From positions 16,719 through 80,718 of the forward strand of contig JAKBAV010000006.1 in the NCBI GenBank assembly GCA_021826225.1: DNA of 64,000 nucleotides, in the 5' to 3' direction. Positions 1-64,000 of this stretch are shown here, piece after piece. Under the pieces are notes generated by a model that saw only the letters and a program-made list of their open reading frames with translations, searched no databases and was not told the DNA's origin. Positions within the stretch are counted from its first letter, which is position 1. Each line of letters begins with the position of its first letter. The position numbers were made by a program, and so were the translations under genes. Source of the stretch: Pseudomonadota bacterium (GTDB taxonomy: Bacteria > Pseudomonadota > Alphaproteobacteria > Acetobacterales > Acetobacteraceae).

Positions 1-180
1 GCCAAAGCCCATGCAGCGCAGCCGGCCATCGGCTTCGCCGCGCCCGATCATGCAGGTGATTTTCGACGAGCCGATATCGAGCACGCCGAACGGGCCTGAG
101 CGAATATTTTTAACCCGCAACGGCTCCTCCGCCCGCGTCATCACATCAAGGGCCGGCGGGCGGCGCGACATGCTGTTCAT
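1..180 (-). CDS. ftsA: Cell division protein FtsA, N-terminal part (runs off left edge)
   Basis: Minus-strand translation from ATG at 180: [60 protein letters not shown]; FtsA-type 'VLDIGSSKI' phosphate-1 motif; directly after ftsQ as in canonical dcw clusters. Confidence 0.9.
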   Translation of the reverse strand, partial: MNSMSRRPPALDVMTRAEEPLRVKNIRSGPFGVLDIGSSKITCMIGRGEADGRLRCMGFG

Positions 181-1130
181 GGCTTGGCTCCGTTTTTCTG
201 GTTCGTCCCGGCCGGCGGCGCGGGTGGCGCATAAGGGCGCACGATCAGCCGGCCCGGCTGGCGCAAATCAATATCCTCCACCGGGCGGTCGAGCAGCTGC
301 ATAGAGGCTTGCAACGCCGCGAGCTGGCCGATGGCGCCGGCCTCGTCACTCCCAGGCAGTTTAACAACCGCATGGTCCTTGAGGATGAGATTCCAGCGCA
401 GCCCGTCAACATGCTGAGCGGCGACGACATGCGCCAGCACCACGGGTACGGTTTTAAGTTCCGCCAGCAGGGTGGCTGCGAATTTCGGTGCATCGCCGCC
501 CGAGAGCAGCAGCAGCCCGGGCTCGCGCCGCTTTGCCGCCGCCGCATCCTGATTGGCGATGACCGCGCCGTCTTTATCGATGAGCACGAATTGCACGTGA
601 CCATCCTGCATGGTCTGCCAGATGGCCAGGGCATCGCGCTCGGTGATGTCGACGACGAGCGTGCCGGGCAGCACACGCTCGACCGTTACGCTCTGCACCG
701 GCCCCAGCTGCGCCACGCGATTCTGCACGGCACCGAGTGAAAAACCCAGAGCCGGATCGCCGGGCTTCACGCCGATGGCGGTATCCAGAACGGCCGGGTC
801 CAGGCTCCCGGCGCCGTTTATCTCGACCTTGGATATACGCAGGCCGAGATCGGCGCCGAGCGTGGCCAGGCCGAAACCGGAATGCGGTGCCACGGCGGCG
901 GCGGGCTGCGGTGCCGCTGCGGGCAGGCTGCGGAAGAGTTCCGCGCCGATGACGAAAACCGCGCCGAGTCCGATAAGCCAGAGGCCGGGCTTCAAGGATT
1001 TACGCATCCGGCGGAGGAACAGCGTGCGTTGCGTCAGCCGGTCCTGGCGCGGCACCGGCTTCCTGCTGCGCGCGCGGCGGTGCGGCGGGGGGGCGCGCTC
1101 AAGCGGGCTCATGCTCTCTATCCGCGGCAT
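177..1130 (-). CDS. ftsQ: Cell division protein FtsQ (POTRA domain)
   Basis: 317-aa ORF with N-terminal TM and POTRA-like region ([13 protein letters not shown]...[23 protein letters not shown]); between ddlB and ftsA. Confidence 0.9.
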
Positions 1131-2020
1131 TGCGCCCTCTCGACCATCCAGGCGCAGAGCGCCGGAAAATCCATGCCGGCAACCGCCGCCTGCTCCGGCA
1201 AAAGAGAAGTTGGCGTCATGCCCGGCTGGGTGTTCACCTCGAGCAGCACCAGCCTGCCTGTTGCGTCATCATAACGCAAATCCGCGCGGGATGCGCCACG
1301 GCAACCCAGCGCCCGATGCGCCGCGAGTGCGACATCCTTGGCGGCCTGGGTGACCTCGTCAGGAATTTGCGCCGGCACCACATGGCGCGAGCCACCGGGA
1401 GCATATTTCGCGTGATAATCGTAGAAATCCTCCTCGGTGAGGATTTCGGTCACGTAGAGCGCGCGGTCCTCCAGCACGCATACGGTAAGCTCCCGGCCGG
1501 GGATGAACTGCTCGACCATTGCGGGACCGTAATTCCAGTCACGCACGATATCGGCATGGCGATTGCTGCCCGGGTGGACGATGGAAACACCGACGGAAGA
1601 CCCCTCATTCACCGGCTTCACCACGTAAGGCGGCGGCAGCGGGTCGTGGTCGGTCAGCTCGGCGATATCGACGATGCGATGCGGCGCCACAGGCAGGCCG
1701 GCGGCGGCGAACACGGCTTTCGCGGCGGCTTTGTCCATGGCCATGGCGGAGGCGCGCACGCCCGAATGCGTATAGGGAATCCCCAGATAATCCAGCACGC
1801 CCTGGATCGTGCCATCCTCGCCGAAGCGGCCATGCAAGGCGTTGAACACCACATCGGGCGGCGGGCTCAGCGCCGCGATGAGCTGGCCGAGATCCTCGCC
1901 CACCACCACGGGCACAACCTCGAACCCGGCCGTGCGTAAGGCCTCCATCACCTGCGCGCCGGAGCGGAGCGAAACTTCCCGTTCGGCGGACATCCCGCCA
2001 TGCAGAACCGCGACACGCAT
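1118..2020 (-). CDS. ddlB: D-alanine--D-alanine ligase
   Basis: [21 protein letters not shown]..., ATP-grasp motifs, [20 protein letters not shown]; start at ATG 2020 fits family better than the longer ORF. Confidence 0.95.
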
Positions 2021-2913
2021 CAGGAATTTACTCCAATTCGCTTGATTTCCCAGCACAGCGCCGCGCCTGTCTCACGCGCCACGCGGCGCCGCACTTCCTC
2101 GCCCAGGGCTTCCAACTCAGCGGCCGTGGCATCGCCCAGATTCAACAGAAAGTTGCAATGCAGCTCGGAAACCTGCGCGCGGCCCATAGTCAACCCGCGG
2201 CAGCCGGCGGCATCGATCAGCTCCCAGGCTTTCTGGCCATCTGGATTGGCGAAGGTCGAGCCACCCGTGCGGGCCCGCACGGGCTGCGAAGTTTCACGCC
2301 GGGTTTTGATCTCGGCCATGCGCGCGCCGATCAGCGCCGCCTCGCCGGGCCGCGCGCGCAGCCGTGCACGCACGATAACCGCACCCGGCGGCAGATTGGC
2401 ATGACGATAGGACAGGCCAAGCTCGAGTGCCGGCACACGGCGCAACTCGCCCTCGCGTGTCACCAGTTCCACCCAGTCCAGCACCTCGGCGATATCACCG
2501 CCATAAGCACCCGCGTTCATCGCCACCGCACCCCCGATGGTGCCAGGTATACCCGACAGAAATTCCAGCCCCGCCAGCCTCGCCTCGGCGGCGTATTCCG
2601 AAACCGAAATATCCAGCGCCGCCGCCCCGGCGATCACGCCATCCGCCTCGACCACCACATCGCCAAAGCCGCGTGCCAACTTCACGACCACGCCATTAAT
2701 GCCACCATCGCGGATGATGAGGTTGGAGGCCGCGCCGATCACCGTCACCGGCATCTCGGGCGGCAGATCGCGCAGAAAGGCGCAGAGATCCTCAACATCG
2801 GCCGGGCGCAGCAAAAACTCCGCCGGGCCGCCGACGCGGAACCAGGTCAGCGGGGCGAGCAGCGCGCGTTCCATCAGCCGGCCGCGTGTGGCGGGGATGA
2901 TTGTGGCCATCAT
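2020..2913 (-). CDS. murB: UDP-N-acetylmuramate dehydrogenase
   Basis: [55 protein letters not shown]; start at 2913 gives ATGA overlap with murC stop. Confidence 0.95.
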
Positions 2914-4346
2914 CGCCGCACCCCCGCGGCGCGCGCCGCGCTCTGCAACTCGCCAAGCTGGCCCGGCAATATTGCCGCCCATTGCGTTATGTTCCCGGCC
3001 CCCAGGCACACCACGTAATCGCCCTGCCGCGCGATGGCATGGACCATTTCGGCAAGATGCGAGGGGTCGGAGAGCGGCACGACCTGGCGGTGGCCGCGTT
3101 CACGCAGACCTTCCACCAGGGCGTCCTTGTCGATGCCTTCGATGGGGTCTTCGCCGGCTGCGTACACATCGGCGACGATGACGGTACCCGCATCATTCAT
3201 GCAGGTACAAAAATCTTCGAACAGGCTTTCCAGCCGGGAATAACGATGCGGCTGCACCACGGCGACCACATCGCGCGCGCCGGCCTGGCGCGCGGCCTTC
3301 AGCACGGCGGCGATTTCCACCGGGTGATGCCCGTAATCGTCGATCACGGTGATGCCACCGGTCTCCCCGGTTTTGGTGAAGCGCCGCTTCACGCCGGCAA
3401 ACGCGCCCAGCGCGGCCTTGATCTGCGGCTCCTCGATTTCCATTTCAATGGCAACGGCAATCGCCGCGAGCGCATTCTGCACGTTATGGCTGCCCAGCAT
3501 CGGCAACCTGAACGGGCCGATACGTCGCGCACGGCCTGAAATGCGATCCGCGATGCGCACCTCGAAGGTGGCGCCATCCTTGGAATACATGATGCGCTCA
3601 CCGCGCACATCCGCCTGCGGCGAAAAACCGTAGGTTATCACGCGATGGTCGGACAGCACGGGCAGCATCTGCTGCACGGCGGGATGGTCGATGCACAGCA
3701 CGGCAAAGCCGTAGAACGGGATGTTGGAGACAAATTGCCGATAGCCCGCCTCCATTGCCTCGCGCGTGCCCCAATGGTCGAGATGTTCCGGATCCATATT
3801 GGTGACGATGGTGATGACCGCGGGCAGACGCAGGAAACTGCCATCGGATTCATCGGCTTCCACCACCATCCACTCGCCAGCCCCGAGCCGCGTATTGGAG
3901 CCATAGGCGTTGATGATACCACCATTGATGACGGTCGGGTCCAGCCCCGCGCCTTCGAGCACGGCGGCGACCAGCGAGGTCGTCGTGGTTTTGCCATGCG
4001 TGCCGCCAATGGCGATGGCCCATTTCAGCCGCATCAGCTCGGCCAGCATCTCCGCGCGGCGCACCACGGGGATCAGCTTCTTGCGCGCCGCGACGACTTC
4101 CGGGTTATCCTTCGGCACCGCCGTCGAAATCACCACAACCTGCGCGGCACCAAGGTTTTTCGCGTCATGGCCTATCGCCACCGGCACTCCGGCAGCACGC
4201 AGGCGCAATACATTGGCGCTTTCGGAAAGATCGGAGCCCTGCACCTGGTAGCCCAGCTCATGCAGCACCTCGGCAATGCCGGACATGCCGATGCCGCCAA
4301 TGCCGACGAAATGCAGCGGCCCTATGGATAATGGCAGCGCCCTCAT
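2910..4346 (-). CDS. murC: UDP-N-acetylmuramate--L-alanine ligase
   Basis: [67 protein letters not shown]. Confidence 0.96.
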
Positions 4347-5449
4347 GCCGGCACCCCTTCCAGCACCATATCCGCGAGCTTCGCCGCCGCATCAACCCGC
4401 CCGGCGGCCGTGGCAGCTCTCGCCATATTCGTCAAATTCGCAGAATCCATCAACAAGCTCTCAATCTGTTCAGCCAGTATCGCCGGTGTCAGCCCAGCCT
4501 GATCCACGCGCCGCGCGGCCCCGGTTGCACCCAGCGCATCGGCATTGGCGCGCTGGTGGTCGTCGATGGCGCCGGGCAGCGGAATGAAAATCGCCGGGCG
4601 TCCCACCGCGGCAATTTCGGCCACGCTGGAGGCACCGGCGCGGCTCACCACCAGATGCGCCTTGGCCAGAAGCGCCGCCACATCGGTAAAAAACGGCGCC
4701 AGCTCGGCCGCGATGCCGGCGGCAGCGAAGGTCCGGCGCGCCTGTTCAAGCTCTTCCTTGCGGCATTGCTGCGTCACGTTCAACCGCGCCCGCAGGGTTT
4801 CCGGCAGCGCCGCCAGCGCCTCGGGCAGCAAGGTGCCGAATAGTTTCGCACCCAGGGATCCGCCAAGGATCAGAAGCTCGATACGCTCAGCCGGCGCCGC
4901 GTAACCCGCGCCATGGAGCACGGCAATGGCCGGGCGCACCGGGTTACCAACCACCCGCACCGTAACCCCTGCTGGTACGCCCAAAGTATTTGCGAAATTC
5001 AGCGCCAGAACATCCGCCCGGCGCGCGAGGAACCGGTTGGCGCGGCCGAGCACCGCATTCTGTTCGTGCAAAATCACGCGCGGTCTGGCGCCGAACAGGC
5101 TGGCCGCCGCCAGCACCGGCGGCACGGCGGGATAGCCACCAAACGCCACCAATGCGGCGGGGCGCAATGCGCGCAAAATCCGCCTTGCCTCGACCACGCC
5201 ACGGGCCAGGGCAAAAGCCCCTTGCGTGGCGCGCTTAAGCCCGCGCCCTGATAACCCGGCGCCGGAAATCACATAACGCTCCGTTTGTGCGAAGACCGGC
5301 GAGGCAAGACCACCCGAGCGGGCATCGGTAAGCAGCACCACGCATTCGCCCCGGCGCAACAATTCGGCGGCCAGGGCCTCGGCGGGGTAGAAATGCCCCC
5401 CCGTGCCGCCGGCCGCGATCACCACCGGCCTGTGCGCCATCATCCTCAT
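4343..5449 (-). CDS. murG: UDP-N-acetylglucosamine--N-acetylmuramyl-(pentapeptide) pyrophosphoryl-undecaprenol GlcNAc transferase
   Basis: [62 protein letters not shown]. Confidence 0.96.
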
Positions 5450-6561
5450 GACATTTCCATCTTCGGCCGGCGCCGCGTGAGGGCGAGGAGGAAACCCATC
5501 TGAATCGAGGTCGCCAGGGCCGAGCTGCCGCCATAGGAGATGAACGGCAAGGTCATCCCCTTGGTCGGAATCAATGACAGCGACGAGGCCATGTTCACGA
5601 AAGCCTGCAACCCGAAGGCGACAATCAATCCGCCCGCCGCCAGCACCACGAAGAGATTATTCTCAGACAGCAGCCGCACCAGCGCCCGCAGCACGATGGC
5701 CGCGAATACCAGAATGATGAATCCACAGAAAAACAGGCCAAACTCCTCGCCCGCGACGGCGAACACGAAATCCGCGCGGGCATCCGGCAGCCAGTTCTTC
5801 ACCTGCCCCTCGCCCGGCCCGAGGCCCCAGACGCCACCATTGCCGAAGGCTTCCAGCGCGGTCTGCGCCTGGCTGCCCGGCGGCGGGTTTATGAACATCT
5901 CGATCCGCGTATGCACATGGGTGATGAAGAAGAACGCATAGACCAGCGCCAGCAGCACCACGACCGCCGCCATACCGACCCATTTCATATCCATGCCGTC
6001 GAGATAAAACTGCGCCAGCACGACCATGGTGAAGAGAAAGGTCATCCCGATATCCGGCTGCATCTTCAACAGCATCGCGGTGAGCACAAACACGCCCAGG
6101 GCCGCGCGCTTGCCGGGAAAGCCAGGCGTGCGCCTGGCTTCGGCGATGCACCAGCCGGAGATAATGATGAAGGCCGGGCGCAGGAACTCCGAAGGCTGCA
6201 CCGTGAATCCGGGCAGTGCTAGCCAACGGTTGGCGCCATCCACCTGCGTGCCGTGCACCAGGGTGAAGGCGGTAAGGAGGAAGAATACGATGCCAAGGCC
6301 AAGCGCCGTCAGCTTCACCTGGCGCAGCGACAGCATGGACATGCCCAGCATCACGCCGCCGCCCATGGCCAGAAACAATATCTGCTTCAGCATCGCGATG
6401 GTATGCGGGTCGGATAGCCTCGTGGAGAATCCGGGCATCGCCGCCAGCGCCAGCACATAGCCGACGCCAAGCAGCACGGCGAGACCGAGCATGGTGGCGC
6501 GGTCAACGCTCCACCACCATTTGCCCAGGAAGGAATTATCGGCACGGGACAGCGGCGGCAT
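5446..6561 (-). CDS. ftsW: SEDS peptidoglycan glycosyltransferase FtsW
   Basis: Multi-TM protein with SEDS C-terminus (IPTKGMTLPFISYGGSSALATSIQMG); start at [11 protein letters not shown] (6561) abutting murD. Confidence 0.93.
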   Translation of the reverse strand: MPPLSRADNSFLGKWWWSVDRATMLGLAVLLGVGYVLALAAMPGFSTRLSDPHTIAMLKQILFLAMGGGVMLGMSMLSLRQVKLTALGLGIVFFLLTAFTLVHGTQVDGANRWLALPGFTVQPSEFLRPAFIIISGWCIAEARRTPGFPGKRAALGVFVLTAMLLKMQPDIGMTFLFTMVVLAQFYLDGMDMKWVGMAAVVVLLALVYAFFFITHVHTRIEMFINPPPGSQAQTALEAFGNGGVWGLGPGEGQVKNWLPDARADFVFAVAGEEFGLFFCGFIILVFAAIVLRALVRLLSENNLFVVLAAGGLIVAFGLQAFVNMASSLSLIPTKGMTLPFISYGGSSALATSIQMGFLLALTRRRPKMEMS

Positions 6562-7844
6562 TACGCTGCACCTCCTTGCGCGAGCGCGGCGAAACACTCG
6601 CCACGGGCCTCGAAATTCGCGAACTGGTCGAAGCTCGCGGCGGCCGGCGAGAACAGCACCACGCCGCATGCGGAAGCGGCGGCGAAAGCGGCGGGCACGG
6701 CGCGCTCAAGCGTGCCTGCAACTTCATTGGCAACCCCGGCCGCGCTCAGGGTCCGCGCGAAAGCCGCTCCGTCCTGGCCGATCAGAAACGCTTTTTCAAT
6801 ACGCGGAAAAAACGGCGCCAGCTCCTCGATTCCACCTGTCTTGGCAACACCACCGGCAATCCACACGAAACGTTCATAGCAGGCCATGGCACGGCTGGCG
6901 GCATCGGCATTGGTCGCCTTGCTGTCATTGATGAAGCGCACGCCATCGCGCACGGCCACTTCCTGCTGGCGGTGCGCCAGCCCGGGGAAGCTGCGTATCC
7001 CCTCCGCGATCACCGCCTCATCCACCCCCAGCGCGCGGGCCATGGCGGCAGCGGCGGCGGCGTTCTGCGCGTTGTGCTCGCCCGGCAGCGCCGGCGCGCC
7101 GGTGGCGGCACCCAGGCCGGAAATCTCCACCACCGGCACATTACGGGTCCGCAGCCAGTCCGCCATGAAGCGCGACCCGGCATCGTCAATGCCGATCACC
7201 GCCATGCAGCCCTCGTCCTGGCGCGCGAATATCTCCCGCTTGACCGCGGCATAGCCGGCCATGTCCCCGTGGCGCTCAAGATGGTCCGGCGAGAGATTAA
7301 GCATAACCGCGACATCGAACCGCAATGTCGCGAGTCTCTCCAACATGTAGCTCGACATTTCGAGCACATACACGCCGTCATCCGGCAGAATCGGCAAAGC
7401 CAGGGCAGCCGGGCCGAGATTGCCCCCCGCCGCATTGGGAATACCGGCCAAAGTGAGGATATGCGCGAGGAGCGCGGTGGTGGTGGATTTTCCGTTCGTA
7501 CCCGTAATCCCGGCGAAACGCGCCCTGGAGCCGGCCGCGCGCGCAATCTGGTAGAGCAGTTCCGCATCGGTGAGAATCGGCACGCCATGCGCGACCGCCC
7601 AGGCCGCCTCGGGATGCGGCTGCGGCCGTTCATGCGGAATGCCGGGCGAGAGCACCACAGCCTCCAGTCGCCCTGCGATGTCCGAGGGCCGCGCCACGGT
7701 GAAACCGGACGCAGCCGCGCGGGAGGCGGGAGAATCGTCCCAGACGAAGACTTCGGCGCCCAACTCCCGCAGCCGCATGGCCGCCGGCAACCCGGCCTTG
7801 CCGAGCCCCACCACCGCATAGCGCTTGCCGGTACAGATGCTCAT
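6561..7844 (-). CDS. murD: UDP-N-acetylmuramoylalanine--D-glutamate ligase
   Basis: [29 protein letters not shown]..., [39 protein letters not shown]; listed ORF extends to 8162 but the upstream part is out-of-frame mraY. Confidence 0.94.
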
Positions 7845-8929
7845 CGGATTTTGAGGGTAGCCAGACCCACCAGCCCCAGAATCATGGAGATGATCCAGAA
7901 GCGGATCACGATGGTCGGCTCCGCCCAGCCTTTTTTCTCGAAATGATGGTGCAACGGCGCCATGAGAAACACACGCCGGCCGGTGCGCTTGTACCAGAAC
8001 ACCTGCACGATGACCGAGACCGTCTCGACCACGAACAGCCCGCCGACAATGGCCAGCACGATCTCGCTCTTGGTCGCCACCGCCACGGCCCCCAGCGCAC
8101 CGCCCAGCGAGAGCGAGCCGGTATCGCCCATGAACACGGCGGCGGGTGGCGCGTTGAACCACAGGAAACCGAGCCCGGCGCCGATGAGAGCCGAGAGAAA
8201 CACCGCCAGCTCGCCCACGCCGGGTACGAAATGCAGTTCAAGATACCCCGCGAAAATCTTGTTCCCCACGAGATAGGCGATGAGCGAGAAGACGGCCGCG
8301 GCGATCATCGTCGGCACGGTGGCCAGGCCATCCAGCCCGTCGGTGAAATTCACCGCATTGGCGGCGCCCATCATCACGAATAATCCGACGAAGGGGAATA
8401 ATATGCCGAACGGGATCATCAGGCTCTTGAACAGCGGCAATGCCAGATCATCGGCGAAACCGGCCGGCATCAGCGAGATCATCCACACCGCAGCGATCAG
8501 CCCGATCACGCTTTCACTCAGCAGCCGCACTCGGCCGGACACGCCCTTGGTGTTGCGCCGCGTCAGCTTCAGGAAATCATCGGCGAAGCCGACCGCGCCA
8601 TAGCCAAAGGTGACGAACAAAGTCGCCCAGACGAAGCCGTTGCCGAGATCGCCCCAGAGCAGCACCGAAAGCCCCAGCGCCAGCAGGATCAGCACCCCGC
8701 CCATGGTCGGCGTGCCCTTTTTCTCGATCAGATGCCGCTCCGGCCCATCCGAGCGGATCGGCTGGCCATGGCGCTGCATGGCCTTCAGCTTGCGGATTAT
8801 CCGCGGCCCCAGCCAGAAGCTGATGATGAGCGCTGTGAGGCACGCCCCGCCGGCCCGGAAGGTGATGTACCGGAACAGGTTGAAGGCATGGACACTCCCA
8901 GCCAGCGGCAAAAGAAACCAGTAGAACAT
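7841..8929 (-). CDS. mraY: Phospho-N-acetylmuramoyl-pentapeptide-transferase
   Basis: [67 protein letters not shown]. Confidence 0.97.
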
Positions 8930-10266
8930 CAGGCGGGGCTTTCCAGGGCAGAGATCACGTCGCGCATCCGGCTGCCATAGCTGCCCTTCACCAGAACCAC
9001 ATCGCCGTCCCGGAGGGCGGCCTTTACCACAGGTGCCAGGGCGGCAGCATTTTCCGCATGCGCGCCCTGCATGGACGGGGGCAGCGAGTCGAACAAAACT
9101 TTACTCCAGGGCCCGCAGGCGAAAACAATATCCGCCGCCGTCTCCGTCCAGGGGCGCAGGTTCATATGCTCACCAGCGGAAAATTCGCCGAGTTCCAGCA
9201 TATCGCCCAGCACCGCGATGCGCCGGCCGCGTTGCAGCTGCAGTACCGATAAAGCCGCGCGCATCGAGGCGCCGGAGGCATTATAGCTTTCATCGAGCAA
9301 TGTCGCCTCGCCCTGGGCCAGCACGATCCGCCGCCGGGCGCCGCGTCCGGCATAAGGCACGAAGCCATCCAGCGCCGCCGCCGCCCGCACCACATCCAGC
9401 CCAAGAGCCTCGGCCGCCGCAAGCGCGGCCAGCGCGTTGAACGCCATGTGCCGGCCGGGGATTCGCAGCGTGAACATCACCTCCACCCCGCCGATCACGG
9501 CGGTGACGGTGCCGCTTTCAGCCGTCTCGTCGAGATGCAACAGCTGCGCGCCCGTGCCGGGAAATTCGATAACCCTGGCATGGTGCGGCACGGCCGCGCG
9601 CAAAGTCGCCGCATGCTCGGCGCTGCGCGGCAGCACGGCGGCACCACCGGGCACCAGCGCGCGGGAAATTTCGGCTTTCTCGCGCGCGATGGCGGCTTCC
9701 GAGCCCATCAGCCCGAGATGCGCGCGGTCCACGCAGGTGATGATGGCGACATCCGGCCGCACCATCGCCGCGAGCGGCGCGATCTCGCCGGGATGGTTCA
9801 TGCCGATCTCGAACACCCCGAACGCGGCCTCGCGCGGCATCCGGGCCAAGGTGAGCGGCACGCCGATATGGTTGTTGAAGCTCGCCTCGGCGGCATGCAC
9901 GGGGCCAAAACCGGAGAGCATGCGCCGCAGCATCTCCTTGGTCGTGGTCTTGCCCACGCTGCCGGTAACGGCGATGATCCTGGCGGCACCGCGCGCCCGC
10001 GCCGCCACGCCGAGCCGCTCCAGCGCGCGCAGCGTATCGGCCACCTCAATGGTATTGCCCTGCATCGGCCGCGTGACCAGCGCCGCCGCGGCACCTTTGG
10101 CAAACGCCGCCGCGACAAAATCATGCCCGTCGCGTTCGCCCCGCAGCGCCACGAACAGATCGCCCGGCTGCAGCGTGCGCGTATCGATGCTGATGCCCGA
10201 TACGTCCCAGCCACCCGGAACACCAAGTGCCGCCGCCAGTTCCGCAGCGCTCCATAGCGCGCTCAC
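8929..10266 (-). CDS. murF: UDP-N-acetylmuramoyl-tripeptide--D-alanyl-D-alanine ligase
   Basis: [55 protein letters not shown] start at 10266 in GTGA overlap with murE. Confidence 0.94.
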
Positions 10267-11648
10267 AGGGCCGCCGCGCAATCACGGATGACCTCGGCAT
10301 CGTCGAACGGCACGACCTCGCCACCGCTCAGTATCTGCCCCTGCTCATGGCCCTTGCCCGCCACCACCAGCACGTCGCCCGGCTGCAGCGCCGCCAGCGC
10401 CTCGCCGATGGCGGTCCGGCGGTCGGCGATCTCCCGCGCATCCGGACAGGCCGCCATGATCGCGGCGCGGATATGGGCCGGGTTTTCGCTGCGCGGGTTG
10501 TCATCGGTGACAATGCAGTAATCCGCCCCCGCCGCCGCCGCCGCGCCCATGAGCGGGCGCTTGCCGGCATCGCGGTCACCGCCGGCGCCGAATACGATAT
10601 GCAGCCGGCCCAGCGCATGCGGCCGCAAGGCGCTGAGCGCACGGGCAATGGCATCGGGCGTATGCGCGTAATCGACATACGCGGCGGCGCCATTGGGCAA
10701 TACCACCGCGCGTTCAAGCCGGCCGCGCACGCCCCGCAGGCGCGGCAGCAGCGCAAGCGCATCGGCCACGCCGCAGGCCTCGGCCAGGCTGGCTGCCAGC
10801 ATGGCGTTATCCGCCTGGAACCGCCCGGGAAGCTGCAGCTTCACGCTGCGTCCAGCGCTGGTCACGAGCTGCCCGCCGGGATGCGGCGCGACATGATCCG
10901 CCCCCACCACGGCGAAATCCAGCCCTTGCGCGGCGGCGATCTCGCGCAGCCGGTGCAGCACATGCGGCGTGATATCCGCCATCACGCGGATCGCGCCGCC
11001 GGCCCGCATCAGGCGCGAGAACAGCGCGAGCTTGGCCTCGGCATAGGCCTCCATGGTGCCGTGATAATCCAGATGATCACGCGTGAAATTGGTGAAGCCG
11101 GCGGCGGCGAAGCGCAGGCCATCGAGCCGGTGCTGGGTGAGGCCGTGGCTGGAAGCCTCTAGCGCCACATGGGAAACGCCATCGCGCGCCAGTTCGGCCA
11201 GGGTCTGCGCCAGGGTCACCGGGTCCGGCGTGGTCAGGCTCTCGGTCACCGGGCGGCCCGGCGCCACCACGCCCAACGTGCCTATGGAGGCAGCCCGGCA
11301 CCCGGCCAGGGTAAATATCTGACGCAGGAAATCGACCGTGCTGGTCTTGCCGTTGGTGCCCGTAACGGCCACCAGCCGCTCCGGCAGCCGGCCCGCCAGC
11401 TCCACCGCAAGCTCCGCCAGTTTTGCGCGCGGCTCGGGCGCCATGATCAGCTTGCGCGGCGGCACGCCGGGCGGCCATTGCGTGCCCTCGGGCGCCAGCA
11501 CCGCCGCCGCCCCGCGCGCCACCGCCTCAGCGATGAAGGCGCGGCCATCTGTCCGCGTGCCAGGCAGGGCGGCGAACAGGAATCCCGGCCGCACGGCCTT
11601 GCTGTCAGCGGTTATGCCGGTAATACCGAGCATCTCAGGAGAGACCAT
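10263..11648 (-). CDS. murE: UDP-N-acetylmuramoyl-L-alanyl-D-glutamate--2,6-diaminopimelate ligase
   Basis: VTGTNGKTSTVDFLRQIF, TTPDPVTLAQTLAEL, DDNPRSENPAHIRAAI (DNPR meso-DAP motif). Confidence 0.96.
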   Translation of the reverse strand: MVSPEMLGITGITADSKAVRPGFLFAALPGTRTDGRAFIAEAVARGAAAVLAPEGTQWPPGVPPRKLIMAPEPRAKLAELAVELAGRLPERLVAVTGTNGKTSTVDFLRQIFTLAGCRAASIGTLGVVAPGRPVTESLTTPDPVTLAQTLAELARDGVSHVALEASSHGLTQHRLDGLRFAAAGFTNFTRDHLDYHGTMEAYAEAKLALFSRLMRAGGAIRVMADITPHVLHRLREIAAAQGLDFAVVGADHVAPHPGGQLVTSAGRSVKLQLPGRFQADNAMLAASLAEACGVADALALLPRLRGVRGRLERAVVLPNGAAAYVDYAHTPDAIARALSALRPHALGRLHIVFGAGGDRDAGKRPLMGAAAAAGADYCIVTDDNPRSENPAHIRAAIMAACPDAREIADRRTAIGEALAALQPGDVLVVAGKGHEQGQILSGGEVVPFDDAEVIRDCAAAL

Positions 11649-13743
11649 CGCTGTTCTCCCGCTCCCGGCCCATCAACGGCCCCGTATGCGGCCCCGCCAG
11701 CAGCGTCACATGCGGCCCCAGCATCGGAGAAATCGGTGCCGCGACACCATCATGCCGGCGCCGCAGCTGCGCCGAAGCCGGCCGCACGGCAGCACCATCG
11801 GCCGGGCGCGCCTGCGCGGTGAGGCCGGATTTCGAAAGTGCCACGGCCGATGCCGGCGGCTTCTCGCCCATCAGCTCATAGGCGAACGCATTGGCGCCCG
11901 GCGGCAGCGGATCGCCAGGCCCCAGCGCACCATGGCCCGGCGGCGGGGTGGGGTCCAGCGGCACGGTGAGCTGCTGATCCAGCGCCGCGAGCTGCGCGCC
12001 ATTGGCCGGCATGATGCCCAGCATCGGCCCGATCCGCGCGATGATCCGCGCCACGCTGGGGGCCGCGATATAGCCGCCTGTCGTAAAGCCATAGGTCGTG
12101 GCATCCGGCTTGGGCTGCAGCACCAGCACGTAGACCACGTATTGCGGGTCGTTCATCGGAAACGCCGCCATGAAGGAGGCGTTGTTGGTATGTTGCAGAT
12201 ACCCGCCATGCGGCCCCACCACCTGGGCCGTGCCGGTCTTGCCGCCCACCACATAACCCGGCACCGCCGCGTTCTTGCCGGTGCCGAACAGCACCACATT
12301 GGTCATCAGCTTGCACATCATTTCACTCGTGCTCTGCTGCATGATCCGCACGCCGGTGGGCTGCGGCCCGGAAGGGTCCACGGCCAGCAGTGTCGGCTGA
12401 TAGCGGATGCCGCCATTGACGATCGGCAGCACCGCGGTGACCAGCTGCAGCGGCGAAATCGCGATGCCCGCGCCGAACGAAACCGTCATCGTCGCCGCCA
12501 GCCCCCAATTGCTGAACGCCGGAAAGAGCGGGCGTGGCGGTCCTGGCAATTGGATGTTCAGCGGCTGGAAGAATTGCTGGCGCTGGTACCAGTTCTGTTC
12601 GATTTTCGGCCCCAGGATCGTGGCGATCCGCGAGGCGCCGATATTGGAGGACACGTTCAAAATTTCCGGCACCGCCATCCATGTATGCACCGGCTCGAAA
12701 TCGGTAATCTGGAAACGCCCGACCTGCAGGGGGTGCGTCGTATCAAAGTAATCCCACCAATGGATCATCCCGCTATCCAGCGCCATCGCGATGGTCTGCA
12801 ACTTGAACACCGAACCCGGCTCATAAGTGCCATTCACGCAGCGGTCGAACTGTGCATTGCGCGAGGCCGTGCCGTAATCGTTCACGTCATAATCCGGCAG
12901 GCTGACCATGGCCAGAATCTCGCCGGTATGCGCGTTCATCACGATGGCGCAGGCCCCAGGCGCCTGGAATTCCTTGACCGCCGCGGCCAGCTCATCATGC
13001 ACGATGCTTTGAATCCCGGCATCGATCGACAGCGCCAGCGGCGCCGGGTTGCTGATCAGGCGCGCGTTGAAATATTTTTCCACCCCGGCCACGCCGGAGC
13101 TGTCCACCCGCACGCCACCCAGAATATGGCCGGCGAGATCACCATCAGGATAATGCCGTTTCTCGTTATTCTCGAAATACACGCCAGGAATGCCGAGCGA
13201 GTTGACCGCCAACTCCTCCTGCGGGGAGAGCTTGCGGTCGAGATAAACAAACTCCTTGCGCTTCCGCACCACCACCCCGGCGCCCAATTCCGTCGCCATC
13301 CAGCCGGGGTCGATGCCCGGCAGCGCATTGGCGAGCAGTTGCGCGTCGCGGGCCGGGTCGGGCACTTGCTGCGGGTCGGCATACAGCTCGGCCCCGGGCA
13401 GCGATACGGCGAGAATGGTACCGTTGCGGTCCGTGATATCAGCCCGGCCAGGCATGGGTGGCACCACGCTGAGCGTCGGCTGCATCGCCGCGATCTGCGC
13501 CGCCGAGGGAAATTTCGGGTTGACCACGGTGGACCAGGTGAGCTTCAGCCCAAGCAGCACATACAGCCCGATGAACACGCAGGCGGCAGCCAGGATGCGC
13601 TTGCGGGCCCGCTCCAGCGCGGCGCGCTGGTCCAGCTCCGGGCTGGTCACGCGGACATGCTCCATCAACGGCGTGGCACCGCCGCGGGCCGGCGCGCCGC
13701 GGCGACGCTCCGGCGGGCGGTCCGGCTTCAGCGTCAGTGTCAC
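11635..13743 (-). CDS. ftsI: Class B penicillin-binding protein FtsI/PBP3 with long C-terminal extension
   Basis: DITDRNGTILAVSLPGAELYADP, YEPGSVFKLQTIAMAL, VSSNIGASRI (SxN), GGKTGTAQ (KTG). Confidence 0.95.
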   Translation of the reverse strand: MTLTLKPDRPPERRRGAPARGGATPLMEHVRVTSPELDQRAALERARKRILAAACVFIGLYVLLGLKLTWSTVVNPKFPSAAQIAAMQPTLSVVPPMPGRADITDRNGTILAVSLPGAELYADPQQVPDPARDAQLLANALPGIDPGWMATELGAGVVVRKRKEFVYLDRKLSPQEELAVNSLGIPGVYFENNEKRHYPDGDLAGHILGGVRVDSSGVAGVEKYFNARLISNPAPLALSIDAGIQSIVHDELAAAVKEFQAPGACAIVMNAHTGEILAMVSLPDYDVNDYGTASRNAQFDRCVNGTYEPGSVFKLQTIAMALDSGMIHWWDYFDTTHPLQVGRFQITDFEPVHTWMAVPEILNVSSNIGASRIATILGPKIEQNWYQRQQFFQPLNIQLPGPPRPLFPAFSNWGLAATMTVSFGAGIAISPLQLVTAVLPIVNGGIRYQPTLLAVDPSGPQPTGVRIMQQSTSEMMCKLMTNVVLFGTGKNAAVPGYVVGGKTGTAQVVGPHGGYLQHTNNASFMAAFPMNDPQYVVYVLVLQPKPDATTYGFTTGGYIAAPSVARIIARIGPMLGIMPANGAQLAALDQQLTVPLDPTPPPGHGALGPGDPLPPGANAFAYELMGEKPPASAVALSKSGLTAQARPADGAAVRPASAQLRRRHDGVAAPISPMLGPHVTLLAGPHTGPLMGRERENSDGLS

Positions 13744-14501
13744 GGAGCGTCCTGCGCCATGCCGAGCATCGAGCCGCCATCCATCGGCGTGGGGGTTGGG
13801 GTGGGGGCCTGGGTGGCGAGGGCACGCACCGGCATCACCTGGGCCCCGAGCGGCGCGCCCAGGCCGGCATTGCGGCGTGCCTCCCCGGCGGCACTGGCAT
13901 CGGCGAGATAGATGGCCGCGCCCATCGCATGGCGCGGCCGCTCCGTTTGACGCGCGGTTTCAGCCAGACGCTCCGGCGCGGCATGGTGGCGCGGCACAAT
14001 CCTGGCGGCCAGATGCACGGGGTTTGGTTGCGCCGATACCGTGGCCGGCACGGCCGCGCCGGCTTTTGCTGTGGCGGCGGCCACCTCCACGGCGGGAGCG
14101 GCTTTGGAAGCCGAGGCGGGTGCCGCATCCGGTGCCGCTCCTGGCGCCGCGGCGGCGAGTTGCGGCATGGCAGCCGCCGGATCTTCGGGATTGCCGCCCG
14201 GCGGCGGTGACCCAGGCGCCGGCAAGGCGCTGTTCAGCGAGGCCAGGGTGACGAGCTGCCCCGGCGCCATCGGCTGCAAGCTGGTGAAGCGGGCGGCAAG
14301 CTGGGCCAGGCGCGAGGGGTCCGCCTCCAGCGCCCATTGCGCCTGCAGCACGCGGATGCTCTGCTCGTCATGCGTCGTCGCCTGATTGGTCGCGGTGAGC
14401 TGATCATCGAGCAGCTGGCTGTGATGCTTGACGATGAACATCAGAGCGCCCGAGAGCACGAAGAGCAGCCCGGCGATCAGGGTGAAAGGCCGCATGATCA
14501 T
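13740..14501 (-). CDS. FtsL-like division protein with Ala/Pro-rich C-terminal extension
   Basis: N-terminal TM then coiled-coil (QATTHDEQSIRVLQAQWALEADPSRLAQLAARFTSLQPM) in the syntenic ftsL position between rsmH and ftsI. Confidence 0.75.
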   Translation of the reverse strand: MIMRPFTLIAGLLFVLSGALMFIVKHHSQLLDDQLTATNQATTHDEQSIRVLQAQWALEADPSRLAQLAARFTSLQPMAPGQLVTLASLNSALPAPGSPPPGGNPEDPAAAMPQLAAAAPGAAPDAAPASASKAAPAVEVAAATAKAGAAVPATVSAQPNPVHLAARIVPRHHAAPERLAETARQTERPRHAMGAAIYLADASAAGEARRNAGLGAPLGAQVMPVRALATQAPTPTPTPMDGGSMLGMAQDAP

Positions 14502-15445
14502 GTTGCCAGCCTCTCCATAACGCGCATCTTCGCCGAACGGGCGCGCGGATTGGCGCGCATCTCCGCATCGGAGGGACCAACCGCCGATTTGGTAACGAGG
14601 GTGAAGCGCGCCGCGGGGGCGCGCGCAAACCCGGCCGGATCATGCCGCGAGGCCCCGGCGAGGCGCCCGCACGCGTCGGCGAAAAACCGCTTCACGATAC
14701 GGTCCTCCAGCGAATGAAAACTCACCACCACCAGCCGCCCGCCGGCATTCAGCAGCGCCGCCGCCTGAGCCAGCGCCGCCGCGATATCGGACAGCTCCTC
14801 ATTCACCGCGATGCGCAGCGCCTGAAAACTTCTGGTCGCCGGGTCGATGCCCGATTTATCCGGTCTCACAATGCTCCGTATCACGCCGGCCAGATCCGAC
14901 GTCGTTTCGAATTTCTGGGTGCGGCGCCGTTCAACGATCGTTTTAGCAATTTTGCGCGAAGCCTTCTCATCCCCGTATTCGTACAAAATATCCGCAATTT
15001 CGGATTCGGAGCAAAAGTTTATGATCTGCGCGGCATCGCGTTTGCTGCCGCCCATCTGCATGTTCAGCGGCCCGTTTTGGCGGAACGAAAAACCGCGCGC
15101 CGGGTCGTCGATCTGATACGAGGATACACCCAGATCAAACACCGCGCCATCGAGCGCGGTCACCCCATGCGATTCCAGAAGAGCCGAAACTTCGCTGATG
15201 CGACCTTCGCAAATCTCGAACCGCGCGGGATACGCCACGGCGAAATCGCGCGCCCGCGCAACCGCCGCGGGGTCGCGGTCAATGGCGATTAGCCGGCATG
15301 CGGCCGAGTCGAGAATCGTCCTTGCATAGCCGCCGCCGCCGAATGTGCCATCGAGATACATACCGCCATCACGCACCCGCAGCATGTCCACCGCCTCGCC
15401 GCGCAGCACGGGAATATGTGAAAGTTCTGTCATGACACCGCTCAT
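14498..15445 (-). CDS. rsmH: 16S rRNA (cytosine(1402)-N(4))-methyltransferase
   Basis: HIPVLRGEAVDMLRVRDGGMYLDGTFGGGGYARTIL, DLGVSSYQIDDPARGFSF, RLVVVSFHSLEDRIVKRFF; likely start MSGVMTEL at ~15445. Confidence 0.96.
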   Translation of the reverse strand: MSGVMTELSHIPVLRGEAVDMLRVRDGGMYLDGTFGGGGYARTILDSAACRLIAIDRDPAAVARARDFAVAYPARFEICEGRISEVSALLESHGVTALDGAVFDLGVSSYQIDDPARGFSFRQNGPLNMQMGGSKRDAAQIINFCSESEIADILYEYGDEKASRKIAKTIVERRRTQKFETTSDLAGVIRSIVRPDKSGIDPATRSFQALRIAVNEELSDIAAALAQAAALLNAGGRLVVVSFHSLEDRIVKRFFADACGRLAGASRHDPAGFARAPAARFTLVTKSAVGPSDAEMRANPRARSAKMRVMERLAT

Positions 15446-15891
15446 GCCGCCGGCGCGCCGAAAGTGAGGCGCGGGGCAAGTGCCCGGGTCGCCGCCAGGA
15501 AGGCCGCCGCTGCCGCCGGCTCCCAAATGTGAAAATGCGTGCCGCGGCCCAGGAAACATACAGCCTCGGTCAATTGCGCCTCAGCCGCCAGATGATCCGG
15601 GAGCATGATCCGCCCCTGCGCGTCGATCTCCAGCTCCACCGCATCCGAATAGACCTTCGTGGCCCAACCTTGGCGGTTCGGGTCGGTCTCATCCATGGCG
15701 GCAAGCTCGGCCTCGTATTTCGCGTAATGCGGCAGCGGCCAGCCCTCGACGCAACCGGCGATCAGCGAGGGCCGCAGCACCAGCGTCATGGCCGGCTCGG
15801 CGCCCTTCCACGCCGCACGGAAGGCGGCCGGCACGGAAACCCTGCCCTTCGCGTCCAACCTGTTCTCGTGCTTGCCAAAAAGCTGCTTCAT
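15442..15891 (-). CDS. mraZ: Transcriptional regulator MraZ
   Basis: MKQLFGKHENRLDAKGRVSVPAAFRAAW and second AbrB-like repeat ELEIDAQGRIMLPDHL. Confidence 0.95.
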   Translation of the reverse strand: MKQLFGKHENRLDAKGRVSVPAAFRAAWKGAEPAMTLVLRPSLIAGCVEGWPLPHYAKYEAELAAMDETDPNRQGWATKVYSDAVELEIDAQGRIMLPDHLAAEAQLTEAVCFLGRGTHFHIWEPAAAAAFLAATRALAPRLTFGAPAA

Positions 15892-15923
15892 CGGGGCCGG
15901 AGGCGGGTTCTTTCACCATTTCA

Positions 15924-15938
15924 TGGGAAATCATGGGA
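15924..15938. promoter_or_regulatory. Putative MraZ-box direct repeat TGGGA-N5-TGGGA upstream of mraZ
   Basis: Sequence TGGGAAATCATGGGA read directly at 15924-15938, 33 bp upstream of the mraZ start; fits the TGGGN-N5-TGGGN repeat described for E. coli MraZ. Confidence 0.6.
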
Positions 15939-16087
15939 TTTCTACTCCACTAACATGTCAGCCCGTGCCCCGTCAAAGAGTTTTCCTGGCGCGCCGCCCA
16001 CGGTCCCGGCCAAATTCTCTCGGCAATTCATGGGGTTTTTGCGTATATGTTGCTTATTTGTTCCGGTCCTGACCACAGGCAGAAAAA

Positions 16088-16486
<399 letters not shown>

Positions 16487-16495
16487 AGGCCGCTC

Positions 16496-17170
16496 CTACG
16501 CCGGGGGCGGAACCGGGTCAACCAAAGCCCGGATGGCCGCGGCCCGCCGGGCGGTCGGCCCATCCGCGATACCGTTCAGATTCTGCGGCAAAAAATGCCT
16601 CTGAAAAGCGCGCACCACAGCGTCCGGCGGCAGGCTGACATCATAGCCTATCGCCGCAATATCATCCCAGAAGTCTTTGGATTCACGAAATTCATCGGTC
16701 CATACACCAATGCCCGCCGCCGCCAGCCCCCGCCAATCGAACAACTCGCCAGGATCCTGCTTGCGGTTGGGGGCGATATCGGAATGCGCCACCACATTGC
16801 GCGCCGAAATGGCGTGGCGCGCGAGAATCCCCAGGCATAATTCCCGCACCGCCGCCATTTGCACGGCGGGAAACGCCCGGTAGCCCCATTCATGCCCTGG
16901 ATTGACGATCTCGATGCCGATCGAGGCGTCATTCAGCATTCTGCGCCCCCGCCAGGAGGAAATCCCGGCATGCCAGGCACGTTTTTCCTCCGGCACCAGG
17001 CCATACAGCGTGCCATCCTCATCCACCACGTAATGCGCCGAAACCTTCGCCTCCGGCGCGCGCAGCAGGGCGATGGCCGATGGCGCGTCCGGCATGCCGG
17101 TATAGTGCAGGACGAGAAACTCAACCGCCCCATCCCGCTCGTCGATATTCGGCGAGGGCAACAGGATCAA
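16496..17170 (-). CDS. N-acetylmuramoyl-L-alanine amidase (AmpD-like, amidase_2)
   Basis: FLVLHYTGMPDAPSAIALLRAPEAKVSAHYVVDEDGTLYGLVPEEKRAWHAG, NVVAHSDIAPNRKQDPGELFDW. Confidence 0.92.
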   Translation of the reverse strand: MILLPSPNIDERDGAVEFLVLHYTGMPDAPSAIALLRAPEAKVSAHYVVDEDGTLYGLVPEEKRAWHAGISSWRGRRMLNDASIGIEIVNPGHEWGYRAFPAVQMAAVRELCLGILARHAISARNVVAHSDIAPNRKQDPGELFDWRGLAAAGIGVWTDEFRESKDFWDDIAAIGYDVSLPPDAVVRAFQRHFLPQNLNGIADGPTARRAAAIRALVDPVPPPA

Positions 17171-17940
17171 AGCCTTTTCTCACGCTTGATCGCATCATAG
17201 GCGGCGTTGATCTTCGCCACCTTCTCCGAGGCCAGCCGTATCCGCGCCGGGGAGAGCCCCTGGGAAGCCAGCACATCCGGATGGTGCTCGCGCATGAGCT
17301 GCTTCCAGCGCAGGCGAATCTCCTCCCCCGTGGCACCGCGCTTCAGGCCCAGCGCGGCGTAGGAATCCTCAGACGGCGGCGCGGCCACGGCGCCGCCGGC
17401 GGCGCGGCGGACGGCATAGTCATCAAGCCCGAACGCATAGGCGGTGCGCGACAGATAATCCGCCTCCGCGCTGTTTACCGGGCCATCGGCGCGGGCGATC
17501 TGGTACAGCCCGCCCAGCACCTGCTCCAGAATCCCCTTCTCATCCGAAAACGCCTGGCCGAGCTGGCTGGCATAGGAGAGAAAATTTTCCGAACTGTCGC
17601 GCGCGCTATCGAACAGCCGGCCGACCTCGGCGACATTCTGCTCGGGGATGGAGAAACTGGAGCGGAAGGCCTGGATCTCGATCCGGCTTACCGGCCCATC
17701 GCATTTGGCGAGCTTGGCCGCCAGCACGGTCACGCCTATGGCGAAAACCTGCTCGCGCCGGCCGAGCAGCGCCGCCACCCGCGCGGAATCGAAAGGCAGC
17801 GCGCGATTGGCGAAATTGGAAAAAGCATGGAGCTTGCCCTCATCCGCGGCATGGCCCATCGCCATGCCGAACAAAGCGCCGACCGGCCCCCCCATGGCAA
17901 AGCCCGCCATGCCTCCGATGAACTTGCCCCAATAACTCAT
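17167..17940 (-). CDS. TerB/DnaJ-domain protein (DjlA-like)
   Basis: N-terminal membrane segment, TerB-like middle, C-terminal J domain with HPD (YAALGLKRGATGEEIRLRWKQLMREHHPDVLAS). Confidence 0.88.
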   Translation of the reverse strand: MSYWGKFIGGMAGFAMGGPVGALFGMAMGHAADEGKLHAFSNFANRALPFDSARVAALLGRREQVFAIGVTVLAAKLAKCDGPVSRIEIQAFRSSFSIPEQNVAEVGRLFDSARDSSENFLSYASQLGQAFSDEKGILEQVLGGLYQIARADGPVNSAEADYLSRTAYAFGLDDYAVRRAAGGAVAAPPSEDSYAALGLKRGATGEEIRLRWKQLMREHHPDVLASQGLSPARIRLASEKVAKINAAYDAIKREKRL

Positions 17941-18020
17941 GCCCTCACTCTAACATGCCGCCGCCCTTGAACGGAACCCAAACATAATCCATCAATCAAG
18001 GCTAAATTTTGGGTTTGAAG

Positions 18021-21000
18021 ATGGCCTGGCAGTTCTGGATCGACCGCGGCGGCACGTTTACCGATATCGTCGCGCGCATGCCGGATGGAACACTGCTGAC
18101 GCGCAAGCTGCTCTCCGAAGACCCGGAACGCTACGATGATGCCGCTCTGGCCGGCATACGCGGATTTCTGGGCCTGACACCCAACAAGCCGATCCCGCGC
18201 GGCGCCATAGCTTCGGTGAAGATGGGCACCACGGTTGCCACCAATGCGCTGCTGGAACGCAAGGGCGCGCGCACGCTCCTCATCGTGAACCAGGGTTTCG
18301 CCGATCTGCTGCGCATCGGCAACCAGGCCCGGCCGCGCCTGTTCGCGCTGGATATCCGCCTACCCTCAATGCTCTATGCGCGGGTCGCGGAACTGCCCGG
18401 GCGCCACGCCGTTAACGGCGAGCTGATCGAGGAACCGGATGACGCGGCGGCGATGACGCTCCTGGCGGATGCGCGTGACGAGGGCTTTGAGGCGGTGGCC
18501 ATCGCCCTCATCCATGCCTGGAAGTACCCGGCGCTCGAGCAGCGCCTCGGCGGGCTCGCCCATGCCGCCGGATTTCGTCAGATCTCGCTTTCCCATATCG
18601 CCAGCCCTTTGCCGCGCCTGGTGCCAAGGGCGGATACCACCGTCGCCGATGCGTATCTCTCGCCCGTGCTGGCAAAATACATCGCCCAGGTTTCAGCGGG
18701 GTTAAGCAATTCAGCCAAATCCGTTAACCATGCCGTGCCGCTCTATTTCATGCAGTCGCATGGCGGGCTGACCCGCGCCGAAGCCTTCACCGGCAAGGAT
18801 GCGGTTTTATCCGGCCCGGCGGGCGGCATCATCGGCGCGGTGCGGACCGCCGCCGCCGCCGGGTTCGCCGCCGTCATCGGCTTCGACATGGGCGGCACCA
18901 GCACCGATGTCGCATTGTATGACGGTGCCTTCCAGCGTACGCTGGAAACCGAGATTGCCGGGGTGCGGCTGCGCGCGCCGATGCTCGCCATCAACACCGT
19001 GGCGGCGGGCGGCGGCTCCATACTGGGTTTCGCCGATGGCCGGCTGCGCGTCGGGCCGGCTAGTGCCGGCGCCCATCCGGGACCGGCCTGCTACCGCAAG
19101 GGCGGACCGCTGACCGTGACGGATGCCAATGTGCTGCTGGGCAAGCTCCAGCCCGCGTATTTCCCCGCGATTTTCGGCGCCGCCGGCGACCTGCCGCTCG
19201 ATGCCGGAATCGTCGCCGAAAAATTCGCCGCCCTGGCGGCGGAGGTGGCGGCGGCAACCGGCATCGCCCAGACGCCCGAGAGCCTGGCCGAGGGGTTTCT
19301 CGCTATCGCCAACGCCAATATGGCACAGGCAGTGCGCCAGATATCGGTCCAGAAGGGCCTGGATCCGGCGGATTTCACTTTGGTCAGCTTTGGCGGCGCC
19401 GGCGGGCAGCATGCCTGCGCGGTGGCCGATGAGCTGGGCATGGACCGGGTATTCCTGCATCCGCTGGCCGGGGTGCTGTCGGCCTATGGCATCGGCCTGT
19501 CCGATTTTCTGGTCCTGCGGGAACAGGGTGCGGAAATGCCGCTCACCCCCGAAGCCGAGGGCCCGCTCGCCGCCATCGCCAGGCGTCTGGGACAAGAGGC
19601 GGAGGCGGCATTGCGGGCGCAACATCCCGATGGCGCCATCAGCCATACTACCACGATTTTGCTCCGCTATGCCGGAACGGATACGGCCCTTCCGGTAAAA
19701 TTATCTAATATCAATAATATGTCCCAAGAATTTGAGGAAAAACACCAGCGCCTGTTCGGCTTCGTCACGCCAGAGACAATGCTGGTCGCCGAAACCGTGC
19801 TGGTGGAAGCGCGTGCGCCGGGCGCGCCGCTCACCGAGCCCGAGATTTCAGCCCGCCCTTTGCCTGCGCCGCTCGGCGTCTTCCGCCTCGTCTCTGGTGG
19901 CACGGCGCATGCGGCGCCGGTTTACGCGCGTGACGCGCTGGGTGCCGGCACCAGGATCGTTGGTCCGGCGATATTACAGGAGGCGATCGCCACCACCATT
20001 GTGGAACCAGGTTGGGAAGCAGATATAACCAACCGAAATCATTGCATTCTTAACCGCATTCTGCCACGCGGGACGGCCATGACCGCCGCTTCCGGGAACG
20101 CCGATCCGGTGCGGCTGGAGCTGTTCGCCAATCTGTTCATGGCCATTGCCGAACAGGCCGGGGCCGTGCTGCGCAACACGGCGCAAAGCGTCAACATCAA
20201 GGAAAGGCTGGATTTCTCCTGCGCGATTTTCGACGCCACAGGCAATCTCGTGGCCAATGCGCCGCATGTGCCGGTGCATCTCGGCGCCATGGGAGCCTCG
20301 GTGCGGCATGTTCTGGCGCGGCGCGGCGGCACGCTCCGGCCGGGCGATGCCGTTGCCCTCAACAATCCTTATGCCGGCGGCACGCATCTGCCTGATATCA
20401 CGGTAATAACCCCGGTATTTGATGAAACCGGGACGCAAATCCGCTTCTTCACGGCCTGCCGGGGCCACCATGCCGATATTGGCGGCCTCACCCCCGGCTC
20501 CACCCCGCCATTCTCAAAAAATCTTGAAGAAGAAGGGGTTGTAATCGACAATCTGCTCATTCTCGCGGCCGGGGCATTTCAGGAAGCACCGTTCCGCGCG
20601 GTTCTGACCGGCGCCCGCTACCCCGCGCGCAATCCGCAGCAGAATATCGCGGATATCAAGGCGCAGATCGCCGCCAACGCCACCGCCGCGCGGGCCCTCA
20701 CCGACCTCAACCTACGCCATGGCTGGGAAATGGTGGCGGCCTATATGGGCCATGTGATGGATAATGCCGAGGCGGCCACCCGCGCCGCCATCCTGCGGCT
20801 GCGCGATGCCCGCTTCGAATACATGATGGATGACGGCACGCCGCTGAAACTATCCTTGAAAATCAATCATGAAACCGCCAGCGCCGTGATCGATTTCAGC
20901 GGCACGGGACCCGCTGGGCCGAACAACTTCAACGCGCCCCCGGCCGTGAGCACCGCCGCCGTGCTGTATGCCTTCCGCTGCCTCGCCGGAACGGACATGC

Positions 21001-21629
21001 CGCTGAACGAGGGCTGCCTGAAGCCGCTTACCATCATTATCCCCGAGGGCAGTTTTTTGAGCCCGCCGCCAGGTGCCGCCGTGGTGGCGGGCAATACCGA
21101 GGTGAGCCAGGCCGTGACCGTGGCACTACTCGGCGCCATGGGCGTGTGCGCCTCCGCGCAGGCGACCATGAATAATTTTTTGTTTGGCAATGCGCGGCAC
21201 CAATATTACGAGACGATCTGCGGCGGTGCTGGCGCCGGGCCGGGTTTTGCCGGTTGTTCGGCGGTGCAGACGCATATGACCAACACGAGAATCACCGACC
21301 CGGAAGTACTGGAGCTGCGCCATCCGGTGCGGCTGGAAATTTTTTCCGTCCGCTCCGGCTCCGGCGGCGCCGGAAAATTTCGCGGCGGGGATGGCGTTAT
21401 CCGCAAAATCAGGTTTTTAGAACCCATGACCGCTACCATCACAGCCTCGCGCCGGGTTCATCCGCCCTTTGGACTGGAAGGCGGCGCGCCCGGCGCGCTG
21501 GGGGCGCAGTTTGTCGAGCATGTCGATGGGTCTGTGACCCCGGTGTCCGGGCGCGCGGAAGTTCTCCTCGCGGCGGGTGAGGCGTTCATCATCCATACGC
21601 CGGGCGGCGGCGGGTTCGCGGCACCTTGA
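18021..21629 (+). CDS. 5-oxoprolinase / hydantoinase, HyuA-HyuB fusion
   Basis: ~1200 aa; N-term [35 protein letters not shown] (HyuA), C-term [56 protein letters not shown] (HyuB). Confidence 0.93.
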
Positions 21630-24424
21630 ACAAGCGTCTCCTCTGGTTTCTGCCCGTCATCATCCTGGGCATCATGCTCGGCACGCTGCTGGCACTGCCG
21701 GGGTTCGTCGCGGCGCAGAGCCACCGCCCTGCCATGGAGCGCTTTGCCTCCACGCTCACCGGACGGGATGTGCATATCGCGGGCAAGCTTTCGCTCACCC
21801 TGCTGCCCCACCCGACACTGACCGCCACGCATATCACCATTGACGGGCCGGATAACGAGGTGATCAGCGCCAAGGCGCTCTCCCTGGACATCGCCGTGCT
21901 GGCACTGCTGCGTGGCCAGCTCGCGGCGCGAACGCTCAATCTCGACAGCCCCGTCATCGCCTTTCCCTGGCCGCTGCCGGGTGGCGCGCGCGCGGTGGCG
22001 CCACCACCCTGGCTCGCCGCCCTGCACGCGCATCTCAGCAATGCCAGCATCAGTCTGGGCCAGGTGGCGTTCACGGGGGTCAGTGCGGATCTGTTCACCA
22101 GCGCTGGCGGGGCGGTGAGCATCGCCGGCAACGGCATGCTGTCCGGCCGCAACTTGGCGCTCAGCCTGGCGCTGGGGCGCAGCGGGCTGGATGGCGCGGC
22201 GCCACTCTCGGGCCATGCCTCAGAAGGTCCGGACAGCCTCACCTTCACCGGCACGCTCGATGGCGCGAGCACGGTGAGCGGACGCGCCAGCTTCACCTTG
22301 CCCGACCAAATCACGGGCGCGGCCAGCATTACCGGCGACGGCACGCAGCTGGCATTCTCGGACCTCACGCTTGGCCAGGGCCAGGCCAGCCTGTCGGGCA
22401 GCGCGGTGTTCAGCTTCGCCACGAAATCCCTGCGCGCCAGCCTGATGGGGCGGAATCTGGACCTGGGGCAGTTCGAGACTCCCCCCCTCTGGGCCGCCGG
22501 AGTGGCCCTGGACGTGACGCTGAATGCCAGCGCGGTCACGCTGCGCGGCCAGGTCTTTCCAGCGGTGACCATGCATCTGACGAGCGGGCCGGCGGGGTTC
22601 GCCATCCAGGCGCTCAACCTGTCCCTGCCCGGTGGCGGCGCGCTCACCGGCTCGGGAGCGATGGCAGCGGGCGGTGAACTCTCCGGCCAGCTCAGACTTG
22701 CCGTGCCGGACAGCGCGGTGCTGCTCGCCGCTTATCACCTGCCGCCGCTGCCGGACTGGGATGCCGCGCAACTCTCCGCCACGCTCGCGGGTACCGCCGC
22801 GCGGCCGCTGCTGCAGGGCATCGCCGGCACGCTGGGGCAGGACCGCGTGACCGGCGACCTGGTGCTCACGCGCCGCCACGCCGCGGGGCAGCTCAGCTTC
22901 AACCATCTATCCCTCGGCCCGCTGGCCGCCTGGGCCGGGCAATCGCCGCCAGGAGCCTTCTCGGCATCGCTTGAAATCCACGCCGCCCAGGCCGAGGCCG
23001 GGCCCGTGTCACTCAGCAATCTCGCGGCCGATGCGGCGCTGGATGGCACGCTGAACGTGCGCTATTTTTCGGCCAGCGTTTACGGCGGGCTCGCGGCTGG
23101 AAGCTTCTCCCTGGATGGCGCCGGGCGTCTGACTTCGGCCCAGGGCTTTATTGATATTCCCTCCGCCGCGCCGCTCGCCAAAATCATCCCCGCCGCCTAC
23201 ACGCCGCCGCCGGCTTTGCTGGCGCCACGCCTGAGCGTGGTGGTCGCGGCACGCGGCAAGGCAGGCATGCTCGCCGCCAGCGCCGTGGCGCGGCTGGGGC
23301 AGTTCACGGTCACCGCCTCGCCGGCTATCGACATGGTGCATAATACCGCGTCCGGCGCCCTGTCCGTGCAGCATCCTGAGGCGATTCTCGTGGCGCGCAT
23401 GTTCGGCATGGATCAGGGACTGGTATTTCCCGGCGCCGGTTCCGCCAGCCTGCGCGCCAGCTTCACCGCATCGCCGGGCCTGTACGGGCTGAATGATTTC
23501 GTTCTCTCCTTCGGCGCGCTGAATGCCAGTGGTGGCGTTCTGGTGCGGAACGGGGTTGCCTCGGGGCAGATCGATGCCGGCACGCTGGCGCTGCCACCAG
23601 TGCCGGGCACCATGCAATTTCCGGGGACTCTGCCGCTGCGCGGCCGGTTGGGGCTGAGCGTGCAGCAGGTCCTCTATGGCGGCACGCCGGTGCTGGGCCC
23701 GGCCATGGCGGCTCTGGACTGGTCAGGCAGCGGTGCCACCCTTGATCTGGCGCAAGCCGCCTTGGGCGGCGGCACGGTATCGGGCAGCCTCGGCATGGCA
23801 CTGAGCGCCACGGCGGCTCCCTCCTTCAGTGCCACGCTGCTGGCCAGGAATGTCGCGCCGGGTGCGGTGGCTTTGCCGCTGGCCTTCCCCTACGCGCTGA
23901 CCGGCGGCACCCTCACGGGCAGCGCCACGCTGAGCGCACAGGGCTACGGGCTGAAGAGCGTGCTGGCGACGCTGGGCGGCAATGGCGCCCTCACCGCCAG
24001 CAACGGCGTGCTGCGCGGCTTCGCCCTGGCTGATTTCGCCGCCGCGCTGGGCAAGGCGGATGCCGCGCGCGGGCTGTACCGGGCGCTGGTGCGCGGCACC
24101 ACACCGTTCACCACGCTTAATCTGGCGGCGACCCTGGCCGATGGCAATTGCAGCTTCACCACGGCGAGCCTGGATGCCCCTGCCGGGCATGTGAGCGGCA
24201 GCGGCGGGGTGGACCTGTATGACCGGGCGCAGGCGCTGCGGCTGGTTTTCACGCCCGCCCATGTGGCGCCGCCGGTGAGTGCCACCCTGCTGGTGCTGGG
24301 CAATTGGGAGGTGCCCAGGCATGTCGCGCAGTTGAAGGCGGCTCTGGCGTGGAAGGCCCCAGCGCCGGCGGCCGCCGCGCCACCGCTACCGCCCCCACCA
24401 CCAGCCCCGCCCGCCGGGCAATAA
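21626..24424 (+). CDS. AsmA family protein
   Basis: N-terminal TM then AsmA-like region ([33 protein letters not shown]...[18 protein letters not shown]); C-term AsmA-2-like; overlaps previous stop by 4 bp. Confidence 0.85.
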
Positions 24425-24452
24425 AAAACCCGGCCGGAGCCGGGTTTTCAGG
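24421..24452. terminator. Bidirectional rho-independent terminator between convergent genes
   Basis: aataaaaaacccggccggagccgggttttcag: 7-bp GC stem with A/T runs on both sides. Confidence 0.85.
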
Positions 24453-24463
24453 AGAGCGCCGGA

Positions 24464-24790
24464 TCAGCGCTCGTCGTCATTGCCTTCCACCGGCACTTCG
24501 ATATCGGCGTCGATCACATCCGCGCCGTCATCGAGCTCGTCGCTATCGTCGAGAATATCCTCGTCATCCGCGTCATCCGGCACATCCACATCGAGGTCAT
24601 CACCGTCGATCGCAGGCTTGACGACTTTTTTCACCTCTTCGGGCATCGGCGCTGCGCGTTTGAGGCGCGGCTGCTCGGCGGGCTGCTCGGTGCTGCATTT
24701 GGGGCAGACAGCAGGCTGCTTGCCAAGGTCGAAAAACCGCGTGCCGCAGGATACGCAGGTATGCTTTTCGCCAAGTTCCGGTTTCGCCAT
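24464..24790 (-). CDS. TIGR02300-like (FYDLN-acid) protein: Cys4 zinc-ribbon with acidic tail
   Basis: MAKPELGEKHTCVSCGTRFFDLGKQPAVCPKCSTEQ plus very Asp-rich C-terminus. Confidence 0.9.
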   Translation of the reverse strand: MAKPELGEKHTCVSCGTRFFDLGKQPAVCPKCSTEQPAEQPRLKRAAPMPEEVKKVVKPAIDGDDLDVDVPDDADDEDILDDSDELDDGADVIDADIEVPVEGNDDER

Positions 24791-24901
24791 GTTCACCCTC
24801 GGTCTCTGCTCTGAAGTACGGATATCGTATACGGTAGGGGCGGCGCGATGCCATGCCCGCACCACTATGTCAAACCGCGCAGCCCGTGCTAAGCGCGCGC
24901 C

Positions 24902-26248
24902 ATGGAGTCCTCAAGCCCCCGCCCGCACCTGGCCGCCCGCCCATCTCAGCCGCTTACCGGCACCTGCACCGTGCCCGGCGATAAATCGATCAGCCACCGC
25001 GCATTGATGTTCGGCGCGCTGGCGGTGGGGCAAAGCCGCATCACAGGCCTGCTGGAGGGCGAGGATGTGCTGCGCACCGCCGCCGCGATGCGCGCGCTGG
25101 GCGCTGAAATCACCCGCGCGAACGCGGATAAGGGGGCGGACTGGATTGTCGCCGGGCGCGGCATTGGCGGGCTGACGGCGCCGGCGGATGTGCTGGATAT
25201 GGGCAATTCCGGCACGGCGGCGCGGCTACTGGCGGGTATTCTGGCGACCCATGATTTTTACAGCGTGATGACCGGGGATGCCTCCCTGCGTAAACGCCCG
25301 ATGGCGCGGGTGATCGAGCCGCTGCGGGCCACGGGGGCGCAATTCTTCGCCCGGGAGGGCAACCGGCTGCCGCTCAGCATCATCGGCGCGCGGGATGCGC
25401 TGCCGCTGAGCTACCGCCTGCCCGTGGCCTCGGCACAGGTGAAGTCGGCGATATTGCTTGCCGGGCTCAACGCGCCGGGGATAACCGAGGTGGAGGAGCC
25501 GGAGCCGACGCGCGACCATTCCGAGAACATGCTGAAGCATTTTGGCGCGGACATAACCGTGACGGCGGCCGGGCGTGGCCGGGTGATCCGCCTGACGGGG
25601 CAGCCCGAGTTGCGCGCGGCGGATGTGGTGGTGCCGGGTGATCCCTCTTCCGCCGCCTTCCCCATCGCCGCGGCACTGCTGGTGCCGGGCTCGTCGGTTA
25701 TCGTGCGGGGGGTGGGGCTGAACCTGCTGCGCACCGGCTTGTTCACCACGCTGCGCGAGATGGGGGCTGTGCTGGAGATCCGTAATCAGCGCATCGCGGG
25801 GGGCGAGCCCGTGGGCGATATCATCGCCGAATATGCGGATTTGCGCGCGGTGGAGGTGCCGGCCAGCCGGGCGCCGAGCATGATCGATGAATATCCGGTC
25901 CTGGCCGTGCTCTGCGCCGCGGCGCGCGGCACCTCGCGCCTGCGCGGCCTGCACGAGCTGCGCGTGAAGGAGAGCGACCGGCTGGCGGCCACCGCCGCCT
26001 TGCTGCGGGTGAATGGCGTGCATGTCGAGATCGAGGGCGACGACCTCATCATCCATGGCGCCGGCGCCATACCGGGCGGCGGGCTGGTGGAGACGCATAT
26101 GGACCACCGGCTGGCGATGAGCGCGCTGGTGCTGGGCCAGGTGAGCGCCGCGCCCGTGCAGATCGACGATGCGCGGTTCATCGACACCTCCTTCCCCGGC
26201 TTTCTGCGGCTCATGCGCGGGCTGGGCGCTGCGATGGTGCCGGTTTGA
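24902..26248 (+). CDS. aroA: 3-phosphoshikimate 1-carboxyvinyltransferase
   Basis: VPGDKSISHRALMFGALAVGQS, LDMGNSGTAARLLAGIL, MDHRLAMSALVLG. Confidence 0.96.
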   Translation: MESSSPRPHLAARPSQPLTGTCTVPGDKSISHRALMFGALAVGQSRITGLLEGEDVLRTAAAMRALGAEITRANADKGADWIVAGRGIGGLTAPADVLDMGNSGTAARLLAGILATHDFYSVMTGDASLRKRPMARVIEPLRATGAQFFAREGNRLPLSIIGARDALPLSYRLPVASAQVKSAILLAGLNAPGITEVEEPEPTRDHSENMLKHFGADITVTAAGRGRVIRLTGQPELRAADVVVPGDPSSAAFPIAAALLVPGSSVIVRGVGLNLLRTGLFTTLREMGAVLEIRNQRIAGGEPVGDIIAEYADLRAVEVPASRAPSMIDEYPVLAVLCAAARGTSRLRGLHELRVKESDRLAATAALLRVNGVHVEIEGDDLIIHGAGAIPGGGLVETHMDHRLAMSALVLGQVSAAPVQIDDARFIDTSFPGFLRLMRGLGAAMVPV

Positions 26249-26865
26249 TCATCGCCATCGATGGTCCGGCGGCGGCGGGCAAGGGCACGCTGGCGAAGCG
26301 GCTGGCGGCGGCGCTCGGGCTACCTTATCTCGACACCGGCATTCTGTACCGCGCCACGGCCAAGCGCGTACTGGAAGCCGGAAGCGACCCCGCCGATGTG
26401 AGCGCGGCGCTGCGGGCGGTACAGGGGCTGGGCGAAGCGGATCTGCGGCGCGGCGATCTGCGCGATGCGGCGACCTCCAAGGCGGCGAGCCAGGTGGCGT
26501 CGATCGCCGAGGTGCGCCAGGCCCTGCTGCATTTCCAGCGCCATTTCGGCGGCAGAAACGGTGCCGTGCTGGATGGGCGGGATATCGGCACGATCATATT
26601 CCCGCATGCCGATGTGAAGCTGTTCGTCACCGCCAGCGTCGAGGCGCGGGCGGCGCGGCGCCATAAGGAATTCCAGGACCGTGGCGAGAGCGTGACGCTG
26701 GATGATGTGATCGCCGATGTGCAGGCGCGCGACGAGGCCGACCGTACCCGCGCCGCGGCGCCGCTGATGATGGCGATGGATGCGACGCTCATCGACACCA
26801 CCGAAATGGATGCCGACGAGGCGTTCGCCCAGGCGTTGCGGCTGGTGCAGGCGAAGACGCGCTAA
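26245..26865 (+). CDS. cmk: Cytidylate kinase
   Basis: IIAIDGPAAAGKGTLAKRLAAALGLPYLDTGILYRATA, LDGRDIGTIIFPHADVKLFVTAS. Confidence 0.96.
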   Translation: MIIAIDGPAAAGKGTLAKRLAAALGLPYLDTGILYRATAKRVLEAGSDPADVSAALRAVQGLGEADLRRGDLRDAATSKAASQVASIAEVRQALLHFQRHFGGRNGAVLDGRDIGTIIFPHADVKLFVTASVEARAARRHKEFQDRGESVTLDDVIADVQARDEADRTRAAAPLMMAMDATLIDTTEMDADEAFAQALRLVQAKTR

Positions 26866-28295
26866 CTGCTCGCCTGCGACACGAATTTGGTGACCATGTA
26901 AGGCTCCAGCCCCTCGGCGCCGCCTTCCGAGCCGTAGCCGCTATCCTTGATGCCGCCGAAGGGTGTCTCGGTGAGCGCCAGGCCGTGATGGTTGATGCCG
27001 ATCATGCCGGATTCGATGGCCGCACCCAGCGCCGTGGCGGTGGCGTTGCTGCGGGTGAAGGCATAGGCGGCGAGGCCATAGGGCAGACGGTTGGATTCGG
27101 CGATGGCATCCTCGAAGGTGGCGAAAGGCAGCACCAGCGCGAGCGGGCCGAAGGGTTCCTCATGCAGCACACGGGCCTCGGCCGGGATATCCGCGAGCAC
27201 GGTTGGCTGGAAGAAATAGCCCTTATTGCCGGCGCGGCTGCCGCCGGTACGTAAGCTGGCGCCCTTGCTCACCGCATCCGCGACGAAGGCTTCCATGGCG
27301 GCGACGCGGCGCGGATTGGCGAGCGGACCCATCGTCGTGCCATCGGCCAGACCGTCGCCGAGTTTAAGAGCCTCCGCCTTGGCGATGAATTTTTCCAGGA
27401 AGGGCTCGTATACGCCTTCCTGGACAAGGAAGCGCGTGGGAGCGATGCAGACCTGCCCGGCGTTGCGGAATTTATTGGCGGCCAGCACGTTCACCGCCGC
27501 ATCGAGATCGGCATCGTTGAACACCAGCGCCGGGGCGTGGCCGCCGAGCTCCATGGTCGCGCGCTTCATATGTGCGCCGGCCAGCGCGGCGAGGTGCTTG
27601 CCCACCACGGTCGAGCCGGTGAAGGAGATTTTCTTCACGACCGGATGCGGGATGAGATATTCGGAAATTTCCGCAGGCACGCCGAAGACGAGCTGCACGA
27701 CGCCGGGCGGGATGCCGGCATCGGCATAGGCCCGCACCAGCTCGGCGCAACTTGCCGGGGTTTCCTCTGGACCCTTGAGGATGAAGGCGCAGCCGGCGGC
27801 GAGGGCGGCTGAGATTTTACGCACGGCCTGACTCATGGGGAAGTTCCACGGCGTGAATCCGGCGACGACGCCGACCGGTTCGCGCAGCGAAAGCTGATAG
27901 ATACCAGGGTGGCGCGCGGGGATGACACGGCCATAGGCGCGCCTGCCCTCCTCGGCGAACCACTCGATCACATCGGCGGAGCCGGCAACCTCGGCGCGCG
28001 CCTCGGCCAGCGGCTTGCCCTGCTCCATGGTAAGGATGCGGGCGATGGTTTCGGCGCGGCTGCGCAATATATCAGCCGCCTTGCGGAGCAGCTTGCTGCG
28101 CTCATAGGCGGACATGGCGCGCCAGACGGCAAAGCCCTTCGCGGCGTGGTCCAGCGCCTCATCGAGATCTTCCGTCGCGGCATGGGCAAGTTTGCCGATA
28201 ACCTCCTCCGTGGCGGGGTTGACGATGGCTATGGTGCGGCTGCCGGTCGCGGCACGCCACTGGCCGCCTATGTGCAGCAAAACATCCTGGTACAT
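26862..28295 (-). CDS. gabD: NAD(P)-dependent succinate-semialdehyde dehydrogenase
   Basis: ALDH motifs: FTPWNFPMSQAVRKISAALAAGCAFILKGPEETP, FTGSTVVGKHLA, MELGGHAPALVF, FRNAGQVCIAPTRF. Confidence 0.88.
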   Translation of the reverse strand: MYQDVLLHIGGQWRAATGSRTIAIVNPATEEVIGKLAHAATEDLDEALDHAAKGFAVWRAMSAYERSKLLRKAADILRSRAETIARILTMEQGKPLAEARAEVAGSADVIEWFAEEGRRAYGRVIPARHPGIYQLSLREPVGVVAGFTPWNFPMSQAVRKISAALAAGCAFILKGPEETPASCAELVRAYADAGIPPGVVQLVFGVPAEISEYLIPHPVVKKISFTGSTVVGKHLAALAGAHMKRATMELGGHAPALVFNDADLDAAVNVLAANKFRNAGQVCIAPTRFLVQEGVYEPFLEKFIAKAEALKLGDGLADGTTMGPLANPRRVAAMEAFVADAVSKGASLRTGGSRAGNKGYFFQPTVLADIPAEARVLHEEPFGPLALVLPFATFEDAIAESNRLPYGLAAYAFTRSNATATALGAAIESGMIGINHHGLALTETPFGGIKDSGYGSEGGAEGLEPYMVTKFVSQASS

Positions 28296-28319
28296 GGGAA
28301 TCCTCTTGGAAATGATTTG

Positions 28320-28352
28320 AAAAAAAGCGGGCCTTACGGCCCGCAATTCACG
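28320..28352 (-). terminator. Rho-independent terminator of the aminotransferase gene
   Basis: Minus strand: tgcgggccgtaaggcccgcttttttt, GC stem followed by T7. Confidence 0.8.
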
Positions 28353-28391
28353 CAAGACTTCGGGCGCGGATTATTGAAAACCCGCGGCTTT

Positions 28392-29726
28392 TCAGGTCTC
28401 TTTGATCAGCTTGCGGATGATCTCGAGCATCTGCGTGAGTTCATCCGGCGTGGCGACGAAAGGTGGCGCCAGCACGATGGAGTCACCCGCCGCGCGCAGC
28501 ACCAGCCCGGCTTCGAACGCCTTGCGCAGGAGTGCAAAACCGCGCGCGCCGGGCTTGCCTTTGGGGGCGATCTCGATGGCGCCGAGCAGGCCGAAGCCAC
28601 GCGTATCGACGACACCATCCATACCCTTGAACGCGCCGACCTGTTCGAGGAAGGCGGGGGCAAGCGCGCGGACCCGGGCGAAGATGTCTTCATCGCGGAA
28701 AATTTTCAGAGTCGCCAGAGCGGCGGCGCAGGCCACGGGATGCGCCGAATAGGTGTAGCCATGGTAAAATTCGACATTATCCTCAGGGGCGGCATCCAGA
28801 ATGGTCTGCTGAATATCCTCGCGCACCGCCACGGCGGCCATGGGGATGACGCCGTTGGTGAGCGCCTTGGCCAGGGTCATGATGTCCGGGGTGACATCGA
28901 ATGTATCCGCCGCGAAGGCTTGGCCGGTGCGGCCGAAGCCGGTGATAACCTCATCGAAAATGAGCAGGATGCCGTGCTTCGTGCATATCTCGCGCAGGCG
29001 CTTCAAATAGCCTTTCGGCGGCACCAGAATTCCGGTGGAGCCGGCAATGGGCTCAACGATGCAGGCGGCGATGGTGTCGGCGCCATGCAGGTTGACGAAG
29101 CGCTCCAGGTCGTCGGCCAGCTCGGCGCCATGGGTGCCCTCGCCCATCTCGAAGAAGTTTTCCTTGATATGGGTATGGCGCAGATGCGCGACGCCGGGCA
29201 GGCCGACGCCGAAGGCCTTGCGGTTATTGACCATGCCGCCAACCGACCAGCCGCCGAAATTCACGCCGTGATAGCCGCGCTCGCGGCCGATGAAGCGCAT
29301 GCGGGACCCCTCGCCACGGGCCCGGTGGTATTGCAGGGCAACCTTGAGCGCGGTCTCCACGGCCTCCGAACCGCCGCCCGCGAACATCACGCGGTTGAGG
29401 CCGGTGGGGAGCATCTGCGATAGTTCGTGGGCGAGACGGAAGGCGGTGGGCACGCCGTATTGGAAGGGCGGGGCATAGTCCAGCTCCTCCATCTGACGGG
29501 TCACCGCTTCGCGGATTTCGCGGCGGCCATGGCCGAGCGGGATGCAGTACAGGCCGGAGGAGCCATCCAGCAGTTTATCGCCGCGCGTGTTATAATAATA
29601 AACACCTTCGGCGCGGGCGATGATGCGCGGCTGCTCCATGAACTGGCGGTTGGCGGTGAAGGGCATCCATTGATGGACCAGAGGATCGTTGCTCGCGGGC
29701 GGGCTTGGACGGGTTGCGGCGCTCAT
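28392..29726 (-). CDS. Class-III pyridoxal-phosphate aminotransferase (omega-amino acid/beta-alanine--pyruvate type)
   Basis: QWMPFTANRQF, GSEAVETALKVALQYHRARGEG, LLIFDEVITGFGRTGQAFA, FYHGYTYSAHPVACAAALATL. Confidence 0.9.
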   Translation of the reverse strand: MSAATRPSPPASNDPLVHQWMPFTANRQFMEQPRIIARAEGVYYYNTRGDKLLDGSSGLYCIPLGHGRREIREAVTRQMEELDYAPPFQYGVPTAFRLAHELSQMLPTGLNRVMFAGGGSEAVETALKVALQYHRARGEGSRMRFIGRERGYHGVNFGGWSVGGMVNNRKAFGVGLPGVAHLRHTHIKENFFEMGEGTHGAELADDLERFVNLHGADTIAACIVEPIAGSTGILVPPKGYLKRLREICTKHGILLIFDEVITGFGRTGQAFAADTFDVTPDIMTLAKALTNGVIPMAAVAVREDIQQTILDAAPEDNVEFYHGYTYSAHPVACAAALATLKIFRDEDIFARVRALAPAFLEQVGAFKGMDGVVDTRGFGLLGAIEIAPKGKPGARGFALLRKAFEAGLVLRAAGDSIVLAPPFVATPDELTQMLEIIRKLIKET

Positions 29727-30027
29727 TGTTGCACTCCTTAAGACGGCATCAGCTTACTATTTTAAACAATTTTATCCAGAACTTTCTGCATTCTTGGCTA
29801 TGCGGCGGCGTCATGGCGGCCATAGTTGAAAATATTCAACACTTACCCGCTGCTTTATTTACCGCGCCATACCGTTTAGCATCCGTAAAGAAAGCGCCGG
29901 ATATAACCGGCCCCGGCCACGGCAGTGTTTTTGATAATAGGTCCAAATTGTCTGAAATTTTCAAACGCGTAGCGGCCTGCACGGTGCCGCTGGGGTTGCC
30001 TCGGGCAGTGCGGAGGAAATACGGGTA

Positions 30028-31071
30028 ATGAACACGCATTTCATAAAACCGTACCAGGGGTTGTGCAGCCCCGAAACGGCGGCGCGCATGGTACGCGAGG
30101 GGCGTGTGCTTATCCTCGCCGGGACGGAGAAAGACCTGGCGGCAATGCCGGAGGGCGACTGGATTGGCGGCACATGCGGGCATTTCGTTACCCCGCAAGG
30201 CGGCGTGCCCGCCGGGGGCGAGGTTTTCTACGCCGATTTCACAGGATTGGCGGCGCATGCCTGCTGGCGCAGCTTCAGCGCGGCGAATATCCATGAGCTA
30301 GCCCGGCATTACCCTGCAAACGGCTTCGCCATTATCATCCTGCCTGGCTGCAGCCGGCTGCTCGGCGCTGTGGCGGGGCGGATCATGGAATATGACGGGT
30401 TGTACAATGTCCCGTTGATGGGCTGGGTGAGCGCCGTGGACATTGCAGCGCTCCCGGGGCTGATGCCGAGGGTTTTCGCCGGCGGGCCGCAACCCCGGGA
30501 TGACCGCGCCGCGGTGCTCTATGTCACCCTGCCGGAGCAGTATTTCGCGCAACTGAATATCGCCAACCTGTTCAGCCCCGGCACCGGGCCGGAGATCCGC
30601 TTTCTCGATCCCGGCCAGCGCATCGCGGGTGACAGCATGATCGGCGGGGTGCCCGACAATCTGGCGCGCTACCGGGCAGCGCGCGGCATCGACCCCAGGC
30701 TGCCGCTGGTGGCCGACCATGAAGGGGCGCTGCTCAATGTCGCCATCGTCTCGGCCGATACTGTGAGCGGGGAAATGCTGTTTCTCTCACCCGTTTCCAC
30801 CAGCTTGACCTACCGCTTTGCCGCAGAGGTGCTCGATTACGAAGCGGAATTCACCCGCGCCACGGCGGAGGTTGAGGCCGCCCAGGCGGCGCATACCTGT
30901 ATATGCGCCCTGCATTATGAATATGCCGGACTGGCCCGCGCCCCGGAAGCGGCCCATGACATAACCGCCCCCGTGACCTTCGGGCAGATTGCCTATACCG
31001 TGCTGAACCAGACGCTCGCCTGCCTGATCATCGGCCGTAACGAGGACGAGCCGCAGGAGATGGCGCCGTGA
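30028..31071 (+). CDS. Conserved hypothetical protein
   Basis: 347-aa ORF with good coding character, no recognised catalytic motif; overlaps downstream ORF by ATGA-type junction. Confidence 0.75.
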   Translation: MNTHFIKPYQGLCSPETAARMVREGRVLILAGTEKDLAAMPEGDWIGGTCGHFVTPQGGVPAGGEVFYADFTGLAAHACWRSFSAANIHELARHYPANGFAIIILPGCSRLLGAVAGRIMEYDGLYNVPLMGWVSAVDIAALPGLMPRVFAGGPQPRDDRAAVLYVTLPEQYFAQLNIANLFSPGTGPEIRFLDPGQRIAGDSMIGGVPDNLARYRAARGIDPRLPLVADHEGALLNVAIVSADTVSGEMLFLSPVSTSLTYRFAAEVLDYEAEFTRATAEVEAAQAAHTCICALHYEYAGLARAPEAAHDITAPVTFGQIAYTVLNQTLACLIIGRNEDEPQEMAP

Positions 31072-31418
31072 GGGATGACATAGGGTATAAAGTTCTCACG
31101 GCGGCGCAGTTCGCGGCGTTGCAAGCGGGGAGCTTCACCGGGGCGCCGATCGATGAGGCGGATGGCTATATCCATCTTTCCACCGCGGCACAGCTCACCG
31201 AGACCGTGCTGAAGCATTTCGCCGGGCAAAACGGGCTCATCATCGCGGCGGTCGGCCTTGCGGCGCTGGGCGATGCGCTGCGCTGGGAGGTTTCGCGCGG
31301 CGGGCAGATGTTTCCGCATCTGTACGGCCGGCTGACCATGGCGGCGGTACGGGCACATGGCGAGCTGTGCTGGAATGACGGCGCGGTGGTGCTGCCAGGG
31401 GATAGTGGAGACGTCTAG
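31068..31418 (+). CDS. DUF952 domain-containing protein
   Basis: YKVLTAAQFAALQAGSFTGAPIDEADGYIHLSTAAQLTETVLKHF ... LRWEVSRGGQMFPHLYGRL is typical of DUF952. Confidence 0.88.
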   Translation: MRDDIGYKVLTAAQFAALQAGSFTGAPIDEADGYIHLSTAAQLTETVLKHFAGQNGLIIAAVGLAALGDALRWEVSRGGQMFPHLYGRLTMAAVRAHGELCWNDGAVVLPGDSGDV

Positions 31419-31532
31419 TATTTTTTAGAATATTTGTTATTTGTAAATAATCTTAATAAAAAACCTTAACAAAAGTGTAAAATTTCGTCGCGTTAGCTGG
31501 CGTCGTAATGTAACATTGTGTATCATGTGCAA

Positions 31533-32561
31533 ATGAGAAGCGTTGGCATTTTTGGCGGTCTGTTTTTGCATACCAACTGGCGAAGTTCCGGCACATGGCT
31601 GTGGCAGCAACTGCGCGAGGCGGGTCACATGGCCTTCTATGAGCCCTTGCATGAAGCGCTGCCGCGCATGAACCTGGATGAGATGCGCGGCGTCTCGCCA
31701 CTCACCTGGCAATCGCGCCATGGCACCACTCCGGCACCGTATTTCACCGAATATGAGCCGTTACTGCGGCCAAGCGGCGCGGGCGTGCAACTGGCGGAGC
31801 AGCGCTTCGCCTTCCACAATTTCTTCATGAGTGCCACAGCGCGGGATGATGCGCTTTCCGCCTATTTCGCGCTACTGGCCACGCAGGCCCATCGCCACGG
31901 TAAAATACCGGTATTCAAATGTACCCGCAGCCAGGGGCGTCTGCCCTGGTTCCGGGCGCAGTTTCCGCAAATGCGCCATATTGCGCTGATACGCCAGCCT
32001 TGGACGCAGTTCCGATCCGCCTGGAGATGCCATGCACAGGACGGCAACAAGTATTTTCTGGCAGCCCCATTCCTTGTCCTGGAATCCAATCCGGCCCATC
32101 CGGATGTTTCCGCTTTAGCGCGGCGCTTTGGGCTGCCTCTGGGCTGGGGCCGCGCTCTGCCGCTGGCGGCGCGGCTGAAAGCATGGAAACTGGCGGTGAC
32201 GCTGCTCGATGCCGGAACGCTGTACAAGGCGCATGTTTCGCTCTGGCTGCTCAATACGCTGGCGGCCTGCGGCGCGGCCGATACCGTACTCGACGGCGAT
32301 GCTCCGCCGGCGGAACTGGCCCGCGCCTGCGGAATTACCCGGGGATGGAGCGTGCGTCCGGCATTCACTCCGCCTCCCCGCTGGCCGGAGCTGACGCCAC
32401 AGGCATTACGGTTCATTCACGAATCGGCATTGCAGACGCTTGGCTCTCGCATCAATCCTGCTCTGAGGCCAAAGCTCCATGCCTGGCTCAGTGAGGCCGA
32501 GGAGGTCGCCGCCCGGGATTTATTTGCACCCGCGCCAACGAACCGGATGCTTGAAGCCTAA
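31533..32561 (+). CDS. Sulfotransferase-like protein (divergent)
   Basis: MRSVGIFGGLFLHTNWRSSGTWLWQQL resembles a 5'-PSB loop (xRSGTTWL) and IALIRQPWTQFRSAW resembles a 3'-PB motif; the listed ORF starts at GTG 31518. Confidence 0.55.
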   Translation: MRSVGIFGGLFLHTNWRSSGTWLWQQLREAGHMAFYEPLHEALPRMNLDEMRGVSPLTWQSRHGTTPAPYFTEYEPLLRPSGAGVQLAEQRFAFHNFFMSATARDDALSAYFALLATQAHRHGKIPVFKCTRSQGRLPWFRAQFPQMRHIALIRQPWTQFRSAWRCHAQDGNKYFLAAPFLVLESNPAHPDVSALARRFGLPLGWGRALPLAARLKAWKLAVTLLDAGTLYKAHVSLWLLNTLAACGAADTVLDGDAPPAELARACGITRGWSVRPAFTPPPRWPELTPQALRFIHESALQTLGSRINPALRPKLHAWLSEAEEVAARDLFAPAPTNRMLEA

Positions 32562-32626
32562 GCGGTTGCGCACCTTCTAATTATTGGCATATTCCATTAC
32601 ATCCGGGCTTTTTAACGGAATATCCG

Positions 32627-33526
32627 ATGACTCCTTTACCAACGCCGCAGCAATTGCGCTATCTCGTCACATTAGCTGAGACGGGGCATTTTTCGCGTGC
32701 CGCCTCGGCCTGCGCGGTGTCGCAATCCACGTTATCAGCCGGCATACTGGCGCTGGAGCGCCAGCTCGATGCACATATCCTCGACCGCTCAGCTTCTAAA
32801 CACGCGGTTTTCACGCCGCTCGGGCTGGAGCTTGTGGGCAAGGCTCGCCTGGCCCTGGCAGCGCTGACAGCGGTGGCCGAGGCGGCGGATTCGGCGCGCG
32901 CGCCGATGTCCGGGCCCTTGCGCCTGGGCATCATCCCCACAATGGGGCCATTTTTATTGCCGAAACTCATGCCGGCTTTGCGCGCGGGGTTTCCGGCGCT
33001 TAAATTATTTCTGCGCGAGGACCAGACGGAGCGACTGCTGGAACAGCTCGAAGACGGGCATCTCGATATACTGCTCCTGGCCGAACCCTGCGCCTGCGGC
33101 GGTGCCGAAACCTTTGCCCTCGCGCAAGATGAATTCATTGCCGCTTTACCGCCGGGGCATGTGCTGGCAGCACGCGAGCGGGTGGCGGTGGCGGACCTTG
33201 TGGCCGAGTCGTTCCTGCTGCTGGAGGATGGGCATTGCCTGCGCGACCAGGTGCTCGCGGTCTGCGGCAATATGGCCGGACGAGAGCAGCGCTTCGCGGC
33301 GACCTCGCTGCATACGCTGATCCAGATGGTCGCGGGCGGGCTGGGCGTGACGCTGCTACCGAAACTGGCGGTCGATGCCGGGCTGGCGAATGGCACGGGG
33401 GTTGAACTGCGCCGGTTGGAAGGTGCTGGCGGCTGGCGCACGCTGGCGCTGGCGTGGCGGCAAGGCAGCCCACGCGGGACGGAATACCGGGCACTGGCGC
33501 CGGTGATCATCCAGGCCTGTGGCTAG
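32627..33526 (+). CDS. LysR-family regulator, OxyR-like
   Basis: PTPQQLRYLVTLAETGHFSRAASACAVSQSTLSAGILALERQL HTH; C-term with conserved Cys in LLLEDGHCLRDQVLAVC as in OxyR. Confidence 0.87.
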   Translation: MTPLPTPQQLRYLVTLAETGHFSRAASACAVSQSTLSAGILALERQLDAHILDRSASKHAVFTPLGLELVGKARLALAALTAVAEAADSARAPMSGPLRLGIIPTMGPFLLPKLMPALRAGFPALKLFLREDQTERLLEQLEDGHLDILLLAEPCACGGAETFALAQDEFIAALPPGHVLAARERVAVADLVAESFLLLEDGHCLRDQVLAVCGNMAGREQRFAATSLHTLIQMVAGGLGVTLLPKLAVDAGLANGTGVELRRLEGAGGWRTLALAWRQGSPRGTEYRALAPVIIQACG

Positions 33527-33535
33527 TGAAAAGAA

Positions 33536-33559
33536 TTGTAAGCGCTTGTAACGTTACGA
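33536..33559. promoter_or_regulatory. Overlapping LacI/GalR-type operator-like palindromes
   Basis: TTGTAAGCGCTTGTAACGTTACGA: TTGTAAGCGCTTGTAA (near-perfect) and GTAACGTTAC (perfect) share the central TTGTAA. Confidence 0.45.
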
Positions 33560-33627
33560 ACTGACGCCTACGCCGGACGCGCGGGGAGCATCGCCATCAG
33601 GCGGCGGCGTGCCTGTTATACGGCTAC

Positions 33628-33774
33628 ATGCAGGAGGCCGCGAACGAGCCCAAATATATCACCGCCGTGGAAGCGCTGGTGTTTATTCTGGGCGATGAGT
33701 TCAAACTGGTCCCCGAGCAGCTTTCAGGCACGGCCGCCATCGAGAGGCTGGCTGACCGGCTTAAGTCGAACTAG
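33628..33774 (+). pseudogene. Short ORF remnant (48 aa from ATG; open frame extends slightly upstream)
   Basis: (HQAAACLLYGY)MQEAANEPKYITAVEALVFILGDEFKLVPEQLSGTAAIERLADRLKSN*; below the supplied ORF length cutoff, no clear RBS. Confidence 0.35.
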
Positions 33775-33857
33775 GTTGGGGTGAAAAAGCCGAGGTAAAA
33801 AAGCCGTGTTTTCACCCCGGCCTGGTGCCGCAATGGTTCATCGCGGCACGGGAAGAC

Positions 33858-33989
33858 TTACTTCTTGCCCTTATCCCCGGCAGCCGAGGGCTGCAGATTG
33901 GGGATTGGTGATTTGGCTTTGAGCTTTTCAGCCTCGGTCTTCTTCGGCTTCTTCGCCTCGCGGTTCGATTTCATCTGACCTTTTGCCAT
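33858..33989 (-). CDS. Small basic protein, 43 aa (MAKGQMKSNREAKKPKK family)
   Basis: ATG at 33989: MAKGQMKSNREAKKPKKTEAEKLKAKSPIPNLQPSAAGDKGKK*; resembles short proteins recurrent in alphaproteobacteria; missed by the ORF track. Confidence 0.75.
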   Translation of the reverse strand: MAKGQMKSNREAKKPKKTEAEKLKAKSPIPNLQPSAAGDKGKK

Positions 33990-34402
33990 GGCGGTGTTCC
34001 ATTCGGTTATGTGGGCGGCGCCATGTTAGCACGGATTTCAGGCTGCCCCAGCGGTAAAGCCGGCGCGCCAGGGCGCTATGAACGATTTCATACGATTTTG
34101 TTCAAATCATGATTTTCGCCCGCATGGATTTTCCACCCTCACATGTATGTTCTGTCGCGGCCTGCGCCGTGGCAATGCAGATGGAGTTTGCCAGGAATTC
34201 AAATCGCCCCAAGACAGAACCGCGAATAATGGTCAGCAGAGTCCGCATTCGGCCACTTCGGTGGCCAATAGCAGCGGGGCGATGGGCGGGGGTTCGCATT
34301 CGCCGGGGAGCGTCCCATCATTGCCTGTGCCCCTCCCGCGTCACTCTTGAACCGAGGAGGCAGCGTTAAGGCGGAATTTAACGGTGAGATGGAAGCGGAT
34401 GC

Positions 34403-34432
34403 AAAAAAGCCCGGCAGTGCCGGGCTTTTTTG
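34403..34432. terminator. Bidirectional rho-independent terminator downstream of sdhB
   Basis: aaaaaagcccggcagtgccgggctttttt, perfect palindromic stem, 4 bp past the sdhB stop. Confidence 0.9.
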
Positions 34433-34435
34433 TGA

Positions 34436-35215
34436 CTACCCTTGGCGTTCCAGCATCAGCTGTTTGATCTTGCCGATGGCTTTGGCCGGATTGAGACCTT
34501 TCGGACAGGTCTGGGTGCAGTTCATGATGGTGTGGCAGCGATACAGCTTGAAGGGATCTTCCAGCGCATCGAGCCGCTTGCCGGTGGCTTCATCGCGGGA
34601 ATCGGCGATCCAGCGATAGGCTTGAAGCAGCACGGCCGGGCCGAGATAGCGGTCCCCATTCCACCAATAGCTCGGGCAGGCCGTGGAGCAGCAGAAGCAC
34701 AGAATGCACTCCCATAGCCCGTCGATCTCGGCGCGCTCTTCCTTGCTCTGCAGGCGCTCGGCATCCGGCGGCGGCGCGGAATCGGCCTGCAGCCAGGGCT
34801 CGATGGAGCGAAGCTGGGCGTAAGGCTGGTTGAGGTCGGGCACCAGGTCCTTCACCACCGGCATATGCGGCAGCGGGGTGATTTTCACGGCGCCCTTTAC
34901 CTCGTCGATCGGTTTCAGGCAGGCCAGCGTGTTGGTGCCGTCAATATTCATCGCGCAGGAGCCGCAGATGCCCTCGCGGCAGGAGCGGCGAAAGGTCAGC
35001 GAGGCGTCGATCTCGTTCTTGATCTTGATGATCGCGTCGAGCACCATCGGGCCGCATTTATCGAGATCGACCTCGTAAGTGTCCATCACCGGGTTTTTCC
35101 CGTCATCCGGGTTCCATCGATAAACCTTGAACTCCTTGATGCGCGTGGCACCGCTGGCCTTGTAGGTCTTGCCCTCGCCGATTTTCGAATTCGCAGGAAG
35201 CGTAAATTCAGCCAT
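34436..35215 (-). CDS. sdhB: Succinate dehydrogenase iron-sulfur subunit
   Basis: [55 protein letters not shown]. Confidence 0.97.
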
Positions 35216-35230
35216 GTTTCTGCTCCTTCC

Positions 35231-37042
35231 TCAGTACACGCGTTTCTTCGGCGGGAATACGGACACCTCGTTGGTGAGGGTCTGCATCTTCACCGGACGG
35301 TAGGTGAGGTCCACCTTGCCGTTCTCATCACACAAAGCGACGGTGTGCTTCATCCAGTTGGCGTCGTCGCGATCCGGGAAATCGTCATGCGCCTGGGCGC
35401 CGCGGCTTTCCGTGCGGGCTTCGGCGCCGATCATGGTGCACATCGCATTGCCCATGAGATTGTCTAGTTCCAGCGCCTCCATGAGGTCGGAATTCCAGAT
35501 CAGCGAACGGTCGGACACTTTCATATCCGCGAGGCCGCCCCAGAGTTTTTCCATCTTCGCCACACCCTCGGTGAGGGATTTGGAGTTGCGGAACACCGCG
35601 GCATGGCCCTGCATGGTCCGCTGCAGCGTATCGCGCAGTTCGGCGACCGTGGAGCCGCCCTTGGCGTGGCGTGTTTTGTCGAAACGGCCAAGCGAGGCCT
35701 CGCCGGCGCCGGCGGGCAGCGGCGCCTGGGTGGAGCCCGGCTTGATGAGCGAGGCGGCGCGGTGGGCGGCGGCGCGGCCGAATACCACGAGGTCAAGCAG
35801 CGAGTTGGTGCCAAGGCGGTTGGCGCCGTGCACGGACACGCAGGCAGCCTCGCCCACGGCCATCAGCCCGGGCACCACGGCATCCGGATTCTCAGCCGTG
35901 GGGCGCAGCACTTCGGCATGGTAGTTCGTGGGGATGCCGCCCATGTTGTAATGCACGGTCGGCAGCACGGGGATGGCTTCCTTGGTCACATCTATTCCGG
36001 CGAAGACGCGCGCGGTTTCCGAGATACCCGGCAGGCGCTCGTGCAGGATGTCAGCGCCGAGATGCTCCAGATGCAGCAGAATATGGTCCTTGTTCTTGCC
36101 GACGCCCCTGCCCTCGTTGATCTCGATGGTCATCGAGCGGGACACGACATCGCGCGAGGCCAGATCCTTGGCCGTGGGCGCGTAACGCTCCATGAAGCGC
36201 TCGCCCTCGGCATTGGTGAGGTAGCCGCCTTCGCCGCGCGCCCCCTCGGTGATGAGGCAGCCGGCGGGGAAGATGCCGGTGGGGTGGAACTGGACGAATT
36301 CCATGTCCTGCACGGGCAGGCCGGCGCGGATGACCATGCCACCACCATCGCCGGTGCAGGTATGGGCGGAGGTGCAGCTCAGATAGGCGCGGCCGTAGCC
36401 TCCTGTTGCCAGTACCACGGTCTGGGCCCGGAAGCGGTGCATGGTGCCTGTCTCTAAGTTCCAGGCCATCACGCCACGGCAGGCGCCTTCCTCATCCATG
36501 ATGAGATCGAGGGCGAAATATTCAACGAAGAACTCGACCTCATGCTTGAGGCTCTGCTGATACAGCGTGTGCAGCATGGCGTGGCCGGTGCGGTCGGCGG
36601 CGGCGCAGGCCCGCATGGCCGGCTCCTTGCCGTAATCCTTCATATGGCCGCCGAACGGGCGCTGGTAGATCTTGCCATCCTCGGTGCGCGAGAAGGGCAT
36701 GCCGTAATGTTCCAGCTCGCGGATCGCGGGCACGGCCTCGCGGCACATGTATTCGATGGCATCCTGGTCGCCCAGCCAGTCCGACCCCTTGACGGTATCG
36801 TACATGTGCCAGCGCCAATCATCCTCGCCCATATTGCCCAGGGCCGCGGAAATACCGCCCTGCGCCGCCACGGTGTGGCTGCGGGTGGGGAAAACCTTGG
36901 TCACACAGGCGGTTTTGAGACCGGCCGCACCCATGCCGAGCGTGGTGCGCAGGCCTGAGCCGCCCGCGCCGACGACGACGACATCGTAGGTATGGTCGAT
37001 GACATTATAGGCGCCGGATGAGAATTTGGGCATCGCGTTCAT
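35231..37042 (-). CDS. sdhA: Succinate dehydrogenase flavoprotein subunit
   Basis: [61 protein letters not shown]. Confidence 0.97.
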
Positions 37043-37057
37043 GTGCGCAGGATTCCG

Positions 37058-37474
37058 TTACGAGAAAGCGAGTTTAAGGACGGAGATAAGGCAGGCCAGC
37101 GCCAACAGCGCGATGCCAGCCTTGACTACGAGCAGAACGGTGATGCGGATCACGTCGGTGCGGACATAATCCTCGATCACCACCTGCATGCCCATGTCGA
37201 GATGATAGAACAGTGCCGCGATGAGGGCTATGTACAGCACCGTGTTCCAGGGCTCGGCCATATAGGCCACCATGGCAGCGTGGTCGGCACCTTTGAGCAC
37301 CAGCACGGAGACCACGAAATACAGCACCAGCGGCAGCAGCGCCACGGAGGTTAGGCGCTCGGCCCACCAATGCGCGGATCCGGTTTTGGCGGCGCCTAAG
37401 CCACGGGCGCGGCCGAGCGAGGAGCGGCGGATGTTGATGGACGGCGCGGGGTTGTGCTTGCTCATGATGTTCAC
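37058..37474 (-). CDS. sdhD: Succinate dehydrogenase membrane anchor subunit
   Basis: GSAHWWAERLTSVALLPLVLYFV, LFYHLDMGMQVVIEDYVRTD; GTG 37474 or ATG 37465 start. Confidence 0.9.
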   Translation of the reverse strand: MNIMSKHNPAPSINIRRSSLGRARGLGAAKTGSAHWWAERLTSVALLPLVLYFVVSVLVLKGADHAAMVAYMAEPWNTVLYIALIAALFYHLDMGMQVVIEDYVRTDVIRITVLLVVKAGIALLALACLISVLKLAFS

Positions 37475-37908
37475 CCGACCAGGAAAGCGATGGCCCAGAA
37501 GGCCAATGTGAGAATAATGGTGACGGCAAACACCAGCATGCCGGAGCGGTGCATGGTGGGCAGCTCATATCCCTTGCCAGCATCCCAGGCCAAGTGCCTG
37601 ATACCATTGCAAAAGTGATAAAAGAGGGCCAGGGTGAAGCCGAACAGGATCAGGAGGCCGAACCATGAGCCCAGGATCGCCTGGATGACCGAGAAGGCGG
37701 ATTCACCGGATGCTGCACAGACCAGCCAGGCCGTGAAGAGGAGCGTGCCCGCGCCCAGCGCGACGCCGGTGATGCGGTGCATGATGGATGTCAGCGATGA
37801 CATCTGAAGCCGGTAGTCGAAGGGAAGCATGAACGGGGAGATGGGCCGGCGGACCAGCCTGCCCTCGGAATTGCGCCCCACCATCAGGGCTTCGCGGACA
37901 TCCTTCAT
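37471..37908 (-). CDS. sdhC: Succinate dehydrogenase cytochrome b556 subunit
   Basis: RPISPFMLPFDYRLQMSSLTSIMHRITGVALGAGTLLF, LALFYHFCNGIRHLAWDAG. Confidence 0.93.
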   Translation of the reverse strand: MKDVREALMVGRNSEGRLVRRPISPFMLPFDYRLQMSSLTSIMHRITGVALGAGTLLFTAWLVCAASGESAFSVIQAILGSWFGLLILFGFTLALFYHFCNGIRHLAWDAGKGYELPTMHRSGMLVFAVTIILTLAFWAIAFLVG

Positions 37909-37953
37909 CGGAAACCTTTCAATATGCCGTTTAAGCAATTTTGTGCAGGTGCG

Positions 37954-38610
37954 TTAGTCCCTGGGCCAGGGGCCGTCAACGCTCGGCGGCGAATGGGTGG
38001 GTTTCGGTGCCAGCAGGCGCAGCAGACTGACCCGGCGGGAGGCGGAATCCTCCAGCTCCAGGCTGGTCGGGACCTCGATTTCCGCAATCCGTTCAAAGCC
38101 TTCACGCGGGGCGTAGCGGCGGCCGGGATCGGCGATGATAACCGGAATATGGGTCGCGCAGCGGGCCAGCCAGGGCAGGATATGCCGGGTCATCGGCGCC
38201 TCGTAACATACGTCGCCACAGAGAATCACATCCCAGCGGCATTCCGCCCCCACGATATCGCCAAGATAGGGCTGAATGGCGAGATGATTGGCGCGGGCGT
38301 TGAGCCGCATGGCCACCACGGCGAGCGGGTCGATCTCGGCGGCTTCCACGGAACTCGCTCCGGCGCGGGCGCAGGCAAGCGCCGCGATACCGCCGCCGGC
38401 GGCGAAATCGAGCACAGACTTGCCCCGTACAAGTTCTGGATGGGCGGCAATATAATGCGCCAGCGCCTCACCGCCCGGCCAGGCGAAGGCCCAGAAGGGC
38501 GGCGCCATGTCATGCTGTTCGAGAAAGCTTTCGGTGGCGAGCCAGAGCGGCGTCAGCTCCGTGGCGAGATGAAGCAGAAGCCCCGGTTGCAGGACCGAGG
38601 CGCTGAGCAT
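37954..38610 (-). CDS. SAM-dependent methyltransferase (ETFB-lysine methyltransferase-like)
   Basis: PPFWAFAWPGGEALAHYIAAHPELVRGKSVLDFAAGGGIAALACARAGA; N-terminus uncertain, conserved-looking sequence precedes the first ATG (38610). Confidence 0.8.
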   Translation of the reverse strand: MLSASVLQPGLLLHLATELTPLWLATESFLEQHDMAPPFWAFAWPGGEALAHYIAAHPELVRGKSVLDFAAGGGIAALACARAGASSVEAAEIDPLAVVAMRLNARANHLAIQPYLGDIVGAECRWDVILCGDVCYEAPMTRHILPWLARCATHIPVIIADPGRRYAPREGFERIAEIEVPTSLELEDSASRRVSLLRLLAPKPTHSPPSVDGPWPRD

Positions 38611-38680
38611 GGTATGATCGAGGATGAAGGCTTCCGCACGGTCAGGTGGAGCGGGCGGGAGCTGGCCCAGGCGCGCGGGT

Positions 38681-38929
38681 TCAGGCGAGCTGGCGGAATT
38701 TCTTGGCCGTATTACCGTAAGGGTCGACCGATAGCTGATGCGTGTCGGACAGTTCGGCCAGCAGCCGCTCAACTCCCATTCTCTCATTCGATACATAGGC
38801 CCATCGCGCCGCAACCGGCCATAAAACCAGGGTCGCCTGCATCAGCAGGGCGAACAGGGCGGCAACGGGATGGCCATCCGCGAAAAGAGACACGCAGGGA
38901 AATATCTTTCCCAATTTCAACGTATTCAT
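38681..38929 (-). CDS. Small membrane protein, 82 aa (paralogue A)
   Basis: MNTLKLGKIFPCVSLFADGHPVAALFALLMQATLVLWPVAARWA...; GAGGACA Shine-Dalgarno; similar core to 39307..39555. Confidence 0.65.
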   Translation of the reverse strand: MNTLKLGKIFPCVSLFADGHPVAALFALLMQATLVLWPVAARWAYVSNERMGVERLLAELSDTHQLSVDPYGNTAKKFRQLA

Positions 38930-39306
38930 GGATATGTCCTCTACGATGAAAATATCATGTACACAGCTTAACCCGCCGTCAAGGAATATTGTCGAATAAA
39001 TTTATCGTGAAGAATCATGTGTTTCCAGGCCGAAACCCAAAAAAACGCACCGGAAAGGCCACGCGTCTCATAATCTGGACGGATTATCGCCTGTTTCACG
39101 TCCTCGTGACATTAAGTTTTATAAACAGACAATTGAAATTAAATGATAAACCACAATCAAAAATTCACGAAGCCCGGACGCCAAACAGACGCAGCAGAAA
39201 TGTCACTAATTCAAATGAAATCAAGGATATGAAAAAGTAAGGAAAAAATTTTCATCGAAAGCAGAGCCAGGACAGGTGAAAAAGCGGCTTGAAGGCATCG
39301 CCGGCC

Positions 39307-39555
39307 TCAACAGAGGTGTTCGAGCACCGCAACAACGTGGGGGGCGCGCTTTTCCTGAAGAATGGGCGCATGCAGCGCGGCAAGCTGGTCCAGCAAGGCC
39401 TGCTTCTGCCCTTCCCGTTGCAGGCGTTGCGCCGCACGTACAGCCGCCGGCCAGAACACCAGGCTGATCTGCATGAAAAACAAAAGCAGGGCGAAGCCAT
39501 TGCGGCCTGCCAGCCTCGCGCCCTCCCAGGGCCGCATGATCATGTTGCCGTTCAT
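39307..39555 (-). CDS. Small membrane protein, 82 aa (paralogue B)
   Basis: MNGNMIMRPWEGARLAGRNGFALLLFFMQISLVFWPAAVRAAQRL...; GGGGAGAG Shine-Dalgarno; shares MQ-LV-WP-A-R-A core with paralogue A. Confidence 0.65.
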   Translation of the reverse strand: MNGNMIMRPWEGARLAGRNGFALLLFFMQISLVFWPAAVRAAQRLQREGQKQALLDQLAALHAPILQEKRAPHVVAVLEHLC

Positions 39556-39740
39556 TGGTTCACTCTCCCCGGCTCAGAAATCTGCGCACAACGCATAGCG
39601 GAAAGATGAGACAAATTCTATCTGAGGTTCAACCGAAAACAGCCCGTGAGACGGCCTTCGCCGGTCACATTTGCGTTATCATAGTATGCACACAAAGTAT
39701 CTGGTACCCTGGATATTCCTGGTACTTGCCGCCTCCAACC

Positions 39741-40016
39741 TCACTCCGGTGTGGCGGGGTTCGCCGCCAGCACCGCCTCCAGCGCCGCCACGCGCAGCTC
39801 CAGCGCCTCGGCTTGCGATTTCGCGCGGCGGGCGAGTTCCGCCATCGCCTCGAAATCCTCGCGCTTCACCAGGTCGAGCCGGCGCATCGCCTCCTCCACC
39901 CGGGCGCGGGTCATGGCGGCCACCTCCTCGCGCAATCCGGCGAGCACGGAAATGGCACCTCCGGCGACGCCGGCAAGGTCATCGAAGAATTTCGGGCGAT
40001 CTGGACGGTCAAACAT
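39741..40016 (-). CDS. ubiK: Ubiquinone biosynthesis accessory factor UbiK (BMFP-like)
   Basis: FDDLAGVAGGAISVLAGLREEVAAMTRARVEEAMRRLDLVKREDFEAMAELARRAKSQAEALELRVAALE. Confidence 0.85.
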   Translation of the reverse strand: MFDRPDRPKFFDDLAGVAGGAISVLAGLREEVAAMTRARVEEAMRRLDLVKREDFEAMAELARRAKSQAEALELRVAALEAVLAANPATPE

Positions 40017-40063
40017 GGGGATGGGCCTTCTCTGCGGTGGTACAAGTCCATATAACGCGGCCT

Positions 40064-41047
40064 ATGATACTGGTCACGGGTGGCGCTGGGTTTATCGGGT
40101 CCAATCTGCATGCTGCCCTCATGGCCGCGGGGCGGGAGACCATCATCTGTGACTGGCTTGGCCAGGAGGGGCAGAAATGGCGTAATTTCCTGCACCACCC
40201 ACCAACCGCGATCATCGCGCCCGAGGCGCTGGATGAGTTTCTGGGCAGGGATGTCAAAATCACCGCCATCGTGCATCTCGGCGCGATTTCCGAAACCACG
40301 GCGCGCGACGGCGACCTCGTCTGGCACAGCAATGTCACCCTGAGCCAGAAGCTCTGGCACTGGTGCGCCGCGCGCCGCGTGCGATTCATTTACGCATCCT
40401 CCGCCGCCACCTATGGCAATGGCGAATCGGGGTTCGACGATGACATGTCGCTGACGGCGCTGCGCCGGCTCACACCGCTCAACCTGTATGGCTGGAGCAA
40501 GCATGCGTTCGACCTGTGGGTGGCGGGGCAGCTGGCCGCGCGGGCCGAGACACCGCCTTGCTGGGCCGGGGTGAAATTCTTCAATGTCTATGGCCCGAAT
40601 GAATACCACAAGGGCAAGATGATTTCCGTGGTGAAGGTGAAGCAGGATGAGTTCCACGCCGGTGGCCCGGTGAGGCTCTTCAAATCGGACCGCGCGGATA
40701 TCGCCGATGGCGCGCAGAAACGCGATTTCATCCATGTCGATGACGTGGTGATGGCGCTGCGCTTTCTGCTCGACGCGCCGGAACTCGCGGGCATCTACAA
40801 TCTCGGCACCGGGGTGGCGCGCTCCTATGCGGATCTGGCACGCGCGGTGTGCGCCGCCAATGGCGCAGAGCCGCGAATCGAATATATCGACATGCCGGAA
40901 GCCTTGCGCGGACAGTATCAGTCTTATACCGAGGCGCGCATGGACAGGCTCCATGCTCTCGGTTTCGAGCACCAGTGTCTCACGCTGGAGCAGGGCGTCA
41001 GCGCCTACATCAAAAACTACCTGCTGCAGGCGGACCCTTACCGATGA
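40064..41047 (+). CDS. rfaD: ADP-glyceromanno-heptose 6-epimerase
   Basis: MILVTGGAGFIGSNLHAALMAAG, YASSAATYG, LNLYGWSKHAFDLWV, FNVYGPNEYHKGKMISVV. Confidence 0.93.
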   Translation: MILVTGGAGFIGSNLHAALMAAGRETIICDWLGQEGQKWRNFLHHPPTAIIAPEALDEFLGRDVKITAIVHLGAISETTARDGDLVWHSNVTLSQKLWHWCAARRVRFIYASSAATYGNGESGFDDDMSLTALRRLTPLNLYGWSKHAFDLWVAGQLAARAETPPCWAGVKFFNVYGPNEYHKGKMISVVKVKQDEFHAGGPVRLFKSDRADIADGAQKRDFIHVDDVVMALRFLLDAPELAGIYNLGTGVARSYADLARAVCAANGAEPRIEYIDMPEALRGQYQSYTEARMDRLHALGFEHQCLTLEQGVSAYIKNYLLQADPYR

Positions 41048-41856
41048 GCCCGATCATTCTCCCCGTATTTCCGCGCGGCTTCCATATCGGACCGCTTTTC
41101 ATCCATTATTACGCGTTGGCCTACATGCTCGGCCTGCTGGCCGGCTGGCAGCTGATGCGTCGCCTGGTGCAGCGCGCGCCCGTGGCGTCTACGTTGCTGC
41201 ATGTCGATGATTTTCTCACCTGGGCCGTGCTGGGCGTAATTCTCGGCGGGCGTACCGGCTATGTGCTGTTCTATCAGCCGGGTTATTTCTTCGCCCATCC
41301 GCTCCAGATTCCCGCGGTGTGGGATGGCGGCATGAGCTTCCATGGTGGATTTCTCGGCGTATCGCTGGCCATATTATGGTTTTCCCTGAAACACGGCCTG
41401 CACCCGCTGCGCTTTGCCGATCGTATCTCGGTCGCGGTGCCGATCGGGCTGTTCCTCGGGCGCTGCGCCAATTTCATCAATGGCGAGTTGTGGGGCCGCC
41501 CCGCCCCGCCTGGTTTTCCTCTGGCGATGATCTATCCGGGAGACCCCTCGCAGTTGCCGCGTTTTCCCTCCGAGCTGATCGAGGCGTCGCTGGAAGGGGT
41601 TCTGCTGTTCGGCGTGATGCTGTTCGCCGCGCGGTTTTACGCCGTGCGGGTACGCAGCGGTCTGCTGACCGGGATTTTCATCGCCGGCTACGCGATCGCG
41701 CGCATCACCGCCGAGTGTTTCCGCGAGCCCGATGCGTTTCTCGGCTTTCTGCCCTTCGGCACCACGATGGGGCAGGTATTGTCGGTGCCCATGCTGGTGG
41801 CCGGTCTGGGGCTGATTATATACGCCCTGCGGCGGAAGCCGCCTGAAGTCGCGTGA
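41044..41856 (+). CDS. lgt: Prolipoprotein diacylglyceryl transferase
   Basis: GGRTGYVLFYQPGYF, WDGGMSFHGGFLGVSLAI, GRCANFINGELWGRP; ATGA overlap with upstream gene. Confidence 0.96.
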   Translation: MSPIILPVFPRGFHIGPLFIHYYALAYMLGLLAGWQLMRRLVQRAPVASTLLHVDDFLTWAVLGVILGGRTGYVLFYQPGYFFAHPLQIPAVWDGGMSFHGGFLGVSLAILWFSLKHGLHPLRFADRISVAVPIGLFLGRCANFINGELWGRPAPPGFPLAMIYPGDPSQLPRFPSELIEASLEGVLLFGVMLFAARFYAVRVRSGLLTGIFIAGYAIARITAECFREPDAFLGFLPFGTTMGQVLSVPMLVAGLGLIIYALRRKPPEVA

Positions 41857-42782
41857 CGCGGACGCCGCCTGAGCGGTTCGACCATTTTTTTGCCCGGGCT
41901 AACGCCGCCTATTATGCGCACGGCACGTTCACGAGCGATTTTGTTACCGCACCGGAATTGACCCAGGTTTTCGGCGAGTTGCTCGGCGCCTGGGCCAAAG
42001 TGGTGTGGCAGATGCTGGGCGCCCCGGCCGACGTGCTGCTGGTGGAAGCCGGCGGTGGGCGCGGTGTGATGATGGCTGATGCGCTGCGGGTATGGGATGC
42101 GCCGCGCGTGCATTTCATCGAGACCTCCCCCCGCCTGCGCGCCGCCCAGGCAGAGCGCGTGCCCCAGGCGCAGTGGCATGACAGCATCGATACCTTGCCG
42201 GAAGGCCAGGTGATCCTGCTCGCCAACGAATTCCTGGACGCGCTGCCTGTGCGCCAGTTCGTGCGCCGCGCGGCGGGCTGGATGGAGCGCTATGTGCGCG
42301 ATGGCGCCTATATCGAGCTGCCGGCGGCGGCGGAGCTGCCGGATGATCCGGAGGGTTCCGTGCGCGAGGTGAACGAGGCGGCGCTGGCTTTCTGCCGCGC
42401 GTTGGCGGCGCGCGGCGGGGTAGGATTGTTCATCGATTACGGGCCGATGCAATCAGCCCCCGGCGAAAGCGTGCAGGCGATCCGGGCGCAGGGCTATGCC
42501 GATCCGCTGGCGGAGCCGGGAAGTGCCGATCTGAGCGCGCATGTCGATTTCGCCGCCATCGCGCGTGCCGTGCATTGCCAGGGGCCGGTCAAGCAGAACG
42601 CATTTCTCACCGCCCTCGGCCTGTATCAGCGCAGTGACGTGCTGGCGCGGAAACATCCCCATAAGGCGGCGGATCTGAAGCTGGCGGTGCAACGGCTCAC
42701 GGCGCCCGAGGCGATGGGCAGCCTGTTCAAGGCGCTCGCGGTATGCCCCGCAAGCCTGCCGGTTTTGCCGGGCTTCGCATGA
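41853..42782 (+). CDS. SAM-dependent methyltransferase, MidA/NDUFAF7 family
   Basis: YYAHGTFTSDFVTAPELTQVFGELLGAW, LANEFLDALPVRQFV, GLFIDYGP; GTG start. Confidence 0.9.
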   Translation: MTRTPPERFDHFFARANAAYYAHGTFTSDFVTAPELTQVFGELLGAWAKVVWQMLGAPADVLLVEAGGGRGVMMADALRVWDAPRVHFIETSPRLRAAQAERVPQAQWHDSIDTLPEGQVILLANEFLDALPVRQFVRRAAGWMERYVRDGAYIELPAAAELPDDPEGSVREVNEAALAFCRALAARGGVGLFIDYGPMQSAPGESVQAIRAQGYADPLAEPGSADLSAHVDFAAIARAVHCQGPVKQNAFLTALGLYQRSDVLARKHPHKAADLKLAVQRLTAPEAMGSLFKALAVCPASLPVLPGFA

Positions 42783-43525
42783 GCATCCATAACAGCCCAC
42801 TTCTCGCCGCGCCGCACCGATTTTTCACCCGCAATGGCGGGATTTCCCACGGCGCCTATGCCAGCCTCAATTGCAGTTTCGGCAGCGATGACCCCGCCAA
42901 TGTGCGGGAGAACCGCGCCCGCGTGGCCCAGGCAATGGGGGTGGAGGCGCGGCTCCTGCTGGGCTGCAAGCAGGTGCACGGCATCGATGTGACTACCGTG
43001 CGCGCGCCCTGGGCGGAACAGGCCGGCCCGGTGGCGGATGCGCTGGTGAGCGATGTGCCGGGGCTGGCGCTCGGCGTGATCACCGCCGATTGCGCGCCTG
43101 TGCTGCTTTATGGCGCCAGCGCGGCGGGAGGCGTGGCCGGTGCCGCCCATGCCGGCTGGCGCGGTGCCGTGGCCGGCATACTGGAAGCGACGCTGGCGGC
43201 GATGCGCGCGCTGGGGGCTGCGGATATATATGCTGTCATCGGCCCCTGCATCCAGCAGGCCAGTTACGAGGTGGGCGCCGATATGCGTGATGCCGTGCTG
43301 GCCGGCGGCCATGATGCGGCACGGTTTTTCAATGCCGGGCGGCCGGGGCATTGGTGGTTCGACCTGCCCGGATACTGCCTGGCGAGGCTCGAAAGCGCGG
43401 GGGCCAGGGCTGAGTCGCTTGGCTTGGATACCTGCGCGAATGAAGACGAATTTTTCTCGCATCGGCGGCGCAGCCTGCGCCGCGAAACAGCATTGGGGCA
43501 TCAGATTTCGGTGATACGGTCTTGA
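42779..43525 (+). CDS. pgeF: Peptidoglycan editing factor PgeF (multicopper polyphenol oxidoreductase fold)
   Basis: FFTRNGGISHGAYASLNCSFGSDD, QVHGIDV, ITADCAPVLLYG, AHAGWRGAVAGILEATL. Confidence 0.93.
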   Translation: MSIHNSPLLAAPHRFFTRNGGISHGAYASLNCSFGSDDPANVRENRARVAQAMGVEARLLLGCKQVHGIDVTTVRAPWAEQAGPVADALVSDVPGLALGVITADCAPVLLYGASAAGGVAGAAHAGWRGAVAGILEATLAAMRALGAADIYAVIGPCIQQASYEVGADMRDAVLAGGHDAARFFNAGRPGHWWFDLPGYCLARLESAGARAESLGLDTCANEDEFFSHRRRSLRRETALGHQISVIRS

Positions 43526-44424
43526 GAAAACTGCTCCTCCTCCTGCCGCTCACCCTGGCCGCCTGCGGTACCTTGCCGGAGCCGTTCTATGGCAATCCCG
43601 GCAGCCCGGAAGCCGCACTTCTGGCTGAGCCCCCTGCCCCGGTGCTGATGGTGCCAACCCCCCGCACGGCGCTGCTCGGGGACGAGGCGGCGGCGCTTTA
43701 TGCCAAGGATCTGGCGGCACAACTCGCCGGATTTGACGTGCCGAGCGTGGCCGGGCCGCCCGCCAAGGGGGAATGGCAGATCGGTATCTCGGCCAGCCTC
43801 AGCGGCGATATGGTGCTGCCCGCTTATGTCATCACCGGTCCTGACGGCAAGATATATGGCCATCAGCCAGGTGCCCCCGTGGCGGCGGCGGGATGGTCCA
43901 ACGGCGATGCCGCCACGCTGGCGGCGGCGGCGCATGACGATGCGGCGGGCCTGTCCCGGCTGATGACGGTGATCAACGCGCAGGTCCAGCAGACCAATCC
44001 GCACTCACTGGAAAACCGCGCGCCGCGGGTGTTCGTCGGCGCCGTAACAGGCGCACCGGGCGATGGCGATGTATCCCTGCCGCTGAACCTGTCACGCGAT
44101 CTGCCGGGGCCGGACATGCAGGTGGTGAAAAACGCCAACCAGGCGGATTTCACCGTGACGGCGACGATCAAGACCTCCCCGGCGCCGCAGGGGCAGATTC
44201 AGGTGGAGCTGGACTGGTTCGTGCATGACCGTAACGGCCGTGTCGCGGGTCAGGTGACGCAGATCCATGAGCTCTCCCCCACGGATATCGACCCGTATTG
44301 GGGCGATGTGGCGGCGGCGGCGGCAACCGAGGCGGCGCAGGGCATCGCTACCGTGGTGCGTAACGAGATTTTGAAAAAAACCGCGACGCCGCCGGCCGCA
44401 CCGGCGCAGCCGGTGCCGGGCTAG
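43522..44424 (+). CDS. Putative lipoprotein, unknown function
   Basis: TTG start, signal peptide with lipobox (LLLLPLTLAAC|GTLPEPFYG); 4-bp overlap with pgeF. Confidence 0.75.
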   Translation: MRKLLLLLPLTLAACGTLPEPFYGNPGSPEAALLAEPPAPVLMVPTPRTALLGDEAAALYAKDLAAQLAGFDVPSVAGPPAKGEWQIGISASLSGDMVLPAYVITGPDGKIYGHQPGAPVAAAGWSNGDAATLAAAAHDDAAGLSRLMTVINAQVQQTNPHSLENRAPRVFVGAVTGAPGDGDVSLPLNLSRDLPGPDMQVVKNANQADFTVTATIKTSPAPQGQIQVELDWFVHDRNGRVAGQVTQIHELSPTDIDPYWGDVAAAAATEAAQGIATVVRNEILKKTATPPAAPAQPVPG

Positions 44425-45497
44425 ATTTCCAGCAGGGTTCTGGCCGCCGCCCACCAGTCCACTGTCACCTCCGCCGCCGGAGAAGCCGGCGCCAGGCGCG
44501 CGGCCTGGCCGGACCAGACCTGCATATGAGCGAGATTATCGTCGCGCATGGCGGCATCGCGCATCGGCTGCGTCAGCCCGCGCTGCACCGGGTAGGGCGC
44601 GGGAGGCGGCGCGGCGACGACGGCGGCGGCGCGTAGGTATGGGGTGATGAGGCTGCGGCCGGCACGGCCCGAAAACGCGCGCGTCAGCTGCGTGTCCTCG
44701 GGGTTGGCCTCGGCCAGCGCGGCGGCCCAGGCGGGGGCGATGGCGGCTTCCGGCGTGCGCAGATAACCCGTGCCTATCTGCACCGCCGCGGCCCCCAGCA
44801 GCAAAGCGGCGGCGATGGTGCGGCCATCGGCAATGCCGCCCGCGGCGATGATGGGGATATTCACGGCATCGGCCACCGCCGGGAGCAGCGCGAACAGGCC
44901 GATGGCCGCGCGCTCGGCAGCGGCCGCGTCAAACGCGCCACGATGCCCGCCGGCTTCCGCCCCCTGGGCGATGATGGCATCGGCCCCGCCCGCCATGGCG
45001 GCGCGGGCCTCAGCCACGGTGGTGACGGTGGCGAAATATTTGATCCCCGCCGCTTTCATGCGGGCCACGAGCGCGGCGGGGAAAACGCCCATGATGGAGG
45101 AAATGATAGCCGGGCGGGCAGCCAGCGCGGCCTCGAACTGGCCGGCGAAATCAGGCGTGGTGGTGTTGGCGGCCGCAAGCGGCACTTCGGGTCCGAAATT
45201 TTTCAGGAAGCGCCGAAGCGCCGCCTCATTGGCCGCATCGCGCAAGGGCGGCGGGTGGGGCAGCCAGAGATTGATCTGCAACGCACCATGGCTCTGACCA
45301 CGGAATTCCTCGATCCATCTGGCGATTCCCTCAGGCTGCATGAGCAGCGCCCCGCACGCGCCGAGCCCGCCGGCATTGGCCACGGCGGCGGCGAGCCCGG
45401 GCGGGCAGGCTCCGGCCATGGGGGCGAGCAGAATGGGCAGGCGCAGGCCGTAGGTCTGGCAGAAGGCCTCGGCGCGGGTAAGGGCTGGGTGGGACAT
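44421..45497 (-). CDS. NAD(P)H-dependent flavin oxidoreductase (nitronate monooxygenase family)
   Basis: LLAPMAGACPPGLAAAVANAGGLGACGALLM, GADAIIAQGAEAGGHRGAF, IPIIAAGGIADGRTIAAALLLGAAAVQIGT. Confidence 0.92.
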   Translation of the reverse strand: MSHPALTRAEAFCQTYGLRLPILLAPMAGACPPGLAAAVANAGGLGACGALLMQPEGIARWIEEFRGQSHGALQINLWLPHPPPLRDAANEAALRRFLKNFGPEVPLAAANTTTPDFAGQFEAALAARPAIISSIMGVFPAALVARMKAAGIKYFATVTTVAEARAAMAGGADAIIAQGAEAGGHRGAFDAAAAERAAIGLFALLPAVADAVNIPIIAAGGIADGRTIAAALLLGAAAVQIGTGYLRTPEAAIAPAWAAALAEANPEDTQLTRAFSGRAGRSLITPYLRAAAVVAAPPPAPYPVQRGLTQPMRDAAMRDDNLAHMQVWSGQAARLAPASPAAEVTVDWWAAARTLLEI

Positions 45498-45506
45498 GGG
45501 CGGCGG

Positions 45507-46178
45507 CTACTCCCGGCGCAACATTGTCGCGTTGAAAAACTCAGCGATCCTGCCTGCCTTGAAAGCAGACCGGAGCGCAGCCTCGTCGTAATCCTCCCGC
45601 ACCCAGTCAAGAAATGGTTTTTTACCCTCGGCGGCAAGCTGGTACAGCCGGAAAAACGCGTCCAGAATCCCCGTGCTGGATTGCCGGATATGTCCGAAGC
45701 GGAGTGAAAGCTGCGCCAGTGCGTCCTCGGCCGTGCCGCCTTCGAGGAGTAGAAAAAGCCCGGCGGCGAGCCCTGCCCGGTCGGCGCCGGATTTGCAGTG
45801 GATCAGCGCCGGGGGCTGCATCCCGGCGTAAATTCCCGCCAGGCGCAAAATGCGGTCCTTATGCGGGGCGCCGCGCGATTCGAAGGCCATGTCGTAAAAA
45901 TCGAGCCCCAGCGCGCGCGCGGTGTAGCGCGAGAGCGCGGCTGAACCGTATTTCGTCTCGCCACGCAGGTTTATGAGCGTTTTGAGGCCGTATTCGCGGG
46001 CCAGGGTGCGCAGCTTTGCCGGGGTGGGCTGGTTGGCGCGGTACAGCACGCCCGGCTTCACCACGGCAAAATTGCTCCAGAACACGCGGAAGAACGCATG
46101 GTCGGCGAAGAAGCCGTGCAGCCAGGCGCGGCGGCGGCCGGATTTGGTTGAAAGATCGCCCTGATAGAAGCTGCTCAT
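45507..46178 (-). CDS. Protein tyrosine/dual-specificity phosphatase-like
   Basis: VKPGVLYRANQPTPAKLRTLAREYGLKTLINLRGE and HCKSGADRAG (CX5R P-loop). Confidence 0.85.
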   Translation of the reverse strand: MSSFYQGDLSTKSGRRRAWLHGFFADHAFFRVFWSNFAVVKPGVLYRANQPTPAKLRTLAREYGLKTLINLRGETKYGSAALSRYTARALGLDFYDMAFESRGAPHKDRILRLAGIYAGMQPPALIHCKSGADRAGLAAGLFLLLEGGTAEDALAQLSLRFGHIRQSSTGILDAFFRLYQLAAEGKKPFLDWVREDYDEAALRSAFKAGRIAEFFNATMLRRE

Positions 46179-46236
46179 GGCACCGGCTCGTAGCGCATTT
46201 TTGCTCCCGCCCAAACTGTGCTTGAAGGACGCCGCC

Positions 46237-47976
46237 ATGACCCAGCATATTTCGAGCGCCACCCTGATCCTGCGCCTGTGGCGCGAACATATCCGGCATT
46301 TTCGCGGACGGCTCGCGCTCATCGTCGTGGCCACGCTGCTGATGTCGGTCTCCACGGCACTTTACCCGGCACTCATTGACTGGGCCTTCACCCTGTTCGT
46401 CCGCAAGGATCCGCGCATCCTCTACCAGGTGCCGCTGCTGGCGCTGGTGCTGGCCACCACGCGCGGGCTCTCAATGTATTTCCAGGCTGTGCTGACGCAG
46501 GACATGGTGCTGCTGGTCATCCGCCGTCTCCAGAATGCGATGTTCGAGCACCTCACCAACGCCGCGCTGGCGCGGGTCGAGCGCGAGGCGCCGGCCCAGC
46601 TCGCGGCGCGTTTCACGACCGATGCCACGGTAATCCGCGAGGCCATGACCCGGGCGGTGACCGCCATCGGCAATGCCACCACCGTGATCGGGCTGGTCGT
46701 CACCATGATCGTGATCGACTGGGAGCTGAGCCTGATCGTGGCGGTGGTGTTCCCACTGGCCGGGCTGCCCGTGGAGCGTATCGGCAAGCGCATCCGGCGC
46801 GCCTCCAGCGGCATGCAGGAGCGCATGGGCGAGGCCGCCGCCGTGCTGAACGAGAGTTTCGCCCAGGCCCGCACCGTGCGCGCCTACGGGCTGGAAGCCC
46901 ATGAGCAGGCCCGCGCAGGCACGACCTTCGACCAGCTCTACAACGCGTTGATCCGCATGACGCGCATCCGCGCCCGGCTGGACCCGATGCTGGAGGTGCT
47001 GGCAGGAGTCGCCGTAGCGGCGGTAATCGGCTTCGATGGCTGGCGCCATGCCGCGGGCGGCGGCGGCGTCGGTAATTTCATGGGGTTTCTCACCGCCCTG
47101 CTGATGGCGGCACAGCCCTTACGCTCGCTCGGCACCATGAATGCCGCGATCCAGGAAGGGCTTGGCGGGCTGGTACGGGTATTTTCCGTAATCGACGAAC
47201 CCGCCGCCATCGCCGATGCGCCGGGCGCGGTGGCGCTGCCGCCAGGGGCGGGCGAGCTGGTATTCGAGGATGTCGTATTCAGCTACCCCGATGGCCGGCC
47301 GGGGCTGCGGGGCTTGAGCTTCACCGCGGCGCCGGGGCGCATGCTGGCGCTGGTCGGCTCCTCGGGTGCCGGAAAATCCACCGCGCTGGCGTTGATCCCG
47401 CGCCTGTACACCCCGGCCAGCGGGCGCGTGCTTCTGGATGGCGCGGATATCGCCGCGGTCACTTTAACCAGCCTGCGCAACGCCATCGCCTATGTCGGCC
47501 AGGAGGCGCTGCTGTTCGATGATACGATCGGCGCCAATATTCTGCGCGGCCGGCCGGAAGCCACCGAGGCCGAGATGCGGGCGGCGGCGGTGGCGGCGGC
47601 GTGCGGGTTCATCGAGGAGATGCCGGAGGGTTTCAACACCCGTGTGGGTGTGAACGGCCAGCGGCTTTCAGGCGGGCAGCGCCAGCGCGTGGCCATTGCC
47701 CGGGCGATTTTGCGTAACCCGCGGATACTGCTCCTCGACGAAGCCACCAGCGCCCTGGATACCGAGAGCGAGGCGCTGGTGCAGGCGGCACTTTCGCATC
47801 TGCGTCAGGGGCGCACCACCATCGTCGTGGCGCACCGGCTTTCCACCGTGCGCGATGCCGATCTGATCGTGGTGATGGCCGATGGCGTGGCGGTGGAACA
47901 GGGCAGCCACGCGGCGCTGCTGGCCGAGGATGGCGCCTTCGCCCGGCTGGTGAAGGCGCAGGCGCTGGCGGCCTGA
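46237..47976 (+). CDS. ABC transporter, fused permease/ATPase (MsbA-like)
   Basis: N-term 6-TM exporter domain; LVGSSGAGKSTALALIPRLY, LSGGQRQRVAIARAILRNPRILLLDEATSALD. Confidence 0.95.
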   Translation: MTQHISSATLILRLWREHIRHFRGRLALIVVATLLMSVSTALYPALIDWAFTLFVRKDPRILYQVPLLALVLATTRGLSMYFQAVLTQDMVLLVIRRLQNAMFEHLTNAALARVEREAPAQLAARFTTDATVIREAMTRAVTAIGNATTVIGLVVTMIVIDWELSLIVAVVFPLAGLPVERIGKRIRRASSGMQERMGEAAAVLNESFAQARTVRAYGLEAHEQARAGTTFDQLYNALIRMTRIRARLDPMLEVLAGVAVAAVIGFDGWRHAAGGGGVGNFMGFLTALLMAAQPLRSLGTMNAAIQEGLGGLVRVFSVIDEPAAIADAPGAVALPPGAGELVFEDVVFSYPDGRPGLRGLSFTAAPGRMLALVGSSGAGKSTALALIPRLYTPASGRVLLDGADIAAVTLTSLRNAIAYVGQEALLFDDTIGANILRGRPEATEAEMRAAAVAAACGFIEEMPEGFNTRVGVNGQRLSGGQRQRVAIARAILRNPRILLLDEATSALDTESEALVQAALSHLRQGRTTIVVAHRLSTVRDADLIVVMADGVAVEQGSHAALLAEDGAFARLVKAQALAA

Positions 47977-47981
47977 GCCCC

Positions 47982-49100
47982 ATGCCCTATCGCCTCCTGC
48001 TCGTCACCGCCGCCGGGTTTTTATCGGCCGGATCATTCTGGCTGTTCCTGCCGCTGCTTTCGCTGTCGCTGCGCGCCGATGGCGCGAGCGATGCCCTGGT
48101 GGGGTTCATGGCCAGCCTGCCCTGGATCGGGCTGCTCGCGGTCTCGGGATTCATTCCGCGTCTCATCCAGCATCTCGGGTTACAGCGCATGGTGCTGGCC
48201 GGCATGGTGCTTTCGATCGGCGCGTTCATCGGCTTCGCGCTCACGCGGGATCTGGCGGCATGGGGCGCGCTGGCCCTGCTGCTCGGCATGTCGCTGGGGC
48301 TGCGCTGGGCGGGGCTCGATACCTGGATCAATGGCAGCGTGCCGGAACACCTGCGCGGACGGCTGATCGGCGGCTATGAGCTGATCATGAGCGGCTCGAT
48401 GGCGATGGGGCCGGGGCTGCTGGCATTGCTCGGCAGCGTCGGCGAAACGCCGTTTCTGGCCGCCGCCGCGCTGGTCTGCGGTGCCATCATGCTGCTGCTG
48501 AGCGCCGGGCGCGAAGCCGGCGGCATCGCTCAGGCGGCAGAGGCAATCCGCGGGCGGGACGTGCTGCGGGCGGAGGCCGCGAGCTTTATCGGCCTGGCGC
48601 TGGTGGGGCTGAGCGAGGCGTGCAATCTCTCGCTGCTGCCGGTCATGGGGCTCGGCCTGGGGGTGAGCCCGCATCTCGCACCTCTGCTGGTGGTGGTGTG
48701 CCAGGCCGGCGTCGCCGGCGGCGCGCTTGTCTGCGGCACGCTGGCGGACCGGCTGAACCGGCGGGCGTTGAAAATCGGTGCCGGCATCGTGATGGTTGTT
48801 TTACCTCTGGCGGTGCCGGCCGCCATGCGCCATGGCGCAGTGTGGCCCGTGCTGGTGTTCTGGGGCGCGGCGCAAGGCGGCATGTTCACCGTGGCGGTCG
48901 TCAAGCTCGGCACGCGGTTTTCCGGCACGGCTCTGGCCAAGGCGATGTCCCTGGCCATGGTGATCTATACGCTGGGTGGCATAGCCGGACCGCCGCTGAT
49001 GGGCGCGCTGATGAGCCTGGCCGGTCCGGCCGGGCTGGCCTATGGCCTGGCGGCGGTGGCTTTGGCCGGGCTCGCGGTGATCGCGAGGCCAGGACGCTGA
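47982..49100 (+). CDS. MFS transporter
   Basis: ~12 TM 372-aa protein; GTLADRLNRRALKIG loop. Confidence 0.88.
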   Translation: MPYRLLLVTAAGFLSAGSFWLFLPLLSLSLRADGASDALVGFMASLPWIGLLAVSGFIPRLIQHLGLQRMVLAGMVLSIGAFIGFALTRDLAAWGALALLLGMSLGLRWAGLDTWINGSVPEHLRGRLIGGYELIMSGSMAMGPGLLALLGSVGETPFLAAAALVCGAIMLLLSAGREAGGIAQAAEAIRGRDVLRAEAASFIGLALVGLSEACNLSLLPVMGLGLGVSPHLAPLLVVVCQAGVAGGALVCGTLADRLNRRALKIGAGIVMVVLPLAVPAAMRHGAVWPVLVFWGAAQGGMFTVAVVKLGTRFSGTALAKAMSLAMVIYTLGGIAGPPLMGALMSLAGPAGLAYGLAAVALAGLAVIARPGR

Positions 49101-49109
49101 AGGGTGGGC

Positions 49110-50381
49110 TTATGCGTGCAGCGCGCTTTTTCCGATATCCCGCCGGCAGAACCCATCCTCCCAGTCCAGCGTGTCGATGGCCGCGTAAGCGCGGCTCAGC
49201 GCCTCGCGCAACGTGGCCCCCACGGCGTTGACCGCGAGAACACGACCGCCATTGGCCAATATGCCGTTCTGTTCGGCGCAGGTGCCGGCATGGAAGATGT
49301 TCACGCCCTCGATACGCCCCGCTTCCTCCAGCCCGTAAATCTCGGAGCCCGTGGCATAGGCGCCGGGATAGCCCTTGGCGCACATTACCACCGTGGCGGC
49401 ACTGCCCGGGCGCCAGTCCAGCTTAATATCGCGCAGTGTGCCATTGGTAGCCGCCTGCAGCGCCGCCAGCAGGTCGGATGCCAGCATCGGTAGCACGGTC
49501 TCGCATTCCGGATCGCCGAAGCGGACGTTGAATTCGATCAGCTTTACGCCGTCCTCCCCGACCATCAGCCCGGCGAAGAGAAAGCCGCGAAACGGGGTGC
49601 CGCGCCGCGCCATTTCACGCAAAGCGGGGCGGATGACGCGCGCCATGCTTTGCTCCACCACCTCGGGCGTCGCCCAAGGGGGGCTGAAAATCGCGCCCAT
49701 GCCGCCGGTATTCGGGCCGGTATCGCCCTCACCTACGCGTTTATGGTCGGCCGCGGCACCGAAATAAACCGCCTCCTCGCCATCGCAGAGGGCGAAGACC
49801 GAAATCTCCTCGCCCACCAGACATTCCTCGATGACGACCAGCGCCCCGGCGGCGCCGTGGATTTTATCCTCCATGATGGCGGTGACGGCGTCATGCGCCT
49901 CGTCGAGCGTGGTGGCGACGACGACGCCCTTGCCGGCGGCCAGGCCATCGGCCTTGATGACGATGGGGGCACCAACGGCCTCGATATATTCATGCGCCTC
50001 TTCGGCATGGGTGAAGCTGGCCCAGGCGGCGGTGGGAATATGCGCGCGATCAGCGATTTCCTTGGTGAATTTCTTGCTGCCCTCAAGCGCGGCGGCGGCG
50101 GCGCTGGGGCCGCAGCAGGCGATGCCGGCGGCGGCCAGCGCATCGGCAATGCCGGCGACCAGCGGGGCTTCGGGGCCGGGGATCACGAGGTCTATCTTCT
50201 GCGCCAGCCCGAAGCTCACGATAGCGGGAATATCGGTGGTGCGGAGATATACGTTTTCAGCCAGCGCGGCGGTGCCGGGATTGCCGGGGGCGACGAAAAG
50301 CTTGGTGAGCAGCGGGCTCCGCGCGATGGACCAGGCCAGCGCATGTTCGCGCCCGCCGGAACCGATGATGAGAACGCGCAT
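49110..50381 (-). CDS. purD: Phosphoribosylamine--glycine ligase
   Basis: MRVLIIGSGGREHALAWSIARSP, VIKADGLAAGKGVVVA, GPNTGGMGAIFSPP, EFNVRFGDPECE. Confidence 0.97.
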   Translation of the reverse strand: MRVLIIGSGGREHALAWSIARSPLLTKLFVAPGNPGTAALAENVYLRTTDIPAIVSFGLAQKIDLVIPGPEAPLVAGIADALAAAGIACCGPSAAAAALEGSKKFTKEIADRAHIPTAAWASFTHAEEAHEYIEAVGAPIVIKADGLAAGKGVVVATTLDEAHDAVTAIMEDKIHGAAGALVVIEECLVGEEISVFALCDGEEAVYFGAAADHKRVGEGDTGPNTGGMGAIFSPPWATPEVVEQSMARVIRPALREMARRGTPFRGFLFAGLMVGEDGVKLIEFNVRFGDPECETVLPMLASDLLAALQAATNGTLRDIKLDWRPGSAATVVMCAKGYPGAYATGSEIYGLEEAGRIEGVNIFHAGTCAEQNGILANGGRVLAVNAVGATLREALSRAYAAIDTLDWEDGFCRRDIGKSALHA

Positions 50382-50427
50382 GTAACCCCCTTTGTGAACC
50401 GCGCGCGCTGTACCATACTCCGCGGCG

Positions 50428-51906
50428 ATGAGTGAAATCGGCCTGAATACCCCTGAATTTTCCGTCTCCGAACTCGCGGGCGCGGTGAAGCGCACGCTGG
50501 AAGGCGCCTTCGGCCGGGTGCGGGTGCGCGGCGAGATTACCGAGTTCAAGGCCTATGGCTCCGGTCACCAGTATTTCGCGCTGAAGGATGAAAGCGCCAA
50601 AATCCGCGCGATCATCTGGAAAGGGCAGGTCGCGCGCGTCGGGCTGAAGGCGGAAAACGGCGTGGAGGTAATCGCCACCGGCAAGCTCACCTCCTATCCG
50701 GAACGCTCGGAATACCAGCTTATCGTGGAAAAACTGGAATATGCCGGCGCCGGCGCGCTGCTGGCGCGTATCGAGGCGCTGCGGGTGCGGCTGCAGGCCG
50801 AGGGGCTGTTCGAGCGGCGGCGGGCCCTGCCGGTGCTGCCGCGCGTAATCGGGGTGGTGACATCGGCGCAGGGCGCGGTGCTCCAGGATATCAAAACCAC
50901 CATTGCACGGCGCTTTCCCCGCCTCATTCTGCTCTGGCCCGTCGCGGTGCAAGGCGAGGGCGCGGCGGAGAAGATCGCGGCGGCCATTACCGGCTTCAAC
51001 AACCTGCCGCCCGGCATGGCGCAGCCGGATGTGCTCATCGTGGCGCGCGGCGGCGGCAGCCTTGAAGACCTCATGGCGTTCAATGACGAAGCCGTGGTGC
51101 GGGCGGCGGCGGGCAGCCGCATTCCGCTGATTTCCGCCGTGGGGCATGAGACCGATACCACGCTGATCGACTTCGCCGCGGACCGCCGCGCCCCCACACC
51201 CACCGCCGCCGCCGAAATGGCCGTGCCGGCGCGGGCGGAATTGCTGGCCGACCTGGCGCAACGCGCGGCACGGCTGGATGGCGCCGCCGCGCGCCTGCTC
51301 GGCCTCGCCCATGCCGGGCTGGACAGGGCTGCGGCGCGATTGCCCGACCTGCCCGCCATGCTGGGCGCCGCCCGCCAACGCCTGGATGACAGGGCCGAGC
51401 GCCTGATCCTCGCATTGCCCAACTTCATGGCGGCCAAACGCGGCCGGGTGGAACGGTTGGCGCTACGCCACCCGCGCGAATTCCTGCTCCGCCTGCGCGG
51501 CGGAATCGAACTGCTGCAACGGCGCCTGCGCGATGGTCTGCCCAACCTGCTGCGCGCCGGGACCAAGCGGCTGGACGCGGCCGGCTACCGGCTGACCCAT
51601 CCCGGTGGCGAGATAGCGCTGCGACGAGGGCGGACCGACATGCTGGGGCAACGCCTGGCCAGCCCCCTGCCCGGCCGCCTGCGCGAGGCTAGGCTACGGC
51701 TGGATACCGTGGCGGCGCGGCTGGAGAGCGCGAGCTACGAGCGCGTGCTGGCGCGCGGCTTCACGCTGGTGACCACGCCCAAGGGCACGGCCGTGACCGC
51801 GGCTGCGAAAGTGGCGCCCGGCACGCCGCTGACCCTGCATTTCGCCGATGGCATCGTCGCCGTGCGGGCCGAGAAACCCACGGCACAGCTCGATTTCGGG
51901 CTTTAA
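50428..51906 (+). CDS. xseA: Exodeoxyribonuclease VII large subunit
   Basis: [83 protein letters not shown]. Confidence 0.96.
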
Positions 51907-51986
51907 GCGCGGTTCAGCCTAACTCGCAAAGTCTACTTGGTAAGCCGAGGAGCAAGAGACGCATAATTCGCGCGTCTGGGTCGAAA

Positions 51987-53087
51987 TCAATTAAATTCCT
52001 CGGCCATGGCCACTATTTCCCTGGACGGCGTGCCGTAACTCACGAGTCTAACATCGAGATCGTAGGCGGTCACCAATTTTAGAGCCCGCCGCATGGCAGC
52101 GTGTATCCAATTACAATGATTGCCGAATGCGCCGCCGCCGAGAAGCGTCAGAAAAACGACTTTTGATCCGCCCCGTTGTGCGTTCAAAACAGCGGCCCAC
52201 ATGGTGGCCTCATAAGCGGCCTCCAAGACGAGCACCGCGAATGGCGTCCAATGAGCAGGGGGAATGCGGCTATAGGCAACCGGCAACGCCGAGCAGAATG
52301 CCTGAGAGACTCGCGGCCGATCCGGCCCTGCCGCTTCGGTGACTTCGACATCGTGATGTATTCCGATGCGCAGTTTTCCTCGCAAAACATCAAGTTGGTC
52401 CTTTGCAAGTGTTCCAAGGTGTTGAGCGATGGCATCGAGGCCCGTTCTGGTACCCAAGGCATAGCCATTCTGCATCGTCCATAGCTCGCCGACGGACAGT
52501 TTTGTCGCACGGCTCAAAGCCTCCCCCAGATCTGTGAGCCCATCGAGTTGCTCCCTCGCGGTTTGGCCCTCGCTGCCTCCCACTGGAGCAAAGTAATTGC
52601 GATAGATGGTCGCCGCGCCAGCGGCGATTGCACATGCCGGCCCCTGAGTTGGGTCGCTTTGATACCGGGTCACGCCATGTTCCGGCGTTATGTCTGGCGA
52701 CACCATCTCCAATAGATTGAACTGTGAGGCTACCTGGAAAAGCGCCCCAGCATTTTCCGCAGACCTGTGCATATGCCGCACATCGCCGGTCACCACACTC
52801 GTCTGCATCCTGCTGGGCGGATTGACCGCGGATTTTACCCTTGCGCGGAGAGCCTGAAGTGAGACCAATTCTAGCTCCCCAACCCCATAGCTAGCGCCAT
52901 TGATCCGGGAGACCAGTCTTACGTCCTCGACAGCGAGACGCGCGCGTGTCTCGTCGTAGCCAGCTTCCCGAAATCCCGTGAGCTTTTCGAACCAATCCAT
53001 GATTTCCCCCTCAACCCGTACGGGGTCAACTTCATACGACACCTCCGGTTGCTGTACCGGTATCACATTAGATTGCGCGCGTGCCAT
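51987..53087 (-). CDS. Uncharacterised protein with macrodomain/PARG-like C-terminal motif
   Basis: Single ORF, 366 aa; NAGALFQVASQFNLLEMVSPDITPEHGVTRYQSDPTQGPACAIAAGAATIYRNYF and VVFLTLLGGGAFGNHCNWIHAAMRRAL. Confidence 0.8.
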   Translation of the reverse strand: MARAQSNVIPVQQPEVSYEVDPVRVEGEIMDWFEKLTGFREAGYDETRARLAVEDVRLVSRINGASYGVGELELVSLQALRARVKSAVNPPSRMQTSVVTGDVRHMHRSAENAGALFQVASQFNLLEMVSPDITPEHGVTRYQSDPTQGPACAIAAGAATIYRNYFAPVGGSEGQTAREQLDGLTDLGEALSRATKLSVGELWTMQNGYALGTRTGLDAIAQHLGTLAKDQLDVLRGKLRIGIHHDVEVTEAAGPDRPRVSQAFCSALPVAYSRIPPAHWTPFAVLVLEAAYEATMWAAVLNAQRGGSKVVFLTLLGGGAFGNHCNWIHAAMRRALKLVTAYDLDVRLVSYGTPSREIVAMAEEFN

Positions 53088-53234
53088 GCAAGCGCGTTTG
53101 CGGCCGTAAAACCCGCCATGCAGGCGCCGGCGCGAAAGAGCCAGGGAATTCCCGCCATGCCATGCAACTTATCCCGCCCGGCACGGCTTTTACATCGCAG
53201 GGAATACGTCACCCTTGCCTTTAGGAGCTGAGCC

Positions 53235-54533
53235 TTGAATTTGCGTGCACTCGCCGCGCCCCGTGAGGGCACCGACCACTTCGCATGGGTCGTCACCCTG
53301 GTGTGCATATTGGGGCTCATCATCGCCCTGTCCGGCTCATCGCGCGGCGCGGACCTGTTTCTGGCGTGCTGGGGCCTGCTCATTTTGCCGCGCGCGCCTT
53401 TATGCCTGAAACTGGTATTCCGCTCGCCCGGCCTGTGGCTGATACCGGCCTTCGCGCTGCTTTCGGTGCTTTGGTCGCAGGACCGCAGCGAGACGCTGCG
53501 CGCCGGCATCGAGCTGTCCCTGACCATCGGCATCGCTTTTCTGACAGCCGGCTTCCTGCGGCCGCGCGAATTCGTCGTCACCATGATGCTCGGCCTGCTA
53601 TTCGCCGCGGTACTGTCGCTGCTGTTTGGCCGGTACGGTGTGGACGGGTTGAGCGGCCAGACCGTGTTCATGGGGATTTTCGCCAGTAAGAACACCATGG
53701 CGATGGTGATGTCGTTGTTTCTGCTGTTCTCGCTCGCGGTTCTGGTTGACCGGCATCAGCCCGCATTATTCCGCCTGATCGCGGTCATCGCCTTCCCGCT
53801 CAGTATTCCGCTGCTGCTGCGCGCGCATTCGGTCGGGGCGTTCATCACCACCGGGGCTTCCCTGCTGGCATTTCTGCTGATCGTGGTCTTTGTTCGCCTC
53901 TCCTCGCGCGAGCGCATGCTCGTGCTCACGGTGGGCGGGGCTCTGGCCGTGCCCATCGCCATCGGCACTGCGTATCTGGCGTTGAGCGGCACGCTCGGCG
54001 ATGCGGTGTACTGGTTCATCACCCATGTGCTGGGCAAGGACCCGACCATGACCGGGCGCACGGTGCTCTGGCAGATCGCCCTGAACCAGATCGCCCAGCA
54101 CCCGCTTCTGGGCTCAGGCTACGATGCGTTCTGGATTCAGGGCAATCTGCTGCCGGAAGGAATATGGCGGGAGTTTCAGATCGATTCGCGCTCGGGCTTC
54201 AATTTCCAGAACACCCTGCTGGAGGTCGCGGTCGAGCTTGGTTGGATCGGGGCAGGCCTGCTGGCCATGATGCTGTTCGCGGCGACCGTGCGCGTGGCCC
54301 GGCTCGCTTTGGCCGACCAGAACATGGCGCACGCGGCTCTGCTCGCCTCGCTTTTCTGCCTGCTGACGCGGATGATCGCCGAGGTGGATACGCCCTACCC
54401 GTTTGCCCTCGGCACGTTTTTATTGTTCGCCGCCGCCGCCTACGGCGCCGACCAGGTGGCGGCGGTGCGCGCGCCGCAACCTCAGGGCACGTATGAAACC
54501 GCCTCGCCGAGCATATCAGCGGAGAGAGCCTGA
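53235..54533 (+). CDS. O-antigen ligase/polymerase family (Wzy_C-type) membrane protein
   Basis: Polytopic; GIFASKNTMAMVMSLFLLFSL, LLGSGYDAFW, FNFQNTLLEVAVELGWIGAGLL. Confidence 0.87.
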   Translation: MNLRALAAPREGTDHFAWVVTLVCILGLIIALSGSSRGADLFLACWGLLILPRAPLCLKLVFRSPGLWLIPAFALLSVLWSQDRSETLRAGIELSLTIGIAFLTAGFLRPREFVVTMMLGLLFAAVLSLLFGRYGVDGLSGQTVFMGIFASKNTMAMVMSLFLLFSLAVLVDRHQPALFRLIAVIAFPLSIPLLLRAHSVGAFITTGASLLAFLLIVVFVRLSSRERMLVLTVGGALAVPIAIGTAYLALSGTLGDAVYWFITHVLGKDPTMTGRTVLWQIALNQIAQHPLLGSGYDAFWIQGNLLPEGIWREFQIDSRSGFNFQNTLLEVAVELGWIGAGLLAMMLFAATVRVARLALADQNMAHAALLASLFCLLTRMIAEVDTPYPFALGTFLLFAAAAYGADQVAAVRAPQPQGTYETASPSISAERA

Positions 54534-54819
54534 ACATATCGCCGTCAGCCGAAACGGCCGCCGCGCCCGGATAAGCGCGGCACGCATTAATTGATACAAT
54601 TTCGTAACTAAAAGGGTTGCGCGAGGGGCGGCGGCGTGCGATGCCCGGGGCCGAGGACGCTGGGGACGCGGAGAGGCACGCAATGTTGAAGAGCTTTGCC
54701 TGGGATAACAACCGGCTGATCTGCCCCGACCCGGCCGGTGCCGCGCGCGCCACGGAACTGGAGCCGGAGGCCATTCCGGCCATTCCAGGGCGGAACCATA
54801 ACCGGACGAGAGGCTGGAT

Positions 54820-55254
54820 ATGACTGAGTATTTCACGCCCGGTGAAACCAGCACGGCGGCGGCCATCACGGCCATCGGCGAAGAGCTGGCGCTGTTCGAC
54901 GATTGGCTGGACCGCTACGAATTCATTATCGAGCTGGGCCGCAAACTACCCCCCTACCCCGCCGCATGGCAGGATGAGGTGCATCGCGTGCAGGGTTGCC
55001 AGAGCCAGGTCTGGCTGGCGGCGCAGGCGGAAGGTGACAAGCTGCTGTTCACCGGCGCCTCGGATGCCGCAATTGTGGCCGGGCTGGTGGCGCTGGTGCT
55101 GCGTGTGTATTCCGGCCGCACCCGCGCCGAGATTCTCGCAACCCCGGGCAAATTCCTGCATGATCTGGGGCTGATCGGCGCACTCTCCACCAGCCGCGGC
55201 AACGGCGTGGCGGCGATGGTGGAACGCATCCACGCCATCGCCCGCGCGCCGTAG
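54820..55254 (+). CDS. sufE: SufE family Fe-S cluster assembly protein
   Basis: LFDDWLDRYEFIIELGRKLPPYPAAWQDEVHRVQGCQSQVWLAA (SufE motif with catalytic Cys). Confidence 0.94.
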   Translation: MTEYFTPGETSTAAAITAIGEELALFDDWLDRYEFIIELGRKLPPYPAAWQDEVHRVQGCQSQVWLAAQAEGDKLLFTGASDAAIVAGLVALVLRVYSGRTRAEILATPGKFLHDLGLIGALSTSRGNGVAAMVERIHAIARAP

Positions 55255-55270
55255 AGCAAAGCCGCTCAGT

Positions 55271-55612
55271 TTACCGCCAGTGGCCCGGGATCCAGCGCCA
55301 TTGGTAATTTATCACGGCCCAGTGGCCATCGACCCAATGATGCCAGCCCACCTCGCGATGTGCATAATGGCCGCGTACCCAGAAGTAGCGATGTCCGGTC
55401 CAATGCCAGTGGCCGGGGACCCAGATAAAGGCCGCACCAGGCGGCGGTGGCGGTGGCGCTTCCCATTGGCGGGGCGGCGGGGGCTGCCAGCCGGGTGGAT
55501 AGGCGGGCTGCGCCAGTGCGGCGGTGCCAAGCGCGGCGGCGAGGGCCGTGCCGAGAATCGATTGAGCCAGTCTCCTGCGTGCAATCATGGTTTTTCTCCA
55601 TCTGATGCACAT
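55271..55612 (-). CDS. YXWGXW/BcpO-related WxxGHW repeat secreted protein
   Basis: Signal peptide then repeats FIWVPGHWHWTGHRYFWVRGHYAHREVGWHHWVDGHWAVINYQWRWIPGHWR. Confidence 0.82.
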   Translation of the reverse strand: MCIRWRKTMIARRRLAQSILGTALAAALGTAALAQPAYPPGWQPPPPRQWEAPPPPPPGAAFIWVPGHWHWTGHRYFWVRGHYAHREVGWHHWVDGHWAVINYQWRWIPGHWR

Positions 55613-55673
55613 ATTTCTGGCCCGTGAATCGGGCGATATTACGCCGTATATTTTACGGAATGTTACGCCACCG

Positions 55674-55973
55674 CTATTTTTGCAGCCGCCGCCGGTTGGC
55701 GCGGACCTTGCCGCGATACAGCCGCATGATCTTGCCGGCCGCCAGATCGGGCCGCCCTATGAGGCCGTGTTGCAGCATGATGCCGCCGGCCGATTGCGCC
55801 GTGGCCAGTTTTTCCGTGACCATTTTAACGGCCTCTGGCCCGCTCCCCGGCCCGCCTCTGGCGAGTTTGGCCAGGCGCAGCATGATGACATGCTGCGCCT
55901 CCATGCCGAGAAGCATGCTCTGCTGACCAAAAAACAAGCCCGAAACCCGCCGGCGTTTTACCATGACCGGCAT
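55674..55973 (-). CDS. Conserved hypothetical protein downstream of parC
   Basis: 99-aa ORF same strand as parC, 32 bp from its stop; QSMLLGMEAQHVIMLRLAKLARGGPGSGPEAVKMVTEKLATAQSAG looks protein-like, helical. Confidence 0.6.
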   Translation of the reverse strand: MPVMVKRRRVSGLFFGQQSMLLGMEAQHVIMLRLAKLARGGPGSGPEAVKMVTEKLATAQSAGGIMLQHGLIGRPDLAAGKIMRLYRGKVRANRRRLQK

Positions 55974-56005
55974 ATGGGTAGACGATTGGCGATTACACCT
56001 TACGG

Positions 56006-58222
56006 TTAATCGCCGAATTTATTACCGCGCGGAAAGCCATTGGGCGGCAGCCGCCCGGCAGTGGCGCGGGCGCCGTGCCATTCGGTCAGCTTCAGCTCGG
56101 TCCGGGTTTTTTCACCGATGCGCCAGGTCAGGCCCTCGGCCAGCGCGAAGGTCTTCACATCAGCCATGCCGCCATCCTTGTATTTTTGCAGTTGTACGCC
56201 GGCGCCGCGCGGCATTTCCGGCAACTGGTCCAGCGGGAAAACCAGCAATTTGCGATTCTGGCCGATAACGGCGGCATGATCGCCCTTGACCGGAACGCAG
56301 GCGGCCCATTCCTCGCCGGGCTTCAGCACCAGTATGGTCTTGCCGGCGCGGCGTTCAGAGGTGAGTTCCGCGCCGGGGAGAATGAAACCGCGACCACTGG
56401 ACGAGGCGACGAGGTAGCGGGCCACCAGGTCGGGGATGAACAGGCACAGCACGTCATCCTCATTGGTCATCTCGACCAGCAGGCGGATGGCCTGGCCGTC
56501 GCCCCGGCCGCGCGGGATGTCCGAGCCTTTCAGCGTGTAGACGCGGCCATTCGTTGAGAGCAAGGCGATCTTGTCGGTCGATTCGCAGCGCAGCAGATGC
56601 GCGAGCTTGTCGCCCTCCTTGAACTTCAGCTCGGCGTCATCGGCCAGATGGCCCTTCTGGGCGCGGATCCAGCCTTTTTCGGACAGGATGACGGTGATGG
56701 CCTCGCGCTCGACCAGCGCCTCGGCGGTGATTTCCAGCACCGGCGCCGCGGCGGAAATTCTGGTGCGGCGGTTGCCGAGCGGGCCGCGACCGAATTTCTC
56801 CTCGACCTCGGCGATTTCCTCGCCGATTTTAACCCAGCGTCTGGTTTCATCCTTCAGCAGCGCCTGCAGCCCCTTCTGCTCCGCCGTGAGCTTTTTATGC
56901 TCGTTGCGGATTTCCATCTCCTCAAGCTTGCGCAAGGCGCGCAGGCGCATGTTGAGGATAGCCTCGGCCTGCACATCCGAGAGTTCGAATGTTCTGATGA
57001 GCTGCGTCTTTGGCTCATCCTCGAAACGGATGATCCGGATGACCTCGTCGAGATTGAGAAAAACCTTGATGTAGCCATCGAGGATTTCGAGCCGCCGGAA
57101 AATCGCATCCAGCCGGAATTGCGCGCGGCGGATGAGTACCTCGTGGCGATGGTCGAGCCAGGCGCGCAGCAGGGCTTTCAGCCCCATTACGCGCGGGGTG
57201 CGGCCATCCAGCACGTTCATGTTGAGAGCGAAGCGCGATTCCAGCTGCGTGGCGCGGAACAGCGAGGCCATCAGCATGTCGGGATCGACGATGCGGCTCT
57301 TGGGCTCCAGCACGAGACGGATGGTCTCGGCGCTCTCATCGCGCACATCGGCCAGCAGCGGCAGTTTTTTGTCGCCCAACAGCAGGGCGATCTGCTCCAC
57401 CAGCCTGGATTTCTGCACCTGATAGGGAATTTCGGTCACCACGATCACCCAGGTGCCGTTTTTCTGCGCCTCTTTCGCCCAGCTCGCGCGGGTGCGGAGC
57501 GAGCCGCGGCCGGTTTCGTAGGCGGCGCGAATCGTGGCCTCGTCCTCGACCAGCTCGCCGCCCGTGGGGAAATCCGGGCCGCGCATATGCAGCATCAGCT
57601 CGGCGGTGGAGGCACCGGGATTGGCGATGAGCGCCCTGGCGGCGGCACAGACCTCGCCGGCATTATGCGGCGGAATGGAGGTTGCCATGCCGACCGCGAT
57701 GCCGGATGCGCCATTGGCCAGCAGATTGGGGAAGGCGCCGGGCAGCACCACCGGCTCGCTCTCCTCACCATCATAGGTGGGGCGGAAATCCACTGCGTTT
57801 TCATCGATCCCGCGCAGCAGGAACTCGGCGATCTCGGTCAGGCGGGACTCAGTGTAGCGCATGGCCGCCGCGTTATCGCCGTCAATATTGCCGAAATTGC
57901 CCTGGCCCTCGATGAGCGGGAAGCGTGAGGAAAATTCCTGCGCCAGCCGCACCAGCGCCTCGTAGATCGAGCTGTCGCCATGCGGATGGAACTTGCCCAT
58001 CACATCGCCCACCACGCGGGCGCATTTCTTGAAGCCCGAGCGCGGGTCGAGCTTCAACTGGTGCATGGCGTAGATGAGCCGGCGATGCACGGGCTTCAGC
58101 CCGTCCCGCACATCGGGCAGCGAGCGCGACATGATGGTGGAGAGGGCATAGGCGAGGTAGCGCTCCGAGAGTGCGGTACCCAGCGCCAGATCGTCGATCT
58201 GCCCACCCATATCAATCGGCAT
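56006..58222 (-). CDS. parC: DNA topoisomerase IV subunit A
   Basis: [92 protein letters not shown] (Tyr catalytic). Confidence 0.96.
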
Positions 58223-58943
58223 GCTTCTGCGCCTCCTCAAGCCTCGCGGAGAGGGTGTCATAAAGAAGCGTCCGCGCCGGTGGAAGGGGGCGATGGCGGG
58301 CGCTGAACATGCGGGCGAGAAAATGCCCGGTCAGCGCCAGGGCGGGGATGCAATCAGCGGTGGAGTCCGGCCCTTCCCCGATGAGAAAAGCCGGGAGCTG
58401 CAGCAGCCGGTCGCGCCATTCCCCGGCTTCCGACAAGGTGACCGCACGGCCGGTGCGGGGCGAGACGTAGAGCAGCGGATCATTGCCGCCGCCACCACCC
58501 AGGTTGAGCCCAAAGCCTAGCTCGCGCAGCAGCACCAGCTCCCAGCGGCATAATTCGGGCAGCGCGAAACCGGCTATGTCGATGCCCGCGAACAGGCGCA
58601 GCAGCCCGGCGAAGCTTTCCGGGGCGGGCTCACGCTCAGGCAACGCCCCGGCCGCCAGGGCACAGGCGGCGTTCAGAATGGCGAGATGGCCGGCATCATG
58701 CATGGCCAGAGCGGCCACCGGGCGCACCAGCTCGCCGGTCATGGCGCCGAGCTGGCTTTCCAGCCGCGCTACCCAGCGCAGGCGCAGAATATTGCCCGGC
58801 TGCCAGATGGCGGCATTGCGGCGCGCGGCACCCCCTTTGGCCATGCCCCGCCACAGCCCGCCCTCGGCGAGCACCGTGGCCAGCAGGTCGCCCTCGCCAT
58901 GCTGGCTGATCTCCAGCAGAATCGCGGGGCCTTCCCATTCCAT
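58212..58943 (-). CDS. recO: DNA repair protein RecO
   Basis: [72 protein letters not shown]. Confidence 0.93.
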
Positions 58944-58958
58944 GACGTCAGATCCAGT

Positions 58959-60176
58959 TCATACCAGCGTCGCGGAGATGATCTCGGCCCAGGCGTCGGC
59001 GGGCGAGGTATTGGGTGCCGCCAGCTCGGTGGTAAAGACCACCTCGCAGCGGCCCTGATGCTCAGGCAGGGCCAGCACCAAGGCGCGCGGCCGGGCATCG
59101 GCCAGGGTTTCACCGCCGGCGGCCAGCACCGTGCCGGCCTCGCTCAGCAGCTTCACCGTGAAGCGCACCGCGGCTGCCTGGTCGCGGGCAACCCGCATGG
59201 AGACCTGCAGCTCGGCATGATCGCGCAGCTCGACCGATAAGGTGAGCCGGGCGGGCGGCTGGCCGGGCCCATTAGGGTGCAGCCGCACGCCGCCCCCTGG
59301 CAGATGAAAAAAGCCGTCCCCGGCGGTATTCTCGACACGAAAGAAGCGCGCCGGGCCATCCGCCGCCAGTACGGAAACGGGCCGCGACGCCGGCGGCAGG
59401 CGTTGCTTGCCGCGCCGGTACAGCAGCACGTAATCGCCTGATATAACCGTTATGAACTGGGCAAGCGGATAGCAGCGCGCCAGATCCGGCGCCAGCGGCA
59501 CGCCGCCGGTTTCCACCGCGATCATCCGCAAGGCGGGCGGCAGTGGCGCGCGCAGGATCGCTTCGGATGCCGCATCCGGCGTGATGATCAGCGTATCGGC
59601 ATCAGAGAAGCGGTGGAAGCTGAGCAGGTTGGCCAGTTTGCGGCCCTTGATGGTGCCGGCGGGATGCGCCAGCAAGGCTGGCCGCCCTAGCTCCCCGGAC
59701 CGCGCGAAAAATCCGTAAGTGGTCTCCTCGGCGCCGATCGCGGTGCTGACATAGGTGATATTGTCATAACTGAGCGTATTGAGCAGGCCGGTGCGCTGCA
59801 GCACCGGATCGGGCTCGATGGCGAGGATTTCCGCGCCGGGATAATCGCTCGCCAGCGCCACCGCCCGATAGCCGGAGCCGGCGCCGATTTCGACGATGCG
59901 GCGCGGCTCATGCGCGCATTTCAGCCCTCTGGCCCCGGGGTCGAGCATGGCGATGGCGCGGTCGATATCGCTGGTGCCGCCGCGCAGCCAGAGCGGATGC
60001 ACGCGCTCCTCGACCATAACGGCGGCCAGCCCGGTCAGACCCGAAATCTCCTCACGCAGCCGCGCCGCGCTCGCCGAAGCCGTGCGGGGAGCCCCGGCCT
60101 GGATCCCGGCTAGGGTGTCCTCGGGCATCGGGATGAAGGCTGCGTGATGCGGATCGCGGAAGTTATCGCTGGTCAT
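58959..60176 (-). CDS. Methyltransferase-like protein with C-terminal beta-rich domain
   Basis: RRIVEIGAGSGYRAVALASDYPGAEILAIEPDPVLQRTGLLN (SAM motif I); C-term 170 aa unassigned. Confidence 0.75.
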   Translation of the reverse strand: MTSDNFRDPHHAAFIPMPEDTLAGIQAGAPRTASASAARLREEISGLTGLAAVMVEERVHPLWLRGGTSDIDRAIAMLDPGARGLKCAHEPRRIVEIGAGSGYRAVALASDYPGAEILAIEPDPVLQRTGLLNTLSYDNITYVSTAIGAEETTYGFFARSGELGRPALLAHPAGTIKGRKLANLLSFHRFSDADTLIITPDAASEAILRAPLPPALRMIAVETGGVPLAPDLARCYPLAQFITVISGDYVLLYRRGKQRLPPASRPVSVLAADGPARFFRVENTAGDGFFHLPGGGVRLHPNGPGQPPARLTLSVELRDHAELQVSMRVARDQAAAVRFTVKLLSEAGTVLAAGGETLADARPRALVLALPEHQGRCEVVFTTELAAPNTSPADAWAEIISATLV

Positions 60177-61303
60177 GCCAGGGCTGCCTTGGCCGTGGCG
60201 GCCAGGTAGGTTGCCGCGAGCGGCAGCAGCGCGTCGTTATAATCGTAAGCCGGGCTGTGCAGCGCGGCCGAGGGACCATTGCCGAGCCAGGCATAGGCGC
60301 CCGGAATATCCCGCAGGAAGCGGCCGAAATCCTCCGCCGCCATCGAGGGCGCCATGTCGCGCCGTACCGTGAGCCCGGCCTGGCGCGCCGCCGCTTCGGC
60401 CAGGGCCACGGCTGCCGGATCGTTGACCGTGGCGGCCAGCGTGCTGTCGATTTTAAGATCGGCCGTGAGATCATGCGCGGCGGCGATGTGACGGGACAGT
60501 TCGGTCATACGTGTTTGCATTAAACTCATCATTGAGTCGGAGAGGGCGCGCATCGTGCCTGCGGCGCTGGCGGCATGGGGTATCTGGTTGCGCGCCTCGC
60601 CCGCCGCAAGCGTGCAGGTTGAAATAACCCCCGCCTGCAACGGATCGGCATTACGCGCGACGATGGTATTGAACGCGATGACAAGATGCGCCAGCCCCTG
60701 CACCGGATCGGCGGTGAGATGCGGCATGGCGGCATGGCCGGCGCGGCCGTGCAGGGTGACGGTGAAATTCGCGGCGGCCGCCATAACGGCACCGTCATGC
60801 AGGGCGACGGTGCCGAGCGGCAGGCCGGGCCAGTTATGATAGCCAAAGATCCAGGACATCGGAAAACGCGCCAGCAGACCATCGGCCAGCATGGCCTCGG
60901 CACCACCATAACCCTCCTCGGCCGGCTGGAAAATGAGGTTGATGGTGCCCCGCCAATCGGGATCGTCGCGCAGGATTTCCGCGGCACCCAGCAGCGAGGC
61001 GGCATGGCCGTCATGGCCGCAGGCGTGCATCACCCCGGCATGGCAGGACGCATGAGCAGCCCCGGTGCTCTCGGCGATCGGCAGCGCATCCATATCCGCC
61101 CGCAGCCCTATGCTGCGCCCCGCCCCACGCGCCAGTTGCGCGACAATGCCGTGGCCGCCGATATTGACCCAGTACTGAATGCCGAGCGCATCCAGCTGGG
61201 CCGCGACATAGGCAGCCGTGCCGGCCTCGTAGCATGAGAGCTCCGGATGCCTGTGCAAGTAGTGCCGCCAGCCTGTCATGCGAGCGGTTCGTTCATATGC
61301 CAT
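60173..61303 (-). CDS. M20-family amidohydrolase (hippurate hydrolase-like)
   Basis: HYLHRHPELSCYEAGTAAYVAAQL, HASCHAGVMHACGHDGHAASLLGAAEIL, FQPAEEGYGGAEAML. Confidence 0.94.
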   Translation of the reverse strand: MAYERTARMTGWRHYLHRHPELSCYEAGTAAYVAAQLDALGIQYWVNIGGHGIVAQLARGAGRSIGLRADMDALPIAESTGAAHASCHAGVMHACGHDGHAASLLGAAEILRDDPDWRGTINLIFQPAEEGYGGAEAMLADGLLARFPMSWIFGYHNWPGLPLGTVALHDGAVMAAAANFTVTLHGRAGHAAMPHLTADPVQGLAHLVIAFNTIVARNADPLQAGVISTCTLAAGEARNQIPHAASAAGTMRALSDSMMSLMQTRMTELSRHIAAAHDLTADLKIDSTLAATVNDPAAVALAEAAARQAGLTVRRDMAPSMAAEDFGRFLRDIPGAYAWLGNGPSAALHSPAYDYNDALLPLAATYLAATAKAALA

Positions 61304-61622
61304 TCAACGCTCCCGGGGGGTATGTAAATTTTCCTGGCACGATTTGTCGATATGGAACCTGGCAGAATACCTTACCAAACAGATTACTTCGTGAGCGAAG
61401 TTACTAAATGTTAATTTTTTGGCCAGTATTGCGACGAGGACTGACAGCATGTTTGCCTCGGCATAAAACCCCGTATCAGGCTTCTGCCTCAGGTAATATG
61501 CACTAGTATCAATTGAGCACTATATCCGCACACAGTCTATAAATTAAGACGTTTATTGTGAAGAATTAAGTTTAATAATTACCAAAATTTAATAGTCAAA
61601 ACCTGACCCCGCACGGGGGAAA

Positions 61623-62363
61623 TCAACGGGCTGGAGCCGGCAGAGCCCGCGATCCCTCAACCGCCTCCGCCATGACCAGGTAATTCACCGACATATCGCG
61701 GCTCACCTGAAAATGCCGTAGCCGCGCGGAAAAACTCAACCCTGCCGTATCAGCGAGCCGCAAACCCGCCGCCCGGCAATGCCGGCCGAGCTCCACCGGG
61801 GTTATGAATTTACGCCAGTCATGCGTGCCCCGGGGAAGCAGGCGGAGAACGTATTCCGCGCCAAGTTTTGCCACCATGAAGGAGGCGGGAGTGCGATTGA
61901 GAGTGGAGAGGAAGAGCAGCCCGCCAGGCGCCAGCAGGCTGACAAGGAGGCTGAGGAAGGCCCGCGGGTCGGCGACATGCTCGAGGACTTCGAGCGCCGT
62001 GATGACCGGAAATTTCGCGCCCGAAGCAGCCAGGGCCTCGGCCGTACCGTGGTGGTAGGCAAGCGGCAGGTTCTGCCCCGCGGCATGGAGGCGCGCCGCC
62101 TCTATCACCTCGCCCCCGGCATCCAAGCCGAGCACGTCGTAACCCGCTTTCGCCAGGGCTTCCGAGAGCAGCCCGGCACCGCAGCCGACATCGAGCACCC
62201 GCGTGCCGGGGGGAAAGCGCGGGGCGATGCGCGCCGCCACCCAGGCGGCACGCGGCCCGTTCATCATGTGCAGCGGGCGCATCGGCCCGGTCTCATCCCA
62301 CCAGCGCGCCGCCAGCGCGTTGAACTGGGCGATTTCCTCCGCGATGACTGATCCCGTCTGCAT
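61623..62363 (-). CDS. ubiG: Bifunctional 3-demethylubiquinol/2-polyprenyl-6-hydroxyphenol O-methyltransferase
   Basis: FNALAARWWDETGPMRPLHMMNGPRAAW, VLDVGCGAGLLSEALAKAGYDVLGLDAG. Confidence 0.96.
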   Translation of the reverse strand: MQTGSVIAEEIAQFNALAARWWDETGPMRPLHMMNGPRAAWVAARIAPRFPPGTRVLDVGCGAGLLSEALAKAGYDVLGLDAGGEVIEAARLHAAGQNLPLAYHHGTAEALAASGAKFPVITALEVLEHVADPRAFLSLLVSLLAPGGLLFLSTLNRTPASFMVAKLGAEYVLRLLPRGTHDWRKFITPVELGRHCRAAGLRLADTAGLSFSARLRHFQVSRDMSVNYLVMAEAVEGSRALPAPAR

Positions 62364-62444
62364 TGCCGAATTTTTGCTCCGCCGCTATGTGACGCCACTC
62401 TGTTTCCCACAGGGGAGCAGTCTACCACAAGGGTTGGCGATGTT

Positions 62445-63656
62445 ATGCGTATCGTGATGAAATTCGGCGGCACTTCGGTGGCCGATCTTGACCGGATCAG
62501 GAATGTGGCGCGGCGGGTGAAGGCCGAGGTTGAGCGCGGCCACGAGGTGGCGGTGGTCGTCTCGGCCATGTCCGGCGTGACCAACCAGCTCGTCGGCTGG
62601 TGCCAGGAGCTCTCACCGATGTTCGACGCCCGCGAATATGACGCGGTGGTGGCGACGGGCGAGCAGGTGACGGCGGGGCTGACAGCGATCGCACTGCAGA
62701 CCATGGGCATCGAGGCGCGGAGCTGGCAGGGCTGGCAGGTTGCGGTCGAGACCGATGGCCAGCACAGCAAGGCGCGCATCCAGAGCATCGAAGCCGAAGA
62801 GCTGCTGGCGCGCATGGCGGCCGGCCAGGTCGCTGTGATGGCCGGATTTCAGGGCATCGGCCCGGATAACCGGGTGACCACGCTGGGGCGCGGCGGCTCG
62901 GATACCTCGGCCGTGGCGCTGGCCGCGGCGCTGAAAGCCGACCGTTGCGATATTTATACGGATGTCGACGGGGTTTACACCACCGATCCGCGTATTGTCC
63001 CTGGCGCGCGCAAGCTGAATAAGATTACCTATGAGGAAATGCTGGAGCTGGCCTCGGTGGGCGCGAAAGTGTTGCAGACCCGCTCGGTTGAGCTGGCGAT
63101 GAAGGAACGGGTGCGGGTCCAGGTATTGTCGAGCTTTACCGACGCGCCCGGGACGATGGTTGTTGATGAGGATGAGATCGTGGAACAGGAAATCGTGGCG
63201 GGCATCGCCTATTCGCGGGACGAAGCCAAAATAACCGTGCGCCGTGTGCCGGACCGGCCCGGCATCGCCGCGGCCATTTTCGGACCGCTCACCGATGCCT
63301 CGGTGAATATCGACATGATCGTGCAGAATGTCTCGGCCGATGGCACCACGGATATGACCTTCACGGTCGGCAAGACCGATTTCCTGCGCGCCCAGGCCGT
63401 GCTGGAAGAAGCCAAAAAATCGATCGGCTATGCCGAGATCACGGCGGATCAGGATGTCGCGAAAATCTCGGTCGTGGGTGTGGGCATGCGCTCGCATGCC
63501 GGTGTCGCCGGCACTATGTTCAAGACCCTGGCCGAAGAGGGCATCAACATTCAGGTCATCTCGACCTCGGAAATCAAGGTGAGCGTGCTGGTGGCCGCGA
63601 AATACACCGAGCTTGCCGTGCGCGCCCTGCATACCGCATACCGTCTCGATGCTTGA
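62445..63656 (+). CDS. lysC: Aspartate kinase
   Basis: MRIVMKFGGTSVADLDRIRNVARRVKAEVE, TTLGRGGSDTSAVALAAALKADRCDIYTDVDGVYTTDPRIVPGA, two C-terminal ACT domains. Confidence 0.97.
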   Translation: MRIVMKFGGTSVADLDRIRNVARRVKAEVERGHEVAVVVSAMSGVTNQLVGWCQELSPMFDAREYDAVVATGEQVTAGLTAIALQTMGIEARSWQGWQVAVETDGQHSKARIQSIEAEELLARMAAGQVAVMAGFQGIGPDNRVTTLGRGGSDTSAVALAAALKADRCDIYTDVDGVYTTDPRIVPGARKLNKITYEEMLELASVGAKVLQTRSVELAMKERVRVQVLSSFTDAPGTMVVDEDEIVEQEIVAGIAYSRDEAKITVRRVPDRPGIAAAIFGPLTDASVNIDMIVQNVSADGTTDMTFTVGKTDFLRAQAVLEEAKKSIGYAEITADQDVAKISVVGVGMRSHAGVAGTMFKTLAEEGINIQVISTSEIKVSVLVAAKYTELAVRALHTAYRLDA

Positions 63657-64000
63657 ATCTACCGCCCAGGCCGAAGCCAGCTTCGAGGCCCTGACCAGAC
63701 GGGGCCGCGAATTTCTCGGTACCCGACACGCCATAATGGCGGGGGCGATGAGCTGGGTGTCCGAGCGCAACCTCGTTGCCGCCATCTCCAATGCCGGCGG
63801 GTTCGGCGTGATCGCCTGCGGCGCGATGCCGCCGGAGCTGCTGGAGCGGGAAATCGCGGCGACCAAGGCGCTCACGGACAAGCCCTTCGGCGTTAACCTC
63901 ATCACCATGCATCCGGCGCTGGAAGAGCTGATCCAGGTCTGCGTGCGGGCGCGGGTGGGCCATATCGTATTCGCCGGCGGCATCCCCTCCGCCGCGCATA
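63649..64000 (+). CDS. NAD(P)H-dependent flavin oxidoreductase (nitronate monooxygenase family), N-terminal part, runs off right edge
   Basis: MLESTAQAEASFEALTRRGREFLGTRHAIMAGAMSWVSERNLVAAISNAGGFGVIACGAM; start overlaps lysC 3' end. Confidence 0.88.
   Translation, partial: MLESTAQAEASFEALTRRGREFLGTRHAIMAGAMSWVSERNLVAAISNAGGFGVIACGAMPPELLEREIAATKALTDKPFGVNLITMHPALEELIQVCVRARVGHIVFAGGIPSAAH

Follow-up and report, generated by a model that had tools for sequence, protein, structure and literature searches.

The gene between xseA and an O-antigen-ligase-like gene

Within the window (the 64,000-nucleotide stretch of DNA that we analyzed), an intact open reading frame (ORF) of 366 codons lies on the − strand between two genes of the + strand, xseA and an O-antigen-ligase-like ORF. 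This is the arrangement that the initial annotation had described, and the two peptides that it quoted match the translation exactly (at residues 101 and 310). The features are:

50428-51906, + strand: xseA, neighbor of the 366-aa ORF
51987-53087, − strand: the intact 366-codon ORF
51987-53000, − strand: probable real coding region of the ORF, for a 337-aa protein of the PARG/macro-fold family that starts with MDWFEKLTGF (most of it with a pLDDT above 90)
53001-53087, − strand: 29-codon upstream extension of the ORF, missing in relatives and probably untranslated
53235-54533, + strand: O-antigen-ligase-like ORF, the other neighbor

Translation probably starts at codon 30, an ATG whose first base is at 53000 on the − strand, because almost all of the relatives start at or close to MDWFE or MWFE in the family alignment, because a Shine-Dalgarno-like GAGGGGGA lies 5' of this ATG, and because residues 1 to 27 of the 366-aa ORF have a pLDDT below 50 in the AlphaFold2 model. 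The ratio dN/dS is 0.10 to 0.16 between the window gene and its five closest relatives, so the gene encodes a real protein under purifying selection; with homologs at 28 loci as well (see below), it is more than a chance ORF.

The gene has a G+C content of 57.4% and a GC3 of 0.60, compared with a GC3 of 0.79 to 0.85 in five other genes of the window. The three lines of sequence that the initial annotation had counted as low in G+C recompute to 61.7, 50.0, and 55.0%, and its line from xseA to 76.7%. The suggestion of horizontal acquisition is also borne out by the distribution of the gene within the genus: it is present in 2 of 37 congeners, both times at other sites, with low GC3. At one of these sites, it is flanked by a transporter and an HPr-kinase-like gene; at the other, it is beside pnp and trpF (we named these genes by reading their translations). 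When genomes were compared with xseA as the anchor, the congeners aligned to the end of xseA and no further. The O-antigen-ligase-like gene is itself accessory: just 1 of the 37 congeners has a homolog (54% identity), so the DNA that follows xseA seems to be a variable site. Because the congeners match only to the end of xseA and the O-antigen ligase is rare in the genus, the exact ends of the insertion cannot be set.

Predicted fold and conserved motifs

Searches with the sequence of the window protein against Pfam, NCBIfam, PADLOC, PHROGs, and PDB gave no useful match. No Pfam model, including PF10021 and PF05028, matched the protein at E values up to 10; the Macro domain profile (PF01661) did not match it either, and the PF10021 profile had no match in the genome that the window comes from. 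A weak match to Cas DxTHG (E = 1.1) is not above chance, and we rejected it as a family assignment. The family is unnamed and is not DUF2263/PF10021.

The initial annotation had proposed a macro/PARG-like fold, and structural comparisons agree. We modeled the window protein with AlphaFold2 from the family alignment (pLDDT 85.9, pTM 0.86) and compared the model to PDB with Foldseek: bacterial PARG (from T. curvata and D. radiodurans) took ranks 1 to 13, with a best E value of 1.1e-6 and a probability of 1.00, followed by YmdB and other macrodomains. When a Bacteroidota member was placed first, the resulting second model (pLDDT 86.9) likewise had PARG chains at the top and macrodomains next. The TM-scores to PARG from Foldseek are modest (0.35 to 0.46 by query), and in a profile-profile comparison with four PARGs, only GGGAFGN was aligned, with WGCGVFGN of PARG and at low probability. 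As modeled, the family has a macro core fold like that of PARG.

Active PARGs are defined by the motif GGGx6-8QEE, and their diphosphate loop follows the rule G[A,V][F,Y] (PMC7050489). The loop likeness that had been noticed in the window protein fits this rule: GGG[AV]FGN is present in all 23 aligned members of the family and in the plasmid homologs that we checked. Regular expressions for GGGx6-8QEE and for QEE matched none of the 23 aligned members. After the corresponding strand, in place of GGGx6-8QEE, members have FQ[AV]ASQFN[LM]LEM...D.TQGPACA, with QGP where QEE would be expected. In the window gene, the corresponding features are:

52704-52739, − strand: FQVASQFNLLEM, in place of the N/D-P-GGG stretch of the PARG catalytic loop; N124 and E127 are invariant (regular expression and invariant columns, with the equivalence suggested by the order of strand, loop, and helix)
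52629-52649, − strand: TQGPACA, at the start of the next helix (residues 148-155), where PARG has QEE; T147, Q148, G149, P150, and C152 are invariant, and D145 lies just before (alignment and helix of the model)
52119-52139, − strand: GGGAFGN, putative diphosphate-binding loop, counterpart of WGCGVFGN in T. curvata PARG (from the alignment, and exactly the stretch that the profile-profile comparison picks)

The window copy keeps every residue that is invariant in the family. The invariant N124 is at the place expected for the Asn or Asp of PARG that contacts the 3''-OH, before the catalytic loop, and may correspond to it. Since GGG[AV]FGN is kept and QEE is absent, the family protein likely binds ADP-ribose, and the known chemistry of PARG would be unavailable to it. 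Conservation and position suggest E127, D145, and C152, with N124, as candidate catalytic residues. MacroD-type enzymes also function without the glutamate pair (PMC7050489). Given that GGGx6-8QEE is missing, a reader function or a different chemistry is conceivable. With the catalytic glutamates of PARG absent, the window protein, which the initial annotation described as an enzyme, is a putative enzyme.

Distribution and gene neighborhoods of the family

In a scan with one genome per species, we found homologs at 28 loci (43 to 83% identity) in Pseudomonadota, Bacteroidota, Planctomycetota, Myxococcota, and other groups. In a wider sample of Pseudomonadota, 7 of 399 genomes (about 2%) contain the gene. 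Homologs are also encoded by 339 plasmids in PLSDB, mostly from Klebsiella (260) or Escherichia (58), and 288 of these plasmids are conjugative; in complete genomes of E. coli, we saw the homolog on plasmids only. On IncF plasmids of E. coli and Salmonella (L079, L080, and L081), it lies between traX and repA, which is a recurrent place on IncF plasmids. Two Klebsiella plasmids with resistance genes, of types IncR and IncF (L074 and L083), encode WP_019725651.1, a 331-aa "hypothetical protein" of the family, after a gene for SRAP (SOS-associated peptidase). In the non-proteobacterial half of the phylogenetic tree, members from different phyla and from plasmids are interspersed, the pattern that a mobile gene should give (one row of the tree, L087, is in the wrong reading frame, and its placement carries no meaning). 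Two nearly identical genes, L015 and L016, are from bins that are labeled Saprospiraceae and Campylobacterales, which reflects either a recent transfer or a binning error.

For viruses, we searched BFVD with Foldseek. The best matches, from Yasminevirus and Bodo saltans virus, are proteins without annotation, with E values of 6e-30 to 2.5e-24 and 28 to 33% identity over the full length. Giant viruses thus encode true homologs. None of the phage records in the collection that we searched contain a homolog.

At many loci, the family gene has a partner. A gene for a rhodanese-type phosphatase (PTP-SAK PF22784 / CDKN3) lies just upstream on the same strand at L003, L004/L031, L005, L010/L096, L012, L013, and L034/L094. 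The gap between the two genes is 10 to 52 nucleotides at L003, L005, L010, L012, and L013, and they overlap by a few bases at L031. At L002, L008, and L009, the phosphatase is partial or broken, and in Rhodopirellula (L022), the family protein carries at its N terminus a fused phosphatase that is divergent but belongs to the same superfamily. When plasmids were searched with the operonic phosphatase, the best matches included copies, 46 to 65% identical, that are fused to ADP-ribosylglycohydrolase (ARG) in Leisingera and Cereibacter; in Roseomonas, a phosphatase in the same range of identity adjoins ARG without fusion. Pfam identifies PTP-SAK and ADP_ribosyl_GH together in one chain. That ARG and the PARG-like family have this phosphatase in common is our strongest functional clue.

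Many members have no phosphatase beside them, including the window copy and its closest relative (L001). The gene had been called solitary, which holds for the window copy but not for the family, as relatives have partner genes. The window copy may act alone, without a phosphatase. The window does contain a DSP/tyrosine-phosphatase-like ORF on the same strand, about 6 kb away (45507-46361, − strand), which we rejected as a partner: it belongs to a different subfamily and is related at the superfamily level only.

Other neighbors are observations at individual loci, without statistical control. An NrtR-Nudix regulator and a calcineurin phosphoesterase are near the family gene at L011; a WYL regulator and a calcineurin phosphoesterase accompany the partial or broken rhodanese-type phosphatase at L009; and L095 has WYL, an HD_4 gene that overlaps by 4 bases, and Zac/DISARM-like genes. 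On a Caballeronia plasmid (L082), SIR2, SLOG cpYpsA, and WYL are found beside methyltransferase and Vsr genes. The SRAP gene of the Klebsiella plasmid L074 has already been mentioned. The family gene follows the BREX genes PglZ, BrxD, and BrxHI at L096, and HsdR is 62 nucleotides upstream of it at L015. In a non-systematic look, we recognized no ADP-ribosyltransferase gene among the neighbors that we read. UvrD and PD-(D/E)XK genes beside L005 resemble those near plasmid ARG systems, but they could be ordinary addAB (the UvrD is 30% identical), and we did not count them. The initial annotation left the role of the protein as unknown; the neighborhoods of the relatives can narrow it.

We also noted that genes at L095 (1563-11961, − strand) form an operon-like row: DrmD-like, Hsp70-like, unknown, ZacB-like, helicase, PARG-like, and HD_4. 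This row is possibly an undescribed defense system. Two alphaproteobacterial copies of the family gene are split or frameshifted: L096 (in G051, at 7182-8893), right after the BREX cluster, and L094 (in G091, at 7438-8400).

A proposed role and its relation to known systems

The likely role of the family is to reverse (or read) ADP-ribosylation in a mobile conflict system. Specifically, we propose, with a probability of roughly 0.6, that it is a PARG/macro-fold ADP-ribosyl hydrolase (or reader) that stands in for ARG in mobile counter-ADP-ribosylation systems. We infer the ligand, the hydrolysis, and the protective role. The protein would bind ADP-ribose or an ADP-ribosylated group in its macro pocket, with the adenosine side in the cleft and the diphosphate on the GGGAFGN loop, and would hydrolyze the bond to the distal ribose with residues other than the two glutamates of PARG (the candidates being the invariant E127, D145, and C152). 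In relatives, the rhodanese-type phosphatase would then act further on the product, either free ADP-ribose or an adduct linked through phosphate. Because hydrolysis would occur beside this phosphatase in relatives, the family protein would take the place of ARG in horizontally mobile systems whose presumed function is to reverse the ADP-ribosylation that phages or rivals carry out. The window copy would have lost its phosphatase and would have to function without a partner.

We also considered whether the macro pocket might bind ADP-ribose or an NAD-derived signal without cleaving it, and so regulate something else. Some macrodomains are readers or sensors, and the catalytic glutamates are absent from this family; but many polar residues around the expected active site are invariant across phyla, and the partner phosphatase is elsewhere coupled to a hydrolase, so a pure reader or sensor seems unlikely. 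We give no more credence to a role in counter-defense, in which the protein would destroy ADP-ribose-type alarm signals, or strip ADP-ribose that was installed by the host, so that a mobile element can establish itself. Such a role would suit the 339 plasmids (288 of them conjugative), the position between traX and repA on IncF plasmids, and the homologs encoded by giant viruses, but the phage records in the collection searched contain no homolog, and chromosomal copies adjoin host-type defense genes.

A housekeeping function seems less likely again. The substrate of the protein might be a metabolite or a by-product of RNA repair (ADP-ribosylated RNA ends or ADP-ribose 1''-phosphate, for example), and the phosphatase would take off the phosphate; macrodomains and bacterial PARGs do use such substrates. 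However, the gene is patchily distributed (2 of 37 congeners and 7 of 399 genomes of Pseudomonadota), at scattered sites, and with defense genes as neighbors. Finally, the window copy could be a decaying orphan of no present use, given that no phosphatase adjoins it and that the two alphaproteobacterial copies at L096 and L094 are split or frameshifted. This is quite improbable, as the window copy is intact, retains all of the invariant residues, and has a dN/dS of 0.10 to 0.16 against its relatives.

Phages and toxins commonly use ADP-ribosylation as a weapon, and to our knowledge, few bacterial countermeasures to it have been described. Because the libraries that we searched have no profile for this family, it is annotated as "hypothetical" on hundreds of plasmids, many of which are from clinical isolates. 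The fold and the partner phosphatase suggest a hypothesis that biochemistry can test directly. It is also of interest how a protein with the PARG fold might function when the glutamates of PARG are absent. More tentatively, the PARG/macro superfamily may include, in this family, a new class of ADP-ribosyl hydrolases, with E127, D145, and C152 in place of QEE and with a dedicated phosphatase. It might then be a mobile, plasmid-borne antidote that is common to bacteria, clinical conjugative plasmids, and giant viruses.

Of the known proteins, microbial PARG (DUF2263, PF10021 PARG_cat_microb; 3sig and 5zda) is the best fold match for two independent models, with the same order of parts and a diphosphate loop of the form G-x-G-[AV]-F-G-N. 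In contrast to microbial PARG, the family lacks GGGx6-8QEE and any match to the profile, is about 10% identical, and has large insertions as well as an additional region at the N terminus. MacroD/YmdB-type and viral macrodomains (PF01661) share the core fold at lower rank, and those of the MacroD type also lack the glutamate pair (PMC7050489), but there is no match in sequence, the family protein is twice the size, and PARG is nearer in fold. The klosneuvirus-type giant-virus proteins (Yasminevirus A0A5K0UBT0; Bodo saltans virus A0A2H4UVR4 and A0A2H4UUF0) have the same fold over the full length, at 28 to 33% identity, but are longer, with added domains (one is annotated as RING-finger).

DarTG and SirTM-macrodomain pairs also include a macro-fold protein that may reverse ADP-ribosylation. 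However, we recognized no ADP-ribosyltransferase beside the members that we read, and SIR2 was found only near the Caballeronia copy. In gene content, the family has a parallel in the ARG-centered counter-ADP-ribosylation systems that Iyer et al. 2022 predicted (PMC9503650 section 3.8). Besides ARG, these have a phosphatase (rhodanese-type, calcineurin, or HD), a regulator (NrtR-Nudix or WYL), and a varying set of nucleases and helicases, but no coupled ADP-ribosyltransferase; the same section compares one ARG-system-associated protein with SRAP. Unlike in those systems, a PARG/macro-fold protein without a PF03747 domain replaces ARG, and the window locus is without any partner (phosphatase, NrtR, or WYL). 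In the relatives, the likeness extends to the same family of phosphatase, the calcineurin and HD alternatives, the NrtR or WYL regulators, and SRAP beside some copies.
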